From: Peristeroidobacter soli
GTDB taxonomy: Bacteria > Pseudomonadota > Gammaproteobacteria > Steroidobacterales > Steroidobacteraceae
Assembly: GCF_004138485.1 (NCBI RefSeq)
Contig: NZ_RYEV01000007.1
Coordinates: 186,001 to 250,000, forward strand
Direction of reading: 5' to 3'
DNA length: 64,000 nucleotides
Positions 1-64,000 of this stretch are shown in pieces (positions within the stretch are counted from its first letter, which is position 1; every line of letters starts with the position of its first letter). The translations under genes and the position numbers were made by a program. The notes beneath the pieces were generated by a model, which did no database searches, was not told the origin of the DNA, and saw only the letters and a list, made by a program, of their open reading frames with translations.

Positions 1-2105
1 TACGGATCGTGCCGCTCGCTCATGCGAACGTACGAATCGATCATGCCCTGGAGCGCCACATCGGTACGCTGAAGGGCGCTCAGCGTCACGGCATGCGCAC
101 GCTTGGAGTGCAATACACGCCATACGCCCTCGGACAACGCAGCGAGCGCACGCTGTTCCTCGTCGCCATAGTTCGCCTCGCGATTGCCGACGCCGAGGAC
201 GGCGACCACTTCGTCACCGGACAGCATGGGCACGGCCATGAAACGCATCAGGTCTGGCAGGCCATCGTTCTGCGGCTTGCGGGCAATGTCGTTGGTCCAG
301 GTCGCGTGCTTACCGCGCACGCATTCGCTGAGCATCATGGCGCGGCCAATGGGCTGCGGCTCCGAATCGGCCATCACCACTTGCGGCCGACTGCCATCGC
401 GCCAGGCGGCAAGCGTCATGGTCTTGTGGGTGTTATCGACGAAATACAGATAGGCCAGCGGACTGCGGGTCACTTCGAGCGCCTGCTCGATGACCCGGCG
501 CACGATCGCGGACTCGTCGAGCGAGTCGGCTTGCTTGAACAGATCGACCAGGAAATCGGCCTGGCGCTGGAACAGCCGGTTGACGATCGAGTCGCGACGG
601 CGCTGCGCGGTATCGCGAATCAGCACGATGCTGTCGCCGCGCGTGTTCTCCAGCAACCCGACGCTCACTTCGACGTCGAACAGCGTGCCGTCCTTGCGAC
701 GATGCTTGGTCTCGTAACGGCCGCCACCGCGCACGCGACCCAGCTGCAATCGCAGCGTGGTCTCGCCGGAAGACGGATCCTCGATGTCCGCGGCGTTCAT
801 GCCCAACAGCTCGTCCTTGCTGTAGCCGGACATGCGGCAGTAGGTCGCGTTCACGTCCTGAATCTGGCCGTCGCTGCCGAGCAGCCACGAACCATCGGCC
901 GCCTGGTCGAGCAATGCGTTGCCGGCCTTCGCCTGTTCCTGCAACTGGCGCTCGCCCTCGACTCGCTGCGTCAGATCGAACGCGGCGACCAGGTCGGCGT
1001 TGCGACCGTCGAATTCGATCTGCTGCGAGGAGATCGACAACGCGAGGCCACTTCCGTCCTTGCGCTGATGCATGCGAACCGCCGCGTCGCGCGACTCGAC
1101 GCCCGACAGCTCCAACGCAGCGGCTTTCAAACCGAGGAATTCGGCGCGCGAATAACCATACATGGCCAGCGCCGTGTCGTTGACGGCAATAAAGCCACCG
1201 GTGGCATGGTCGGCAATCCACATCGGCTGCGGATTGTTTTCGAAGACGCGACGGAACCGCGCTTCGCCGGCAGCCAGTCGCTGATTGCTCGCCTCGAGCT
1301 CGCTGACGTGCGAGCGCAGACGCGCATGACCTTGAGTCGCCCGTTCCAGCGCTTCGGCCTGAGCTTCCGCCTGTTGAGCTTTCTCAGCGGCTTCGACCTG
1401 CAATCGATCGGCACGCTCGACCGCTTCGATCTGTGCGCGCTGTGCCTTTTCCAATGCTTCAGCTTGAGCGGTCTGCGTGCGTTGTACGCGCTCCAGCGCC
1501 TCGGCTTGCGCGGCTTGCAGACGTTGCGCCTTGTCGAGCTCCGCCGCCTGCACCGCTTGCACGCGCTGTGCGGCCTGCGCTTTCTCGAGCGCTTCAGCCT
1601 GGTTTTTTTCGAGCACGGCGAAACGCTGCATGGCTGCCGTGTCGAGCATGTTCATGGGACGGGTGTTGCCACTCGCACCGTTACCGTGACCGTTGGCCGG
1701 AGCAGGCTGCGCACCCGCGCGCGCACCGTTCCCGTGACCCGGCGGCAGCAACTCATCGAGCGCGCTCAGCAGTTTTTCCGGCGGCGTCGAGCGGGCGAGA
1801 AAGCGTTCCGCGCCGAGCTCCAGGGCAAAGCGTTCGTACTTGGGGTCGTCGTGCCGGCGGGTATAGAACAGGAAAGGGATGTTTTGCAGGCGCTCGTCCT
1901 GCTTCCATTTGCGGCACAGGGCGAAGCCGTCCATGCGGGGCAAGACAATGTCCGACACAATGGCCTGAGGCGCCTCGCGACGCGCAACGTCCAGGGCCGC
2001 GAGCCCGTTGGCGGACTTCAGAACCCGATGACCGCGACCCGACAGCAGAGTCTCGAGCGCGCTTTGCTCGGACTCGCGCTCGAATGCGATCAGGATGACA
2101 CCCAT
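1..2105 (-). CDS. Receiver-PAS-PAS-GAF signalling protein, probably an HD-GYP c-di-GMP phosphodiesterase (3' end outside window)
   Basis: The reading frame is open from an ATG at 2105 to the window edge, about 701 residues. The N terminus (about 1-120) is a receiver domain with phosphoacceptor Asp52 in VSDIVLPRMDG; the usual Lys is replaced by Arg in FLARSTPP. Residues about 160-275 form an Ala/Gln/Glu-rich coiled coil with repeated QAEALEKAQ-like units. Two PAS domains follow (FENNPQPMW...; LLGSDGQIQDVNATY...), then a GAF domain. The last residues read SERHDP followed by a TA-starting codon, which matches the RDPYTAGH entry of HD-GYP domains, so the missing part is probably a cyclic-di-GMP hydrolase; this is inference. 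The receiver gene and oligopeptidase B lie upstream on the same strand, separated by 145 bp. Confidence 0.85.
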   Translation of the reverse strand, partial: MGVILIAFERESEQSALETLLSGRGHRVLKSANGLAALDVARREAPQAIVSDIVLPRMDGFALCRKWKQDERLQNIPFLFYTRRHDDPKYERFALELGAERFLARSTPPEKLLSALDELLPPGHGNGARAGAQPAPANGHGNGASGNTRPMNMLDTAAMQRFAVLEKNQAEALEKAQAAQRVQAVQAAELDKAQRLQAAQAEALERVQRTQTAQAEALEKAQRAQIEAVERADRLQVEAAEKAQQAEAQAEALERATQGHARLRSHVSELEASNQRLAAGEARFRRVFENNPQPMWIADHATGGFIAVNDTALAMYGYSRAEFLGLKAAALELSGVESRDAAVRMHQRKDGSGLALSISSQQIEFDGRNADLVAAFDLTQRVEGERQLQEQAKAGNALLDQAADGSWLLGSDGQIQDVNATYCRMSGYSKDELLGMNAADIEDPSSGETTLRLQLGRVRGGGRYETKHRRKDGTLFDVEVSVGLLENTRGDSIVLIRDTAQRRRDSIVNRLFQRQADFLVDLFKQADSLDESAIVRRVIEQALEVTRSPLAYLYFVDNTHKTMTLAAWRDGSRPQVVMADSEPQPIGRAMMLSECVRGKHATWTNDIARKPQNDGLPDLMRFMAVPMLSGDEVVAVLGVGNREANYGDEEQRALAALSEGVWRVLHSKRAHAVTLSALQRTDVALQGMIDSYVRMSERHDP

Positions 2106-2221
2106 GCCTAGTCTCCCGGCGCGAGCGCGCCAGCCTTAGTACTGTCCTTCGGAGCCCCCGAAGTATGCCCGGCGCCCCCGGGGATTAGCACGACTAGGGG
2201 GAACTCCGAGCCGCAAAGGGA

Positions 2222-2243
2222 GACACAGAGCACATTCTGTGTC
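2222..2243 (-). terminator. Weak hairpin downstream of the receiver gene
   Basis: GACACAG (2222-2228) and CTGTGTC (2237-2243) are inverted repeats just past the receiver stop codon. On the minus strand the stem is followed by CTCCCTTT rather than a clean U tract, so it may be a weak terminator or an mRNA 3' stabiliser. Confidence 0.35.
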
Positions 2244-2250
2244 CGGACGT

Positions 2251-2685
2251 TCAGGGACCGGCGCGATTGATCCGGGTCCAGTACTGGCCGAGCAGCGACA
2301 CCTGGTCGGTGAACTGTTTGAAGTCCACCGGCTTGACGATGTAGCTGTTGGCGTGCGCTTCGTAGCTGCGCATCATGTCCGACTCCTGATCGGAGGACGA
2401 CATGATCACCACCGGGGTCGAGCGCGTCTTGGGATCGGCCTTGATCTGCGCCAGCACGTCCAGGCCGTCGATCTTCGGCATGTGCAGGTCGAGCAGCATC
2501 AGTTTCGGATTGCCGGACAGGCGCTGCGCGTAGACGCCCTGACGAAACACATAGTGAAGCGCCGCCTCGCCATCCTGCACCCACACCACCTGTTGTGAAA
2601 CGCCGCCGATCTCCAGCGCGCGAATGGTCAGCTCCGCATCCGTTGGATTGTCATCCGCCAGCAGAATGTAGCCGGTATGGCTCAT
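2251..2685 (-). CDS. Single-domain response regulator (Rcp1-like CheY protein)
   Basis: This 144-residue protein is a complete stand-alone receiver. It has the acidic pair Asp11-Asp12 (LLADDN), phosphoacceptor Asp66 in LLDLHMPKIDG, the Ser/Thr switch at about Ser96-98 and the conserved Lys118 in VKP. The loop before Asp66 has the extra length typical of Rcp1-type receivers, which often serve phytochrome-like kinases. No output domain is present, so it must act through a partner. Its ATG overlaps the stop codon of the oligopeptidase B gene by four bases (ATGA), which suggests coupled translation. The large receiver-PAS-GAF gene follows on the same strand and is a plausible partner. Confidence 0.93.
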   Translation of the reverse strand: MSHTGYILLADDNPTDAELTIRALEIGGVSQQVVWVQDGEAALHYVFRQGVYAQRLSGNPKLMLLDLHMPKIDGLDVLAQIKADPKTRSTPVVIMSSSDQESDMMRSYEAHANSYIVKPVDFKQFTDQVSLLGQYWTRINRAGP

Positions 2686-4745
2686 GGCGCGGCTCCAATG
2701 CTGGCACCTTCCGCCAGAGCGATGACGAATCCGTATTCTCGCGCCACTTCTCGCATGTGTTCATATCTCCCCGACTTGCCGCCGTGACCCGCTTCCAGGT
2801 TCACGTGCAACAGCAACGCGCGGCTGCCGGTATTGTGCCGTCTCAATTTCGCGACCCATTTTGCGGGCTCGTAATACTGCACCTGACTATCCCATAGTCC
2901 GGTGGTGACCAGCATGGCTGGATAAGGCTGGGAGCGGATATTGTCGTACGGCGAATAGGAAAGCATATAGGCGTAGGCAGCGGCTTCGTTCGGATCGCCC
3001 CACTCGTCGTATTCGAGTGTGGTCAAGGGAATGCTGGTATCGAGCATGGTGGTGACGATGTCGACGAACGGCACGTGCGCCACCAGCGCGGCATATCGAT
3101 CGGCCGCGACGTTGGCGATCACGCCCATCAGCAGTCCGCCGGCGCTGCCGCCCGCCGCGAATACTTTGTCCGGTGCGCAGTAACCGCGCGCCACCAGATG
3201 ATCGGTCACATCGACAAAATCGTTGAACGTGTTCCACTTCTGTTCCAGACGTCCGGCGTCGTACCAGCGCCGGCCGAGTTCCTGACCGCCGCGGACGTGC
3301 GCCATCGCATACACGAAGCCGCGATCGAGAATCGACAGCCGCGAGGAGCTGAACGCCGGCTCCATGCTCAGCCCGTACGAGCCGTAGCCGTATTGATATA
3401 ACGGCGCCGTGCCGTTCAGCGGCGTGCCTTTGCGATACACGATCGAGACTGGAATGCGCTCGCCATCGCGAGCAGGCGCCCAGACGAACTCGCTGACGTA
3501 GTTGGCTGGATCGAAATCGCCGAGCACCGGCTCACGTTTCAACACGACACGCGAGCCGTCGGCAAGATGGTATTGATACGTGGTGCCGGGCGTGGTCAGC
3601 GACGTATACACGTAACGAAGCTGCGTGGTGTCGAGCTCGGGATTCGAGCCGAGCGCCATGGTGTACGTCGGATCGTCCGCGGTCAGATGAAACGGCGCTT
3701 CGCCCCAGCGCTGCACGCGAATGTTCATCAGGCCACGCGAACGTTCGCTGACCGCGACGAAGGTGCGGAACAATTCGAAGTCCTGAATGAACACTTCCGG
3801 ATCGTGCGCCATCACGTCGCGCCACTGAGTACGATCCGCGGCCTGCGTCACCGGCACGGCGACCAGGCGGAAATTCAGCGCCTGCCAGTTGGTGCGGATG
3901 ATGAAGCGCTCGTCGAGATGATCGAGCTGATATTCGTGATCTTCCTCGCGGGGCACCACCACTTTGAAATCGAACGTAAGGTCATCGGTGCGCGTGTACC
4001 GCCACTCCGACGACGTGGTGCTCTCGGAGGCGATCAACAGATAACGTTCCGACTTGCTGCGCTCGACGGTGAGATCGAAGCTTTCGTCGGGCTCTTCGTA
4101 GATGAGCGCATCGGCGCCGGTGTCGCCCAGGCGATGACTGCGGATGCGCCGGCCGAGCAGCGTCACCGGATCCTTCTCGACATACAGCAACGTGCGATTG
4201 TCGTCGGCCCAGGCGATGCCGCCGTCGACGTTCTCGATCACATCGGGCAGCAAGGTGCCGGTGGCCAGATCCTTGATCCTGAGCCGGTACTGCCGACGAC
4301 CCACCGTGTCCTCGGTGTAAGCCAGCAGCCGATTGTCGGGACTGATCTCATATCCGCCCAATTGATAGAACGGCAGCCCGGAGGCGAGCGCGTTGCCGTC
4401 GAGCAGGATCTCCTCCTCCGCCGTCGCGCTGTCTGCCCGGCGCACCACGATGGGATATTCCTGCCCGGTCGCGAACCGGATCGAATACCAGTAGCCGCGG
4501 TAACGCACCGGCACGGTCGAGTCGTCCTGCTTCAGCCGCGCGACGATCTCGGTGTAGAGCCGATCGATCAGCGGCTGGATCGGCGCCAGCTGCGTCTCGG
4601 TGTATTGGTTCTCGGCTTTCAGATAGCTGAGGACGTCCGGATCGGTGCGCGTGTCGTCGCGCAGCCAATAATAAACGTCGTCGCGTGCGCCATTGGGAGA
4701 GGCGACGCGATGTGATCGCATCGATGCGAGCGGCGGCTTGGACAC
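2682..4745 (-). CDS. ptrB: Oligopeptidase B / prolyl oligopeptidase-family serine peptidase (S9A)
   Basis: The protein carries the family N-terminal signature YYWLRDDTR, a beta-propeller region, and a C-terminal alpha/beta hydrolase. The nucleophile Ser lies in GGSAGG, the Asp in LWDSQVQYYEP and the His in AGHGGKSGR. Oligopeptidase B cleaves short peptides after Lys or Arg in the cytoplasm; no signal peptide is seen. I chose a GTG start at 4745 because it gives 687 residues, close to the roughly 690 usual for PtrB, and leaves the right spacing before the YYWLRDD motif. Alternatives are TTG at 4823 (713 aa) and ATG at 4721 (679 aa). The 3' end overlaps the downstream receiver gene by four bases. 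Confidence 0.9.
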   Translation of the reverse strand: MSKPPLASMRSHRVASPNGARDDVYYWLRDDTRTDPDVLSYLKAENQYTETQLAPIQPLIDRLYTEIVARLKQDDSTVPVRYRGYWYSIRFATGQEYPIVVRRADSATAEEEILLDGNALASGLPFYQLGGYEISPDNRLLAYTEDTVGRRQYRLRIKDLATGTLLPDVIENVDGGIAWADDNRTLLYVEKDPVTLLGRRIRSHRLGDTGADALIYEEPDESFDLTVERSKSERYLLIASESTTSSEWRYTRTDDLTFDFKVVVPREEDHEYQLDHLDERFIIRTNWQALNFRLVAVPVTQAADRTQWRDVMAHDPEVFIQDFELFRTFVAVSERSRGLMNIRVQRWGEAPFHLTADDPTYTMALGSNPELDTTQLRYVYTSLTTPGTTYQYHLADGSRVVLKREPVLGDFDPANYVSEFVWAPARDGERIPVSIVYRKGTPLNGTAPLYQYGYGSYGLSMEPAFSSSRLSILDRGFVYAMAHVRGGQELGRRWYDAGRLEQKWNTFNDFVDVTDHLVARGYCAPDKVFAAGGSAGGLLMGVIANVAADRYAALVAHVPFVDIVTTMLDTSIPLTTLEYDEWGDPNEAAAYAYMLSYSPYDNIRSQPYPAMLVTTGLWDSQVQYYEPAKWVAKLRRHNTGSRALLLHVNLEAGHGGKSGRYEHMREVAREYGFVIALAEGASIGAAP

Positions 4746-5122
4746 GTTGCTGGGAGTCGAAAAAATAACTGAACAAAAACGGTTAACTGAACGGATCGTG
4801 CAGCGCCGGCGGCGGCGTGGCAACTGTGGCCCTCATCCATTCCCCTATTCGCACCACAAACCGGTCGCGTAGCCACTTGCCAACAACTTTCGCGCTGGCA
4901 GCCGACGCACAAAGGGGTAGGATCACGCCCGCCACCCGATCCGGAGCAGCGGCATCGTACAGGGCATCAAACCGGGGGCGGCATCAGACATTGGATGAAC
5001 GGCGCATGGCAATTTTGCGCGTCAGTTCACGCGAGCGAGCCGGAAAAGACAGATACAGTTCTCAGCTGTTCCATCTTGCATAAGTAGTATTACGCGACAA
5101 GCAAAAACCCCCGGAGGGGTCT
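4746..5122. promoter_or_regulatory. Divergent intergenic region between ptrB and the TonB-domain gene
   Basis: This stretch of about 377 bp lies between two divergently transcribed genes and should hold both promoters. I see no convincing protein in it. At its right end ACCCC (5107-5111) can pair with GGGGT (5116-5120) around a CGGA loop, placing part of the Shine-Dalgarno GGAGG of the TonB-domain gene in a small stem. Confidence 0.4.
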
Positions 5123-7171
5123 ATGGCCAACGCGCAACAGGGTCGTTCGTCGGGACACGGCAATACTCAGGACGAGGTCAACTTGGAGATCGACGATTCA
5201 CAAGCCTTGCGGCAGCTGGAAGAAGGCACGTCGCCGCCCATCCTGGTCCTGAGCCGTGACGCCAATCTGGTCGAAACGGTCAAAAAGGCCGCCCCCCGGG
5301 GCGTTTCGGTGGCATTCGCGCCCGACCTGGACCATGTCGCGGAGAAGCTTTCCAACCTGAAGCCAGGCGTGCTGGTCGCGGACACCGCGAGCACCGCCGA
5401 CGTGGCTTCGATGGTGGCGCAGCTGACTCAGCATTTCCCTGAGCTGGTCGTCGTGGTCGCGGGCAAGCGCGAGGACAGCTCCGCGCTGATGCAGCTCACC
5501 GCCGCCGGCCGGATCTTCCGATTCCTGCTCACACCGTTGTCACATGGCCAGACGCGCCTCGCGCTGGAAGCCGCGGTCAAACAGCATCTGGATCTCTCGG
5601 CCGCCGGTCAGCGCCTCAGCACCGCCGGCGCGTCCGGCGAAGGCGGCAGCAAGAATTACGTGATGACCTACGGCGCACTGGCCGCGGGTCTGCTGGTCGT
5701 CATCGGCGGTATCTGGTTCGGCGTCAGCCGTTTCACCGGTGAGCCCGAAGTGCCGCCGGTCGTGAATGTGCCAGTCGCACCGGGGGCGCAGCAGCCGGGC
5801 GGCGTGCCGGAACGTCCGGATCCGGTCAAAGCCGAGCTGGCGTTGGCCAAGGACGCGTTCGATCAGAACAAGTTCATCGAGCCGCAGGGCGAAAGCGCAC
5901 TGGATCTGTATCGAAGCGCGCTGGCGCTGGATCCGACCAGCCAGGCCGCGAAGGACGGCATTCGTTCGGTCGTCGACAAGATTCTGGAACGCGCCGAAGC
6001 CGCGCTGCTCGCCGAACGTTTGGAAGAAGCCATTCGCACGATCGAAACCGCGCGCGATATCGATTCGACTCATCCGCGCCTGGCGTTCCTGGATACGCAG
6101 GTCGCGCGCGAACGTGAACGTTTGAAGCTGTCGCAGGCTCAGGAAGTCGGCAATCGCGTGCGCTCGCTGGTCAACAGCGCGAACGATCGCATGGCCAACG
6201 GCCGCCTGCTGACACCGACCAATGGCAGCGCGAAGGACGCGCTGTTGGAAGCGCGCCGCCTCGATCCGACGGATCCGACGGTGCTGTCCACGATTCGTGA
6301 GTTCAGCGCACAGCTGACCGAGGAAGCTCGCAAGGCACTGGCCAGCGGCAACGTCGAGGCGGCCACTGCATACGTGCAGGGCGCGCGTCAGATGGGTTCC
6401 GCGGGTAGCGCGCTGGCTGCTGTCGAACGCTCGCTTGTCGAAGCCACTCGTACTGCAGGTCCGGGCGCGGGTCCGAACACCGCTGCGGGCTCCACGGCGC
6501 AGTCGGCTAGCGCACGCCGTCCGGCGACCAATGCGCCGGCCGCGGGCGCAGGCCCGAACGTCGACGCCATGGTGGCTGACGTTCGTACACGCCTGACCGA
6601 AGGCAAGCTGATCGATCCGCCGGGCGACAGCGCTCGCGATCTGTTGGCGAATCTGCGGACCACCGCGCCGAATCGTCCGGAAGTGGACGAGCTGTCGCGC
6701 ACACTCTCGCAGCGTCTGCTCGACTCCGGTCGTCAGGCCATGAATGCGAAAGCGTACGAGCGCTCAGCGCAGCTGATCGCCGCGGCCAAGGATGTTGGTC
6801 AGCGCTTCAACGGCGCGGCCATCTCGCAGGCTGAAGCGGATCTCACCGCGGCCCGCGACGCGAACTCTCAGCAGACGAACGTCGTGTCCGCCGCTTCGCT
6901 GAAGCGCGTGCGCATGGTGTCGCCGGCGTATCCGGATGCGGCCCGTAAACGCGGCATCGAAGGCTGGGTGGAACTGGCCTTCACCGTGCAGACCAACGGC
7001 ACGGTCGATCAGGTGGAAGTGCGCAACGCCAGCCCGGCCGATGTGTTCGACGACGCGGCGATCCGCGCCGTGCGCCAGTGGCGCTTCGAGCCGGTCGAAC
7101 GTAACGGCGAGCGCATCGAACAGCGCGCCATGGTGCGTCTGAAGTTCTCGCAGCAGGCGTCGCAGAACTAA
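5123..7171 (+). CDS. TonB C-terminal-domain protein with degenerate N-terminal receiver domain and repeat-rich periplasmic region
   Basis: This 682-residue protein has four parts. Residues about 38-155 look like a response-regulator receiver fold that keeps an Asp at the phosphorylation position (Asp87 in VLVADTAS). It has lost the conserved Lys (FLLTP) and most of the acidic pocket. A single membrane helix spans about 180-201. The region 225-600 contains two related TPR-like segments, seen as repeated PQGESALDL / PPGDSARDL starts. The last 90 residues are a TonB C-terminal domain (SPAYPDAARKRGIEGWVELAF ... QWRFEP). The topology would put the receiver in the cytoplasm and TonB in the periplasm. 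No ExbB/ExbD genes are adjacent. The start has GGAGGGG upstream, and a strong terminator follows. Confidence 0.88.
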   Translation: MANAQQGRSSGHGNTQDEVNLEIDDSQALRQLEEGTSPPILVLSRDANLVETVKKAAPRGVSVAFAPDLDHVAEKLSNLKPGVLVADTASTADVASMVAQLTQHFPELVVVVAGKREDSSALMQLTAAGRIFRFLLTPLSHGQTRLALEAAVKQHLDLSAAGQRLSTAGASGEGGSKNYVMTYGALAAGLLVVIGGIWFGVSRFTGEPEVPPVVNVPVAPGAQQPGGVPERPDPVKAELALAKDAFDQNKFIEPQGESALDLYRSALALDPTSQAAKDGIRSVVDKILERAEAALLAERLEEAIRTIETARDIDSTHPRLAFLDTQVARERERLKLSQAQEVGNRVRSLVNSANDRMANGRLLTPTNGSAKDALLEARRLDPTDPTVLSTIREFSAQLTEEARKALASGNVEAATAYVQGARQMGSAGSALAAVERSLVEATRTAGPGAGPNTAAGSTAQSASARRPATNAPAAGAGPNVDAMVADVRTRLTEGKLIDPPGDSARDLLANLRTTAPNRPEVDELSRTLSQRLLDSGRQAMNAKAYERSAQLIAAAKDVGQRFNGAAISQAEADLTAARDANSQQTNVVSAASLKRVRMVSPAYPDAARKRGIEGWVELAFTVQTNGTVDQVEVRNASPADVFDDAAIRAVRQWRFEPVERNGERIEQRAMVRLKFSQQASQN

Positions 7172-7198
7172 GCCAGACAGCTGCTCTGTTCCGTTACC

Positions 7199-7226
7199 AA
7201 GGCGGCCCCATCGGGCCGCCTTTTTA
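7199..7226 (+). terminator. Rho-independent terminator of the TonB-domain gene
   Basis: An 8-bp GC-rich stem GGCGGCCC / GGGCCGCC with loop CATC (7201-7220) is followed by TTTTTATTT. Confidence 0.9.
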
Positions 7227-7441
7227 TTTGCCTCCTCCAGCCGGCCCGGCACGCCATGTGGCCACTGCAAACGTCGAACCGAGCCGGTACGCCCGCATGG
7301 CCACGGCACTTGCTCGTGCTGCCGAGTACATTCGAGCACTCGCCTCGGCACCGCCTCGACCGAGCCAAGTCGTGTCAACTTCAGGCGGGTGACGTGGCCG
7401 CGAGTTGACGCTACGCTGCGCGTCCTTTTTGGCCTGGTGCC

Positions 7442-8881
7442 ATGGATACCGCAACTCCCGCCGTCGCTTCTCCGACCTCGTCCTTGCCCGCGCAGCGGCT
7501 GGACGCGTCGGGTCGTGCGCACGTGGATGTGCGGGCCATCGTCGCGCTCGCCGTGCCGTTCGCGGCGAACAGTGCGATTCAAGCGATCCTGAATCTCACG
7601 GACACCTGGTTCATCGGGCGCATCTCCACCAGCGCGCTCGCCGCCATTGCCTCGATTCACTGGCCGGTGATCGCTTGTATCGCGTTGTTTGGTGGCGTCG
7701 GTCTGGCGGGACAAACATTGGTCGCGCAAGCCTTCGGCGGCCGACGCCTCAAACGCGCGGCGCAAGCCGGCTGGATTTCGATGTGGGCGGCGCTGCTGGT
7801 CGCACCGCTATTCTGGTTCATCGCCATGAACGGCGACGCCGTGCTCGATCCGTTCGGCCTCGCGCCCGATGTGCAAGCGTTGGCGGTTCAATTCTGGCAG
7901 CCGCGAATGTTTGGTGCGCCGCTGGGCGTGGCGCTGTGGGGCATGCTCGGATTCTTCAACGGCATCGGCCGGCCGAAGATTTCCTTCATGGTCGACGCGC
8001 TGGTCTGTATCAGCAACGCCTGCTTCGCGCAGTTGTTTATTTTCGAGTGGGGCTGGGGCATCGCCGGCGCCGCGTGGGCCACCAACTGCGCGCAGGCGCT
8101 GGGCCTGCTGGTGGGGTTGAGTATCTTCGCCGGCCCCAGCATGAATCGCATGTTTCATTCGCGCTTGATGTGGCGGCCGCGCGCTCACAAGATCGCCGCG
8201 CAATGGAAGCTCGGCATGCCGATGGGCATGCTGATCGCCGCCGACGTGCTCGGCTTCGCGATGTTTCAACTCATGCAAGTGCATCTGAGCACGGTGGACG
8301 GCGCCGCGACTCAGATCGTCATGATGCTCACGTCGATCTCGTTCATGCCGGCCATCGGCATCGCGATGGCGGGCACGACCCTGGTCGGTCAGTCGATCGG
8401 CATGGGCGATCGCGGCTGGGCCCGGCGCATCGGCAACAGCATCATCGTGATGTGCACGACCTATATGGGCACGGTCGGCCTGTTGCTGGGACTGGCCGCG
8501 CCCTGGCTGATCCCGACCTTCGTCGCCGACAACGATCCGCAGGCGCTGGCGGTGATTCAGCTGGGCGCGACGCTGATGTGGGTGGCGGCGGCTTATCAGT
8601 TGTTCGACGGCTTGAACTTCGCCTGCTCCTTCAGCCTGCGCGGCGCGGGTGACGCGACGGTGCCGGCGGCCTGCGTGCTGGTGCTGTCCTGGCTGGTGTT
8701 CGTACCGCTGGCACACAGCCTGTCGTTCAAACCCGGCGGCGGCTGGGTCGAATGGCTGCCGCAATTCGGCCTGGGTGCGCTCGGCGGCTGGCTGGCGGCG
8801 CTCACCTACATCATCCTCATTTCGGTCGTCCTGTTGCTTCGCTGGCGCTCGGGCGCGTGGCAGAAGATCCGGCTTCGCTGA
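7442..8881 (+). CDS. MATE-family multidrug/toxin exporter
   Basis: This 479-residue inner-membrane protein has about 12 hydrophobic helices and two homologous halves, as in NorM/DinF-type MATE carriers that export cationic compounds in exchange for sodium ions or protons. The first helix region contains the family pattern AVPFAANSAIQAILNLTDTW and the loop GQTLVAQAFGG; the second half repeats it as AMAGTTLVGQSIGMGD. The N terminus has an unusual 30-residue polar extension. No regulator or adaptor protein sits next to it, so the substrate cannot be inferred. The upstream gap of 270 bp holds the previous gene's terminator and presumably this gene's promoter. Confidence 0.92.
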   Translation: MDTATPAVASPTSSLPAQRLDASGRAHVDVRAIVALAVPFAANSAIQAILNLTDTWFIGRISTSALAAIASIHWPVIACIALFGGVGLAGQTLVAQAFGGRRLKRAAQAGWISMWAALLVAPLFWFIAMNGDAVLDPFGLAPDVQALAVQFWQPRMFGAPLGVALWGMLGFFNGIGRPKISFMVDALVCISNACFAQLFIFEWGWGIAGAAWATNCAQALGLLVGLSIFAGPSMNRMFHSRLMWRPRAHKIAAQWKLGMPMGMLIAADVLGFAMFQLMQVHLSTVDGAATQIVMMLTSISFMPAIGIAMAGTTLVGQSIGMGDRGWARRIGNSIIVMCTTYMGTVGLLLGLAAPWLIPTFVADNDPQALAVIQLGATLMWVAAAYQLFDGLNFACSFSLRGAGDATVPAACVLVLSWLVFVPLAHSLSFKPGGGWVEWLPQFGLGALGGWLAALTYIILISVVLLLRWRSGAWQKIRLR

Positions 8882-9009
8882 CCTGACCGGGAGGCTGTGC
8901 GCCCCTGGGAGCACGGCCGAGGATATCCCGCGGGAGACAGACGAGTAAGCCATGACGAGGCCGGCGATGCTATGGTCTGCATTCGACGCCGGGCTGACGG
9001 GACCACACT

Positions 9010-9672
9010 GTGAACGACACTGCTTCAAACGAGACATCTGCGATTCGCATCTGGGACTGGCCGGTGCGGCTCACGCACTGGTTGTTTGTTTTCTGTATCA
9101 CGCTGTCGTGGTGGACCGCCGAACAGAACGCGATGGACTGGCATCGCTACAGCGGCTACGCGCTGCTGGGCCTGCTGGTGTTTCGTATCTATTGGGGCTT
9201 CGCGGGCAGTTCGAGCGCGCGCTTCGCCAATTTCCTGCGCGGGCCGAGCGGCGTCATGACTTATCTCCGCGAATCGCGAGAAGCACATCGCGACGCCGGC
9301 CACAATCCGCTCGGCGGCTGGAGCGTCGCGTTGCTGTTGACGCTGATGCTGTCGCAAGTGGCGATCGGTTTGTTTGTCAGCGACGTGGACGGCATCGAGT
9401 CCGGTCCGCTGTCGCATCTGGTGAGCTTCGATGCCAGCCGCACCCTGGCCGAGATTCACGAAGTCGTGTTCAACGTGATCCTGACCTTTGTCGGCCTGCA
9501 CATCGCGGCCATTCTGTTTTATCTGCTGGTGAAAAAAGACAACCTGGTGATCGCCATGCTCACCGGCCATCGCCGCAATGTGCGCGTCAAGCCGATGCAG
9601 CCCGTGCCGGCGTGGCGCATTCTGCCAGGCATCGTGCTCGCCAGTGGCGTGGTGTGGTGGATTGCAAACTGA
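9010..9672 (+). CDS. Cytochrome b561-like / Ni-hydrogenase-type b-type cytochrome membrane protein
   Basis: This 220-residue protein has four predicted membrane helices and the IRIWDWPVRLTHW N terminus typical of the cytochrome b/b6 family. Haem-ligand candidates are the His of LTHW, WHRYSGY, AEIHE and VGLHIAA. Members pass electrons between the quinone pool and periplasmic or soluble partners. No hydrogenase or c-type cytochrome gene lies next to it, so the partner is unknown. The start is a GTG at 9010, which places the conserved DWPVRLTHW near the N terminus as in the family. The 128-bp gap upstream is enough for an own promoter. Confidence 0.88.
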   Translation: MNDTASNETSAIRIWDWPVRLTHWLFVFCITLSWWTAEQNAMDWHRYSGYALLGLLVFRIYWGFAGSSSARFANFLRGPSGVMTYLRESREAHRDAGHNPLGGWSVALLLTLMLSQVAIGLFVSDVDGIESGPLSHLVSFDASRTLAEIHEVVFNVILTFVGLHIAAILFYLLVKKDNLVIAMLTGHRRNVRVKPMQPVPAWRILPGIVLASGVVWWIAN

Positions 9673-9728
9673 GTTGAGGCCGGCTCGTGAGTACGGTCGC
9701 CGTCGCTATCGCGACGGCTCCGGCATAG

Positions 9729-9770
9729 AAAAATAAAAGGGGCGATCGACCTCGATGGATCGATCGCCCC
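9729..9770 (-). terminator. Rho-independent terminator for the 59-residue minus-strand gene
   Basis: GGGGCGATCGA (9739-9749) and TCGATCGCCCC (9760-9770) form an 11-bp perfect stem. Read on the minus strand it is followed by TTTTATTTTT. There is no U tract on the plus side, so it serves the minus-strand gene ending at 9800. Confidence 0.85.
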
Positions 9771-9799
9771 GTTGTCTCGTCGTATGCGCTGTAGTTGTT

Positions 9800-9979
9800 C
9801 TACTTCACCAGTCGCAGAGCAGGCCGCTCAGCCTTCCCCTGCAGTCGGTCGCGATGAAACCCGATCTCGGGCCGGTACTGAAGCGCCTCCATGCGGCGCT
9901 GCAATTCGGCGGCTCGCTCGGGATCCGGAGTGACTCGCGGACGCACCGGCAAAGAATCGGTCTTGGTCATTCTGAACAT
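9800..9979 (-). CDS. Small hypothetical protein, 59 residues
   Basis: I do not recognise this protein. It is short, basic and without a membrane segment: it starts MFRMTKTDSLPVRP, has a helix-like Glu/Arg-rich middle (PERAAELQRRMEAL) and ends in PALRLVK. It is supported as a real gene by a strong Shine-Dalgarno GGGAGGT six bases before the ATG at 9979, and by a textbook terminator 30 bp after the stop. A longer frame to 10099 exists but lacks these signals. It is transcribed away from the VOC-protein gene's start and convergent to the cytochrome b gene. Confidence 0.65.
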   Translation of the reverse strand: MFRMTKTDSLPVRPRVTPDPERAAELQRRMEALQYRPEIGFHRDRLQGKAERPALRLVK

Positions 9980-10089
9980 CACATTACCTCCCAGGCGGTG
10001 TTCCCTTTTCGCGCGGCGGTGTAACGCACCACAAAGCGAAATGGATCCACCGACAATCGAAACTCTTGCATCCCCTAATACGGATGGCG

Positions 10090-10470
10090 CTATGTCCAAT
10101 GATTCGCAGTGTCCGCGAAGTTCTTGTTTTGTGGCCGGACTATACAGAATCGCTGGCCTGTAGGTGCTTCCATGACGATCCAGGTATGCACCTTCTCGAT
10201 GCGCCGGGCGCCAAGCGCCTCGAGCCGTTGGGCTTCCGCCTCGATGTCATCGGACTCGATGTCCAGGTGCACGCGACTGTCATGCTCGACGGTTTGCACT
10301 TCGACGTGCAGACCGAGCTCGTCGGTGAGCATGCAGCGGTACAGGGGGCTGGGCTCTTCGCTCTTGGCGCGCAGCTCGTACCCGAGCGCGGCGGACCAGA
10401 ATTGCGCGGCCTGTTCGAGATCGTCGGTCTTGCAATCGATGATGAATCCAGCGAGACGGCTGCGATGCAT
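10090..10470 (-). CDS. VOC-fold (glyoxalase/bleomycin-resistance-like) protein
   Basis: This 126-residue protein shows the two beta-alpha-beta-beta-beta halves of the vicinal oxygen chelate fold: LAGFIIDCKTDDLEQAAQFWSAAL in the first and VHLDIESDDIEAEAQRLEALGA in the second. The pattern with a Cys at the first metal position (FIIDC) and APTGQRFCIV near the end resembles the uncharacterised glyoxalase-like VOC branch, not true glyoxalase I. The substrate is unknown. I chose the ATG at 10470, preceded by GGGGGAA, over an in-frame TTG at 10488. It is separate from the glycogen block by about 100 bp with no shared promoter evident. Confidence 0.85.
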   Translation of the reverse strand: MHRSRLAGFIIDCKTDDLEQAAQFWSAALGYELRAKSEEPSPLYRCMLTDELGLHVEVQTVEHDSRVHLDIESDDIEAEAQRLEALGARRIEKVHTWIVMEAPTGQRFCIVRPQNKNFADTANHWT

Positions 10471-10574
10471 GGCTTCCCCCACTATCAATGATAGCCCCGG
10501 CGTCCATTCAATTTGACGATCGCTAAGACGACATCAATGTGGTGGCGCGCACGATACCAAAAGCGGCGTGCGAC

Positions 10575-12767
10575 TCACGCGTTCGGGTTCACACCTTTGC
10601 GAGCCGCATCCATCGCCGCGAGAATATCTTTAGTCTCGGGGCTGGAGAATATGTCAGTTAGTGACGCGGAAACCTTGCGTTGCCAGTTGGCATGCTCGGT
10701 GTCCGTGCCTGGCACGTTGACCGGATCCGTCATACCGATCAGATCCTCGATCTGCAGCAGTGCAATGTTCGAACTGGACAAACCAATGAAAGCATGCACC
10801 GCTCGCGACAACGCAGCTGAGTACTGCGGCAGCGGCTCACCCTCGTTCCACCGCCACAAGTCCGCCGCCACCAACGCGCGCAACAAGCTCACTCGATCTC
10901 GAACACGCGAGTCGTGTGCTTGCAGACGCAGCTCATCCGACGGATATAGATCGAGTTGCGCGCGCAACGTCACATCGCTGCCTTCCCACCAGCCCCGCAA
11001 CGTCGGCAAGTCGTGCGTCGTGACGACTGCCATCGCATGCGGAACGTATTCATCCGGTCGCTTGAACGTGCCGTCGGGCCGCTGTTCGAACATCAACACC
11101 TTGTAGTGATAGGCGTGATAGTGCTCCATTGCCCCGGTCATCGCTTCCGGCACGGTGCCCAGATCTTCGCCGATCACGATGCAATGATGGCGCTGACTTT
11201 CCAACGCCAGAATGGCAATCAAGTCGGCCAACGGATAGTGGACATAGGTCCCGTCCTTCGACAGCAGGCCGCGCGGCACCCACCACAATCGATACAGCGT
11301 CATCACGTGATCGAAGCGCAGCGCTGCCACGTAACGCATCATGTTACGGACCAGCCCGACGAACGGCTGGTACTGTTGTGCTCTCAGTTCGACCGGATCC
11401 TGCGGCGGAATGCCCCAGTCCTGGCCTTTCAGCGCCAGCGCATCGGGAGGCGCCCCCACTGAAGCGCCCTGCAGATACAAATGGCGGTTGGACCAGGTTT
11501 CCGATCCCGCCGTATTCGCGCCGACAGCCACGTCGCCGTAAATGCCGATCGCCATGCCGACTTCGCGAGCGGTGCTCTGAGCCGCGGCCAGTTGTTCGGC
11601 GGCGAGCCATTGCAGATATTGAAAGTATTCGACGTCCTCAGTGCGCTCGCGTGCGAAACGCTGCACGGCCGGCGACGCTGGATCGCGATATTCCTCGGGC
11701 CAGCTCGGCCAGCCCCAGTACTGCGGACCTTGCAGACGGAAGTGTCCGTCGAGCGCATCGTAGATCGCGTGCAGCTTCAGTGGCTCGCCCTGGATCTCCT
11801 GGAACTGTCGGAATGCCTGACCGCGCGGCGTGTGCTCTTTGAGATGGCGCGTGCGGAAGCTCGCGTACAGCAACGAGAGGATTTCAAACTTGGCCGCCGC
11901 CACTTTCACGTAGTCGACGTTGCGAGTCGCGCGCGCTTCCTCGAGCGTCGCCTGGAATTTCGGCTCGGCAACCCGCTTGTGCGCCGGCTCGCACTCGGTG
12001 AAGTCGGGCACATCCTCGACGCTGATATACAGCACATTCAAGAACTGTCGATTCGACGGCGAATACGGGCTGATGTGCGCCGGATTGGCCGGCATCAACG
12101 CGTGCAGCGGATTCAAGCCGATGATGTCGCAGCCCAGCGGCGCGGACAGACGAATCAGATTGCGCAGATCGCGAAAGTCACCGACGCCCCAATTGTCATC
12201 GGCCCGTAGCGAATACAGCTGGACCGCGATGCCCCAGAGTTTCTTGCCCTCGGCAATCGCGTGCGCTTCGAAACATTGCTCGGGAGTAACGACGACGCGA
12301 AGGGTGCCTTGCAGCCCGGTGTCCAGAGCGAACGACGCGGTGTGATAACCCAGCGGCAGCGCGGGCAGCTCCACCGTCAGGCGTCGATAGGAAAGGTCAT
12401 CGATCTTGGCTTCCTCGACGGCTTTCAGCTTCGACAGCGGCACGCTGCCGGAGCGCGGCTCGCCACTCTCGAGCGTGACGCTCCAATCGACCTTCTTTGC
12501 CGCCAGATCCACCGGCACGGCCACCGGCACCGTAACCGGCAGCCCTTCGCTCGCGACCACGACCGGCGGCACGAAGCCCGTCCACCGGCGCGTCTCATAT
12601 TCATGAATGGACTTCTCGGCGGCCGTGTCGTCGGCGGCTGCGACACCCAGCGCCGCCAGGATGGCGACCTGCGATTCGACCGACACCGTGGTGGGCCGGC
12701 CACGAAAATCCAAATAGGAATCCGCGATTCCGTACAACCGGGCGAGTTGGCGGATCGGTTGTTCCAT
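10575..12767 (-). CDS. malQ: 4-alpha-glucanotransferase (amylomaltase), GH77
   Basis: The enzyme transfers maltodextrin segments between alpha-1,4-glucan chains in the cytoplasm. The 730-residue length includes the extra N-terminal beta-domain of MalQ-type GH77 enzymes (about 1-170). Catalytic motifs are visible: the nucleophile Asp in LRFDHVMTL, the acid/base Glu in VIGEDLGTVPE and the transition-state Asp in TTHDLPTLRGWW. The substrate-binding SPYSPSNRQFLN segment is also present. The ATG follows the glgX stop directly (TAAATG), so the two are surely cotranscribed and probably translationally coupled. It is the last gene of the glgP-glgB-glgX-malQ set. Confidence 0.95.
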   Translation of the reverse strand: MEQPIRQLARLYGIADSYLDFRGRPTTVSVESQVAILAALGVAAADDTAAEKSIHEYETRRWTGFVPPVVVASEGLPVTVPVAVPVDLAAKKVDWSVTLESGEPRSGSVPLSKLKAVEEAKIDDLSYRRLTVELPALPLGYHTASFALDTGLQGTLRVVVTPEQCFEAHAIAEGKKLWGIAVQLYSLRADDNWGVGDFRDLRNLIRLSAPLGCDIIGLNPLHALMPANPAHISPYSPSNRQFLNVLYISVEDVPDFTECEPAHKRVAEPKFQATLEEARATRNVDYVKVAAAKFEILSLLYASFRTRHLKEHTPRGQAFRQFQEIQGEPLKLHAIYDALDGHFRLQGPQYWGWPSWPEEYRDPASPAVQRFARERTEDVEYFQYLQWLAAEQLAAAQSTAREVGMAIGIYGDVAVGANTAGSETWSNRHLYLQGASVGAPPDALALKGQDWGIPPQDPVELRAQQYQPFVGLVRNMMRYVAALRFDHVMTLYRLWWVPRGLLSKDGTYVHYPLADLIAILALESQRHHCIVIGEDLGTVPEAMTGAMEHYHAYHYKVLMFEQRPDGTFKRPDEYVPHAMAVVTTHDLPTLRGWWEGSDVTLRAQLDLYPSDELRLQAHDSRVRDRVSLLRALVAADLWRWNEGEPLPQYSAALSRAVHAFIGLSSSNIALLQIEDLIGMTDPVNVPGTDTEHANWQRKVSASLTDIFSSPETKDILAAMDAARKGVNPNA

Positions 12768-14933
12768 TTAAGTCTTCAGCGTAAATCCACTGCGAACGAC
12801 TCCCGGCGCAGCGCCATCGGCGAGCAATACGCAGGAATGGGGCGCGACCACGCAATTCTCACCGGCGCCAAGCCGGTCACCGAGATCGTTCGCCCGCCAC
12901 CGCGACGTGTCGAACACGATCTGCCACACCACACCGGTGGTCGGCGCGGGCAAACGGAAGTCGCAAGGTTGATCGCCGGCATTGCACAGAAACAGCAGAT
13001 GTCCGTTCGGTGTTCCATACGGATCGGTGAAAGCATGGCCGATCAGCACGCCGATGGCGCGAGCGTTGGCATCGTGCCAGTCCGCGGCGTTCAACTCGTG
13101 CCCGAGCGGATGCCGCCAGCTGATGTCCTTGTGCTCGCGATCCAACTGGCGTGCACCTTTGAGGAAGGTATCGCGCCTGAGCCCGGCCGCGTACCGGCGC
13201 AAGGTGAGCAGTTGCCGGACGAATGCGGTCAACCAGCTGCGGCGCTCGGCGAGCGACCAATCCACCCAGCTGAGCTCGTTGTCCTGGCAGTAGGCGTTGT
13301 TGTTACCGCGTTGCGTGCGGCCGAACTCATCGCCGGCCAGCAGCATCGGCACGCCCTGCGACAGCAACAAGGTCGCGAGCAGATTCCGGATCTGCCGTTC
13401 GCGCAGCTCGATCACCGTCGGATCGTCGGTCGGCCCTTCGACGCCGCCGTTCCAGCTCAAGTTGTGATTGTGACCGTCGCGGTTGTCTTCGAGATTGGCT
13501 TCGTTGTGTTTCTGTTCGTACGCCGTGGCGTCATACGCAGTAAAGCCGTCGTGACAGGCAATGTAATTGATGCTCGCCGTCGGCCGGCGGCCGCTGGCAC
13601 GAAACAAATCGCTGGAACCGGCGAAGCGCTCGGCGAAGTTGCCAAGAATGCCGGGGTTGCCGCGCCAGAAACCGCGCACGGTGTCGCGATACAAATCGTT
13701 CCATTCCGACCAGCCGGCCGGGAAGCGTCCGAGTTGATAGCCTTCCGGACCCACATCCCACGGCTCGGCGATCAGCTTCACGTAACGCAACGACGGCTCG
13801 TTCGCGACCGCTTTGAAAAATGCGGCGTCGGTGCGGAACGGCGCGTTGTCTCGACCCAGCACGGCGGCCAGATCGAAACGGAAGCCGTCGACGTGCATTT
13901 CCTCCACCCAGTACTTCATGCAATCGATGACCAGATTGCGGGCGGCGGCATGGCCAATGGACAGCGTGTTGCCGGTACCGGAACGATCGACGTAACGGCT
14001 CAGATTGGTGCTGTCGAGTTTGTAGTAGGCAACATTGTCCAGGCCGCGCAGGCTCAGCGTCGGCCCCTTCTCGGTGCCTTCGACGGTGTGATTGAACACC
14101 ACGTCGAGGATCACTTCGATGCCGGCCGCATGCAGCGTCTTCACCATGGTGCGGAATTCGGCGACCGGATCCTCGACGCCGAAGTCCGGATGGGGCGCGA
14201 ACCAGGCGAGCGAGCTGTAGCCCCAGTAGTTCACCAGGCCTTTTTTGGCCAGGAACTCCTCGGGAACGAACGCTTGCACCGGCAGCAGCTCGACGGCGGT
14301 GATGCCCAGCTGCTTCAGGTAATTCACCACCGCCGGCTGGGCCAGGCCGAGAAACTTGCCCCGCTCGCGCTCGGGCACGCCGGGATGCAGCTTCGTGAAT
14401 CCTTTGACGTGCAATTCATAAATGACGGTGTCACGCCACGGCACGGCCGGCGGACAGTCCTCGCTCCATGCGAATTCAGAGTGCACGACCCGCGCCTTGT
14501 ACATGTATGGCGCACTGTCGGCGGTGTTTATTTGCTCGGTCGGTTGATCCGGCAGATGACCGAACAGCGCGGGATTCCACTCGAACTTGCCCGCCACCGC
14601 GCGTGCATACGGATCGAGCAGCAACTTGTTCGGGTTGTAGCGCAGGCCGTACGAAGGATCGTACGGGCCATGGGCACGATAGCCATACACCACGCCCGGC
14701 ACGCCATGCGGCGCGGGCAGAAAGCCGTGCCAAACATTTTCAGTGCGCTCAGGCAACGTGAGACGGACCAGCTCGTGCTCGCCGCTGTCATCGAACAGAC
14801 AAAGCTCGACTCGCGCGGCGCCGCTGGCATGGACGGCGAAGTTCACGCCGGCGCCGGTCCAGGTTGCGCCCAACGGCGAGGGGGACCCGGCTTGCAGGTT
14901 GGCGGCGGAGAAGTCAGCTGGTACGGCGTTCAT
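12768..14933 (-). CDS. glgX: Glycogen debranching enzyme GlgX (isoamylase-type, GH13_11)
   Basis: GlgX hydrolyses alpha-1,6 branches of phosphorylase-trimmed glycogen. The 721-residue protein begins with an N-terminal CBM48 domain (SPLGATWTGAGVNFAVHA), followed by the GH13 barrel. The catalytic residues are the Asp of DGFRFDLAAVLGRD, the Glu of LIAEPWDVGP and the Asp of ACHDGFTAYD. GDEFGRTQRGNNNAYCQDNE is the family signature near the barrel end. Its product would feed both GlgP and MalQ in the same operon. It lies 70 bp downstream of glgB and abuts malQ. Confidence 0.96.
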   Translation of the reverse strand: MNAVPADFSAANLQAGSPSPLGATWTGAGVNFAVHASGAARVELCLFDDSGEHELVRLTLPERTENVWHGFLPAPHGVPGVVYGYRAHGPYDPSYGLRYNPNKLLLDPYARAVAGKFEWNPALFGHLPDQPTEQINTADSAPYMYKARVVHSEFAWSEDCPPAVPWRDTVIYELHVKGFTKLHPGVPERERGKFLGLAQPAVVNYLKQLGITAVELLPVQAFVPEEFLAKKGLVNYWGYSSLAWFAPHPDFGVEDPVAEFRTMVKTLHAAGIEVILDVVFNHTVEGTEKGPTLSLRGLDNVAYYKLDSTNLSRYVDRSGTGNTLSIGHAAARNLVIDCMKYWVEEMHVDGFRFDLAAVLGRDNAPFRTDAAFFKAVANEPSLRYVKLIAEPWDVGPEGYQLGRFPAGWSEWNDLYRDTVRGFWRGNPGILGNFAERFAGSSDLFRASGRRPTASINYIACHDGFTAYDATAYEQKHNEANLEDNRDGHNHNLSWNGGVEGPTDDPTVIELRERQIRNLLATLLLSQGVPMLLAGDEFGRTQRGNNNAYCQDNELSWVDWSLAERRSWLTAFVRQLLTLRRYAAGLRRDTFLKGARQLDREHKDISWRHPLGHELNAADWHDANARAIGVLIGHAFTDPYGTPNGHLLFLCNAGDQPCDFRLPAPTTGVVWQIVFDTSRWRANDLGDRLGAGENCVVAPHSCVLLADGAAPGVVRSGFTLKT

Positions 14934-15003
14934 CGGGGGAATGGTGACCGATTCGGGGGCCGTGTGAAAAGTAGCGAATCGCGAAAGCGACGATTGATCG
15001 GCC

Positions 15004-16902
15004 TCAATCGCGCGCCCAGATGACGACCCCCAGGGGCGGCAGGTTCAAAGTGATCCGCGCCGGGAAGTCGCGCCACGGCTCGTCATACGCCTGCGTTTCA
15101 GTCTGCGGTGCATAGCCTGAACCGCCGAACGCCGCGTCGTCGCTGTCGAGCAGTTTTCGATAGCGGCCGCCGGCCGGCGCACCAAAAGTGTAATTGTCGC
15201 GTGGCACGGGCGTGGCGTTGAAGACGATGAGCAATTGCGTGCCGCCCTCGCCCTGCAAGCGCTGTCGCATGAACGCGAACACGCTTTCGTTGGCATTGTC
15301 CGCTTCCAGCCAGCGAAACCCTTCCCAGCTGTGGTCGCTGCCATGGAGCTCGGGATAGTCGCGATACAAACGATTCAAGGCGCGCACCCAGGCCTGCAGC
15401 TGCCGATGATGCGGGTGTTGAAGCGCGGCCCAGGCCAGATCTTCATAGTCGCGCCATTCGTGCCATTGCCCGAACTCGCCGCCCATGAACAACAGCTTCT
15501 TGCCCGGGTGCATCATCATGTAGCCCATCAGGAAGCGATGATTGGCCAGCTTCTGCCATTCATCGCCCGGCATCTTGTCCAGCAGCGAACGCTTGCCGTG
15601 CACCACTTCGTCATGCGACAGCGGCAGGATGAAGTGCTCCGAGAACGCGTACACGAACGAGAACGTGATCAGGTTGTGATTGTGCCGGCGGAAGATCGGA
15701 TCGAGCGCCATGTAGCGCAGCGTGTCGTTCATCCAGCCCATGTTCCATTTGAAATGAAAGCCGAGCCCGCCCAGATGCACCGGCCGCGTCACACCGGCGA
15801 ATGAAGTCGACTCTTCCGCCATGGTGACCACACCCTGGTGGTAATGGCCGACCGTCCAGTTCAGCTGCTTCAGGAAATCGATGGCTTCGAGATTCTCGCG
15901 GCCGCCATATTGATTCGGTGTCCACTCGCCCTGCTTGCGCGCGTAGTCGAGATAGATCATGGACGCGACCGCATCCACGCGCAGCCCGTCGATGTGATAT
16001 TGCTCGATCCAGAAGAGCGCGTTGGCGATCAGAAAATTACGCACCTCGTGGCGGCCGTAATTGAAAATCTTCGTGCCCCATTCCATGTGCTCGCCACGAT
16101 GCGGATCGGAGTGTTCGTACAACGCCGTGCCGTCGAAATCCGCCAGGCCGTGACCGTCGCGAGGAAAGTGCGCCGGCACCCAGTCCATGAACACGCCGAT
16201 GCCGGCCTGATGCAGGCGATCGACGAAGCGCATGAAATCCTGCGGCGTGCCGTGCCGCGCAGTGGGCGCGAAGTGGCCCAGCACTTGATAGCCCCACGAG
16301 CCATCGAACGGATGTTCCGCGACGCCGACCAGCTCGACGTGCGTGTAGCCCATGTCGACGACATAGGGAATCAGCTGGTCGGCCAGCTCATCCCAGGTCA
16401 GGAATGCCGGCTTGCGATGCCACGAGCGGCGCCACGAGCCGGGATGCAATTCATAGATGGCGATGGGCGCGCGCAACGGATCCCAGTTGCGGCGGCGGTC
16501 GAGCCATTCGGCATCGCCCCAGTTGTAACCGCTGAGGTCGGCGATCACTGAAGCACTGTCGGGGCGCAGCTGCATCTGGAATGCATACGGGTCCGCTTTC
16601 ATCAGGTGCTGTCCGTGCGCACCGACGATATCGAACTTGTACAGCGAGCCGACGGCGGCGCCGGCAACAAAGGTCTCCCACACGCCCGACTGACCGCGAC
16701 GCTGTAACACGTTGCGATTGCTGTCCCAGTGGTTGAAGTCGCCGACCACACTGACCCGCTGCGCATTCGGCGCCCACACCGCGAAGCGCGTGCCGGCGAC
16801 GCCGTCGTGCAGTTCGAGATGCGCACCCAGCTTCTGCTGAATGTGGTGATGGTTGCCCTCACCGAACAGGTGCAAGTCGAGATCGGAAAGACCGGACGTC
16901 AT
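15004..16902 (-). CDS. glgB: 1,4-alpha-glucan branching enzyme GlgB (GH13_9)
   Basis: GlgB makes alpha-1,6 branches in glycogen. Visible motifs are CBM48 near the N terminus (TRFAVWAPNAQRVSVVGDFNHWD), the nucleophile Asp in DGLRVDAVASMIYLDY, Glu in TMAEESTS and Asp in LSHDEVVHGK. At 632 residues it is about 100 shorter than E. coli GlgB. It lacks the extra N1 domain of the long form and starts close to CBM48, as in short-type branching enzymes that often produce different chain lengths. It lies between glgP and glgX with gaps of about 70 bp. No glgC or glgA is in the window. Confidence 0.96.
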   Translation of the reverse strand: MTSGLSDLDLHLFGEGNHHHIQQKLGAHLELHDGVAGTRFAVWAPNAQRVSVVGDFNHWDSNRNVLQRRGQSGVWETFVAGAAVGSLYKFDIVGAHGQHLMKADPYAFQMQLRPDSASVIADLSGYNWGDAEWLDRRRNWDPLRAPIAIYELHPGSWRRSWHRKPAFLTWDELADQLIPYVVDMGYTHVELVGVAEHPFDGSWGYQVLGHFAPTARHGTPQDFMRFVDRLHQAGIGVFMDWVPAHFPRDGHGLADFDGTALYEHSDPHRGEHMEWGTKIFNYGRHEVRNFLIANALFWIEQYHIDGLRVDAVASMIYLDYARKQGEWTPNQYGGRENLEAIDFLKQLNWTVGHYHQGVVTMAEESTSFAGVTRPVHLGGLGFHFKWNMGWMNDTLRYMALDPIFRRHNHNLITFSFVYAFSEHFILPLSHDEVVHGKRSLLDKMPGDEWQKLANHRFLMGYMMMHPGKKLLFMGGEFGQWHEWRDYEDLAWAALQHPHHRQLQAWVRALNRLYRDYPELHGSDHSWEGFRWLEADNANESVFAFMRQRLQGEGGTQLLIVFNATPVPRDNYTFGAPAGGRYRKLLDSDDAAFGGSGYAPQTETQAYDEPWRDFPARITLNLPPLGVVIWARD

Positions 16903-16971
16903 AGCGATACGAATACTAGTTCGGTTGCCAGCTGTTCCTTCACAACACCGCCCGGCCGCCCGGGTTCCCGA

Positions 16972-19443
<2,472 letters not shown>

Positions 19444-19455
19444 GAAAATCCTCGC

Positions 19456-20052
19456 TTACTTAACGTCGGCCACCTTCTCGGAGACGATGCGCCACGAAGC
19501 GCCCTCGCGCACCAGGGTCAACTCCTTACGCAACGAGTTGGTGCCGAACTTCTGCACGAACCGCACGACGCGCTTGTCGGCGCCATCGGGCTCGACACGC
19601 AGGCCTTCGACGACTGGATCGGGCACCGGGCCGGTGGCCACCTGCTCACGACGCTGTTCCAGCCAGGCCGAACTGCCGGCCGAATCCGTCGGCGCGGTGA
19701 AGCTGCCAGAATAAAGCGCAACCACCGCATCCGCTTCGCGGTTTGCCCAAGCCTGGGCCCAGCTCGCGACCACTTCCTCGGGTGTGCGCGCCGTGGTGCC
19801 GCTGGAGCGGAAATACGAGGGTGGCTCATCCAGGCAACCCGTGCCGCTATGCCGGCCCGCGGTCGGTTCCGGAATCGCCAGCGCCTCGGCCCGGTTCGGC
19901 TGGGTCATGCCGTCCGGCACTTTTAGCTGGGGATTATTACGGGACGCCATATAAGGCTGCTCCTTTTCGACGCACACCGTCGCCTTCTCGCCGCCACCAC
20001 AGGCGGTCAGCAACGGCAGCAGCAGGGCACAGCACGCGAAAATCTTGTTCAT
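19456..20052 (-). CDS. Small lipoprotein with BamC-like linker and NTF2/Cds6-like C-terminal domain
   Basis: From the ATG at 20052 the protein starts MNKIFACCALLLPLLTACGG, a signal peptide with lipobox LTAC, so it should be lipidated. A stretch LKVPDGMTQPNRAEALAIPEP resembles the unstructured segment of BamC. Residues about 90-198 (TPEEVVASWAQAWANREADAVVALYSG...) resemble the NTF2/SnoaL-like domain at the end of Cds6-type proteins. The function is unknown; an envelope role is likely. It sits 12 bp upstream of glgP on the same strand, which links an envelope lipoprotein to the glycogen operon. A longer frame to 20121 would add a non-signal leader and is less likely. Confidence 0.75.
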   Translation of the reverse strand: MNKIFACCALLLPLLTACGGGEKATVCVEKEQPYMASRNNPQLKVPDGMTQPNRAEALAIPEPTAGRHSGTGCLDEPPSYFRSSGTTARTPEEVVASWAQAWANREADAVVALYSGSFTAPTDSAGSSAWLEQRREQVATGPVPDPVVEGLRVEPDGADKRVVRFVQKFGTNSLRKELTLVREGASWRIVSEKVADVK

Positions 20053-20139
20053 GCAGCCAATCCAACCCGTAATGTTTATGGTCGAGGGCGACCCCGCGCC
20101 TCCCGACGGCGAACGGGGCATGCTACGCGGCGGAAGGAT

Positions 20140-20601
20140 TTACGCAACCGGCTCGCAACGCACGTCGGTTTTGACCGACGAGGCGATGAAACATTCATCG
20201 TGCGAGCGATGGTGCAATTGGGCCAGCTGCCCGGCGCTCGGCACCTTCCCGGAAAACACCACTTTGGGCCGCAAGGTAACGACCGTCATGGCCATCCTGC
20301 CGGCCTCGTTCCTGGCCAACACACCCACAGCCTGGTCTTCATAAGTGTCCACGACAAAGCCCTCGGCCGCGGCAAAGGACAGGAAGAACAGCATGTGGCA
20401 GCTCGATAACGACGCAATGAATGCCTCTTCCGGATCGACCGCGCTCGGATCGGACAGCGGCACGCGGACAACGTGCGGCGAACTCGAGCCCGGCACAGTC
20501 ACGCCGCCGTCGAAACGCCATTCGTGGGCCCGGGAATACTTGTTGTCAGTGAACACGGCGCCGAGGCGCTGCCAATAAACGGTCGCGGTGTACTCGCTCA
20601 T
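20140..20601 (-). CDS. OsmC/Ohr-family peroxiredoxin-like protein
   Basis: This 153-residue protein belongs to the OsmC superfamily, which reduces organic hydroperoxides with two Cys. Both Cys positions are seen: one in SLSSCHMLFFLSFAA and the second in HDECFIASSVKTDV. The N terminus EYTATVYWQRLGAVFTDNKY with the HEW motif is typical of the YhfA/OsmC-like branch. I chose the ATG at 20601; a much longer upstream frame (to 21021) runs through the divergent promoter region and is not protein-like. It is divergent to the alpha-2-macroglobulin gene and 87 bp upstream of the lipoprotein gene. Confidence 0.9.
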   Translation of the reverse strand: MSEYTATVYWQRLGAVFTDNKYSRAHEWRFDGGVTVPGSSSPHVVRVPLSDPSAVDPEEAFIASLSSCHMLFFLSFAAAEGFVVDTYEDQAVGVLARNEAGRMAMTVVTLRPKVVFSGKVPSAGQLAQLHHRSHDECFIASSVKTDVRCEPVA

Positions 20602-20758
20602 GCGCGGATCCAGTAGCGGCGGGGAGCCATTGTCCCGCGCCTGCCACGGCTTTGCCACATTCCTGTCTGCGTTCGGGCAGAATCGCCGCCCAACATGCCG
20701 GTTAACGCCGCGATCTGGCTGATTCTGGCGCAAATACGTCTCGCCATGAGGTTGTGAA

Positions 20759-23700
20759 ATGGACCGCTTTCGGAGCGCTTTACGGACGATCTTCGGAGAG
20801 CTGAACTGGCAGCCGCCGGGGTGGGTCACCGCATCCAGTGGCGCAGTCCGCCAGGGCGCGGGCCGGCTCAACACCTCGGCGCGAGCCAATCCCCGTGGCG
20901 CGGCCCTCGTGGTCGCGGGAATTGCGGCTCTGATCGCCGCGGCTTGGTTCGGCTGGCACTGGTACAAGAACCGTCCGCAACCTGTGCTCACCGAGTTCGC
21001 GGTGACCGCGCCTGGCCTCACCTGCTATGCCTGCGAGCCGCCCGGTCCGCCGAATCCGCTCGTCGTGAACTTCTCGGCATCGACCGCGACCTTGGAACGC
21101 GCCGGCCATCCCATCGACCCGATGCAAGCCGGCATCGATATCAGCCCGGCGGTGGCGGGCCAATGGTTCTGGGACGACGACCGCACGCTGCGCTTCCAGC
21201 CGGCCGCCGACTGGCCCATCGGCCAGCGCTACAAAGTCGAGCTGTCGCGCAAGCACTTCGCGGCCGCGCACGTCACGCTCAAGGACTACCAGTTCGAGTT
21301 CGAGTCGCCGGCGTTCGTCGCCAGGCTGGCCAATACCGAGTTCCATCAAGACCCGGTGGTCGCGGGCAACAAGAAAGTCGTCGCCAGCATCAGCTTCAGC
21401 CATCCGGTCGATCCGGAAAGTTTCGAGAAGCGGGTCAAGCTGAAGATGTTCAACAAGGTGACCGACACCATCGAGAAGGAACTGACCGCGCCGGCTTTCA
21501 CCGTCATCTATGACAAGCTGAAGTTGAACGCCTTCGTGCACTCCGCGCAGCTGGAAGTGCCGCCCAAGGCCGGTCGCCTGCAAATCACCATCGAGCCCGG
21601 CACGCGCGCCGCACGCGGTGGCAACGAATCGAAGGACACCCTGAATGCGAGCGTCGAAGTCCCCGGCCTGAACAGTTTGAAGATTTCCAACCTGGGCCTG
21701 GACATCGTTCGCGACGAGCGCAACGAGCCCGATCAGGTGATCCTGATCAACACCTCGTTCTCGGTGCTGGAAAAGGAACTGCCGCCGAAGGTCCACGTGT
21801 GGCTGCTGCCGGAGAAACATCCGGATCCGAAGGTGCAGGGGCAGTTCAGTGGCAACAGGCCGTTCCCGTGGACCAACACCACATTCCGTCCCGAAGTGCT
21901 GACGGCGCAGACCGCGCTGAAAGTCGAACAGATTCCGGGCGAGCAGGAACACTACGAGCTGCACAGCCTGCGCTATCAAGCGGCGCCGGGCCGGTATCTC
22001 TATATCAAGATCGATGCGGGCCTGAAGTCGTTCGGCGGCTACGCGCTCGGCGATAGCGTCGAACGCATCATTCAAGTGCCGGAGTTCCCGCGCGAGCTGA
22101 GCATCCTGCACTCCGGCTCGTTGCTGTCGATGTCGGGCGAGAAGACGGTGAGTCTGTTCGCTCGCAACGTGCCGGCCATTCGGGTCGAGATCGGCCGGTT
22201 GTTGCCGCGTCAGTTACAGCATCTGGTGACGCAGACAAGCGGTAACTTCGGTACGCCGCAATTCAACAACTGGGCATTCGAATCCGCCAACATCACCGAG
22301 CGCTTCTACGAAGTCATCCGGTTGGAGACGACTGATCCAGGTAAAGCCCAGTACGAATCGGTCGACCTCGGCAAATATCTGGACGACAACGCCGGCGACC
22401 GCCGCGGCGTGTTCCTGTTCCGCGTGCAGGCGTGGAATCCGGAGAACAATCAAGCGCTGGACTACGCGCCGGAGGCTTGGAATCAATCGCTCGGCACGCA
22501 GCTGGCGGACGCGCGCCTGATCGTCGTCACCGATCTCGGCCTGGTCGTGAAGCGGTCGGTCGATGGCTCGCAAGATGTGTTCGTGCAATCCATCGCGACC
22601 GGCGCGCCGATCAGTGGCGCGTCGGTGGAAATCATCGGCCGCAACGGCTTGCCCGTGCTCACTGAGACCAGCGATACCGACGGCCACGTGCGCTTCCCCG
22701 AATTGAGAAGCTTCCAGCGTGAGAAAGCGCCGGTGCTGTATCTCGCACGGCGTGGCGGTGACAGTTCATTCCTGCCGCTCGACTATCGGGGTCGGTCGCT
22801 CGATCTGTCGCGCTTCGATATCGGAGGTGTCGAGAGCAATGCCGATCGCGCGGCGCTGTCGGCTTACATTTTCTCGGATCGCGGTATCTATCGGCCCGGC
22901 GAAGAAATTCGCGCCGGCGCGCTGGTTCGCAAGCAGGATTGGAGTCGCGGGCTGTCCGGCTTGCCGCTGCGCCTGGAAGTGACCGATCCGCAAGGCACCG
23001 TGATCCGACGCGAGACGTTCAAGCCGGGCGCGGCAGGCTTCGGCGAGATTCTGCAGCCGACCAAAGAAACATCGCCGACCGGCACGTACACGTTGGCACT
23101 GTCCATCGTGCGCGATCAATACAACGCCGATCTGATTGGCTCGACGACCGTACAGGTGCGCGACTTCCAACCGGACCGTCTGCGCATGAAGGCAACGTTC
23201 TCCGCGACATCGGCGGACGGCTGGGTGCCACCGGACAATCTCGAAGCGACCGTGCAACTGGAGAATCTGTTCGGCACGCCGGCGGAAAACCGGCGCATCG
23301 TGTCGAATCTGACACTCACGCCGAGTATTCCTTCGTTCCGCGCTTATCCGGACTATCAGTTCCACGATCCCCAGTACGCACGCGAAGGCTTCAGTGAACA
23401 GCTCGCGGACACGACGACGGATGCGCAAGGCAAGGCGACACTGTCGCTGAATCTGCAGCGCTTCGCGAAGGCGACGTATCGCGTGCACCTGGTATCGCAG
23501 GGCTTCGAGGCGGATGGCGGTCGTGGCGTCACGACCGAAGCCGCGCAACTCGTGTCGAACATGCCCTACCTCGTCGGCTACAAGGCCGATGGCGAGCTCG
23601 GTTATCTGTCGCGTAACGGCGAGCGTAACGTGCACTTCATCGCGATCGATCCGAAGGCTCAACGCACGGAGGTCAGCGGCCTGGTGCTGACTCGCTTGGA

Positions 23701-26635
23701 AACGCGCTTCGTCTCGGTGCTGATGCGTCAGGCGAACGGCACTTATAAATACGAGTCGCGCCGCAAGGAAACCTCGCTCGGCGACACGCCGCTGACGATC
23801 GCCGCGACCGGCTATTCGCTGAAACTTGCCACGGATGCGCCGGGCAACTTCGCCTACGTGGTGAAAGACGCGTCGGGCCAGCAGCTGGCCCGCCTCGACT
23901 ATCAAGTGGCGGGTGAAGGCAATGTCACGCGCACGTTGGAAAAGAACGCCGAGCTGCAGCTGACTTTGTCGAAACGCGACTACGCGCCGGGCGAAGAAGT
24001 CGAAGTTTCGATTCGCGCTCCGTACGAAGGCGCCGGCTTGATCACTATCGAGCGCGAGCGTGTGTATGCGTGGAAGTGGTTCAAGACTTCGACCACCAGC
24101 TCGGTGCAGAAGATCACATTGCCCGCGGGGCTGGAAGGCAATGCCTATGTGTCGGTCACCTTCGTGCGCGACTCGGCGTCGTCCGAGATCTACACCAGCC
24201 CGATGTCCTACGGCGTGCAGCCGTTCTCCATCGCGGTGGATGCGCGGCGCAATCCGGTCACCGTTGAAGCGCCTACGCTGGTGAAGCCGGGTCAGGATGT
24301 GACATTCCGCTATCGCACCGAGAAGCCGTCGCGGCTGGTGTTGTTCGCGGTCGACGAAGGCATCCTGCAGGTCGCCGCGTACAAGACGCCCGATCCGCTG
24401 GGGTATTTCTTCCAGAAGCGCGCGCTCGAAGTGTCGACCACCCAGATCCTGGATCTGATCCTGCCCGAGTTCCGCCAGCTGGGTCTGGCTGCGGCGCCAG
24501 GTGGCGATGCGGAAGGTCTGCTCGGTAAGCATCTCAATCCGTTCCGTCGCAAGGGCGAGAAGCCGGTGGCATATTGGTCGGGTATTGTCGATGCGGACTC
24601 GACGACGCGCGAACTGAAGTACACGGTGCCGGACTACTTCAACGGCACGCTGCGCGTGATGGCGGTGGCGGTGACCGATGATCGCGTCGGTGTACATGAG
24701 AGTCGTACGCTGGTTCGCGGCGACTTCGTGTTGTCGCCGAACGCACCGACGACGGTGTCTCCGGGCGACGAGTTTGATGTGAGCGTCGGCGTGTCGAATA
24801 ACGTCGAAGGCTCGGGCGCGAGCGCCACGGTGACAGTGACGTTGGAAACGGATGCCGGCCTCGAAGTCGTCGGCGAACCGAAGCAGGACGCAAGCATTGC
24901 CGAAGGACGCGAAGGCTCGGTGCGATTCCGGCTGCGAGCGAAAGACGTGCCGGGAGCGGCGAACATGAGCTTCACCGCTCGCACGGGCAACGCGAGCGGC
25001 AAGCGTCGCATCGATCTCAGCGTGCGGCCTGCGACGCCGTTCATGACGCAGCTGAGCGCGGGTGTCCTGCAGACGGGCGAGAAAGAGATTCGCGTCGAGC
25101 GGCAGATGTATCCGCATCACCGCACGCTGGACACCGGCGCATCGATGCTGCCGCTGCAATTCGCGCATGGGTTCGTCGCGTATCTCTCGAACTATCCGTA
25201 TGCGTGCACGGAGCAGATCGTCAGCATGTCGATGCCGGCGGTATTGCTGACGTCGCGGCCGGAGTTTGGCTACGTGAAGACGCGTGACGGCTCCGACGTT
25301 TCGGCGCTGATCGGCGAATTACGTTCGCGTCAGACCGAGACCGGTGCCTACAAACTCTGGCCGGGCGGCAACGAGGTGGTCGAGTTCGTGTCGCTGTATG
25401 CCCAGCAGTTGCTGCTCGAGGCCGGCGAGCGAGGCCAGGCGATTCCGGGCGACCTGGTCGCGAATGGCAATAACTATTTGCATGAGGTCGCTCAGCGCGA
25501 TGGCAACAACCTCACCGATGAGCGGCAGAGCGCGTATGCGATTTATCTGCTGACGCGTCAGGGACAGCGCATGGCGGCGGAGATCACCGCGGCTCGCAAG
25601 CGGCTGGCCGAACGCTATCGCGGGCAATGGGAGAAAGATCTGACCGCGGCGTGGCTGGCCGCTTCGCTGGATCTGATGCGGCAGGATCGTGACGCCGAGA
25701 GCCTGATCTCCGGCACTCGCTTCGATGCGACAGGCGATGAGCTGTACAACGATCCGATGACCCGCGACGCGTTGCTGCTGTTCATAATCTCGCGTCACTT
25801 TCCGGAACGGTTGAAGACCGTGCCGGGCGAAGTGTTCACGACGATGGCGAAGCGCGTGACTGACGGTTACTACCATTCGTTGTCGGCGGGCACGACGTTG
25901 CTGGCGCTGGACGCGTATGCGTCGGCGACTGAAGGCGCGGCTCGCAATCTGGCGATTGCGGAAGTGCTGAAGAACAAGAGCGTGCGTGCGCTGACGTTGC
26001 CGGAGGGCTTGTTCCCGACGGTGAAGTTCACGGATCAGGCGGCGGCGCTGAGATTCACGAACAACACCAACCTCAATGCGTACTACTTGATCGAACAGTC
26101 CGGCTTCGATCGCAAGCCTCCGACGCAGGCGATCAAGCAGGGGCTGGAAGTGTTGCGTGAATACACGGATGGCAGCGGCAAGCCGATCACGTCGATCAAG
26201 ATGGGACAGCAGATCGATGTGCACCTGAAGTTCCGGGGCTTGAAGGAAGGCGCATATTCGAACATCGCGCTGGTCGACCTGTTGCCCGGTGGCTTCGAGC
26301 TGGTGGTACCGACGGAAGCGGCGCAGGCGCCGTTCAGTGAGGCTTCTTCTGCTTCTGAAGGTGAAGGCGATGGTGAGTACGACCCGTCCTATGAGGGGTG
26401 GCAGTGCCAGGTGTGCGTAGGCAACGTGAAGGCGGCCCTGCAGTACGCCGATATGCGCGAGGATCGTGTGGTGTTCTACGCGAATGCGAGCGGCGAGGTG
26501 TCCGAGATCGTTTATCGGATCAAGGCGACGAACGTCGGCTCGTATGTCACGCCGCCTGCGTATGGCGAGGCGATGTATGACCGGAGCGTCGTTGGCCGGT
26601 CGGCCGCCGGTCGCATTGAGGTATCGCGGCCGTGA
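20759..26635 (+). CDS. Bacterial alpha-2-macroglobulin family protein, membrane-anchored (YfhM-like)
   Basis: This very large protein (1958 residues) is a bacterial alpha-2-macroglobulin, a periplasmic protease trap thought to protect the cell wall together with PBP1c. An uncleaved membrane helix at about 47-67 anchors it; no lipobox is present, unlike E. coli YfhM. MG-type domains fill the first 1300 residues (for example SDRGIYRPGEEIRAG at about 705). The thioester motif CTEQ is intact with Cys1483, inside YPYACTEQIVSMSMP, followed by a helical thioester domain. A Cys-rich patch YACEPP near residue 95 and WQCQVCVG near the end are additional. It is followed directly by pbpC, the standard partner. 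Confidence 0.95.
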   Translation: MDRFRSALRTIFGELNWQPPGWVTASSGAVRQGAGRLNTSARANPRGAALVVAGIAALIAAAWFGWHWYKNRPQPVLTEFAVTAPGLTCYACEPPGPPNPLVVNFSASTATLERAGHPIDPMQAGIDISPAVAGQWFWDDDRTLRFQPAADWPIGQRYKVELSRKHFAAAHVTLKDYQFEFESPAFVARLANTEFHQDPVVAGNKKVVASISFSHPVDPESFEKRVKLKMFNKVTDTIEKELTAPAFTVIYDKLKLNAFVHSAQLEVPPKAGRLQITIEPGTRAARGGNESKDTLNASVEVPGLNSLKISNLGLDIVRDERNEPDQVILINTSFSVLEKELPPKVHVWLLPEKHPDPKVQGQFSGNRPFPWTNTTFRPEVLTAQTALKVEQIPGEQEHYELHSLRYQAAPGRYLYIKIDAGLKSFGGYALGDSVERIIQVPEFPRELSILHSGSLLSMSGEKTVSLFARNVPAIRVEIGRLLPRQLQHLVTQTSGNFGTPQFNNWAFESANITERFYEVIRLETTDPGKAQYESVDLGKYLDDNAGDRRGVFLFRVQAWNPENNQALDYAPEAWNQSLGTQLADARLIVVTDLGLVVKRSVDGSQDVFVQSIATGAPISGASVEIIGRNGLPVLTETSDTDGHVRFPELRSFQREKAPVLYLARRGGDSSFLPLDYRGRSLDLSRFDIGGVESNADRAALSAYIFSDRGIYRPGEEIRAGALVRKQDWSRGLSGLPLRLEVTDPQGTVIRRETFKPGAAGFGEILQPTKETSPTGTYTLALSIVRDQYNADLIGSTTVQVRDFQPDRLRMKATFSATSADGWVPPDNLEATVQLENLFGTPAENRRIVSNLTLTPSIPSFRAYPDYQFHDPQYAREGFSEQLADTTTDAQGKATLSLNLQRFAKATYRVHLVSQGFEADGGRGVTTEAAQLVSNMPYLVGYKADGELGYLSRNGERNVHFIAIDPKAQRTEVSGLVLTRLETRFVSVLMRQANGTYKYESRRKETSLGDTPLTIAATGYSLKLATDAPGNFAYVVKDASGQQLARLDYQVAGEGNVTRTLEKNAELQLTLSKRDYAPGEEVEVSIRAPYEGAGLITIERERVYAWKWFKTSTTSSVQKITLPAGLEGNAYVSVTFVRDSASSEIYTSPMSYGVQPFSIAVDARRNPVTVEAPTLVKPGQDVTFRYRTEKPSRLVLFAVDEGILQVAAYKTPDPLGYFFQKRALEVSTTQILDLILPEFRQLGLAAAPGGDAEGLLGKHLNPFRRKGEKPVAYWSGIVDADSTTRELKYTVPDYFNGTLRVMAVAVTDDRVGVHESRTLVRGDFVLSPNAPTTVSPGDEFDVSVGVSNNVEGSGASATVTVTLETDAGLEVVGEPKQDASIAEGREGSVRFRLRAKDVPGAANMSFTARTGNASGKRRIDLSVRPATPFMTQLSAGVLQTGEKEIRVERQMYPHHRTLDTGASMLPLQFAHGFVAYLSNYPYACTEQIVSMSMPAVLLTSRPEFGYVKTRDGSDVSALIGELRSRQTETGAYKLWPGGNEVVEFVSLYAQQLLLEAGERGQAIPGDLVANGNNYLHEVAQRDGNNLTDERQSAYAIYLLTRQGQRMAAEITAARKRLAERYRGQWEKDLTAAWLAASLDLMRQDRDAESLISGTRFDATGDELYNDPMTRDALLLFIISRHFPERLKTVPGEVFTTMAKRVTDGYYHSLSAGTTLLALDAYASATEGAARNLAIAEVLKNKSVRALTLPEGLFPTVKFTDQAAALRFTNNTNLNAYYLIEQSGFDRKPPTQAIKQGLEVLREYTDGSGKPITSIKMGQQIDVHLKFRGLKEGAYSNIALVDLLPGGFELVVPTEAAQAPFSEASSASEGEGDGEYDPSYEGWQCQVCVGNVKAALQYADMREDRVVFYANASGEVSEIVYRIKATNVGSYVTPPAYGEAMYDRSVVGRSAAGRIEVSRP

Positions 26636-26733
26636 GAGAAGAAGGGAGCGTCAGTGGCTCGCAGCGGGAGGGGCCGGTAGGTCCTCCCGCTGCCGATAGC
26701 GCCGTGGAACCGGTCAGGCCGGGAGCTATCTGA
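26632..26733 (+). CDS. Possible 33-residue bridging ORF between the macroglobulin gene and pbpC
   Basis: A GTG at 26632 overlaps the macroglobulin stop codon by four bases (GTGA) and opens a 33-codon frame that ends two bases before the pbpC ATG. The frame spans the whole gap. The peptide is Gly/Pro/Glu-rich and unlike any family I know. It may serve only to carry ribosomes across the hairpin at 26661-26693 into pbpC, or may be chance. Confidence 0.25.
   Translation: MREEGSVSGSQREGPVGPPAADSAVEPVRPGAI
26661..26693 (+). other. Strong hairpin in the macroglobulin-pbpC junction
   Basis: GCAGCGGGAGG (26661-26671) and CCTCCCGCTGC (26683-26693) form a perfect 11-bp stem with an 11-base loop. No U tract follows, so it is not a standard terminator. 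It could set the ratio of the two gene products or protect an mRNA end. Confidence 0.6.
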
Positions 26734-26735
26734 TC

Positions 26736-29054
26736 ATGCGCTGGCGGCGAGCACTCGGCGTAGCTGTCTTGGTCGTGATCGTAGCGGCGACGCTCGTCAC
26801 GATCCGGCTGTGGCCGCGCGAGCCGCTCGCCGCCAAGATTGCTTCTTCGACGGCGATCTTCGATCGGCAAGGCCGGCTGCTGAGACTCACATTGGCGAGC
26901 GATCACCAGTATCGCTTGTGGACGCCGATCGAAGACATCTCGCCCGAACTGGTCGATGCCCTGCTGCTCCACGAAGACCAGCATTTCTACTGGCATCCCG
27001 GCGTCAACGTCGCCTCGTTGGTACGCGCGGCGACGTCGACGTACTCCGGCGGCCCGCGCGTGGGCGGCTCGACGATCACGATGCAGCTCGCCCGGCTGAT
27101 GTACGGACTGAACACCAAGAGCATCAGCGGCAAACTCCAGCAGATCGTCCGCGCCGTGCAACTGGAGCTCTGCTATTCCAAGCGGGAGCTGCTCGAAGCG
27201 CATCTTAACCTGATGCCCTACGGAGGAAACATTCAAGGCGTCGGCGCCGCCAGCCTGATCTATTTCGACAAGTCGGCGAAACGGCTCGGCTTGGCTGAGT
27301 CACTGACGCTCGTACTCATCCCGCAATCCCCCGCGCGTCGTGCGCCCACCCTCGACGAACCCGCCGACCTCCGCGACGCGCGCTTGCGCCTCTTTGCCCG
27401 TTGGGTCGAGGAACATCCGGACGCGGCCAGCTCAGCCGACCACATCGCTACGCCGCTGCGTTACGCCTCCCTGCGTGACCTCCCCTTCGCCGCACCTCAC
27501 TTCACGAACGCCATCCTGCAGCGACCCCGACCGGCGTCGGTTCATTCAGTAAACACGACGCTCGATCTTCGAACCCAACGAACGCTCGAACGAGTCATCA
27601 CGACCTACGTCCGCGAACACAGCAACATCGGCATTCACAACGCCGCTGCCATGCTGGTCGACTATCGAGACCTTTCCGTAAAGGCGATGATCGGTTCGGC
27701 CGATTTCTTCGCGGCCGACATCGAAGGCCAGGTGAACGGCACCCTGGCCAAGCGCTCGCCCGGCTCGGCGCTGAAACCGTTCATCTACGCGCTGGCCATC
27801 GATCAGGGCGTGATCCATCCGCAAACGGTGTTGAAAGATACGCCGACCGCCTTCGGCCCCTTCAACCCGGAAAACTTCGACGGCCGTTTCGTGGGCCCGA
27901 TCACCGCGCGTGAGGCGTTGATCCGCTCACGCAACGTCCCGGCGATGACACTCTCATCGCAACTCTCGACGCCCTCGCTCTATCAGTTCCTGCGCAGTGC
28001 CGGCATCACCAAGATGGCGAGTGAGAAACATTACGGCCTCGCGCTCACCCTGGGCGGCGGCGAAATCACGATAGAAGAGGCCGCGACGCTGTATGCGATG
28101 CTGGCGAATCGCGGCCGTCTCGCGCCCTTGCGCTATCTCACCGCCGAACCCCGAGCCGACGGGCTCCGCATGCTGTCGGAAGAAGCGAGCTTCATGACGC
28201 TGGACATGCTCCGCTCGGCGCCGCGTCCCGAAGATTCATTCGCTCGTCGTCGCAGCGGCGTGCAGGCTGCGTGGAAAACCGGCACGTCGTGGGGCTTCCG
28301 CGATGCCTGGACCGCCGGCACATTCGGCCCTTACGTTCTGGTCGTGTGGGTCGGCAACTTCGACGGTCGAGGCAATCCCGCATTCGTTGGGGTGCAGGCA
28401 GCCGCGCCGCTGTTCTTTCGCCTGCTCGATGCGCTCGCGGCTCAGGAAAAACTCATCGAGCCGATCTATCGACAGCCGCCGCGCATGGAACGAGTGGAAG
28501 TCTGCAGCGCATCGGGCGATCTGCCGAATTCGGAGTGCCCGCAGGTGGTGAGCACCTGGTACATCCCCGGCGTGTCACCGATTCGTGTGAGTCAGATTCA
28601 CCGGCGCGTCTGGATCGATACCCGAACCGGCGAGCAAGCCTGTCCGCCGTACGATCCATCGCATACACGCAGCGAGGTTTATGAATTCTGGCCTACGGAC
28701 CTGTTGCAACTGTTCGCGCAGGCCGGCATGCCGCGTCGACGGCCGCCGCCGCCGGCGGATTGCCAGCGGGATGTCCCGAGTGGTACGCCACCCCAGATCA
28801 CATCGCCTGTCATCGCTGTGACATACAGCGTGCGCAGTGGACGCGTCGGCAGCGAAACCATCCCACTGGCCGCCAATGCGGACAGCGAAGTGCGACGACT
28901 GCATTGGTTCGTCGATGAAAGCTACGTCGGCACGGGCACGCCCGGCGTGGCGATCGGCTGGCACCCGCAGCGCGCGGGACATTACATGGTACGCACAGTG
29001 GACGATCGGGGTCGCGCCGACAGCCGGGCGCTGGCGGTCGAGATCGTTCGCTAG
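26736..29054 (+). CDS. pbpC: Penicillin-binding protein 1C (bifunctional glycosyltransferase/transpeptidase-like)
   Basis: This 772-residue protein has an N-terminal membrane helix (about 7-26), then a GT51 glycosyltransferase domain with catalytic Glu80 in LHEDQHFYWHPG and the GGSTITMQLARL motif. The transpeptidase domain has Ser344 in the SALK motif, the SRN motif (IRSRNVPAM) and the KTG motif (AWKTGTSWG). The C-terminal BiPBP_C domain (about 685-772) is the PBP1C hallmark. PBP1C polymerises glycan strands and may repair the wall. It pairs with the upstream macroglobulin gene, with a 100-bp gap that contains a hairpin and a small bridging ORF. Confidence 0.96.
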   Translation: MRWRRALGVAVLVVIVAATLVTIRLWPREPLAAKIASSTAIFDRQGRLLRLTLASDHQYRLWTPIEDISPELVDALLLHEDQHFYWHPGVNVASLVRAATSTYSGGPRVGGSTITMQLARLMYGLNTKSISGKLQQIVRAVQLELCYSKRELLEAHLNLMPYGGNIQGVGAASLIYFDKSAKRLGLAESLTLVLIPQSPARRAPTLDEPADLRDARLRLFARWVEEHPDAASSADHIATPLRYASLRDLPFAAPHFTNAILQRPRPASVHSVNTTLDLRTQRTLERVITTYVREHSNIGIHNAAAMLVDYRDLSVKAMIGSADFFAADIEGQVNGTLAKRSPGSALKPFIYALAIDQGVIHPQTVLKDTPTAFGPFNPENFDGRFVGPITAREALIRSRNVPAMTLSSQLSTPSLYQFLRSAGITKMASEKHYGLALTLGGGEITIEEAATLYAMLANRGRLAPLRYLTAEPRADGLRMLSEEASFMTLDMLRSAPRPEDSFARRRSGVQAAWKTGTSWGFRDAWTAGTFGPYVLVVWVGNFDGRGNPAFVGVQAAAPLFFRLLDALAAQEKLIEPIYRQPPRMERVEVCSASGDLPNSECPQVVSTWYIPGVSPIRVSQIHRRVWIDTRTGEQACPPYDPSHTRSEVYEFWPTDLLQLFAQAGMPRRRPPPPADCQRDVPSGTPPQITSPVIAVTYSVRSGRVGSETIPLAANADSEVRRLHWFVDESYVGTGTPGVAIGWHPQRAGHYMVRTVDDRGRADSRALAVEIVR

Positions 29055-29164
29055 CCCGGTCCATATAAAGGAACGATTAACCTCGCGAGCGGAGCGGTTA
29101 CTATGGAGTGCCTCGCGGGTGCCGCTGCGCTCGCGTTCACTCGATCCCAGGTGACCCCTAGCGC

Positions 29165-30919
29165 ATGCCACATCAATCCGACCTGATTGCACTCATCGCC
29201 ATCGGCTTCGTGCTGGCCTTGGGCTTCGGCTTCCTCGCCGCCAGACTGCGCATGCCGCCGCTGGTGGGCTATCTGGTCGCCGGAATTGCAATCGGGCCGT
29301 TCACGCCGGGCTTCGTCGCGGACGCGGGTCTCGCCGGGCAACTGGCGGAAATCGGCGTCATCCTGTTGATGTTCGGCGTCGGTCTGCACTTCTCCATCGG
29401 CACCTTGCTCAAGGTCCGTAACATCGCGCTGCCCGGCGCGATCGTGCAGATCGCAGTGGCAACCATCATTGGCCTCGGCCTGGCGCGGCTGTGGAATTGG
29501 AGCACGACCTCGGGAATCGTGTTCGGCCTGGCGCTGTCGGTCGCCAGCACCGTCGTGTTGTTACGAGCGCTCGAACAACGTAACGAGCTGGATACCGAAC
29601 AGGGTCGCATCGCTGTGGGCTGGCTGGTGGTCGAGGACCTGGCGATGGTCGTGGCACTGGTGTTCCTGCCCGCCCTCGCGCACACCGGCGACAGTGCTGG
29701 TCAGAGCAGCTTGTTTGTGAGCCTCGGCGTGACGTCTTTGAAGGTCGCGATATTCGTGGCGCTCATGATGGTTGGCGGCCGACGCATCGTGCCTTGGCTA
29801 CTGCTGCAGGTCGCACGCACTGGGTCGCGTGAGCTGTTCACTCTGGCCGTGCTGGGAATTGCGTTGGGCATCGCTTACGGATCGGCCATGTTGTTCGACG
29901 TGTCCTTCGCGCTCGGCGCATTCTTCGCGGGTGTGATGCTGGCCGAGTCGGACCTGAGTCATCAGGCGGCGGAGAATTCGTTGCCGCTACAGGATGCGTT
30001 CGCGGTGATGTTCTTCGTGTCGGTCGGCATGTTGTTCGACCCCGCGGTGATCCTGCGGCAGCCGCTGGAGTTGCTGGGCGTGCTGTTCGTCATTCTGGTG
30101 GGCAAGTCGCTCGCGGCCTTCGCCATCGTGCTCGCGTTCGGTTACGCCGTGCGCACGGCACTGACGATTTCGGCGAGCCTGGCACAGATCGGTGAGTTCT
30201 CCTTCATTCTCGCCGGCCTCGGCGTCGGCCTCGGTCTGCTGCCGCCCGAAGGGCGCGATTTGATCCTGGCTGGTGCGCTGTTATCCATTACTTTGAATCC
30301 CTTCGCCTTCGCGACCATTGCGCCGATCGCGCGTTGGCTGAATGAGCGGCCGAAGCTGCTGGCGTTTTTCACTCGGAAGGATGGCAAGCTCTCGTCACTG
30401 CCGCCTGATCAGCAAGTTTCGCGGCTGCGAAATCATGCGGTGATCGTTGGTTACGGACGCGTCGGCAGCGTCGTCGGTTATGGATTGCAGGCGCAGGGGC
30501 TCGAGTATGTCGTGATTGAGATGAGCCGTCGGGTCGTCGATCAGCTGCGTGAGGACAAGATCACGGCGGTGTATGGCGATGCGACTGCGCATGGCGTGAT
30601 GGAGCTTGCGCAGATCGAACATGCGCGGTTGTTGGTGATCGCTTCACCCGATGGCTTTCACGCCCGCCGGATTCTCGAACTCGCTCGCGCCAAGAATCCC
30701 AAGATTGCGGTGGTCGTGCGGACCCACAGCTCGTCGGAGCTGAAGTATTTGATCCGCCAAGGCGTCGACCGCGCCGTCATGGGCGAGCTCGAGCTTGCAT
30801 TGGAAATGACCGACTACGCGCTACGCAGCCTCGGCGTGTCGGAGGAGCGATGCAAGATATTGACGCAGTGGTTGAGGAACGAAGGGGTCGCGGGGTCGCC
30901 GAAAGATCCAGGGGCGTAA
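29165..30919 (+). CDS. ybaL: Monovalent cation:proton antiporter, CPA2 family with TrkA-N domain (YbaL/Kef-like)
   Basis: The N-terminal 380 residues form a 12-helix Na+/H+ exchanger-type transporter with PPLVGYLVAGIAIGPFTPGF and ILLMFGVGLHFS, which match YbaL closely. The C-terminal part (about 405-545) is a TrkA-N/RCK nucleotide-binding domain with the Rossmann motif VIVGYGRVGSVVGYGL. Such proteins move potassium against protons and are gated by nucleotides or glutathione adducts. At 584 residues it is slightly longer than E. coli YbaL. No KefF/KefG-type ancillary gene is adjacent. It is 110 bp downstream of pbpC, probably with its own promoter. Confidence 0.93.
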   Translation: MPHQSDLIALIAIGFVLALGFGFLAARLRMPPLVGYLVAGIAIGPFTPGFVADAGLAGQLAEIGVILLMFGVGLHFSIGTLLKVRNIALPGAIVQIAVATIIGLGLARLWNWSTTSGIVFGLALSVASTVVLLRALEQRNELDTEQGRIAVGWLVVEDLAMVVALVFLPALAHTGDSAGQSSLFVSLGVTSLKVAIFVALMMVGGRRIVPWLLLQVARTGSRELFTLAVLGIALGIAYGSAMLFDVSFALGAFFAGVMLAESDLSHQAAENSLPLQDAFAVMFFVSVGMLFDPAVILRQPLELLGVLFVILVGKSLAAFAIVLAFGYAVRTALTISASLAQIGEFSFILAGLGVGLGLLPPEGRDLILAGALLSITLNPFAFATIAPIARWLNERPKLLAFFTRKDGKLSSLPPDQQVSRLRNHAVIVGYGRVGSVVGYGLQAQGLEYVVIEMSRRVVDQLREDKITAVYGDATAHGVMELAQIEHARLLVIASPDGFHARRILELARAKNPKIAVVVRTHSSSELKYLIRQGVDRAVMGELELALEMTDYALRSLGVSEERCKILTQWLRNEGVAGSPKDPGA

Positions 30920-30936
30920 CGAGCCGGAGGTCCTGG

Positions 30937-31116
30937 ATGTCGCTGTTCAACTTCTGGCGCAAGCGCCGGCCCCGAAAGAAGCCCTCCGTAAGCGGCTTCG
31001 CCTGGGCCCTGCTCTTTCTAAGCGGCGGCCGCATGCCCCCGCCGCCGCCTCAGTCGCAGATCGAACAGGAGGCGGGAGAAAGGAAGAATCGAGCGGTGGG
31101 GCGGGACAAGGAATAG
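30937..31116 (+). CDS. Small hypothetical protein, 59 residues
   Basis: This possible gene starts 17 bp after the antiporter stop codon, with GGAGG six bases before its ATG. It has a basic N terminus (NFWRKRRPRKKPS), one short hydrophobic stretch (GFAWALLFLSGG) and a Pro-rich, charged tail. It resembles no family I recognise. The Shine-Dalgarno and close spacing support translation with the antiporter; the low-complexity composition argues for caution. Confidence 0.4.
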   Translation: MSLFNFWRKRRPRKKPSVSGFAWALLFLSGGRMPPPPPQSQIEQEAGERKNRAVGRDKE

Positions 31117-31141
31117 GACTCAGCCCACGTTCTCTTGTGAG

Positions 31142-31519
31142 CTACTTTTCTTTGGCGATGTATTTGATACCGGGAATGGGCGCGAAGTCCGCATCCTGAG
31201 TCCAGAGAGTCGCATCACGCAACGTCGCGGTAGCCAACATGATGCTATCCGCCATGGGTAGAGCCAAGGTTCGAGAGAGTCGTGCCGCGTTCAGTGCCAG
31301 TGGCGCAGTCAAGCTCACGATCTCGCCTTGATGCATCAGCGCAACCGCGTGCAAGGCAGCAGCTTCGTCCCGCTGCTGCAGAATGCGCTTGAAGACCTCA
31401 TAAATGGAAATCGTGGGAACGACGAGTTCTTCGATCTTCTCGACCGCCGGTGCGAAGAAGCTGGCGTTCGGACCATCCGCGAAGTATTCCAGCCAGCCTG
31501 AGGAATCAACCACATTCAT
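31142..31519 (-). CDS. PIN-domain toxin, VapC-like ribonuclease
   Basis: This 125-residue PIN domain protein has the four acidic metal-binding residues expected of VapC-type RNases: Asp5 (VVDSSGW), Glu41 (SIYEVFK), Asp91 (MADSIM) and Asp109 (TQDADF). Its start codon overlaps the antitoxin stop by four bases (ATGA), the usual arrangement for a toxin-antitoxin pair. The toxin would cleave tRNA or rRNA when the antitoxin is lost. No inactivating change is visible. Confidence 0.92.
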   Translation of the reverse strand: MNVVDSSGWLEYFADGPNASFFAPAVEKIEELVVPTISIYEVFKRILQQRDEAAALHAVALMHQGEIVSLTAPLALNAARLSRTLALPMADSIMLATATLRDATLWTQDADFAPIPGIKYIAKEK

Positions 31520-31722
31520 GCGCGATCGTGTTCTCGCTTCACCGTGGTATCGATTCCCTTGAGCATGCCGCGTGCCTTGCGCATGGGGCGCAGCGGGATG
31601 AGTTCGATTCGATCCTGATACTGCAGAGCCTGAATGCGTTGCCCCGGCTTTATGCCGAGGGCATTGCGGATGACCTGAGGGATGACCACCTGGAATCTGG
31701 GCGAAACGGTAACTGTCGTCAT
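31516..31722 (-). CDS. AbrB/MazE-type antitoxin
   Basis: This 68-residue protein has the swapped-hairpin AbrB DNA-binding fold: TVSPRFQVVIPQVIRNALGIKPGQRIQALQYQDRIELIPL. The basic C-terminal part after residue 48 should wrap the PIN toxin encoded immediately downstream. I chose the ATG at 31722 with GAGGAAG upstream. A longer frame to 31911 exists but lacks this signal. Such antitoxins normally repress their own promoter. Confidence 0.9.
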   Translation of the reverse strand: MTTVTVSPRFQVVIPQVIRNALGIKPGQRIQALQYQDRIELIPLRPMRKARGMLKGIDTTVKREHDRA

Positions 31723-31950
31723 ATGACTTCCTCGACGCGGTGAACGTTTTGCGGTCATGGTAGGAAGCCCTTCATCTGATTGTCTAGCATCTCTAAGCTC
31801 GACGCTCCGCGGCACTTGCCGCGCGTCTCTCCGCGGACACAGTACGACGAATTGCGACGAGCACAAAGAGAAGGATTCGCGCAAGCAGTGACCAGCGCCA
31901 TCGAGGTGCATGAGAAACTCAGCGACGAAACGCTTCAGCGGAAACGCCCT

Positions 31951-32730
31951 TCACCACAGCTTCCACCAAGGCTTCGCCGCCGTTTCATATTGAAGTTGCA
32001 TGACCCGTTTGTCGCTGCCGAACGCCGAGTCCGAATAGACGATGCGGATCTTCTCCCTCGCATTCTGGCCGATGGTGTGTCCGTCGCGGATCACCGGGCC
32101 GTTCTCCAGGAGATATCCGGCCAGGCCATGCAGGCGTTGACGCAGGTCGCTGGGTTTCTCGGGCGATTCCTGAGTTTCCAGTTCCATGTGCCCGAGCGCC
32201 TCCATGCCCTGGGTGAAACCGCCGCTGGAGGCCTTGGTTTGCCAGCCGACGCGGAAGTCGATCCAGATATCGAGCGGCGGGCCGTGAGGCAGCACCTCCG
32301 TGCAGAAATCGAGGAACAGGTTTTTAGGAACGACCAGAGTGGCGTTGCCCCAGTACACGCCGATCGCGCCCTCGCAGGCGGCGAGCACGGCGGCGGTTGC
32401 CTTGGTGAGCAGGATCGCTTGCTCGACTTTGGTGAGATCGCTCATCACCGTCACGATCAGATGAGCCTGGTGACCCTGGACCTCCGCGGCGGCGTCCTTC
32501 CAAAGCAAACTGGTGGTGCAGGGTCCTTCCAGATCGGACCAGGGAATGGGGGCGTCGATATTCCCAAGCACGAGCGTGCCATCCTTCAGCTGGAACGCCC
32601 GCGCGCCGCTTTCATCCGTCTCCGAGACCAGGCCGAGCTCGGGATAACGACTCTTGAGCTCGCGCTCGATCGCGGCCGAGGGCACCTCGATCGGCTGACG
32701 CAGCAGGATCATCGAGATCATCACGGACAT
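31951..32730 (-). CDS. DUF4261 domain-containing protein
   Basis: This 259-residue protein looks like DUF4261: an N-terminal ISMILLRQPIEVPSAAIERELKSRY, a central ACEGAIGVYWGNATLV and a C-terminal GYLLENGPVIRDGHTIG. No catalytic residues are known for the family, which is often found near stress or type VI-associated genes; none are seen here. No signal peptide or membrane segment is present. It lies 56 bp downstream of the M48-like membrane gene and closes the glycerol kinase operon. The function is unknown. Confidence 0.8.
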   Translation of the reverse strand: MSVMISMILLRQPIEVPSAAIERELKSRYPELGLVSETDESGARAFQLKDGTLVLGNIDAPIPWSDLEGPCTTSLLWKDAAAEVQGHQAHLIVTVMSDLTKVEQAILLTKATAAVLAACEGAIGVYWGNATLVVPKNLFLDFCTEVLPHGPPLDIWIDFRVGWQTKASSGGFTQGMEALGHMELETQESPEKPSDLRQRLHGLAGYLLENGPVIRDGHTIGQNAREKIRIVYSDSAFGSDKRVMQLQYETAAKPWWKLW

Positions 32731-32786
32731 TTATTGTTAACCCGCCCATCGACCGCCCGGGTGAATACTATGTCCGCAGCAGGAAG

Positions 32787-34196
32787 TCACCGCAACAGAG
32801 CATGCAAAAGGACGGTGGGCAGCAGGGTAAACAGCCCGGACAGCGCGATCGACACCATCACCAGCAAATAAATCGCGACGCTCAACAACGAAACAACCAC
32901 CACGCCCAGCACTCCGACGAGGAGCTGAGCCCACAGCGGCATGCGACGCGGAGCAGACAGAACGACCGTCGCGCCCATTCGCGCCAACGCCTTCAGACGT
33001 TTGTCATGCGCGGGATACATGGGCACGCTCGAGCCACTGAGCAATCCGCCGCGACGGGCGCCGCCGGCGACGAGCATGTGAGAGCACCAAGCGGGGAAGC
33101 CGCCGCCATTACCGACGTCACCGAGTGCATCGCTGAGGGCTTGGGGATCGCGAGTCAGCTGGACCGCGATGGCGTCAGCGAGATATTTGCGACGACGCCA
33201 GATCAGGGCGAGCAGCGGCTCGAGCAGGAAGGTGCTGACCATGCCGCCGAAGAAACCGCTGATCACGACGGGCCCGAACAGCGGCATGCGAATCCATTCA
33301 CGCCACGTCATCTGATTCGACGTATTCCCGCCGGCGGAGCGCGAGCTCTGAGCATTACCAAATGGATTGGTGAGCTCCAGAATCAATCGGGAATCCGCAC
33401 TCGACGCGCCGGGTTTCAAGGCCACGCGCAACGTCTGCCAAAGTCGCGACCAGGCGGGCGGGTCGACGATGCCGTCGCTCAAGCGCGCGACGAAGCCGAA
33501 CAGACTCAGCGTCTGCGCCACTCGCATCCCTTGCACGACATCGCCGTTGGCGATGAGCCCGACGAGATGCCCGGCGACCGCCTGCATTCGCGCGCGATCC
33601 AGTTTTTCGAGCAGCCCCGTGGACACCAGCACAGTCACCGTCTCATCGTCGGGCCCATACACGGCCGCGTTGACGACCGGAGTGTCGATGATGGCGACCT
33701 TCGGCATCTTGATGTTGGCGGCGAGGGCCATTTCGGCAACGACGTTCGCGAGCCGCTGCTCCGAAAGCACCGAGAGATTTGGCGCTCGCAAGGCCAGTTC
33801 CTGCGCGCCGCCCTCTTCCGCTTCGCGCACGATACGTCGCAACGTCAACAGAACGATGAACACCGCCACCAAGCCTGGCAGCGCGGCGATGATCGCAAGC
33901 TGCAGCCAGCTGCCGACCGATTGGGTCTCGATGTTATCGACGGCGTGGCTCAGCATCGCGCCGACCGTGCCGAGCAGATCGGGCATCGGCACGACCAGAT
34001 TGATCACGTCGAGCAGCAGCCCGATCACCGCATAGAACAGCGGCGACGTGAGCGTCGCAACGACGAACGCGAGAATTGCGACGCAAACACCGGCGACCGC
34101 GCTGACCTGCCACGCCGCGCGACGATGACGCGCGATGGCGGCGAAAAAACTCTCGCGTTCTTCCGCGGTCCACAGGGGGAGCTCGGCCGCCGACAT
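32787..34196 (-). CDS. M48/HtpX-like membrane protein lacking the catalytic zinc site (pseudo-peptidase)
   Basis: This 469-residue protein has two N-terminal membrane helices (about 32-66, 98-119), an M48-like middle domain and further helices (about 308-333, 410-469). The segment AVAGHLVGLIANGDVV aligns with HtpX AHExxHxxNGDxV. Only the first His is kept (His210); the catalytic Glu is Leu211 and the second His is Leu214. The third ligand Glu is Lys337 in RRRKYLADA, while the following AD is kept. It should fold like an M48 peptidase but not cleave. It begins one base after the glpK stop and so is cotranscribed with glycerol kinase. A chaperone or binding role is possible; this is inference. 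Confidence 0.75.
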   Translation of the reverse strand: MSAAELPLWTAEERESFFAAIARHRRAAWQVSAVAGVCVAILAFVVATLTSPLFYAVIGLLLDVINLVVPMPDLLGTVGAMLSHAVDNIETQSVGSWLQLAIIAALPGLVAVFIVLLTLRRIVREAEEGGAQELALRAPNLSVLSEQRLANVVAEMALAANIKMPKVAIIDTPVVNAAVYGPDDETVTVLVSTGLLEKLDRARMQAVAGHLVGLIANGDVVQGMRVAQTLSLFGFVARLSDGIVDPPAWSRLWQTLRVALKPGASSADSRLILELTNPFGNAQSSRSAGGNTSNQMTWREWIRMPLFGPVVISGFFGGMVSTFLLEPLLALIWRRRKYLADAIAVQLTRDPQALSDALGDVGNGGGFPAWCSHMLVAGGARRGGLLSGSSVPMYPAHDKRLKALARMGATVVLSAPRRMPLWAQLLVGVLGVVVVSLLSVAIYLLVMVSIALSGLFTLLPTVLLHALLR

Positions 34197-34197
34197 G

Positions 34198-35697
34198 TCA
34201 CTCCATCCAATTGAACGAGCGCGTCACCGCTTTCTGCCAGGACGAATACAAATGCCCGCGATCTTCCTTGCTCATACGCGGCCGCCAGGTGTGCGACACA
34301 CCCCAGTTGCGACGCAGATCGTCGGTGCTCTGCCAATAACCTGTCGCCAGGCCCGCGGCATATGCCGCGCCCAATGCCGTCGTTTCGGTCACTCTCGGGC
34401 GCACCACACTCGCGTCCAGAATGTCCGATTGAAACTGCATCAACAGCTCGTTCACGACCATGCCGCCATCCACACGCAGTTCCTGCAATTGAATGCGGGA
34501 GTCCTGCTCCATCGCCGCGACCACATCGCGCGTTTGATAGGCCGTCGCTTCGAGCGCCGCGCGAGCGATGTGCCCACGATTGGCATAACGAGTCAGTCCC
34601 GTGATCACACCACGCGCGTGATCCTTCCAATACGGCGCATACAGCCCCGAGAACGCCGGCACGATGTAAACGTCGCCATTGTCCTTCACGCTCGCCGCGA
34701 GGGCTTCGATCTCGCCGCTGTCGCGGATCAGACCCAAGTTGTCGCGCAGCCACTGCACCAGTGCGCCGGAAATCGCTATCGATCCTTCTAACGCAAAGCA
34801 GGCGGGATTCCTGCCAAATTGATAGGCGACGGTAGTCACCAGGCCGGCGGCCGACGATACCGGCTTGGGTCCGGTGTTCATGAGCAGGAAGCAACCGGTG
34901 CCATACGTGTTCTTGGCTTCGCCGGGCTCGAAGCAGGTCTGGCCCACCAAGGCGGCTTGCTGATCGCCAAGGATGCCGGCGATGGGCACGCCTTTGAGCG
35001 GGCCGTCGGCGACCTGACCGTAGACTTCACTGGATGACTTGATCGTCGGTAGCACACTGCGTGGAATCGAGAACGTTCGCAGCAGCTCGTCATCCCATTG
35101 CAGTGAGTCCAGCCGCATCAGCTGCGTGCGACTCGCGTTGGTCACGTCGGTGAGATGCAAACCGCCCTTCGCCCCGCCCGTGAGATTCCATAGCACCCAG
35201 GTATCCATCGTGCCGAACAGCAGATGGCCGGCGTCGGCGAGCGACCGCGCATTCGGCACGTTGTCGAGCAGCCACTTCAATTTCAGACCGCTGAAGTAGC
35301 TCGCGAGCGGCAGGCCAGTGGCCGCACGGAAGCGATCCTTGCCGCCTTGTCCGGAGAAATACGCGACGAGCGGATCGACACGAGTGTCCTGCCACACCAA
35401 CGCGTTGTGTAGCGGCTCACCCGTGCGGCGATCCCAGATCATCGTTGTCTCGCGCTGATTGGTGATGCCAATGGCGACGATGTCTTTCGCCGTGAGCTTC
35501 GCGGATCGCAAGGCTTCGGCGATCACCGCGTCGGTGTTGCGAGCGATATCGACTGGCGAGTGCTCGACCCAGCCGGGCTGCGGAAAGATCTGCGGATGTT
35601 CCTGTTGAGCGCTGGCGACGATGTTGCCTGCCTGATCGAACACGATGAAGCGCGAGCTGGTCGTCCCTTGATCGACGGCACCTACGAAGGAGCTCAT
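34198..35697 (-). CDS. glpK: Glycerol kinase
   Basis: GlpK phosphorylates glycerol to glycerol-3-phosphate with ATP. The roughly 499-residue protein is full length. It has the FGGY signatures: [13 protein letters not shown] at the N terminus, NALVWQDTR with the substrate-binding Arg-Asp, [10 protein letters not shown] and the ATP-site segment [10 protein letters not shown]. The ATG at 35697 follows GAGG, which overlaps the stop codon of the upstream gene. No glpF or glpD is adjacent, which is unusual. It is the third gene of a five-gene minus-strand set. Confidence 0.96.
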
Positions 35698-35705
35698 GGC
35701 GAACC

Positions 35706-36125
35706 TCACTCAGTGGCGGGCAACATGAACACGCACCGAGCCTCGGGCGAGTCGAGCTGCGATTTGCGGTAGCTCCGGGCGATCGGCCCGTTGCGATGAT
35801 CCAGCAGCTCGGGGCGCCGTTGAATCATCGCATCGAACGACTCGCCGGCCGGCGACCGCAGACACAGCTCCTCGTTCAACAACACCAGGTAAGCCCAGGT
35901 GATGGTCTCGTGATACTTGCCCTCGGCGCCGACCTTGGCAACGTAGTTTTGCAAATGCCGGCGAAACTGCAGCGCGCCTTCGGGAAAGCCGTCCCGCTGC
36001 AGATAGCTCCAGGCAACCGACAAGTGCTGGCGATGGCTGAACCGCGCCGGATCGAGCGAGCCGTTCTCGAACGCGACCAGGATTTCGTCCACGGGCGTCG
36101 GCTGACGCGCTGGCTGAGCACTCAT
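35706..36125 (-). CDS. Hypothetical protein with HxxH and YHETIT motifs
   Basis: I do not recognise a named family. The 139-residue protein is soluble and helical, with [18 protein letters not shown] and [20 protein letters not shown]. Three His and the Glu are suggestive of a metal site, but this is inference. The start overlaps the stop of the small DNA-binding-like gene by four bases (ATGA), with GGGAGG upstream. The 3' end is eight bases before glpK. Close packing indicates a shared transcript and possibly a role connected to the kinase. Confidence 0.75.
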
Positions 36126-36442
36126 GTGCGATTCCTCCCACTGCGATGTTTGCTGGCCGCGCCCACGCGCTTCGCCGTCGCACGGGTGACGGCGCGTTCG
36201 GACTCGACCAATTGGTGGCTGTCGGCGGCGGTCAGATCCAGTCCGTAAATCTTCTTCAGCTCGGCGATCTGCGCCAGGGTCGGCGCGCTGAATGCCTGCT
36301 CGCCTTCGAAGGCATGCAACACGATGCCTTCCAGCAGATCGCCCAGCGAGGTGTTCTTCAGGGCCGCCAAGGCCTTGAGCACATTGAGCAAACGAGCTTC
36401 CAGACGAACGCCGGTCTGGACCCGGGTGACGGTGGTGGTCAT
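36122..36442 (-). CDS. Small protein with ribbon-helix-helix-like N terminus, possible autorepressor
   Basis: This 106-residue protein begins TRVQTGVRLEARLLNVLKALAALKNTSLGDLLEGIV, consistent with a beta-strand followed by two helices as in CopG/Arc-type DNA-binding proteins. The family assignment is tentative. The rest is a helix (APTLAQIAELKKIYG) and a basic tail. Four to 33 bases upstream of its ATG lies a cluster of TTGGTA / TACCAA repeats covering its ribosome-binding region, as expected for an autoregulated operator. It is the first gene of the operon leading to glpK. Confidence 0.65.
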   Translation of the reverse strand: MTTTVTRVQTGVRLEARLLNVLKALAALKNTSLGDLLEGIVLHAFEGEQAFSAPTLAQIAELKKIYGLDLTAADSHQLVESERAVTRATAKRVGAASKHRSGRNRT

Positions 36443-36446
36443 GGCG

Positions 36447-36474
36447 GGTACCTTGGTAACTTGGTACCAAGGTA
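36447..36474 (-). promoter_or_regulatory. Operator-like repeat cluster upstream of the small DNA-binding-like gene
   Basis: Within 28 bp there are two direct CTTGGTA copies (36452-36458, 36460-36466), an inverted TACCAAGG (36465-36472) and a GGTACC palindrome (36447-36452). The density and 8-bp period fit a ribbon-helix-helix repressor site. It overlaps the expected Shine-Dalgarno area of the gene starting at 36442. Confidence 0.6.
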
Positions 36475-36512
36475 GCAGTCGGACGGAGGCGCCGCAAGCC
36501 GCGGCGAGGAAG

Positions 36513-38663
36513 CTAGAAGCCGCTGCTCGGGAAGTGCAGGAACTCGCGCATGAATTCGTCGCCGGGCAGCGGGCGGCCGAAGTAGAAGCCCTGCAGTTCG
36601 TCGCACTGATTGGCGCGCAGGAAGTCGAGCTGTTGCTCGGTCTCGACGCCTTCGGCCACGACTTTCAGGCCGAGGTTGTGACCGAGCGCGATGATGGTTT
36701 TGACGATGGTCATGTCGTCCAGGTCGCTGCCGATGTCCTGCACGAAGGAGCGATCCACTTTCAACCGGTCGACCGGGAACCGTTTCAGATAGCTCAGGCT
36801 GGAATAGCCCGTGCCGAAATCGTCGAGCGCGATCTGCACGCCCAGGTCGTTGAGCTGACCGAGCATGGCGATGAACTGATCGGCGTCGTGCATGACCGCG
36901 CTTTCGGTGAGCTCCACTTCGAGATACTGCGCATCGAGACCGGTCTCCCGCAGCACCTCGGCGATGGTTTGCACCAGGTTGTCCTGCCGAAACTGTCGCA
37001 CTGAAACGTTCACCGATACGACGAACGGCGGCAGCCCTGCATCCTGCCACGCCTTGTTCTGAGCACAGGCGGCACGCAACACCCATTTACCGATGGGCAC
37101 GATCAATCCGATCTCTTCCGCGACAGGAATGAACCGCGACGGCGGCGTCACTTCCTCATCCGATACGTGCCACCGGATCAACGCCTCCGCGCCGGTGATT
37201 CGGCGCGTCCGCATATCCACGCGCGGCTGATAGTGAAGCGAGAACTGCTGACGCTCCAGCGCACGCCGCAGCTTGTTCTCCAGCTCCAGGCGCTCGGTGA
37301 TGAGTGCATTCAGCTCGGCGGTGAAGAACTGGAAATTGTTCCGGCCTTTTTCCTTGGCCCGATACATGGCCTGGTCGGCATGCTTGAGCAGAGTCTCCGC
37401 ATTGGTGCCGTCGTCCGGATACAAAGCGACGCCCATGCTGCAGGTGATGCTGAAATCGCCCTGCGGACTGGCCCAGGACTGCGAGATCGCATGCAGCATC
37501 CGCTCGAGCACCAGCGCGACCGCATCGGGTCCGCGTTGGCCATTGATGAGCAGCACGAACTCATCGCCACCCAAGCGCGCCACCGTGTCGCCTTCACGCA
37601 CGCTGGAACGCAGTCGTTCGGCCATCTCACGCAGCAGCTCATCGCCGACGTGATGACCCAACCCGTCGTTGATGAACTTGAATCGATCCAGGTCGACGAA
37701 CACCACCGCCAGGCGCGTGCCGTAAGCGCCAGCGGAACGAATACCTTGTTGCAATCGATCGTGGAGCAGCGCGCGATTGGCAAGTCCGGTGAGGGTATCG
37801 AAGTTGGCTTGCTGCTCGATGCGCGCCTGATAGACCTTGCGCTCGGTGACGTCTTCGACCGTACCTTCATAGCAAGCGACGTGACCGGCCTCGTCGAACA
37901 CGGCGCGGGCATTCTCCGAAATCCAGATCACCTCGCCACTCTTGCGATACACCTGCGATTCGAAACCGCTGACGGAGCCCCGCGCCTTCGCCAGCGCCAT
38001 GAACTCTTCGCGACGCGACGGTTCGACGTACAGCTGATTGCGAATGTCCTTCAGCTGAGCGATGAGCTCGGCGGGACTGTCGAATCCATAGATCCGCGCC
38101 AGCGCCGGATTGGCGTCGAGATATTGGCCGTCGATGGTGGTGCGGAAGATTCCCTCGATGGCATTTTCGAACAAGTTGTAATAGCGCCGCTCGGCCTCAC
38201 GCAGCGCCTGGCTCGACGCTCTGCGAGCCGTGATGTCTTGAATGAGACCTTCGATGGCCTGCAGCTTGCCGTGACTGTCATAGATGCCGGAGCCCCGCTC
38301 CCACACCCAGCGGACCTCGCCGGTCGCATGCACGATGCGATACTCGCAATCGAAGCGGCCTTGCGTGCGCAGGCCGGTGTATATCTCGGTGCGAACCCGC
38401 TCGCGATCGTCGGGATAGGTGATCTGCTCGTAAGAGACGCGTTTGTTGAACAGCAGGTCGGCGGCGTCGTAGCCGGTCAGACCTCGCACGCCTTCGCTGA
38501 CGAGCTCCATGGTCCATTCAGCGTCGTCACGGCAGCGATACACCATACCGTCGAGGTTGCCGAGCAACGTACGGAGCATGCGCGCGGTTTCGGTGCTCCC
38601 TGCGGTGTCGTAACTGACAGTCGGTGTTTCGTGGTTGACGAGGGGGGTGGCCGTGGACTGCAT
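36513..38663 (-). CDS. PAS-PAS-GGDEF-EAL cyclic-di-GMP signalling protein
   Basis: This 716-residue protein from ATG 38663 has two PAS domains (about 30-155 and 160-285), then a GGDEF domain and an EAL domain. The GGDEF motif is intact (ARLGGDEFVLL), as are EALIRW, NVSVRQF, ELTES, LDDFGTGYSS and the catalytic Lys/Glu segments (DRLKVDRSF; AEGVET). Both diguanylate cyclase and phosphodiesterase activity are therefore possible. PAS domains probably sense a small ligand or redox state. No membrane segment is seen. An in-frame TTG at 38684 is a weaker start. It may counterbalance the HD-GYP-like protein at the left edge. Confidence 0.93.
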   Translation of the reverse strand: MQSTATPLVNHETPTVSYDTAGSTETARMLRTLLGNLDGMVYRCRDDAEWTMELVSEGVRGLTGYDAADLLFNKRVSYEQITYPDDRERVRTEIYTGLRTQGRFDCEYRIVHATGEVRWVWERGSGIYDSHGKLQAIEGLIQDITARRASSQALREAERRYYNLFENAIEGIFRTTIDGQYLDANPALARIYGFDSPAELIAQLKDIRNQLYVEPSRREEFMALAKARGSVSGFESQVYRKSGEVIWISENARAVFDEAGHVACYEGTVEDVTERKVYQARIEQQANFDTLTGLANRALLHDRLQQGIRSAGAYGTRLAVVFVDLDRFKFINDGLGHHVGDELLREMAERLRSSVREGDTVARLGGDEFVLLINGQRGPDAVALVLERMLHAISQSWASPQGDFSITCSMGVALYPDDGTNAETLLKHADQAMYRAKEKGRNNFQFFTAELNALITERLELENKLRRALERQQFSLHYQPRVDMRTRRITGAEALIRWHVSDEEVTPPSRFIPVAEEIGLIVPIGKWVLRAACAQNKAWQDAGLPPFVVSVNVSVRQFRQDNLVQTIAEVLRETGLDAQYLEVELTESAVMHDADQFIAMLGQLNDLGVQIALDDFGTGYSSLSYLKRFPVDRLKVDRSFVQDIGSDLDDMTIVKTIIALGHNLGLKVVAEGVETEQQLDFLRANQCDELQGFYFGRPLPGDEFMREFLHFPSSGF

Positions 38664-38905
38664 GCCTTTTAGTTGTCGTGACAAGAACCGCTGAATAGCA
38701 GCTGCTTACGCACCATCGCGCGGGGCTTTGTCACAGAAATGATGAGCAGCGTCAATGGTCATGGCAGCTGATTTGAAGTTGTGATGGCTGTCAAAAGCGC
38801 TCGCCCCGCGAGAGTGCAGAGGCCCGCCCCAACACGGCGCATATGTGCTGGGCAGGGAGCCCGAATGCAGCGGGCGCATGGACGCGCAGGAGCTGCCTTC
38901 AAAAG

Positions 38906-40801
38906 TTACCAGGCGATGCCGTAGTCCTCGCCGTGATACGCGGCCGCGCCCCAGAAGGTGCCGTGCTTCGCATCGATCTGAATGGCGGTGATGGGGCCGG
39001 AATTGTTTGCCGAAAATTCCAATTTGTAACCTTTCTTGATCAGCTCGTTGCGAACCCAAGCGGGCACCGAGTCGGCGAGCGTCAGGCGGCCCGGAATGGA
39101 CTCATGAGCGCCGAACGAATCGCGCAGCTGATAGGTCGTGATGTTGGCGCCTTCGGCCGCCTCCTGCGGCGTCATGCCGAACTCGACCACGTTCAAGAAG
39201 AACTGCAGCAGGTTCTGTTCCTGCGTGTCGCCGCCTTGCACGGCGAACGCCAGATACGGCTTACCATCCTTCAACGCCATCGATGGCGTCAGCGTGGCGC
39301 GCGGCCGTTTGCCCGGCGCGACGACGTTGAACGGATTGTCGTTCGGATCGAGCACGAAGCTTTGCATGCGCTGGCTCATGCCGATGCCGGTCTTGCCCGC
39401 GATGGTGGCCGGCAGCCAGCCGCCGCTCGGCGTGACCGAGACGACCCAGCCTTCCTTGTCGACCGCCTCGACGCTGGTGGTGCCGAGCCGGAACGTGCGA
39501 TCGAACTCGGCGAGCGCGGTCGGGCTCCACTGATTGGGCTTGGACTTGTCCTTGCCCGGCTTCACCGTGTGCCACGCATCGAGTTGCGCCTGGAACGGAT
39601 TGGTCCCGCCCTGGAAGGGATACGGATCGCCGGGACGAATGTCGGGATCGTTGCGATCTTCCTTGATCAGCTTGGCACGCTCGCGCGCATAGTCCTTCGA
39701 AAGCAGGCCTTTGATGGGCTCCTCGGGTGGAAAGCGCGAGTCGCCGTAATAGAAATCTCGATCGGCGAACGCCAGGCTCATGGTCTGATACAGCGTGTGG
39801 ATATAGCGCGTGCTGTTGTAGCCCATGGCCTTGAGATCGAAGTTCTCGAGGATGTTCAGCGCCTGGAGCATCGACGGGCCCTGCACCCAGCTCGTCAGCT
39901 TGTAGACATCGATACCCTTGTAGTTCGTGCTCACCGGCTCTTCGAGATAGACCTGCCAGTTGGCAAGATCTTCCGGTGTGTGCAGGCCGCCGAGCGCCTG
40001 CGAGCCGCGCGCATATTCCTTCGCGATGTCGCCCTTATAGAAACGATCGTAGGCGGCCATGATGGCCTGCTTGCGATTCTTGCCGGCCTTACGCGCCTTC
40101 GCTTCGGTGTCGACCAGCTTGCGCAGGGTCACCGCGAGGTCGGGTTGACGGAAGATCTCGCCCGCTTCCGGACCGACGCGAGTAAAGCCGGGCAGCGGCT
40201 TGCCATCCTTGCCTTCGTGAACCAGGAACGTGCGGCGGGAGTCGGGCCACTTGCGCAGCTCATCCTTCCATTTCTCGATCAGGTCGGCGGTCTGCGCTTC
40301 GATGGGATAGCCGTCGGCCATTTCGATGGCCGGCGCGAGCACGTCGGCGAGGCTGAGCTTTCCGTACTCCGCGAGCATCACCATGATGCCGCCGGGTGTC
40401 CCCGGCGTGACCGCCGCGAGCGGGCCGAACTCGGGCGGATAGTCGTAACCCTTGGAGCGATAGAACTCGGGAGTCGCACCGGTCGGAGCGACACCGAGCG
40501 CATTCACGCCGATGACTTTGCGAGTATTCGGGTTGTAGATCAGCGCCTGGGTCTCGCCACCCCAACTCAACACGTCCCACATGGTGGACGTCGCGGCAAT
40601 CATCGCGCAGGCCGCGTCGACCGCATTCCCTCCCTGCATGAAGATCCGCGCGCCCGCGGTCGCTGCCAGCGGCTTACCGGTGACGGCAACCCAGTTCTGG
40701 CCGTGCAAAGGCGGCTTGACGGTTTTGGCTTGAACCGGCGCGGCGACGGTTGCGATGAACGCAGCCAGCGCAACGACCACACGTTTGGCATCGAACGGCA
40801 T
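38906..40801 (-). CDS. Gamma-glutamyltransferase-family Ntn hydrolase, periplasmic
   Basis: This 631-residue protein begins with a Sec signal peptide (RVVVALAAFIATVAAPVQA). The autocleavage nucleophile is the first Thr of GTTSVEAVD, about Thr441. Substrate-binding motifs include GGNAVDAACA and a GGxTQ-like QGGDTQEQNL. The family moves or hydrolyses gamma-glutamyl groups of glutathione, or acylates related amides. The motif TTSVEAVD departs from the canonical TTH of classical GGT, so the substrate may differ; this is inference. It is downstream of the TonB-dependent receptor on the same strand, with a hairpin between them. Confidence 0.9.
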   Translation of the reverse strand: MPFDAKRVVVALAAFIATVAAPVQAKTVKPPLHGQNWVAVTGKPLAATAGARIFMQGGNAVDAACAMIAATSTMWDVLSWGGETQALIYNPNTRKVIGVNALGVAPTGATPEFYRSKGYDYPPEFGPLAAVTPGTPGGIMVMLAEYGKLSLADVLAPAIEMADGYPIEAQTADLIEKWKDELRKWPDSRRTFLVHEGKDGKPLPGFTRVGPEAGEIFRQPDLAVTLRKLVDTEAKARKAGKNRKQAIMAAYDRFYKGDIAKEYARGSQALGGLHTPEDLANWQVYLEEPVSTNYKGIDVYKLTSWVQGPSMLQALNILENFDLKAMGYNSTRYIHTLYQTMSLAFADRDFYYGDSRFPPEEPIKGLLSKDYARERAKLIKEDRNDPDIRPGDPYPFQGGTNPFQAQLDAWHTVKPGKDKSKPNQWSPTALAEFDRTFRLGTTSVEAVDKEGWVVSVTPSGGWLPATIAGKTGIGMSQRMQSFVLDPNDNPFNVVAPGKRPRATLTPSMALKDGKPYLAFAVQGGDTQEQNLLQFFLNVVEFGMTPQEAAEGANITTYQLRDSFGAHESIPGRLTLADSVPAWVRNELIKKGYKLEFSANNSGPITAIQIDAKHGTFWGAAAYHGEDYGIAW

Positions 40802-40872
40802 GACCCTACCTGTCTGGTGACGGCCGCAGGCGGCGGCGCGAAGGCAGGATCTTAACGCGATGAGTTCGAAGA

Positions 40873-40901
40873 AGGAGCGGCGCGCGAACGGCGCCGCTCC
40901 T
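40873..40901 (-). terminator. Hairpin after the TonB-dependent receptor gene
   Basis: AGGAGCGGCGC (40873-40883) and GCGCCGCTCCT (40891-40901) make a perfect 11-bp stem with a 7-base loop directly after the receptor stop codon. On the minus strand only TCTTCG follows, so termination may be partial. Confidence 0.55.
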
Positions 40902-40910
40902 GCGGGGCTA

Positions 40911-43757
40911 TTACATCCGCCAACGTACGCCGAGAGCGAACGAACGGCTCAGCAACAGGTTGCCGAAATTGGTCGTTCCGGGGCTGCCGGCCGAGCCGAA
41001 GTGGTAGTAGGCCTGCTGCATCTCTTCGGTGAGATTCACCGCGTCGAACGAGATCGCCAGCTTGTCATTCACCTCGTACGAGACTTGCAGATCCAGGCTC
41101 GCCTCCGATTTGCGCCAGATGCCGATCGGGTTGGCGAACAGGCGCGCTTCGTTGTTGTTCAGGAAATCGTCGCGCCACACGTAGGACAGACGCGCACCGA
41201 CACCGGCCCGGTCGTACGCCAGCGTGATGTTGTACGAAGTGTCGGAAACACCGAAGAACTCGGATTTCTCGGTGCCGACGATCTGGCCTTCCGCATTGGT
41301 GCGTGGAATGGTCTGCTCCGAGTCGAGCTTGGTGAAGCTGCCGGTGACACCCAGGCCTTTCAACACGCCGGGCAGGTAATCCGGGAAGTACACGAAACCC
41401 AGCTCGATACCTTCGAGCTTGCCGTCGGAGGCGTTCACCGGCTGCGTGACCACGAACGAGTCGGTGTTGTAGTTGTCGTTCGGAATCGTGAGACGACGGG
41501 TCAGCGGCACCACCAGGCCATCGATGTCGCGACGGAACGCAGTCGCGTACACCGCGCTGTCGGTGGCGAAATACCACTCGGCGGTCAGATCGTAGTTCTT
41601 CGCTTTGGTCGCCTCGAGATCCGGATTGCCGCCCAGACCCGTGCCGTAGCCCACGTTGGTCAGATCGCCGGTGAGCGTGAAGTTCGAGTCCAGGTCGAAG
41701 AAGTTCGGCCGGCGCAGGGTTTCGCCATAATTGAAGCGCAGATTGAAGTCATCGGTCACCGCATAACGCAAGGTGAACGACGGCAGCAACTCATTGTCGC
41801 TCTTGCTGGCCGAGGACCGATCGCCGTTGAGCACATTGGTGAACTGCATGTCCGTAGCCACCGAGACGTAACGCAAGCCGAATTGACCCTGTAACTTGCC
41901 CATCTCGATGTCGGTCTGGACATAGGCGGACGAGGTACGCTCCTTGACCTCGAAGCCGCGGAGCAATTGCGGGCCTGCCGGATCCACGCCATACATGGCG
42001 CGCACTTCGGCGGCGTGATCGTTCAAGTAGTAGCCGTTCACGACCGCCCAGGCCGTCGGAACGTCGCCTTCGCCATCGAAGAAGCCGCTGTTGGCGTAAA
42101 TCATCCCCGAGGGCAGCGTCGACATGTTTCGACCCAGGAACGGCTCGGGCGTGGCACGCGGGCTATACGACTCGGCCGAGCGGTCGTCGTAGCGCACGCC
42201 GAAGCTCAGCAAACGAAACAGGCCGTCGCCCAGTTTATAGTCGCCATCGACCTGCGCCGTCTGCGCGTCGCCTTTCTGACGACCGCGGTTCTGGAACAAC
42301 GCCCCGACATTCCAGACATTCGGATCGAGCAGTTCAGCATCGTTGTTGAAGTGCCAGGACGGAATGCCGTTGCCCGCGTTGAAATCGACCGTGATGGAGC
42401 CGGGCACGCGCTCGGTGCGCACGGCGATGAAGCGGCTATTGAACTCGCTGTCCTGCATCGACAGATCGGCCGCCAGCGCGAAACGATCGTTGATCTGCCA
42501 TTTACCGTTCAACGCGTACACGAACGTGTCGGTGTCCTGCTTGGTCGCATCACCGCTGTTGAAACCGAAGGGCGCGCCGACCACGCGCGTCTTGATCATG
42601 TTGGTGCCCGGATAGAGCGTGATCGTCGATGCGGGATTCGGGCCGAGCGTGCCCCACCAATCCGCGAACGTGAAATGCAGGTTGTTGAACATCTCCTCGC
42701 GGTAGCCCTGATAGAAGGCTTCGAAGGTGTACTCGGAGCTGTCGTTCGGCGCCCACTGCAGAGCGACGGTCGCGGCCGGACGCTCGCGATCGCCCTGGAA
42801 ATCGCTGGCGAACAACGCGTCGCGGCCCAGCAGGTAGGGATATTCGACGCCGTTGAACGTGAGCGTCGAGCCCGGCGCGGTCGACAGACCGGCATCGGTG
42901 CCCGCCTGCCAGATCGGGCTTTCGGGAACGCGGCAATCGCCGTTGAAAATGCGCTCCAGCGGCGTCCAGTTCGGATTGTAGGGAGTATTGTCGGGACAGT
43001 TGTCGTTCAACGCGCCCGCGCCGAGCGGAGGATTGTCAGCGGTCGCGAACGGCACCAGCGCGCCGGCGGTCACGCTCTGATCGCGATAACGCACCCGCGA
43101 ATAGCTGGCGTTCGCCATCACGCCAAATCTGCCTTCGCCCACATCCCAAGTGTTGGCAACCAGCAAGCTGGCGTTGGGGTCGATGTCTTCGCGCTGTTCT
43201 TGAGTCGTGGCCCGAGCGTTCAAGGAAACTTCCAGGCCGTCGAAGTCGAACGGCCGGCGCGTGGTCACGTCGATCTGACCGGCCAGGCCGGTTTCGAGCT
43301 GGTCGGCGGCGCGTGTCTTGTACACGTCGACTTTGCCGATCAGGTTCGCGGGAATGTCCTGCAGCGCCACTTGTCGAGCCGACGCGGGCCGGCCCTGGGC
43401 AGTGAACACGTTGCGACCGTTCCATGTCGTGGTCACGTCGTTCAGACCACGGATCACGATGCCCTCGGCTTCGCCGCCACCGCGATCGGTGATCTGCACA
43501 CCGGAGATTCGCTGCAAAGCTTCGACGACGTTGTTGTCGGGCAGCTTGCCGATGTCCTCGGCGACGATGGACTCCACGACCTGCGTGGAATTGCGCTTGT
43601 TCTCCAATCCCTGCACCAGGCTCTGGCGCACACCACTGACGATGACCTCTTCGAGCTCGGTCGGCGGTGTAGTGGTGGTTTGCTGAGCGAGTGCGCTCAT
43701 CGATAAAGAAAGCGCCGCCATAGCGGACGCAGAACGAATCCTGACTAGCTTCGCCAC
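40911..43757 (-). CDS. TonB-dependent outer-membrane receptor (Xanthomonas/Caulobacter type)
   Basis: This 948-residue protein has a signal peptide ending SMSALAQQ, a TonB-box-like region (LEEVIVSG), a plug domain (VVEALQRISGVQITDRGGG...IRGLNDV) and a beta barrel ending in an aromatic-containing strand (SFALGVRWRM). The pattern fits the Xanthomonas/Caulobacter class of TonB receptors for carbohydrates or complex organic matter, not siderophores. Substrate is not seen from sequence. A GntR/FCD regulator is divergent across 246 bp, suggesting it controls this receptor. The TonB-domain gene at 5123-7171 could energise it. Confidence 0.93.
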   Translation of the reverse strand: MAKLVRIRSASAMAALSLSMSALAQQTTTTPPTELEEVIVSGVRQSLVQGLENKRNSTQVVESIVAEDIGKLPDNNVVEALQRISGVQITDRGGGEAEGIVIRGLNDVTTTWNGRNVFTAQGRPASARQVALQDIPANLIGKVDVYKTRAADQLETGLAGQIDVTTRRPFDFDGLEVSLNARATTQEQREDIDPNASLLVANTWDVGEGRFGVMANASYSRVRYRDQSVTAGALVPFATADNPPLGAGALNDNCPDNTPYNPNWTPLERIFNGDCRVPESPIWQAGTDAGLSTAPGSTLTFNGVEYPYLLGRDALFASDFQGDRERPAATVALQWAPNDSSEYTFEAFYQGYREEMFNNLHFTFADWWGTLGPNPASTITLYPGTNMIKTRVVGAPFGFNSGDATKQDTDTFVYALNGKWQINDRFALAADLSMQDSEFNSRFIAVRTERVPGSITVDFNAGNGIPSWHFNNDAELLDPNVWNVGALFQNRGRQKGDAQTAQVDGDYKLGDGLFRLLSFGVRYDDRSAESYSPRATPEPFLGRNMSTLPSGMIYANSGFFDGEGDVPTAWAVVNGYYLNDHAAEVRAMYGVDPAGPQLLRGFEVKERTSSAYVQTDIEMGKLQGQFGLRYVSVATDMQFTNVLNGDRSSASKSDNELLPSFTLRYAVTDDFNLRFNYGETLRRPNFFDLDSNFTLTGDLTNVGYGTGLGGNPDLEATKAKNYDLTAEWYFATDSAVYATAFRRDIDGLVVPLTRRLTIPNDNYNTDSFVVTQPVNASDGKLEGIELGFVYFPDYLPGVLKGLGVTGSFTKLDSEQTIPRTNAEGQIVGTEKSEFFGVSDTSYNITLAYDRAGVGARLSYVWRDDFLNNNEARLFANPIGIWRKSEASLDLQVSYEVNDKLAISFDAVNLTEEMQQAYYHFGSAGSPGTTNFGNLLLSRSFALGVRWRM

Positions 43758-44003
43758 GATTGCTATCCCCCAAAGCTGACCGATGACCCCGGCCGGATGT
43801 ATTTCTCAGACAAATGCTATATTTAAAATGTCGGACAAATCAAGATTCGAATCGCAACAGCACCCCCCGGAGTCGCGCGCCGGGCTCGTAACGCTGGAAA
43901 ATTTTCAATAGAATTGGCTAGTTACAAAATCTCCCAGGATTTGTAAACACACTCCCGCCGGCTTGGCTTGTGATCGCGACGGCGCGCCCGGACAATCCTG
44001 CCG
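43758..44003. promoter_or_regulatory. Palindrome-rich divergent control region (receptor / GntR regulator)
   Basis: The 246-bp gap holds several inverted repeats: GATTCGAATC (43844-43853), GAAAATTTTC (43897-43906) and an imperfect GTTACAAAATC...GATTTGTAAAC (43921-43948). GACAAAT occurs twice (43809, 43834) 25 bp apart. The longer inverted repeat nearest the regulator is the best candidate for its operator. Confidence 0.55.
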
Positions 44004-44783
44004 ATGCTCGCCACCAAGCCGAACAAAGTCGCCGCCGCCAGCCCGCGGCTGAAGCGCAAAGAACTGCGTCTGCACAGCTCCATCGCGCGCGATCTCGGCA
44101 TGCACATCGTGTCGGGGCACTACCGACCGGGTCATGTGCTCGCCGGCGAGATCGAAGCGAGCGGTCAGCTGAAAGTTTCACGCTCCGCGTATCGGGAAGC
44201 TGTGCGCATGCTGGCGGCGAAAGGTCTCGTGCAGAGTCGAACTCGCACAGGCACGCGCGTGAGTGCGGTCGAGCAGTGGCATTTGCTGGATCCCGACGTT
44301 CTGGCGTGGGTATTCGCGGGCGAGCCCGAGCTGGAAGTGCTGCAAGGTTTGTTTGAATTGCGCACGATCATCGAGCCGGAAGCCGCGGCACTGGCGGCGG
44401 CACGACGCAACGATAAAAACATCGGCGTGATGCGCGGCGCGCTCGAAAGAATGGCCTTGCATACGGTGAACGTCGAAGCCGGCCGCATCGCCGACAAGGA
44501 GTTTCACTCCGAATTGCTGCGCGCCACCCGCAACCCTTTTATCATTTCACTGACAAATGGCGTGGCCGCGGCCGTGCACGCACTGACTGAATTTAAACAA
44601 CGCGCCCAGGCATTGAAGCGCGACCCCCTGCCGGAGCATTGGCGCGTGTTTCATGCGATCGCAGCGGGAGATACGGTGGAGGCGCGGGCGGCGATGACCG
44701 AGCTGATCCGGCTCGCCATCACGGACATGCCGGTGAAACGCTGGCCCGAGAACTGGACCGACAGCCGGCTGATGCAGGATTGA
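44004..44783 (+). CDS. GntR-family regulator with FCD effector domain (FadR subgroup)
   Basis: The 259-residue protein has an N-terminal winged helix (about 15-85: GMHIVSGHYRPGHVLAGEIEASGQLKVSRSAYREAVRMLAAKGLV) and a C-terminal FCD domain (about 95-240). Metal-ligand candidates in the FCD domain are in EFHSELL and VFHAI. FCD effectors are usually organic acids such as gluconate, lactate or galactonate. It is divergent from the TonB receptor and probably represses it or their common promoter region. A minus-strand terminator follows. Confidence 0.93.
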   Translation: MLATKPNKVAAASPRLKRKELRLHSSIARDLGMHIVSGHYRPGHVLAGEIEASGQLKVSRSAYREAVRMLAAKGLVQSRTRTGTRVSAVEQWHLLDPDVLAWVFAGEPELEVLQGLFELRTIIEPEAAALAAARRNDKNIGVMRGALERMALHTVNVEAGRIADKEFHSELLRATRNPFIISLTNGVAAAVHALTEFKQRAQALKRDPLPEHWRVFHAIAAGDTVEARAAMTELIRLAITDMPVKRWPENWTDSRLMQD

Positions 44784-44789
44784 GGCTGG

Positions 44790-44821
44790 AAAAAAGGGCC
44801 CATCGACGCATCGATGGGCCC
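44790..44821 (-). terminator. Rho-independent terminator of the M28 peptidase gene
   Basis: GGGCCCATCGA (44796-44806) pairs with TCGATGGGCCC (44811-44821) around CGCA. Read on the minus strand it is followed by TTTTTT. It lies between two convergent genes. Confidence 0.9.
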
Positions 44822-44840
44822 CGGTTCAAAACAGAAACAT

Positions 44841-46583
44841 TTACTCGGCCTTGCTGCTGAGCTGTTCCTGCGACGCCTTGCGCGCCGCTTCGAACTCATC
44901 GCCCGGCAACCACTTCGGCAGATCCGCCTCGGCCGCGTTTGCGATGTTGTCGCCGACGTAGAACAACAGCTGCGCGTCCTGGATCATGCCGTCGTAATTC
45001 CAGCTGTCGGAGATCTGGTCCGACTGCTGGTGATAATGATGCTCTTCGTAGTCCGCGTGCTGTTGCTTGCCCCAGCCCGGCGGCTTGCCGATGAAGTCGG
45101 TGCCGGCGTCCAGATACAACGCAGGCACGCCGATCTTGGCGAAGTTGAACTGGTCGGAACGATAGAAGAAGCCGCGATCCGGGAATTGATCGGGCGTCAC
45201 CACGCGGTCCTGCATCTTGGCGATGGCGTTCACGTAGTCGTCGATGGTCGACTTGCCCTTGCCGACGAACACGATGTCCTTGGCCAGGCCGAAGATGTTG
45301 CCGCCGTCGATGTTGATGTTCGCGGCGATCTTGCCGGGCGGCACGGTCGGATGCGTCGCGTAGTACTGCGAGCCCAACAGACCCTGCTCCTCGGCAGCGA
45401 CCATCAACAACATGATGGAGCGCTTCGGCGGCTGCGGCATTGCCTTGAATGCCTTGCCGATCGCGAGCACCTGGGCCACGCCGGACGCGTTGTCCATCGC
45501 GCCGTTGAAGATCTTGTCGCCATTCGCATCGGGCTCGCCGACGCCGAGGTGATCGTGATGCGCGGTGTAGATCACATACTCGTTGCTGAGCTGCGGATCG
45601 CTGCCCTTCAACACACCGTAGACATTCGCAGTGCTGGAGCGATTCAGCTGGTTCTTGAAGTCGAACGAGGTCGTGACTCCGAGCGGCACGGGCTTGAAGT
45701 CCTTGGATTGAGCGGACTTCACCAGCGCATCCAGATCCTGCCCGGCGAGCTTCACCAGCTCGCGTGACGCATCCTCGGTCAGCCAGCCTTTGACTTGAAT
45801 GCGCGGCTCGTTGTTGGCCGGCAGCTCAACCTGCTCGCCCGACCAGGAACTCTGCACGACCTGGAACGGATAACCCGCCGACGGCGTGGTGTGAATGATG
45901 ATGGCGCCAGCGGCACCCGCGCGCGCGGCACTCTCGTACTTGTAGCTCCAGCGGCCGTAATAAAGGCGCGTGTCACCGGCGAACAGCTGTGGATCCCAGT
46001 CGGGATCGTTGTTCAGCATCAGCAGCACCTTGCCCTTCAAATCCTGGCCTTTGAAGTCGTCCCAACCGAACTCCGGCGCTTGAATGCCGTAGCCGACGAA
46101 CACCACTTCGGCGTTCTTGACCGAGCCCTTGTCGGACTGCACGCCGCTGCCGGCGATGTATTGATCCCACCACTTGAACGACACCTTCCTGCCGCCCTTG
46201 TTGAAGGCCCACTGCTTGGGCATTTGCGCGGTGATGCCGACCACGTCGAACGACTGTTGATAGCTGCCATCGCTGCCGCCCGGCGCGAAACCGATCTGCT
46301 GCAACTGGTCCGCGATGTACTGACGAGCTTTCACATCGCCCGGCGTCGCGGGCGCGCGGCCCTCGAATTCATCCGATGAAATCTTGGTAATCTGAGCGCG
46401 CAGATAGTCGGCGGCAATCTGATTCGCGGCGGTTTTCTGCTGCTCGTTGACCGGGCTACTGGCGGCGGCTTCCGGCGTCGGCACCGGCTTCGGCTCTTTG
46501 GGCTTGCAGCCCAGCGCGGTAAGCATCGCCGCTGAAATAATCAGAGCGGACAGCGACCGCATCGGTTGCGAAACGGTATACAT
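44841..46583 (-). CDS. M28-family zinc aminopeptidase-like lipoprotein
   Basis: From ATG 46583 the protein (580 residues) has a lipoprotein signal ending in LTALGC, so it is secreted and lipidated. The M28 zinc-binding residues are visible: His and Asp in AHHDHLG and MDNASG, Glu in AAEEQGLLGS, Asp in NIDGGN and His in HHYHQQSD. A PA-like insert (about 165-320) precedes the catalytic part, as in M28 aminopeptidases. The start has GGGGAG seven bases upstream. It is divergent from the flavodoxin-like gene, whose start is only 48 bp away. Confidence 0.93.
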   Translation of the reverse strand: MYTVSQPMRSLSALIISAAMLTALGCKPKEPKPVPTPEAAASSPVNEQQKTAANQIAADYLRAQITKISSDEFEGRAPATPGDVKARQYIADQLQQIGFAPGGSDGSYQQSFDVVGITAQMPKQWAFNKGGRKVSFKWWDQYIAGSGVQSDKGSVKNAEVVFVGYGIQAPEFGWDDFKGQDLKGKVLLMLNNDPDWDPQLFAGDTRLYYGRWSYKYESAARAGAAGAIIIHTTPSAGYPFQVVQSSWSGEQVELPANNEPRIQVKGWLTEDASRELVKLAGQDLDALVKSAQSKDFKPVPLGVTTSFDFKNQLNRSSTANVYGVLKGSDPQLSNEYVIYTAHHDHLGVGEPDANGDKIFNGAMDNASGVAQVLAIGKAFKAMPQPPKRSIMLLMVAAEEQGLLGSQYYATHPTVPPGKIAANINIDGGNIFGLAKDIVFVGKGKSTIDDYVNAIAKMQDRVVTPDQFPDRGFFYRSDQFNFAKIGVPALYLDAGTDFIGKPPGWGKQQHADYEEHHYHQQSDQISDSWNYDGMIQDAQLLFYVGDNIANAAEADLPKWLPGDEFEAARKASQEQLSSKAE

Positions 46584-46630
46584 TCGGCACTCCCCGTGAG
46601 TCGGGTTACGGTGACTCAGAACTGTAACAG

Positions 46631-47119
46631 ATGTCTTCCGCAATGCCGCCCTCAACTCGACCTCATCTGCTGTTGATCTACGCAGGCCACGCCGGTGGCC
46701 GCACCCACGCCATGGTGGAGTGGGTGAAGCAAGGCGTGGCGGACGCAGGCGAAGACGTCGAGCTGCGCGCGCTATCGGCGCTCGACGCGGGCGTCGACGA
46801 TTTGCTCTGGGCGCATGGATTGCTCATCGGCACGCCCGAGCATTTCGGCTACATGGCGGGCGCCATCAAGGATTTTTTCGACCGCACGTTCTATCCGGTG
46901 CAGGGTCGGGTCGATGCCCTGCCCTATGCGATCTTCGTCAGCGCCGGCAATGACGGCACCGGCGCGGTCACGTCCATCGAACGAATCGCGCTGGGCTATC
47001 GCTGGAAACGATGCGCCGAACCGCTGATCGTCACAGGCGAGCCGGGTGACACGGATCGTCACCGATGCGCCGAGTTGGGTCAGACCCTGGCGGCCGGTCT
47101 CGCGCTCGGGGTGCTGTAA
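46631..47119 (+). CDS. Flavodoxin-like / NADPH-dependent FMN reductase-family protein
   Basis: This 162-residue protein has the flavodoxin fold pattern: LLLIYAGHAGGRTHAMVEWV at the FMN phosphate loop and GTPEHFGYMAGAIKDFFDRTF at the second flavin loop, as in WrbA/IsiB relatives. Members use FMN to transfer electrons or reduce quinones. The partner is unknown. It precedes the GTPase/roadblock operon by about 170 bp on the same strand. Confidence 0.87.
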   Translation: MSSAMPPSTRPHLLLIYAGHAGGRTHAMVEWVKQGVADAGEDVELRALSALDAGVDDLLWAHGLLIGTPEHFGYMAGAIKDFFDRTFYPVQGRVDALPYAIFVSAGNDGTGAVTSIERIALGYRWKRCAEPLIVTGEPGDTDRHRCAELGQTLAAGLALGVL

Positions 47120-47173
47120 CCGAACCTGAATGTGACGCTGCCGGATATTCGTTATCAAATGATTGAATTTCAC

Positions 47174-47197
47174 GTCACAGAGTGATTTTGGTCACAG
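47174..47197 (+). promoter_or_regulatory. Tandem GTCACAG repeats upstream of the GTPase operon
   Basis: GTCACAG occurs at 47174-47180 and 47191-47197, 17 bp apart, in the only gap where the operon promoter can lie. They could bind an activator; this is inference. Confidence 0.35.
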
Positions 47198-47242
47198 TCG
47201 GCGCCCCCTCCCGCCTCTAATGTTTCGCCGCACAAAAGGTTA

Positions 47243-47279
47243 CTCGCGAAGGACCAGCGAGACCACTCGCTGATTTTTT
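47243..47279 (+). terminator. Conditional terminator (attenuator-like) in the GTPase operon leader
   Basis: CAGCGAG (47255-47261) pairs with CTCGCTG (47266-47272) and is followed by ATTTTTT (47273-47279). GCGAG (47257-47261) can instead pair with CTCGC at 47243-47247, an arm identical to the terminator's own. Only 11 bases separate the U tract from the leader ATG at 47291, so no promoter fits between. Confidence 0.6.
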
Positions 47280-47290
47280 CTCGAGGACCT

Positions 47291-47383
47291 ATGGCTGTCG
47301 CTGCGCCCACGCCCTGGCGGTGTGGATCTCCATGGCATGCGCTGGGACTGGCGTCGATCGACGCCGGTTGCACGCGGCCGTGA
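47291..47383 (+). CDS. Leader ORF of 30 codons overlapping the first operon gene
   Basis: The ATG at 47291 is preceded by GAGGA and opens 30 codons (MAVAAPTPWRCGSPWHA...). Its TGA at 47381-47383 overlaps a GTG at 47380 by four bases. The peptide has two Trp, two Cys and several Ala, with no known family. The overlap suggests coupled translation of the next gene. It may be only a leader. Confidence 0.4.
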   Translation: MAVAAPTPWRCGSPWHALGLASIDAGCTRP

Positions 47384-48447
47384 GCACACGACAGTCTGCA
47401 GCGCCCGGTTCGGGCCCCGAGCGACGGATCGCGCTGATCAAGCCATCCGCTGCCGAAGAACAGGCCGGTCACGCCGTGCAGCTGTTCGATTCAGTGCTGT
47501 GGGTATTCAAGGGCACTACGCGTTCGAGCTGGGTGACCACTCCAGCCGCCGCGGCCGACATCATCGTCGTCCATCACTCCGAGCCCGCTGACATCATCGC
47601 CCGCTGGCGCGATGAGGGTAAGCACATCGTCGTGCTCAGCACCGACGAGAAGCATCACCCCGCCGGCCCACGCACACTCGTCTATCCATTTCCCGCCGTG
47701 AAGGTGCTCAGCATGCTGGAGCACGTGGAAGCGGAGATGGGGAACAACGCGACCGTTGCACCGAGTGCGCCTGTGGCCGCTGCGCCGATCAAGCCGCGCG
47801 TCAGCTCATCCAATGCTGACCCGTGGTCGTTCGTCGAAGCACTGCGCACGTTACGCACCGTCAACAACAGCACGTTGTGGCTGATGTGCAAGGGACCGCA
47901 AGGCCCGTTCCTTTGGTTGCGCGGCGACGTTGGTTGTTACTACTGCGACAGCGCGACCGCCGGCGCAATCCGCGCGGGCACGTTGGACTTGAGCGGTCTG
48001 TCGTTACAAAAAGGCACACCGCCGCCAGGCAATTTACCAGCGCGATCCGGCGCGGAGTTGTTCTGGTTCGCGACGTATCACGCGAGCGCATCGCTCGCCC
48101 CGTGGTTGAACGACAAGACGGTTTATCGATTGATTCGCTGGCCGGATCTCGGGCGCGTGCGAGCACACGATGCAGCCGAGCTGACCACGCAGATTCGCGT
48201 CGTCGCCGCGCTCGCCGCTGAAGCCTCAGCACCCGCCAAGCTTGCGACCCGAGCACAAACAGACATGGACGCAGCGGCACGCACGCTCAACGCACTCGCC
48301 AGCTGCGCGCTGATCGAGACCACACAACCCACTCCAACCGCACCGAAAGTGACGCGCACAGAACGCAGCGCGCCCACGCCGGTCGGCGGCTTGAAACAAT
48401 TCCTGCGCAATATGCGCAAGCATCTGCGACTGGGAGGGACCTCATGA
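47380..48447 (+). CDS. Hypothetical protein, first gene of the GTPase/roadblock operon; pseudo-receiver-like N terminus
   Basis: From GTG 47380 this is a 355-residue protein. Residues about 12-120 show alternating strands and helices (RIALIKPS, DIIVVHHSEP, HIVVLSTDE, LVYPFPAVKVLSMLEHVE) resembling a response-regulator fold. It lacks a clear phospho-Asp and the conserved Lys, so any such domain is degenerate; this is inference. The rest is a second domain (WSFVEALRTLRTVNNSTLWLMCKG...; YRLIRWPDLGRVRA). No family recognised. The ATGA overlap with the GTPase gene shows cotranscription. In-frame starts at 47320 (GTG) and 47332 (ATG) are alternatives. Confidence 0.7.
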   Translation: MSTRQSAAPGSGPERRIALIKPSAAEEQAGHAVQLFDSVLWVFKGTTRSSWVTTPAAAADIIVVHHSEPADIIARWRDEGKHIVVLSTDEKHHPAGPRTLVYPFPAVKVLSMLEHVEAEMGNNATVAPSAPVAAAPIKPRVSSSNADPWSFVEALRTLRTVNNSTLWLMCKGPQGPFLWLRGDVGCYYCDSATAGAIRAGTLDLSGLSLQKGTPPPGNLPARSGAELFWFATYHASASLAPWLNDKTVYRLIRWPDLGRVRAHDAAELTTQIRVVAALAAEASAPAKLATRAQTDMDAAARTLNALASCALIETTQPTPTAPKVTRTERSAPTPVGGLKQFLRNMRKHLRLGGTS

Positions 48448-48998
48448 GCATCGCATCCGAGCTCAAGATCGTGTTCACGGGGCCGATGGGCGCCGGCAAG
48501 ACCACGGCCATCACCGCGGTCAGCGATTTTCCGCCGGTGTCGACGGAGATGCAGAACAACGATCAGCAGAGCTTCGCCAAGGAATCGACCACGGTCGCGC
48601 TCGACCTCGGTCAGATCGGACTGGGCGACGGCACTGTGGTGCGCCTGTACGGCACGCCCGGCCAGGAACGTTTCTCTTTCATGTGGGAGATCGTGGGCCG
48701 CGGCTCGATGGGCGTGATCCTGCTGCTCGATGGCACCAGCCCGACCCTGCTCGCGGATCTGAAGACCTACACCGAAGTGTTTCGACGGATCGCGCCGGAC
48801 CAGCCATTCGTGGTCGGCGTCGGCCGCACTCGCCCGGATGACTACACCCAGATCGACGCCTGCCTGCGCGTGATCGAGTCGCTGCAGTTCTCCGCCCCCG
48901 TTTTCAGCGTCGACGTGCGCAAGCGTGAAGACGTGTTGTTGTTGATCGAAACCCTGCTGGCCACGCTCGAAGTGAGTCAGCCCGAGTTTGCAACATGA
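48444..48998 (+). CDS. Ras-like small GTPase (MglA/Rup type)
   Basis: This 184-residue protein is a small P-loop GTPase of the bacterial Ras-like (MglA/Rup) superfamily. The P-loop is GPMGAGKT (about 13-20), the switch-I Thr lies in ESTTVALDLG and the G3 motif is YGTPGQERF (69-77), with Gln74 at the catalytic position. The usual NKxD G4 is replaced by GRTRPDD, as in some bacterial subgroups. It should switch between GTP and GDP states and bind partner proteins. Overlap of ATGA with the upstream gene and of ATGA with the next gene (48995) indicates tight translational coupling. Confidence 0.92.
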   Translation: MSIASELKIVFTGPMGAGKTTAITAVSDFPPVSTEMQNNDQQSFAKESTTVALDLGQIGLGDGTVVRLYGTPGQERFSFMWEIVGRGSMGVILLLDGTSPTLLADLKTYTEVFRRIAPDQPFVVGVGRTRPDDYTQIDACLRVIESLQFSAPVFSVDVRKREDVLLLIETLLATLEVSQPEFAT

Positions 48999-49399
48999 CC
49001 CTGCCCAACTCACGGTTCGATGCCGACCTGGTGCGCCTCGGCGCCCATCATCTGGAAGCGTTCGCGGCGGCGAATGCGGACGTGCTGCTCGCGGTGCTCA
49101 CTTCGGGCGACGGTTTCGAAGTGGCGTCGTATCCACCGAATCAGACGATGACGCCGAAGATCGCCGCGATGAGCAGCTCCATGCAGGCCTTGTCCGAAGC
49201 GCTGACGCGCGAGGCCGGGCTGGCGAAGAACCGCAATGTGATCATCGAGACCGACAGCGGCACAGTGCTGATCCTCGGTCTGGCGGGCACGCAGCGACTG
49301 TCGCTGGCCATCGTCGCCAAGAGCGGCGAGCTGCTCGGCAAGTTGCTGTGGGCCTCTCGCAATCTCTGCAAGAAGCTGGAAACCAGCCTGCAGAAGTAA
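48995..49399 (+). CDS. Roadblock/LC7-domain protein
   Basis: This 134-residue protein has the roadblock/LC7 pattern seen in MglB, the GTPase-activating partner of MglA: VLLAVLTSGDGFEVASYP, MSSSMQALSEALTREAGL and VIIETDSGTVLILGL. It probably dimerises and modulates the adjacent GTPase. The start codon lies inside the GTPase stop overlap (ATGA). It is the first of three roadblock-like genes. Confidence 0.88.
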   Translation: MTLPNSRFDADLVRLGAHHLEAFAAANADVLLAVLTSGDGFEVASYPPNQTMTPKIAAMSSSMQALSEALTREAGLAKNRNVIIETDSGTVLILGLAGTQRLSLAIVAKSGELLGKLLWASRNLCKKLETSLQK

Positions 49400-49442
49400 G
49401 TCCCGGTACGTGTTTGTCAAATCTGTTGAAGGAGTACTTTCG

Positions 49443-49802
49443 ATGGCTTCCGTCTCTGAATCCTTGAATGGCCTGTTGCGCACCGATGGCGCGCTGTGCT
49501 CGGCGCTGGTGGATGCGAACAGCGGCATGATGCTGGGCAGCGCCGGCACCGGCCTCGATCTCGAGCTCGCCGCCGCCGGTAACACTGAAGTGGTGCGCGC
49601 CAAGATGCGCACGATGAAGAGCCTCGGCCTGACCGACACGATCGAGGACATCCTGATCACGCTGAGCAAGCAGTACCACATCATCCGTCCGGTTGCCGCC
49701 AAGCCCGGCATCTTCATGTACCTGGTGCTCGACAAGAGCCGCGCGAACCTCGCGATGGCGCGTCGTGCGTGCCAGGACGCGGAAAGCTCGCTGACGTTCT
49801 AA
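49443..49802 (+). CDS. Roadblock-like protein (second)
   Basis: From ATG 49443, with AAGGAG 8 bases upstream, this is a 119-residue roadblock-like protein: SALVDANSGMMLGSAGTG, EVVRAKMRTMKSLGL and DILITLSKQYHIIRPV. It resembles the third copy more than the first. It has no DNA-binding or membrane part. It is separated from the first copy by 43 bp and from the third by 76 bp containing a hairpin. Confidence 0.85.
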   Translation: MASVSESLNGLLRTDGALCSALVDANSGMMLGSAGTGLDLELAAAGNTEVVRAKMRTMKSLGLTDTIEDILITLSKQYHIIRPVAAKPGIFMYLVLDKSRANLAMARRACQDAESSLTF

Positions 49803-49812
49803 CTCACCATCG

Positions 49813-49840
49813 CGGGCGGCGGACTCCGGTTCGCCGCCCG
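49813..49840 (+). terminator. Hairpin between the second and third roadblock genes
   Basis: CGGGCGGCG (49813-49821) and CGCCGCCCG (49832-49840) form a 9-bp stem followed by ATTTCATCCTT. The U content is low, so it may cause partial termination and set gene dosage within the operon. Confidence 0.45.
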
Positions 49841-49878
49841 ATTTCATCCTTCGAGACCAAGGGTTCGGGAGCGCATTC

Positions 49879-50253
49879 GTGGCCAGTGAAAGAAGCCTCA
49901 TGGACGCCATCATGAAGATCGAAGCCGACGTGAACGGCGTGATCGCGACGGCGGCGGTGGATCTGGAATCAGGAATGACGCTCGCGGCAAAGTCCAACCG
50001 CGGTGATTTCGATTTGACGGTGGCCAGCGCTTACAACAGCGAGCTGGTGAAACAGAAGCTCAAGATCATGCGCGCGCTGAACCTGAAGGTGCAGCTCGAA
50101 GACATGCTGATCACACTCACGGACCAGTTCCATCTGATCAAGCTGCTGCCGGGCGGGCTGTCGTTCCTGTACCTGGCCGTGGATCGCAACACCACCAACC
50201 TCGCGATCCTGCGCAACTCCGTCAACAAACATTGCAACGGCCTCGAGGCCTGA
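49879..50253 (+). CDS. Roadblock-like protein (third)
   Basis: This 124-residue protein starts at a GTG with GGGAG upstream. It is a roadblock-like domain related to the second copy: TAAVDLESGMTLAAKSN, LVKQKLKIMRALNL, DMLITLTDQFHLIKLL and LYLAVDRNTTNLAI. The paired copies may form a heterodimer. It lies 13 bp before the second GTPase gene. Confidence 0.85.
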   Translation: MASERSLMDAIMKIEADVNGVIATAAVDLESGMTLAAKSNRGDFDLTVASAYNSELVKQKLKIMRALNLKVQLEDMLITLTDQFHLIKLLPGGLSFLYLAVDRNTTNLAILRNSVNKHCNGLEA

Positions 50254-50266
50254 GCAGCGGCGCCGT

Positions 50267-51877
50267 ATGGCGGTGATCGCTCCCAACGACGACTGCGTGG
50301 TGATCCGCGTCGTCTACGACGGCGCTCCCATGGCGGGCAAGACCACCAGCGTCGCGACGCTCGGTCGCGGTCTGGGCGCGGGCGTGTATTCACCGGCGGA
50401 TCTCAACGGCCGCACGTTGTATTTCGATTGGCTCGATTACACCGGCGGACTGTTCGAGGGCCGGCGCATTCGCTGTCAGATCGTCAGCGTGCCGGGACAG
50501 GCAACGCTGGCACCGCGCCGGCGCCGCTTGTTGGAAAGCGCCGATGTCGTCGTGTTCGTCGGCGACAGTTCTCCCTCTGGTTTCGAAGCGGACCGTCGCT
50601 ACCTTGGCGCGCTCCGAGGCGTGCTGAATAGCGTTGGCGGTCCGCCCATCGGCATCGTCCTGCAAGCAAACAAACGCGACCTGACTGATGCGGTGTCGCT
50701 GACACAGATTCGCGGCATGCTCGACGAGCTCGAATTACGCAGCGCCGTCATCGAATCGGTCGCGACGGAAGGCGCGGGCATTCGCGAGACGTTCGTCTTT
50801 GCCGTGCGACTGGCGTTGGATCGGGTGCGCGAGCTCATGCGTACCGGCGCACTCGTCACGGCTCAACCGAAAATCAACAGCGCCGCGGATCTGCTCGAGG
50901 AAATGCAAAGCGCCGAGAGTGGCGCGCTCGACCTGGCGGTCGAGTCCGGCAAGCTCACTCACACCCGCCTGCACGACTTGCAGCAGCAAACATCGCTGGC
51001 GTCGCAAGCGTTCCAAGAAGCGATGCGGGCGAATGTCGATGCGCCGGTGAGCCCAGCAGCGCCACACGCGCCGGGCGCTAAAACGACTTCCGCGGCGGAG
51101 ATGCATGATGAAAGCGCGCGGGGCTCATCTGGATCGGATGACTCGCGCGCTCCCGCCGTGCCCGATGCAAAGGTCGCCAGCGGCATGGTCTGGCCGCCGG
51201 TCGACGGTCGTTTGATCCTGCATGAGCTCGGCTCGAGCCAGACCAGTCTGCGGCTCGATGCGGCAGGCGCCTGGACCGGTGCGATCGACCATCGCTGGTG
51301 GCTGCACTCCGCGGCCGACGCTGTGTTTGACAATATCGACGCCGGCCGCGCCGAGCTGGTCCAGTGGGCCCGTCAGCACGTCGCTGGCAGCGAGCTGCTG
51401 TCGAGACAGCGCTGCATCGTGCTGGCAGCCGACGGCCAGGGCCGTTACCGGCTTTGGCAAATCGTTCGAATCGAAGGCTCGTTGCGGACACAGATGGAAG
51501 AAGCGCTGCTCGGCGACGCCCGCATCATTGCCAATGCATTGATGACGGTCGCGCGCTCTTTCATGACCGCGGCCGAACGCATGCCGGCCGCAATGTGTGA
51601 GCTGCAACTCACTTTGGGCAATGTCGGCGCGTCCGTCACCGGCGCGACCTACCTCGGCTTCATGCCGTTGCCCTCGCGGATGCGACCGGCTCGATCGTGG
51701 TCGATCTCACAGGCCAGCGAACTGTTGCTGTCGGAACTCGCCTTCGCGCGCCCCACCCTTCGTGCGCGTCGCGGCGATCTGCTCGCCGAGCTTTGGAAAG
51801 TCTCCCGTCATGGCGAAGGCCAGCCAGCGCACGAATGGCGTTTGTTGCAACGCCTGGCGGCGCTCGCGAAGGAATGA
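50267..51877 (+). CDS. Second Ras-like GTPase with a large C-terminal domain
   Basis: This 536-residue protein has an N-terminal GTPase domain: P-loop GAPMAGKT (19-26), SVPGQ as G3 and NKRD (LQANKRDL) as an intact G4, so it should bind GTP. A linker (about 200-310), rich in Ala/Ser, leads to a C-terminal region (WPPVDGRLILHELGSSQ...; LWQIVRIEGSLRTQME) of unknown fold. The GTPase resembles the MglA group. It is the last gene of the operon; an inverted repeat and TTTTTT follow. The C-terminal part is probably an effector or partner-binding module. Confidence 0.88.
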   Translation: MAVIAPNDDCVVIRVVYDGAPMAGKTTSVATLGRGLGAGVYSPADLNGRTLYFDWLDYTGGLFEGRRIRCQIVSVPGQATLAPRRRRLLESADVVVFVGDSSPSGFEADRRYLGALRGVLNSVGGPPIGIVLQANKRDLTDAVSLTQIRGMLDELELRSAVIESVATEGAGIRETFVFAVRLALDRVRELMRTGALVTAQPKINSAADLLEEMQSAESGALDLAVESGKLTHTRLHDLQQQTSLASQAFQEAMRANVDAPVSPAAPHAPGAKTTSAAEMHDESARGSSGSDDSRAPAVPDAKVASGMVWPPVDGRLILHELGSSQTSLRLDAAGAWTGAIDHRWWLHSAADAVFDNIDAGRAELVQWARQHVAGSELLSRQRCIVLAADGQGRYRLWQIVRIEGSLRTQMEEALLGDARIIANALMTVARSFMTAAERMPAAMCELQLTLGNVGASVTGATYLGFMPLPSRMRPARSWSISQASELLLSELAFARPTLRARRGDLLAELWKVSRHGEGQPAHEWRLLQRLAALAKE

Positions 51878-51887
51878 GCAAACAAAC

Positions 51888-51921
51888 GCGTCACAAGCTG
51901 TGACGCAGTTGCTCGATTTTT
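51888..51921 (+). terminator. Perfect inverted repeat with a downstream T tract after the GTPase operon
   Basis: GCGTCACA (51888-51895) and TGTGACGC (51899-51906) form a perfect 8-bp stem with loop AGC, followed eleven bases later by a TTTTTT run ending near 51921. It may terminate the operon or be an operator for the next gene. Confidence 0.45.
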
Positions 51922-52044
51922 TGTCGCTTGCTGCGGACACTCCGGCGACAGGTGAGGTTGCCTTCGCTGATTGTCGCCCTCAGTCGCGACAGCAACCTGT
52001 CGATAACAAGGACAAGGACGCTCCTTCAGCGCCCGCGATGTGAA

Positions 52045-52614
52045 ATGGAATACGTGTTGCAACAGTTATGGCTCGTGATTGGCCTGATGGCCTTCATCGT
52101 CGGTGCGATGTACTGGCGACGCCATCACCTGCCCGTAACCGCCACACGCACCCCGGCTCGCCCGCCCGCTCCCATCGTTTACCGCGACTCTCCGACCGTC
52201 CGCGTCGCCGACGCGCAGCGCGTCGACCGCATACGCAAGTTGGCCCGCCTCCGGGCCGGCGAATCTGTCGATATCCTCCCGCACGTCGCCGGGTTGCCGC
52301 CGCGGTTTCGTATCACCTGCAAGAATCTGATCGACGGCAGCGATCTGGAGGCCGCCCACATCGTCGTCGAGCTCAGCGGCGCACAGCTGAGCTGCGGCCC
52401 GCTCGTGCACGAGACTGCATTCAACGAATTCGTCATTCCTCGCGCCACCCGCGATGAACATCGCAGCTCGGTGTTCTACTACTACGAGCGCGGCGACTCG
52501 CTGGAATTCATGCGCATCAAGTTGAAATCCGCCGATCTGAGCAACGGCCAGGTCGAGCTGGACGTCATGCAGGTGCACGGCCACTGGCCGACGCATTTCG
52601 ACGGCAACGACTGA
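52045..52614 (+). CDS. Hypothetical single-pass membrane protein
   Basis: From ATG 52045 this is a 189-residue protein with one N-terminal membrane helix (LWLVIGLMAFIVGAMYW) and a soluble C-terminal domain. Nothing in the family repertoire I know matches. The soluble part is rich in conserved-looking charged and aromatic residues (LSCGPLVHETAFNEFVI, FYYYERGDSLEFMRI). A longer frame to 51928 exists but starts inside the terminator-like region. It follows the GTPase operon by 167 bp and could be a membrane partner; this is inference. Confidence 0.7.
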   Translation: MEYVLQQLWLVIGLMAFIVGAMYWRRHHLPVTATRTPARPPAPIVYRDSPTVRVADAQRVDRIRKLARLRAGESVDILPHVAGLPPRFRITCKNLIDGSDLEAAHIVVELSGAQLSCGPLVHETAFNEFVIPRATRDEHRSSVFYYYERGDSLEFMRIKLKSADLSNGQVELDVMQVHGHWPTHFDGND

Positions 52615-52714
52615 GCTCAGTCCTCTGCGACTGGCCCTAGCGAATCCGATGTAGAATGAATGCCGGAAGGAATACCCGGTTGTCATAACATCGGCGGATG
52701 CCAGGGGAGATGCC

Positions 52715-55120
52715 TTGCGCCCACTCATATGGATTTTGTCAGCAATGTTGCTGACCGGCTGTGGCGGTGGCGGTGGCGGGAATAGCGAATCTCCAGGCCC
52801 CATCGCAGCGCCGAGCGGTCTCAGTTACCCGTCGCCCCCCGACTTCGAAGCTTTCAGACAAATCACGCCGCTGACCCCGTCGGTGAACGGCACCGTCACC
52901 AGCTATTCGGTGAGCCCGACACTGCCGACCGGACTGACGCTCGATAGCACCACCGGGATACTGTCCGGAACACCCACTGTGGCCGCGACAACCGCCGTCT
53001 ACACAGTCACCGCGGCCAATTCATCCGGCTCGACCACCACTGGCATTTCGGTGACGGTGACTGGTGTCGCGCCACCGTCCATCAGCTACCCGAGCCGGTC
53101 GTACTCACTCGCCATCGGCAGGCCGATCGAGTCGATCTCGCCTCAGCGTACCGGCGGCAACCCGCTCAGCTGGTCCATCAGTCAGCCGTTGCCTGCCGGA
53201 CTGAGCTTCGACAGCACCACCGGCCGCATCACCGGCACTCCCACCGCGACCGCCGCCGCCGCGGTGTATGAAATCACCGCATCGAACCTCGCCGGCTCCG
53301 GCACTTTCGCGCTGACCATCGACGTGAGCGCGAGAGTGATTCTCGAACTGGGGCATGTCGCCGAGATCATTTCGATCCAGCGCGAAGGCAACCGGATCCT
53401 GAGCGTCGACGAGACCGGTCATTGGGTGCTCTGGAACCAGACCGACGCCGAGATCGTCGCCCAAGGCGAGTCCAGCTGCGGCCGCTACTGCGACACCAAG
53501 ACCGTGAAGCTCGCAGGCTCGACGGTGTTATCCAAATTCGACACCCAGCTGCAAGTGACCGACACGACGGACGGGCGGGTGCTCGCGACCATCGATTCAG
53601 GAGACAGTTGGGCAACGCTGGCCTCCGACGGAAGTTACATCGCCGCCGGTACGACAGCGCACGTCCGGGTATGGAGTCGGTCGGGAGATCTGTTACTCAC
53701 CCGACCCGGCGACTACCGCTACGCGCGGCCGTTCGCCGCTCCGACCGAATTGCGCATCGGCGCGGGACCGGCCGGCAACGATCGGGTCGAAAAAATCTCC
53801 GTGAGCACCGGTGCGTCGACGACGGTGCCGCACGCGGGCGCGTTCCATTCGTGGTTCAGCGATGGCAGCCGCTTTTTCAGCAATGTCTCCAATACGGTCT
53901 GGGTCTACGACAACGCCGACGGCCATCAGTTGGATCTCAGAGCGCTTGCATCCACCGAGCAGCTCACCGGTCAGGGCGATTGGTTCTGGACCGCGGACAA
54001 CTCTTCGCCCTATCGAGTCGAGATCTATGAGGTCGGGGCCAGCGCGACGCCGACCGCCAGCTACAGCTTCCCTTACAACTACGAAGCCGTCGCTTCGGCC
54101 GATACCATAGGTATCTTGAACAGCGGCACCGGCCAGATCAGCATCATCGACCTGTCGGGCGCGACACCGGTAAAGGTCGATCACGCCACTTCGCTGGATC
54201 GTCCCAGGGCCTACGGCGCCATCTCCAGCACACAGTGGTTGACCGGCAGCCAATACGGCGTGCTCGCACGCGAAGACTCGATGCCGGGCACACCGGCGTT
54301 TTTCGGCTGGGGCGCGGTGCGGTCGCTCGCCGCGAGCATCCAGCGCATTGTCGTTGCCACCGCCTCCGGAAGAATCGTGTATTTCGACGCGGCAACTCAC
54401 GAGCAGGAAGGCGTCATCGATTTCGCCGCCGACGACGTGCAGCTGTCGGAAGATGGCTCGGTGCTCGGCGCGCAGGGCGATGGCCTGCGCTTCTACTCCT
54501 TGCCCTCCGAGAACGTGCTGCTGAGCCGGCCTGAATCGGCGTCGTTCACCCTCGCAACTTCCGGCGCCGTATTCAGCATGACGCCCTCGACCGCCCAGCC
54601 GACACAAGTCATACGAATGAGCGATGAGGCTGTGCTCTGGACGCGCACGAGCCCGAGCAGCGCCCCACCCCGATTGTCGCCCAGCGGCTCATCGCTCGCC
54701 GAATGGAACGGTGATACCCAGGCAAACAGCGGCACCGACGTTTATGTGGACCTCGGCAGTCAGGCGAATGGCACGCTTCATACGGCGTTATCGGGACGGG
54801 CAGTGGACTGGTTCGACGACAATCGTTTGCTGGTGAGTCAGTCCATCATCACCACGGCCCCCACTCCTCAGTATGTCGGCACTATCATCTACGACCTGTC
54901 GTCAGGTCAGCAGAGCGCGCGCCTGCCATTTCCGGTCATGTCACGATTTCAACCGATGACATCGGAGCGCATTTATTCGCCGTCAGGAAACCTGATCGCT
55001 TCGATGAGCGACGGCTCGACTCTCTGGCAAGGCCCCTATCCGATTTCGAGCCACGGAGGAGTGACGCCGACGCATGTGATATTTGTATGGGACGCGACCG
55101 TACGCGCGGCGCCCTATTGA
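52715..55120 (+). CDS. Lipoprotein with Ig-like He_PIG repeats and a beta-propeller-like region (paralog A)
   Basis: The 801-residue protein starts at a TTG with GGGGAG upstream and has signal MRPLIWILSAMLLTGC, so it is a lipoprotein. A poly-Gly stretch follows the lipobox. Two He_PIG-type Ig modules (for example LPTGLTLDSTTGILSGTPT; LPAGLSFDSTTGRITGTPT) precede a long beta-rich region with recurring GHWVLWN-like strands and DG/NG turns, suggestive of a propeller. Function is unknown. It is followed at 43 bp by a close paralog. Extracellular adhesion or binding is the likely role. Confidence 0.82.
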   Translation: MRPLIWILSAMLLTGCGGGGGGNSESPGPIAAPSGLSYPSPPDFEAFRQITPLTPSVNGTVTSYSVSPTLPTGLTLDSTTGILSGTPTVAATTAVYTVTAANSSGSTTTGISVTVTGVAPPSISYPSRSYSLAIGRPIESISPQRTGGNPLSWSISQPLPAGLSFDSTTGRITGTPTATAAAAVYEITASNLAGSGTFALTIDVSARVILELGHVAEIISIQREGNRILSVDETGHWVLWNQTDAEIVAQGESSCGRYCDTKTVKLAGSTVLSKFDTQLQVTDTTDGRVLATIDSGDSWATLASDGSYIAAGTTAHVRVWSRSGDLLLTRPGDYRYARPFAAPTELRIGAGPAGNDRVEKISVSTGASTTVPHAGAFHSWFSDGSRFFSNVSNTVWVYDNADGHQLDLRALASTEQLTGQGDWFWTADNSSPYRVEIYEVGASATPTASYSFPYNYEAVASADTIGILNSGTGQISIIDLSGATPVKVDHATSLDRPRAYGAISSTQWLTGSQYGVLAREDSMPGTPAFFGWGAVRSLAASIQRIVVATASGRIVYFDAATHEQEGVIDFAADDVQLSEDGSVLGAQGDGLRFYSLPSENVLLSRPESASFTLATSGAVFSMTPSTAQPTQVIRMSDEAVLWTRTSPSSAPPRLSPSGSSLAEWNGDTQANSGTDVYVDLGSQANGTLHTALSGRAVDWFDDNRLLVSQSIITTAPTPQYVGTIIYDLSSGQQSARLPFPVMSRFQPMTSERIYSPSGNLIASMSDGSTLWQGPYPISSHGGVTPTHVIFVWDATVRAAPY

Positions 55121-55162
55121 CGGTTGTTGTTGCACGGAATGGGTTTTCAACGGAGTCTGTAT

Positions 55163-57586
55163 ATGCGATCTCGAATCTGGTCGTCGTTCGCATTATTTCT
55201 ATTGGCCGCATGCGATGGTGGCGGTGGCGGAAGCCCCACCAGTCCGGCGCCCGGCAACCTCAGCTACCCTTCGCCGCAGGTATTCGTCATCTCGGAAGCC
55301 ATCACGGCGGTGACTCCGACAGTAACGGGGACTGTCACCGGCTACTCAATCAGCCCGGCACTGCCCGCGGGACTGGCGATCGATGCCACGACCGGAAGAA
55401 TCTCGGGCACACCAACCGTGCCGACGGCGGCCACGACATACATCGTGACCGCGTCCAACTCCGGCGGCTCGACCACCGCTGGAATTTCAGTGACGGTGAA
55501 CGATGTCGCGCCGGACATCGCATATGAGCGCGCGTCCTATTCCTTTACCACCGGCCTGCCAGCACCCTCGATCACGCCCACGCACGGCCGCGGTACCGCG
55601 ACCTGGTCCATCAACCAACCCTTGCCGGCCGGCCTCACGTTCAGTACCGCCAACGGCTCCATCGGTGGCACGCCTACCGGGATCAGCCCTGCGACGGATT
55701 ACGTGATCACGGCGCAAAATTCAGCGGGCACCGATACTGTCACGCTGTCCATCGCCGTGACCTCGGGCGTTCTGGTCGATCTCGCCCATGCCGACGACAT
55801 CGTCTCGATCTACCGCGGCACCAATCGCTTCGTGACCACCGACACCACCGGCCATTGGGTGCTCTGGAATTCGAGCAACGACACCATCGTGGCGCAAGGC
55901 GATGGCGCCTGTCTCAGGGCGGGCTGCGAAGATCCTGTGATATTCGCCGGCTCGACCATCCTCGAACAAAGCCCCACGCGACTGCGAACCTACGACGCGA
56001 CGGACGGCAGCCTCGTCGCCAGTGTCGACACGGCCAGCGGCTGGGCGGTGCTGGCTTCGGATGGCAGTTACATGGCCGTCGGCACGCAAACGGAAGTCAA
56101 AACGTGGAGCCGATCCGGCACGCTGTTGTTCTCACATGCTGGAGACTACCGCGGCGGCGCGCCCTTCGCGGCGCCCTCGGAGCTGCGTATTGGCAACAGG
56201 GCGACTGGAGCCGATCGCGTGGAAAAAATCACTGTCAGCACTGGCGCCACCACGACCGTGCAGCACATTGGCCAGTTTCATTCCTGGTTCACCGATGGCG
56301 ACCGTTTCCTCACGAATGTATCGAACACGGTCTCGGTCTATGACCTCAATGGCACGCAGCTGGACCTCCGTGTGCTGCCGACCATCGAGAGTCTCACCGG
56401 TCAGGGCAACTGGTTCTGGACCTTCAGCAATCAGCAGCTCAACGTCCATGAGGTCGGCGCCAGCATGACGCCAGCCGCCAGCTACACCTTCACACCTCCC
56501 TTCGCCTCGTTCCAGGCCAAGCCATCGGGGCAGACGATCGGCGTCTTCAACTCCGACCAGGTCAGCATCATCGATCTGTCGGGCGCGACACCGGTCAAAG
56601 TCGATCACCCCATCGCCTCGCGCAGGCCACGCAGCGCCGTCGCGGCGATCTCGACCACGCAGTGGCTCTCCGGGACTCGGATGGGACTGGTGACCAAGGA
56701 GAGCTCGGCTCCGAGCACGCCAACCTATCTCAACTGGGGCCAGGCCCGCTCGATCGCGGCCGGCTCCGAGCGGATTGCGGTTGCCACGGCATCGGGACAC
56801 ATCCTGTATTTCGACGCGGCGACTCAGGAACTGGAAGGCACAGTCGACTTTCCGGCCAAGGAAGTGCAACTTTCCGCCGATGGCGCCGTACTCGGTGCCT
56901 GGACCGACTCCGATGCGGATCTGACGATTCGTTTCATTTCCCTGCCCTCCGAAAGCGTGCTGCTGAACCTGCCGTACGCGGCACCGGGCTATCCACAGCC
57001 GCTGGCATTTTCGCTTGCTGCCTCCGGCACGGTCTTCAGCAGATCGCTCGATACCGGCTCGTCCAACCTCACGAGAGAAGTCCTGCGGGTGAGCGATGGA
57101 ACGGTCCTCTGGTCCGATACCGTCGCTGGCACTTTCGGGACGGCAGCAGAGGTGAGCCTTCGCCTGTCGCCTGGTGGCACCGCCTATGCTGCTGCCACCG
57201 AGGGCCGTACCACGCACTCCGCGACCAATATCTATGTCAACGGCACTCTGCAAACCGCCGTCGCAGGCTGGCCGTTGGGGTGGCTCGATGAGACACGTTT
57301 GCTGGTCATTCCATTCGCGTCGACTTCGGCACCGGGGCCTCAATACCAGGGCACCCTCATCGCGAATACTTCCGGGCAGCGCGGCCCGCTCATTGCTCTT
57401 CCCAATCTGCTCGACTTCCAACTGGTGTCGTCGGACCGGATCTACGCGCGGCCGCAAAATTCGATCTATTCGGTGACCGACGGTGCGTTGGTGTGGCAAA
57501 GCCCCAATGCCGCGTACGGCGGCGGCGTGACTTCTTCGCATGTGATCTTCGCGTTCGGCGCGACAGTTCGCGCGGAGCCTTACTGA
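55163..57586 (+). CDS. Lipoprotein with Ig-like He_PIG repeats and a beta-propeller-like region (paralog B)
   Basis: This 807-residue protein shares its whole architecture with paralog A: a lipobox (FALFLLAAC), poly-Gly, He_PIG modules (LPAGLAIDATTGRISGTPT; LPAGLTFSTANGSIGGTPT) and the same GHWVLWN segment. The two therefore arose by tandem duplication. I chose ATG 55163 because it places the signal peptide at the start; ATG 55139 and TTG 55124 would add residues before it. The gap after paralog A is 42 bp and no terminator is seen, so they are probably cotranscribed. Confidence 0.82.
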   Translation: MRSRIWSSFALFLLAACDGGGGGSPTSPAPGNLSYPSPQVFVISEAITAVTPTVTGTVTGYSISPALPAGLAIDATTGRISGTPTVPTAATTYIVTASNSGGSTTAGISVTVNDVAPDIAYERASYSFTTGLPAPSITPTHGRGTATWSINQPLPAGLTFSTANGSIGGTPTGISPATDYVITAQNSAGTDTVTLSIAVTSGVLVDLAHADDIVSIYRGTNRFVTTDTTGHWVLWNSSNDTIVAQGDGACLRAGCEDPVIFAGSTILEQSPTRLRTYDATDGSLVASVDTASGWAVLASDGSYMAVGTQTEVKTWSRSGTLLFSHAGDYRGGAPFAAPSELRIGNRATGADRVEKITVSTGATTTVQHIGQFHSWFTDGDRFLTNVSNTVSVYDLNGTQLDLRVLPTIESLTGQGNWFWTFSNQQLNVHEVGASMTPAASYTFTPPFASFQAKPSGQTIGVFNSDQVSIIDLSGATPVKVDHPIASRRPRSAVAAISTTQWLSGTRMGLVTKESSAPSTPTYLNWGQARSIAAGSERIAVATASGHILYFDAATQELEGTVDFPAKEVQLSADGAVLGAWTDSDADLTIRFISLPSESVLLNLPYAAPGYPQPLAFSLAASGTVFSRSLDTGSSNLTREVLRVSDGTVLWSDTVAGTFGTAAEVSLRLSPGGTAYAAATEGRTTHSATNIYVNGTLQTAVAGWPLGWLDETRLLVIPFASTSAPGPQYQGTLIANTSGQRGPLIALPNLLDFQLVSSDRIYARPQNSIYSVTDGALVWQSPNAAYGGGVTSSHVIFAFGATVRAEPY

Positions 57587-57681
57587 GCCGTCAATCACTC
57601 GCAGTCGTCATGAGCTCATGGCGACTGGCGCCGATGCTACTGGTTGTCGGTCGAGCCGGCCCGGATCCTTATACTGTGCCG

Positions 57682-58305
57682 ATGCCCGCCAAACTCAGCC
57701 GCGACTTCTACGCCCGAGAGACCCTGCTCGTGGCCCGCGATCTGCTGGGCATGCATCTGATTCACGCCGGGCCGGAAGGCGAGCAGGTCGGGCGCATCGT
57801 GGAGACCGAGGCGTACAAAGGGCCGCACGACCTGGCGGCGCATTCCTCGCGGGGGCGGACCAAGCGGACGGAAGTCATGTTCGGCCCGCCGGGGCATGCG
57901 TATGTGTACTTGATTTATGGGTTCTGGAACTGCCTGAACATCGTGACGGCGGCGCATGGGACGCCGCATGCGGTGTTGCTTCGGGGATTGGAGCCGGTCA
58001 AGGGAATCTCCACGACCAGCCACGGGCCGGGGCTGTTATGTCGTGCCCTGCATATCGATCGGGGCCTGAATGGCGCCGATTTGCTGGGCGACACCTTGTG
58101 GCTGGAGCAGCCGACCCGATATCGGCCGCCGAAGATCGGCCGGGCGACCCGGATCGGTGTGGATTACGCCGGAGACTGGGCGCAAAAGCCCTGGCGGTTC
58201 TTCGATAAGGATTCGCCCTACGTCTCGACCGTGAGCGCCGCTGTCCGTAAGCGGGCGCTGGCGCCGGATCAGGGGGCCGTCCGGGCCAAGTTGGCCCGTA
58301 AATAG
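57682..58305 (+). CDS. DNA-3-methyladenine glycosylase (AAG/MPG family)
   Basis: This 207-residue protein removes alkylated purines from DNA. The AAG signature is intact: catalytic Glu in GRIVETEAYKGPHDLAAHSS, the active-site FGPPGHAYVYLIYGFWNCLNIV loop and LLRGLEP. I chose ATG 57682 because PAKLSRDFYARETLLVARDLLG is the usual N terminus; longer upstream frames overlap the paralog B gene and are not protein-like. No alkylation-regulator gene is adjacent. It precedes ygiQ by about 68 bp. Confidence 0.95.
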   Translation: MPAKLSRDFYARETLLVARDLLGMHLIHAGPEGEQVGRIVETEAYKGPHDLAAHSSRGRTKRTEVMFGPPGHAYVYLIYGFWNCLNIVTAAHGTPHAVLLRGLEPVKGISTTSHGPGLLCRALHIDRGLNGADLLGDTLWLEQPTRYRPPKIGRATRIGVDYAGDWAQKPWRFFDKDSPYVSTVSAAVRKRALAPDQGAVRAKLARK

Positions 58306-58373
58306 CGTAAGATCCACGCCCTTTCCGCGTTGCCCCTGTTGGGGCCGCGGGATTCGTGATCGACTGTTCCCCC

Positions 58374-61085
58374 ATGCAGCCAGCACCCCGCGAACTCTTC
58401 TCCTATCGCAAGCACTGGGCGTCCCGCTTCGGGACCGCTCCGTTCCTGCCCATGTCGAAGGAGGAGATGGACGCGCTCGGCTGGGACAGCTGCGACATCA
58501 TCGTCGTCACCGGCGACGCTTACGTGGATCACCCCAGCTTCGGCATGGCCATCATTGGCCGCGTGCTCGAGGCGCAAGGGTTCCGGGTCGGCATCCTCGC
58601 TCAGCCCGATTGGCGCTCGACGGAGGATTTCACCCGCCTCGGCAAACCGAATCTGTTCTTTGGCATCACCGCCGGAAACATGGATTCGATGGTGAATCGC
58701 TACACGTCGGATCGACGCATTCGTAGCGACGACGCGTACACGCCAGCGGGCGAGGGCGGCAAGCGGCCGGATCGCTCGGTGATCGTTTACTCGCAGCGGG
58801 TGCGCGAGGCGTTCAACGATGTGCCGATCGTGATCGGCGGCATCGAAGCCAGCCTGCGCCGGATCGCGCATTTCGATTACTGGTCGGAGAAAGTGCGGCG
58901 CTCGGTGCTGCTCGACGCGAAGGCGGATCTGCTGGTGTATGGCAACGGCGAGCGCCAGATCGTCGAGATCGCGCATCGCCTGGCGAAGGGTCAGCCGATC
59001 GATCAGATCAACGATCTGCGAGGGACGGCGTTCGTGCGACCGGCGACGCCGGAAGGCTGGACGGAGATCGACTCGACCTCGATCGACGAGCCCGGGCCGC
59101 TGAATCCGCCGATCGATCCATATGCGGCGAACGATGCGAAGTCGAAGGCGGCCATGGCCGCGGCATCTCATAACGCATCCACTGCAAATATTTCGTCAGC
59201 TGGCGCCGCGCCCGGAACGGAGACGGCGGCGCGTGACGCGGCAGTTGGAAATGATTCGGCGGCCGGTGCCGGGCTCGGAACGGAAGAGGCGGCGAATGCT
59301 TCGTCGGCTGGCGGCGTGACCGGAGCGGAGGCGGCAGCGGGCGCAACGGCGGTTGTGGGCGAGGCGGCAGCGAGCGCGCCAGCGTGCGCGACGGCTGCGA
59401 AGCAGCCCGTCGCGAAGGTCGTGAAGTTTCATCGGCACGTTCCGACCGCCGATCGCTCGCAGTCCGTGATTCGCATGCCCTCGTTCGAGGCCGTGCGGGA
59501 CGACGCTGTTCTATACGCGCACGCCTCGCGCATCCTTCATCTCGAATCGAATCCGGGCAACGCGCGTGCGCTCGTGCAGCGTCATGGCAACGTAGACGTG
59601 TGGCTGAACCCGCCGCCGCTGCCGCTCTCGATGAAAGAGATGGATGCGATCTACGAGCTGCCTTATCGCCGCATTCCGCATCCGTTCTATGGCGAGCAGA
59701 AAGGCACCAACAAGATCCCCGCGTACGAGATGATCCGTTTCTCGATCGCGATCCAGCGCGGCTGCTTCGGTGGCTGCACGTTCTGTTCGATCACCGAACA
59801 CGAAGGCCGCATCATTCAGAACCGCTCGGAGAACTCGATCATCAAGGAGATCGAGACCATCCGCGATTCGGTGCCGGGCTTCACCGGTGTGATCTCGGAC
59901 CTGGGCGGGCCGACCGCGAACATGTATCGGCTCGCATGCAAGTCCCGCGAGATCGAGACGGCGTGTCGCCGGCCTTCATGCGTATTCCCCGGGATCTGCC
60001 CGAATCTCAACACCAACCATACGCCGCTGATCAATTTGTACCGGCGCGCGCGTGCCTTGCCGGGCATCAAGAAGATTCTGATCGGCTCGGGGGTGCGGTA
60101 CGACCTGGCGGTCGAGTCGCCGGAGTATGTGAAGGAGCTGGTTCAGCATCACGTCGGCGGCTATCTGAAGATCGCGCCCGAAGCGATCGGCGAGGGGCCG
60201 CTGTCGAAGATGATGAAGCCGGGGGTGGGCACGTACTACCGCTTCAAGGAGCTGTTCGAGAAGTTCTCCAAGGAAGCGGGTAAAGAGCAGTACCTGATTC
60301 CTTACTTCATCGCCGCGCATCCGGGAACGACCGATGAAGACATGCTCGAGCTGGCGCTGTGGCTGAAGCAGAACGGTTATCGCGCGGATCAGGTGCAAGC
60401 GTTCCTGCCCTCGCCGATGGCGACGGCGACGGCGATGTGGCACTCGGGCAAGAATCCGTTGCGGAAGGTGACTCACGGCAGTGAGGAAGTGCACATTCCG
60501 AAGGGCCTGAAAGTACGCCGCCTGCACAAGGCGTTCCTGCGCTGGCATGACGCGAACAACTGGCCGATTCTCCGCGATGCGCTTCGTCGAATGGGACGAG
60601 CGGATCTGATTGGCGCGGGCAAACAGCATTTGATTCCAGCCTGGCAGCCGCTGGGCACGGGTGAGGCGCATGAAGGGCGTCGCTCGAAACATTCGCCGGG
60701 CGCGCACGAAAACAAGCCGGCTCATGACAAGCGGCGCCATGGCGCGCCATCGACAGCATCGTCTACACAGCGACGCGAAGATCCCCGCGCCGCCGCCTCG
60801 AACGGACAGCGTAGGTACGATTCGTCTGCCACCGGCCCCGGCGCGAAGCGTGCGGGCGCGCAGACTGCTGTCTCGAGCGCAAAGCATAAGGCCGCGCAAG
60901 CTGCGGTCTCAAACGCGAAGCATGCCGACCCGCGGGCTGCGGTCTCGAACGCGAAGCATGCGGACCCGCGGGCTACGGCATCAAACGCGAAGCGTGCGGG
61001 CGCGCCGCAGGCAGCGCCGAAGCCGATGAAGTTCCGTACTCAGCACACCGGCCTCAAGGGTGTGCGCATGCCTCGCTCCAAATAA
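58374..61085 (+). CDS. ygiQ: YgiQ-family radical SAM protein with expanded linker and repeat tail
   Basis: This 903-residue protein has the YgiQ N terminus ([20 protein letters not shown]), the radical SAM cluster CFGGCTFC and the [18 protein letters not shown] segment. The radical SAM reaction in this family is not defined. Between about 59128 and 59415 an Ala/Gly-rich linker of about 100 residues interrupts the protein; E. coli YgiQ has only a short one. The C terminus adds 12-residue repeats ([12 protein letters not shown]) encoded by 36-bp DNA units. Length is well above the roughly 740 usual. The start was chosen by family alignment; a GTG at 58356 is an alternative. Confidence 0.9.
60864..61007 (+). 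repeat. Tandem 36-bp repeats in the 3' end of ygiQ
   Basis: Three near-identical 36-bp units (60900-60935, 60936-60971, 60972-61007) and a more diverged unit before them (60864-60899) encode Ala/Ser/Lys/His repeats in the disordered tail. Confidence 0.85.
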
Positions 61086-61143
61086 GAAGCCGCTTCCTAC
61101 TTCACTGCTGCTGCGTTAAGCGACGCGGCTGAATCCCGCGCCT

Positions 61144-61169
61144 AAAAAAAGGCCCACCAGAGGTGGGCC
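61144..61169 (-). terminator. Rho-independent terminator of the LpxR-like gene
   Basis: GGCCCACC (61151-61158) pairs with GGTGGGCC (61162-61169) around AGA. On the minus strand it is followed by TTTTTTT. Confidence 0.92.
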
Positions 61170-61203
61170 GATTGCAGGGAGCAGGGTCGAGGAAATCAAA
61201 AAA

Positions 61204-62403
61204 CTAGAAGCTGTGGGTCAGCTGTACCGCGCCCCACAGGGTGTCGCGGGATGCCGGGCCGTCGCGCAGTTCGGCGGTCTGATAGTGCAGGGCATAGCTG
61301 AGCTGCGTCTGGTCCAGGATCTGCGTCACCACGCCGATCCACGCTTCGGCCAGCAGCGGCTGCACCTCATCCGAGGTATAGCGGACCTCACTATCGCGAA
61401 ACTGGCCTTGCAGGAACGCGTTGTAGGCGCGCGCCTTGACGCGGGCGCCGGCGAACACATACAGCTCACGGCCACCGCGATAACTCTCAGTTGGCACCGG
61501 CGCCGACATGTAATCGGTCAGCTCGGGCGCGAAGCTCCACCAGGGCGAGTTGAAGCGGCCGGCGCGCACCGAAATCGAGGCGCTCGTCTCGGTCAGGAAG
61601 CCGACGCTTCCCTGGACCGTGGTCTTCACATCGATGTGACCGGTCGGATCGGCGATCCAGAGTTTCTGGCGGGCGAGGGTGTAGCGCGCCGTCGGCTCGC
61701 CGCCCGCGGAGATCTGATGATCATACCCAAGCGGCTTTTCCGACCCGACCAGCTCGTGAACGGCACCGTGCACATCGCTGGTCAGCGACAAGCCCAGCAC
61801 ACCGACAGTCAGGCTGCTGGTCCAGGCACCGCGATCGTCTGCATCCACGGTCACCCGGCCGTTGGAAACGAACAGCAGGCTGGCGTACGGGCGATCGTCC
61901 GGTTGCACTTCGCGGACCAGTGTGTCCTTGGGAGTGAAGGCCAGCAGGCCAAGCTGGCGCGCATGGTGAACGCTCGTGCCCTCACTACGTACGACGAACT
62001 GATCCAAACGACGCAATAAGGGATCGAGTGACAACATGCCGTCGCGAGCGCGGTCGCCCGAGATCGTGATGCTCATGCCACCGGTGTAGTCGCGGTCCTG
62101 GTTGTCGCCGGCGAACAGGTCGTTGTCGATCTGCACGCGCACTGCGTCAACGCCGTCGAGCCAACCGATGCGCTGATCGGACACGACCACTTCGGCGATG
62201 GCATCTTCGATGTCACCAACCGACTGAGCCACTGTCGCTTCATTCACTGCCATTACCGGCGTGATTTCGAAGGAGGACAGCGGCTCGGCGCGCGCTTCAT
62301 TGCCAGTAACTGCCAATGCAGCGGTGCCTAACGCCGCGAGTACCGTCCATCGCAGCTGTGCTGCCCATCCTGTGTCGTTCGTCGTCGCCATAGCCTTACC
62401 CAT
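61204..62403 (-). CDS. lpxR: LpxR-like outer-membrane lipid A deacylase
   Basis: This 399-residue protein has a signal peptide (about 1-40) and the LpxR/DUF2219 pattern: VQIDNDLFAGDNQDRDYTGG with the active-site Asn-Asp, and DVHGAVHELVGSEKPLGYDHQI with the His. The C terminus is a beta strand (WGAVQLTHSF) as in outer-membrane barrels. LpxR removes the 3'-acyloxyacyl group of lipid A, which changes surface charge and immune recognition. The extra 50 residues between signal and domain (VGDIEDAIAEVVV) are unusual. The start may instead be the ATG at 62391. Confidence 0.85.
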   Translation of the reverse strand: MGKAMATTNDTGWAAQLRWTVLAALGTAALAVTGNEARAEPLSSFEITPVMAVNEATVAQSVGDIEDAIAEVVVSDQRIGWLDGVDAVRVQIDNDLFAGDNQDRDYTGGMSITISGDRARDGMLSLDPLLRRLDQFVVRSEGTSVHHARQLGLLAFTPKDTLVREVQPDDRPYASLLFVSNGRVTVDADDRGAWTSSLTVGVLGLSLTSDVHGAVHELVGSEKPLGYDHQISAGGEPTARYTLARQKLWIADPTGHIDVKTTVQGSVGFLTETSASISVRAGRFNSPWWSFAPELTDYMSAPVPTESYRGGRELYVFAGARVKARAYNAFLQGQFRDSEVRYTSDEVQPLLAEAWIGVVTQILDQTQLSYALHYQTAELRDGPASRDTLWGAVQLTHSF

Positions 62404-62796
62404 CCCGTACGCGCTGCGTTCAGTGCCACGCTGCCGCTACCTGTTGCTGTTATTCCGTGGCGCCTAATGTCTCCAAACAGGCGGCCTCGATAAACGCGGT
62501 GAAGGGAATGACATTCATGAATCTCTGGTCATGAATCTCATCGGGCTGCTTCGTTCTTACTACTCATGCGGCAACCCCACCGTCGCTTCGTTATTGCAAT
62601 CACACTGCTGCAAGTGCACTAATCCGCTTGTGATGCACAGAAATTAGCGGGGCGGCGTGAGCATGTTGTTGGCCCAGCCGTGAAGGCGCCGTGAAATGTC
62701 AAACCCACTGATTGGTGCCGGGGGCGAATGGGATTTCGCTGCGCTTATGGAGCGATGCCTGCTGGGCAATGGAATCTTTCCTGGGGGGAAAGAAAG
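62404..62796. promoter_or_regulatory. Divergent intergenic region between the LpxR-like and LysR genes
   Basis: This 393-bp gap should hold the promoters of both genes. An 11-bp direct repeat TCATGAATCTC occurs at 62515-62525 and 62529-62539, with a 14-bp period. No protein-like ORF is seen. Confidence 0.4.
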
Positions 62797-63726
62797 ATGG
62801 ATAAGTTCACCTGCATGGTGGCGTTGGCAAGGGTGGTTGAATTAGGGAGCTTCGCCGAAGCGGCGCGCCGGATGGGAGTGTCTGCGCCGATGGTGACCAA
62901 GTACATCGGGCACCTCGAGAAGCAACTCGGCTCGCGTCTGCTGCATCGATCGACTCATTCCCTGAGCCTCACCGACGTCGGACAGCTTTATCACCAGCGT
63001 TGTGTCCAGATTCTGGAAGATATCGAGGAAGCCGAAGCGGTCGCCGGCGCCAACACCGCGGCGCCTCGCGGCGCGTTGAAGATCTGCGTTTCGGGAGCCT
63101 TCGATCTGTCGCATGTCGGACCGGTGCTGCTGGAATACTCGGCGCGCCACGGCGATGTGCGGCTGGAAGTGACGGTCACCAACAATCACTTCATGGATCT
63201 GGTCGAGGAAGGGTTCGATGTCGCGGTTCGCGCCGTCGACGAGATGCGCACCAATGCGCTGCTCAAGACGGTGAAGCTCGCCACCTCGCGACTGGTGGCG
63301 TGTGCATCGCCGGCTTATCTGAAAAAGAACCCGCAACCGGAGATCCCGGAGAATCTGCTCCATCACAACTGTCTCGCATACACCGATACCGCGCCCACGG
63401 TTCAGCAGTGGCGCTTCGAGCGCGATGGGCGCAATTCGATGGTGCAGGCATTGGGAACGTTGCGCGCGACCAGCAATGAACTGCTCAAGCAGGCCGCGCT
63501 TCGGGGGCAAGGCGTGATTCTGCAGCCGACCTTCAATGTTTATGAGGAGCTGCGCGCGGGGACGCTGCTACAGGTGCTGGCCGACTACGATGCCGGCTCA
63601 CTGGCCATCTATCTGGTCCATCCGCAGCGACGCTATCTCGCGACCAAGGTGCGCAGCTTCATCGAGTTGTTGGAGGGACGCTGGGGTACGGATCCAGACG
63701 CGGATCCATTTTGGAGTAATAGCTAG
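62797..63726 (+). CDS. LysR-family transcriptional regulator
   Basis: This 309-residue protein has an N-terminal LysR winged helix (FTCMVALARVVELGSFAEAARRMGVSAPMVTKYIGHLEKQLGSRLLHRS) and a periplasmic-binding-like effector domain from about residue 90 (LKICVSGAFDLSHVGPVLLEYS). The start ATG at 62797 follows GGGGGGAAAG; an earlier in-frame start at 62728 lacks this. LysR proteins usually control the divergent gene, here the LpxR-like protein, but a distant target is possible. Its ligand is unknown. Confidence 0.95.
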   Translation: MDKFTCMVALARVVELGSFAEAARRMGVSAPMVTKYIGHLEKQLGSRLLHRSTHSLSLTDVGQLYHQRCVQILEDIEEAEAVAGANTAAPRGALKICVSGAFDLSHVGPVLLEYSARHGDVRLEVTVTNNHFMDLVEEGFDVAVRAVDEMRTNALLKTVKLATSRLVACASPAYLKKNPQPEIPENLLHHNCLAYTDTAPTVQQWRFERDGRNSMVQALGTLRATSNELLKQAALRGQGVILQPTFNVYEELRAGTLLQVLADYDAGSLAIYLVHPQRRYLATKVRSFIELLEGRWGTDPDADPFWSNS

Positions 63727-63773
63727 CGGACGGCGCGCGTGGTCACGCAGGCTACTGTTATTAAGTAGCCTAC

Positions 63774-64000
63774 TCATCCGCCGTGCCCGCTGCGCTCCAA
63801 TTCCCATTGTCCCCACGGCACGCCCCGGCGCACATGGACACCGAAGCCGGCGTGTTCGAAATGCCGTGCGAGCCGCGAGCGATACCAGCTCGCCGCTCGC
63901 AGAGTGATGTCGCTGTCGCTGGTGTCGCGATCGGCGTTGTCGCGCCAGTCCTCTCGGGTCGGCGCGTGAAAGTACAAGGCACCGCGTGACAACCGCGCAA
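63774..64000 (-). CDS. Hypothetical protein, 5' end outside window
   Basis: The minus-strand frame is open to the window edge; the last 75 or so residues read ALYFHAPTREDWRDNADRDTS... and WYRSRLARHFEHAGFGVHVR... and look like real protein. I do not recognise the family. It is convergent with the LysR gene; a 7-bp hairpin (GGCTACT at 63750-63756, AGTAGCC at 63764-63770) lies between the two stop codons and may end transcription in both directions. Confidence 0.5.
   Translation of the reverse strand, partial: ARLSRGALYFHAPTREDWRDNADRDTSDSDITLRAASWYRSRLARHFEHAGFGVHVRRGVPWGQWELERSGHGG

Follow-up and report, generated by a model that had tools for sequence, protein, structure and literature searches.

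Group 3 MglA systems, described by Wuichet and Sogaard-Andersen (2014; PMC4316618), are widespread in beta- and gamma-proteobacteria, well-studied genera included, and our literature search turned up no study that resolves their signal path. According to the survey's account of this group, one MglA, which carries GTPGQ, a deviating G4 motif and an Arg in G5, is combined with one or two coupled MglBs and with a conserved protein that has receiver- and winged-helix-like features. The locus analysed here is alike in each of these respects, its proteobacterial hosts included, but adds a third roadblock protein and a second GTPase, seemingly of another class.

Partial parallels are found in other systems. 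The Myxococcus xanthus polarity module (MglA, MglB, MglC, RomR, RomX and RomY) likewise joins a small GTPase to an MglB roadblock, a second roadblock (MglC) and a receiver-domain partner (RomR), as recounted in the papers on it (PMC9481161, PMC10329633). Its MglA, however, belongs to Group 1, and its mglA gene lies away from the response-regulator partner genes, whereas here the first GTPase (G1) is of Group 3 type, all of the genes lie side by side, and they include a second GTPase (G2). The actinobacterial conservons, or AGPS, are similar in that an operon encodes a Ras-like GTPase, a roadblock protein, an unknown-domain protein and a signalling partner; they are described as carrying a histidine kinase-like protein (PMC13343842), whereas Pfam found none in this operon. 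The Rag GTPase-Ragulator system is comparable in that small GTPases are regulated via several roadblock proteins (PMC10329633).

The first four genes of the locus, P1-G1-R1-R2, are not new: their make-up agrees with that of the Group 3 MglA system of the 2014 survey. The original prediction that the combination may be undescribed is therefore not supported as it was put, as most of it matches the survey's description of Group 3 (PMC4316618). What looks new is the extension, namely G2 with its C-terminal domain (C-domain) and the third roadblock R3. Our preferred reading, which we hold to be probable, is a Group 3 switch that has been extended in one Steroidobacteraceae lineage by G2 and R3.

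Organization and conservation of the locus

The window is the whole 64,000-nt stretch of DNA analysed, and all coordinates are window positions (Table 1). As had been predicted, six consecutive ORFs on the plus strand (47380-51877) correspond to P1, G1, R1, R2, R3 and G2. Their spacing is close, with distances of -4 bp at the leader-P1, P1-G1 and G1-R1 junctions, followed by 43 bp for R1-R2, 97 bp for R2-R3 (77 bp with the R3 start at 49879) and 13 bp for R3-G2; the six genes are presumably co-transcribed. The 4-bp overlaps predicted at 47380, 48444 and 48995 are real, the first being the junction between a leader ORF and P1. Position 47291, where the region originally described begins, opens a plus-strand ORF, but this is the 30-codon leader; P1 itself begins at GTG 47380, which aligns with the start in the relative L011. 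The most likely start of R2 is ATG 49443.

Table 1. Features of the operon and its upstream region (window positions)
Feature	Position	Strand	Characteristics
Terminator-like hairpin with T-run	47255..47278	+	just upstream of leader ORF
Leader ORF, 30 codons	47291..47383	+	GAGGA ribosome-binding-like motif; GTGA overlap with P1
P1	47380..48447	+	inactive-looking receiver N-domain, variable linker, middle domain, winged-helix-like C-terminus
G1, Group 3-type MglA small GTPase	48444..48998	+	GTPGQ, no NKxD, DVR
R1, MglB-type roadblock	48995..49399	+	invariant Asp-Gly pair
R2, divergent roadblock (VDxxSGM)	49443..49802	+	
R3, third roadblock	49900..50253 (start GTG 49879 or ATG 49900)	+	homologous to R2
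G2, 536 residues	50267..51877	+	MglA domain ~1-190, linker, C-domain ~305-536

The check on gene order that accompanied the original prediction came out in its favour among close relatives. The full six-gene order is present in three genomes (window, L011 and L012), and L013 (Povalibacter) has the same order without R3. The two flanking genes tested (46631-47119 and 51928-52614) have matches only in the window and L011, whereas the operon genes also remain together in L012 and L013. Between the window and L011, all six genes are under purifying selection (dN 0.049-0.158, dS 0.43-1.02). Within the genus, the module is present in 4 of the 14 genomes searched, and R1 and R2 were not found in the other 10; in a survey of 80 loci, P1-G1-R1-R2 forms a compact block 17 further times.

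The Group 3 core

G1 is the predicted Ras-like GTPase with an unusual G4: alongside a P-loop and GTPGQ at position 70, it carries GVGRTRPDD at 125 in place of NKxD, a departure from [NT]KxD that is shared with Group 3. Also as in Group 3, the G2 motif has a Thr where the arginine finger would be. Across the 37 rows of the family alignment, T49, T50, G70, P72, G73 and Q74 are invariant and T71 is nearly so; D157 and R159 are likewise invariant, which gives the Arg in a DAR-like G5 that characterizes the group. The gene neighbours agree, with a P1-type protein adjacent and an MglB bearing an Asp-Gly pair coupled to the GTPase. Judged from these motifs and neighbours, by which the class of G1 was set, P1-G1-R1-R2 fits a Group 3 MglA system.

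P1 forms one family across the surveyed loci and is the "conserved protein of unknown function" of Group 3, as the survey describes that protein (PMC4316618). The prediction that the first protein is receiver-like is supported, with H65 and Y102 standing where a receiver has its phospho-acceptor Asp and conserved Lys, respectively. The Asp-Lys pair is retained in 12 of the 28 rows in which both columns are filled (alignment of 40), and in none of the 11 rows from Steroidobacteraceae, Rhodanobacteraceae and Lysobacterales, the window included. The two-part architecture was drawn from AlphaFold2 secondary structure together with weak response-regulator and winged-helix matches; a Foldseek search of the P1 model gave no match below E 0.001.

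The C-terminus of P1 raises the possibility that this protein binds DNA via a winged helix and is gated by the GTPases, in which case the output would be gene expression and not polarity or pili. For the Group 3 conserved protein, the 2014 survey proposed a winged helix from Phyre2 (PMC4316618). Weak matches point the same way, namely those of the P1 C-terminus to HVO_A0261_N (E 0.0047), of another member to MarR_2 (E 0.005) and of the P1 fold to 2yu3 (probability 0.92 but E 0.30), and the hairpin and leader ORF upstream of the operon are also consistent with a transcriptional output. None of these winged-helix matches, however, reaches a curated or customary threshold, for one other P1 member the match is instead to an O-methyltransferase dimerisation domain (E 0.0014), and winged helices can bind proteins too. 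A transcriptional switch is accordingly a tentative alternative, which we rate as rather improbable.

Three roadblock proteins

R1 matches Pfam Robl_LC7 with 29.8 bits (cut-off 23), and its D39 and G40 are present in 38 of 38 rows; it is a candidate GAP of G1. R2 and R3 of the window have no Pfam roadblock match, and a single member of the 37 in the R2/R3 family has one (E 0.0036). By profile, R2 compares to R1 with 88% when the mixed alignment A3 is used and with 6.6% when the R2 core is used alone; the sequence evidence thus depends on Marinobacter-type rows, and the fold was therefore tested. The AlphaFold2 model of R3 (pLDDT 93.9) matches MglB and Ragulator chains in Foldseek (best E 9.5e-7, probability 1.00). 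The first ten rows are all MglB or Ragulator, with TM-scores by query length of 0.73-0.83, and the corresponding value against MglC is 0.56. By its model, then, R3 is a roadblock fold, which is the outcome that the structure-prediction check of the original prediction had sought. The R2 and R3 profiles align with an hhalign value of 100%, which supports R2 as a roadblock by homology. All three roadblock proteins originally claimed are thus supported, R1 by Pfam, R3 by fold and R2 through R3, and R2 probably corresponds to the second roadblock found in 1:2 systems.

R3 was found only in the window, L011 and L012. Of the five proteins for which the window and L012 were compared, it shows the strongest conservation, at 86.1% identity against 50.3-76.5% for P1, G1, R1 and R2 (for these identities, as for alignment A1 and the P1 model, the L012 P1, whose start is at 6242, was used in a shorter form starting at 6302). 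A recent duplication of R2 was rejected as the origin of R3, since R3 forms a separate branch with support of 100/100 and a stem of 2.96 changes per site. In the tree, R3 groups loosely with Marinobacter and Acinetobacter roadblocks (90/98, not starred), a placement made unsure by long branches, and R2 of the window groups with Rhodanobacteraceae/Lysobacteraceae rows.

G2, an MglA domain with a new C-terminal domain

The second predicted GTPase, of 536 residues with an intact NKRD, was borne out as G2, whose motifs comprise a P-loop, R49-T50, VPGQ (position 75) and NKRD (position 135). The canonical NKRD is present in four of four rows; the preceding motif reads SVPGQ in the window, L011 and L012 and TVPGQ in L013, a conservative change of the first letter. 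By sequence, the nearest solved chains to the N-domain are Group 1 MglAs, those of Thermus thermophilus (3t12, E 2.3e-28) and M. xanthus (chains at E 3.6e-20 to 3.9e-20), and the next best match after MglA is Arf-like (E 2.9e-4). R49, the arginine finger beside Thr, aligns with the R of ERTLFF in T. thermophilus MglA. G1 and G2 look like different MglA classes. Group 1 MglAs are single-domain proteins of up to 240 aa; since G2 has 536 aa and a second conserved domain, it is classed here as an MglA-like domain within a different architecture. The window and L012 proteins compare in two pieces, at 73 and 51% identity, the L012 gene being interrupted by an assembly gap.

The C-domain is conserved over 26 rows and looks like a new domain by comparison with the libraries searched. 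In Pfam, NCBIfam and the PDB it returned stray matches only (best PDB E 0.26; single members E 0.0032-0.0096), and hhalign against P1 gave 0.2%. Rag GTPases are described as having a C-terminal roadblock (PMC10329633), whereas the C-domain has no roadblock similarity by profile (hhalign 0.1% against R1), and its identification as a roadblock was rejected. In the Thiotrichales-like family it is present, fused or alone, in 23 of 42 genomes: 20 have both the C-domain and G1, 3 the C-domain alone, 12 G1 alone and 7 neither, a co-occurrence that is suggestive at most. A C-domain-like match in G024 (E 1.8e-4, 64 of 511 profile positions) was taken as chance since it overlaps longer ORFs, which we take to encode metabolic enzymes; after its removal the C-domain count is 5/217, not 6. 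As a recurrent domain, fused or alone and with no library match, it is a concrete new object for characterization.

Relationship of G2 to the Group 3 module

The locus could instead be an ordinary Group 3 system behind which R3 and G2 were inserted as a passenger, merely co-transcribed, with G2 doing a separate job. A fifth genome of the same family, G400, carries G2, broken off by an assembly gap. P1, G1, R1, R2 and R3 were not found on the 13-kb contig bearing it, and a search of that genome for R1, R2/R3 and the Pfam roadblock gave no match; G2 can thus occur apart from the roadblocks. Nor is the G2-like gene next to any Group 3 gene in the three Thiotrichales-like loci read. In one of them (G616), P1 and R1 homologues lie at least 7.6 kb away on the opposite strand, and in the other two no P1 or R1 homologue was found within the 15-18 kb read. 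G2 thus need not depend on the operon. The absence of R3 from L013, where G2 is present, and the 17 blocks in which P1-G1-R1-R2 is complete by itself also favour a passenger. Against this, G2 stands directly behind the module in all four module-bearing genomes of the genus (14 searched) despite differing tested flanks, and in three of the four what separates them is another roadblock, the strongly conserved R3. A passenger is for these reasons considered the less credible reading, and the extended Group 3 switch is preferred.

Proposed mechanism

In the extended switch, G1 would cycle between GTP and GDP states, with R1 acting as its GAP. R2, and R3 in parallel or in a heteromeric assembly, may serve as docking or co-regulatory roadblocks, by analogy with MglC and RomY, which assist MglB in Myxococcus. 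P1 might be the input of the switch, as originally proposed, or a phosphorylation-independent adaptor or output, its receiver-like domain being devoid of a phosphate-accepting residue and its C-terminus resembling a winged helix. G2 would be a second switch or an effector with a target-binding site in its C-domain. R1-R3 could regulate both GTPases. A point against the extended switch is that SofG, an orphan MglA of Group 1, is not acted on by MglB according to the 2014 survey (PMC4316618). With a GTPase of a second class and a third roadblock co-encoded, the locus offers a compact set for measuring the rules by which GTPases and roadblocks pair.

A more far-reaching model would join both GTPases, the Group 3 MglA and the Group 1-type MglA with its new effector domain, into a single bacterial switch held together by a heteromeric assembly of three roadblocks, similar in concept to Rag-Ragulator. 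The unphosphorylatable receiver would be its adaptor, and the C-domain would represent a new family of GTPase effectors or partners that also acts in trans. We regard this model as distinctly unlikely.

The cellular role of the extended switch may lie in type IV pilus or polarity control, or in transcription. G1-R1 might, like MglA-MglB in Myxococcus, position pili or other polar machines, a role consistent with the homology to those proteins and with the pilT-family genes of the genome. In Snodgrassella, whose mglA is of Group 3, the published mutation study links an orphan mglB to colonisation and suggests an effect on pilus motility (PMC11112851). The pilT-family genes, however, occur equally in the 10 of 14 congeners in which R1 and R2 were not found. 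Since every one of the 16 genomes tested has them, whether it carries the module or not, they lend no support to a pilus link, and co-occurrence was rejected as uninformative. Moreover, a Pfam scan of 19 window ORFs, none of which lies before 38843, brought up no pilus gene. A role as a polarity or pilus regulator is hence conceivable, if somewhat doubtful.

Upstream hairpin and leader ORF

The hairpin, for which an Rfam search gave no match, is a possible attenuator or else the terminator of the upstream gene. At the place of the leader ORF, L011, L012 and L013 have short ORFs of 30, 33 and 23 codons, respectively. In a mononucleotide shuffle control, 1-2 of 2000 shuffles per genome gave such an ORF, a frequency that is only indicative as the criteria were fixed after the four cases were seen. 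The T-run of the hairpin and most of its stem are also present in L011.

Operon layout and its Group 3 core

The operon is an enlarged version of a system whose kind is already known. It occupies part of a 9.37-Mb genome, and its six genes encode, in the order P1-G1-R1-R2-R3-G2, a receiver-like protein (P1), a small GTPase (G1), three roadblock proteins (R1-R3) and a 536-residue GTPase-domain protein (G2). By G1, the closest named relatives are Steroidobacter MAGs and Povalibacter uvarum. The 4-bp overlaps of the original prediction proved real when the junctions were checked in the window sequence, the first of them, at 47380, joining a 30-codon leader ORF to P1. A single transcript is likely because of the gene spacing, and all six genes are under purifying selection in comparison with L011, a locus of the same gene order.

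The core of the operon, P1-G1-R1-R2, is of an already known kind, Group 3, and fits every feature of that group put to test. In the accessible portions of the 2014 survey by Wuichet and Sogaard-Andersen (PMC4316618), Group 3 systems belong to the beta- and gammaproteobacteria and comprise an MglA with a GTPGQ motif and a deviating G4, one or two MglBs per MglA, and a protein without known function that combines a receiver-like N-part with a winged-helix-like C-part; a role in gene regulation was the authors' proposal. The searches made of open-access literature listed no description of the enlarged form, a scope outside which subscription papers largely fall.

A scan of genome contigs with G1 found 178 relatives, and the 80 best were carried forward. 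With gaps below 400 bp and plus-strand matches only, these loci and the window gave 82 blocks around G1: P1-G1 (39), P1-G1-R1-R2 (17), G1 alone (8), P1-G1-R1 (7), the full six-gene order (3; the window, L011 and L012), the same order without R3 (1; L013, from Povalibacter) and others (7), shares that are not unbiased because the 80 loci were chosen for their closeness to the query and contig ends truncate several of them. Separately, pairs of Group 3 GTPase genes about 1.6-2 kb apart occur in the Thiotrichales-like genomes G472, G722, G810, G811, G819, G824, G842 and G843, which suggests linked duplicate systems.

Coordinates of the operon and of features observed in the window and in related loci
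Feature	Sequence	Position	Remarks
Hairpin with T-run	window	47255-47278	recurs in L011 with one stem mismatch
Leader ORF	window	47291-47383
Six-gene operon	window	47380-51877	plus strand
GC-rich stem-loop in R2-R3 spacer	window	49813-49840	12 pairs; an 80-nt segment folds at -32.4 kcal/mol (no shuffle control)
Candidate seventh gene	window	51928-52614
First tandem ORF	window	52715-55120	lipoprotein-like start
Second tandem ORF	window	55124-57586
ORF between G1 and roadblocks, Marinobacter-type Group 3 operons	L022	3691-5103	cluster in 21 loci; this copy has ABC-ATPase and dual-specificity-phosphatase-like domains
ORF of ~217 aa between G1 and R1, Leucothrix/Cocleimonas-type operons	L019	10537-11199	cluster in 19 loci; this copy matches a roadblock weakly (E 0.0051)

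The receiver-like protein and the roadblocks

In the AF2 model of P1 (pLDDT 84.9, pTM 0.57), strands and helices alternate in a receiver-like manner; a middle domain follows, and then a C-terminus that is helical apart from one short strand. No Foldseek match to this model falls below E 0.001; the weak matches include the response regulators NtrX, HP1043 and PmrA and a winged helix, among many other kinds. The phospho-acceptor Asp is replaced by H65, and the conserved Lys by Y102. Both columns are filled in 28 of the 40 aligned P1 relatives, and 12 of these 28 keep Asp and Lys. Because the Asp-Lys pair is not kept in the branch formed by 11 rows (the window, L011-L016, L027, L031, L032 and L041), the receiver there looks phosphorylation-independent; phosphorylation may persist in other P1 branches.

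R1 is an MglB-type roadblock. Pfam gives no match for R2 or R3, and one of the 37 members of their family matches Robl_LC7 (E 0.0036). R2 is homologous to R3, for which a fold model was made (pLDDT 93.9, pTM 0.86); in the 50 rows listed, the model is matched to roadblock chains, MglB and Ragulator among them, at a probability of 1.00. Present in only three of the genomes searched, R3 forms its own branch in the tree and, at 86.1% between the window and L012, is the most conserved of the five proteins compared.

G2 and its C-terminal domain

G1 and G2 seem to belong to different classes of MglA, because the N-domain of G2, which matches Thermus thermophilus MglA at E 2.3e-28 and carries an arginine finger (R49), VPGQ and NKRD, is by sequence of Group 1 type. 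From about residue 305 onwards, G2 consists of a recurrent C-terminal domain missing from the libraries searched, with no relative in Pfam, NCBIfam or the PDB beyond stray matches. Counting the own genome in each case, whole G2 matched 3/396 genomes of the order sample and 5/217 of its own family (one chance match dropped), and the C-domain matched 4/369 of the class sample and 2/398 of the phylum sample. The second of these last two lies outside the class, and its C-domain ORF, cut by the contig start, shows no MglA domain. In a Thiotrichales-like family the C-domain matched 23 of 42 genomes; an MglA-like domain shares the ORF in 11 of these matches, seven are ORFs of 246-286 aa without one, four extend past the fetched stretch and one lies at a contig edge.

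G2 also occurs apart from some or all of its partners. In G400, from another genus of the Steroidobacteraceae, it is broken off by an assembly gap; none of P1, G1 and R1-R3 was found on its 13-kb contig, the stretch that the search for G1 and P1 covered, and R1, R2/R3 and the Pfam roadblock were searched for in the whole genome without a match. Its neighbours we take to be a histidine kinase, a response regulator and a DegQ-like protease. In Povalibacter (L013, G007), G2 directly follows R2, and a search of the genome for R3 found none. Three G2-like loci of 15-18 kb were examined in the Thiotrichales-like family. In two of them no homologue of P1, G1, R1 or R2/R3 was seen other than the G2-like gene itself, which in one gives a weak G1 score through its GTPase domain. 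The third (G616) has R1 and P1 homologues on the same contig, P1 lying 7.6 kb from the G2-like gene on the opposite strand; G1 was not among the homologues found there. Within the genus, 4 of 14 genomes have the module, all four with G2, and no G2 without the module was found among the 14.

Proposed working

In the available portions of two papers, MglB dimers act on MglA, MglC connects MglB to RomR, and RomY raises the GAP activity of MglB (PMC9481161, PMC10329633); the accessible text of a study on Snodgrassella suggests that an orphan mglB has a part in pilus-dependent motility (PMC11112851). By analogy, R1 would be the GAP of G1, R2 and R3 would serve as docking or co-regulatory roadblocks, P1 would be a RomR-like partner acting without phosphorylation, and G2 would form a second switch carrying its own output domain.

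Upstream signals and downstream genes

In each of the four genomes that carry a G2-containing operon, the set examined for this feature, a leader ORF bearing a GAGGA motif lies ahead of P1. Its length is 30, 30, 33 and 23 codons, and the peptides are little alike; it overlaps P1 by 4 bp in three genomes and lies 11 bp from it in L013. Together with the hairpin, the leader ORF suggests translational coupling and perhaps attenuation.

Downstream of G2, the candidate seventh gene encodes a protein without known function that matches L011 only, among the surveyed loci. Beyond it, the two large tandem ORFs have He_PIG domains and are possibly a duplication.
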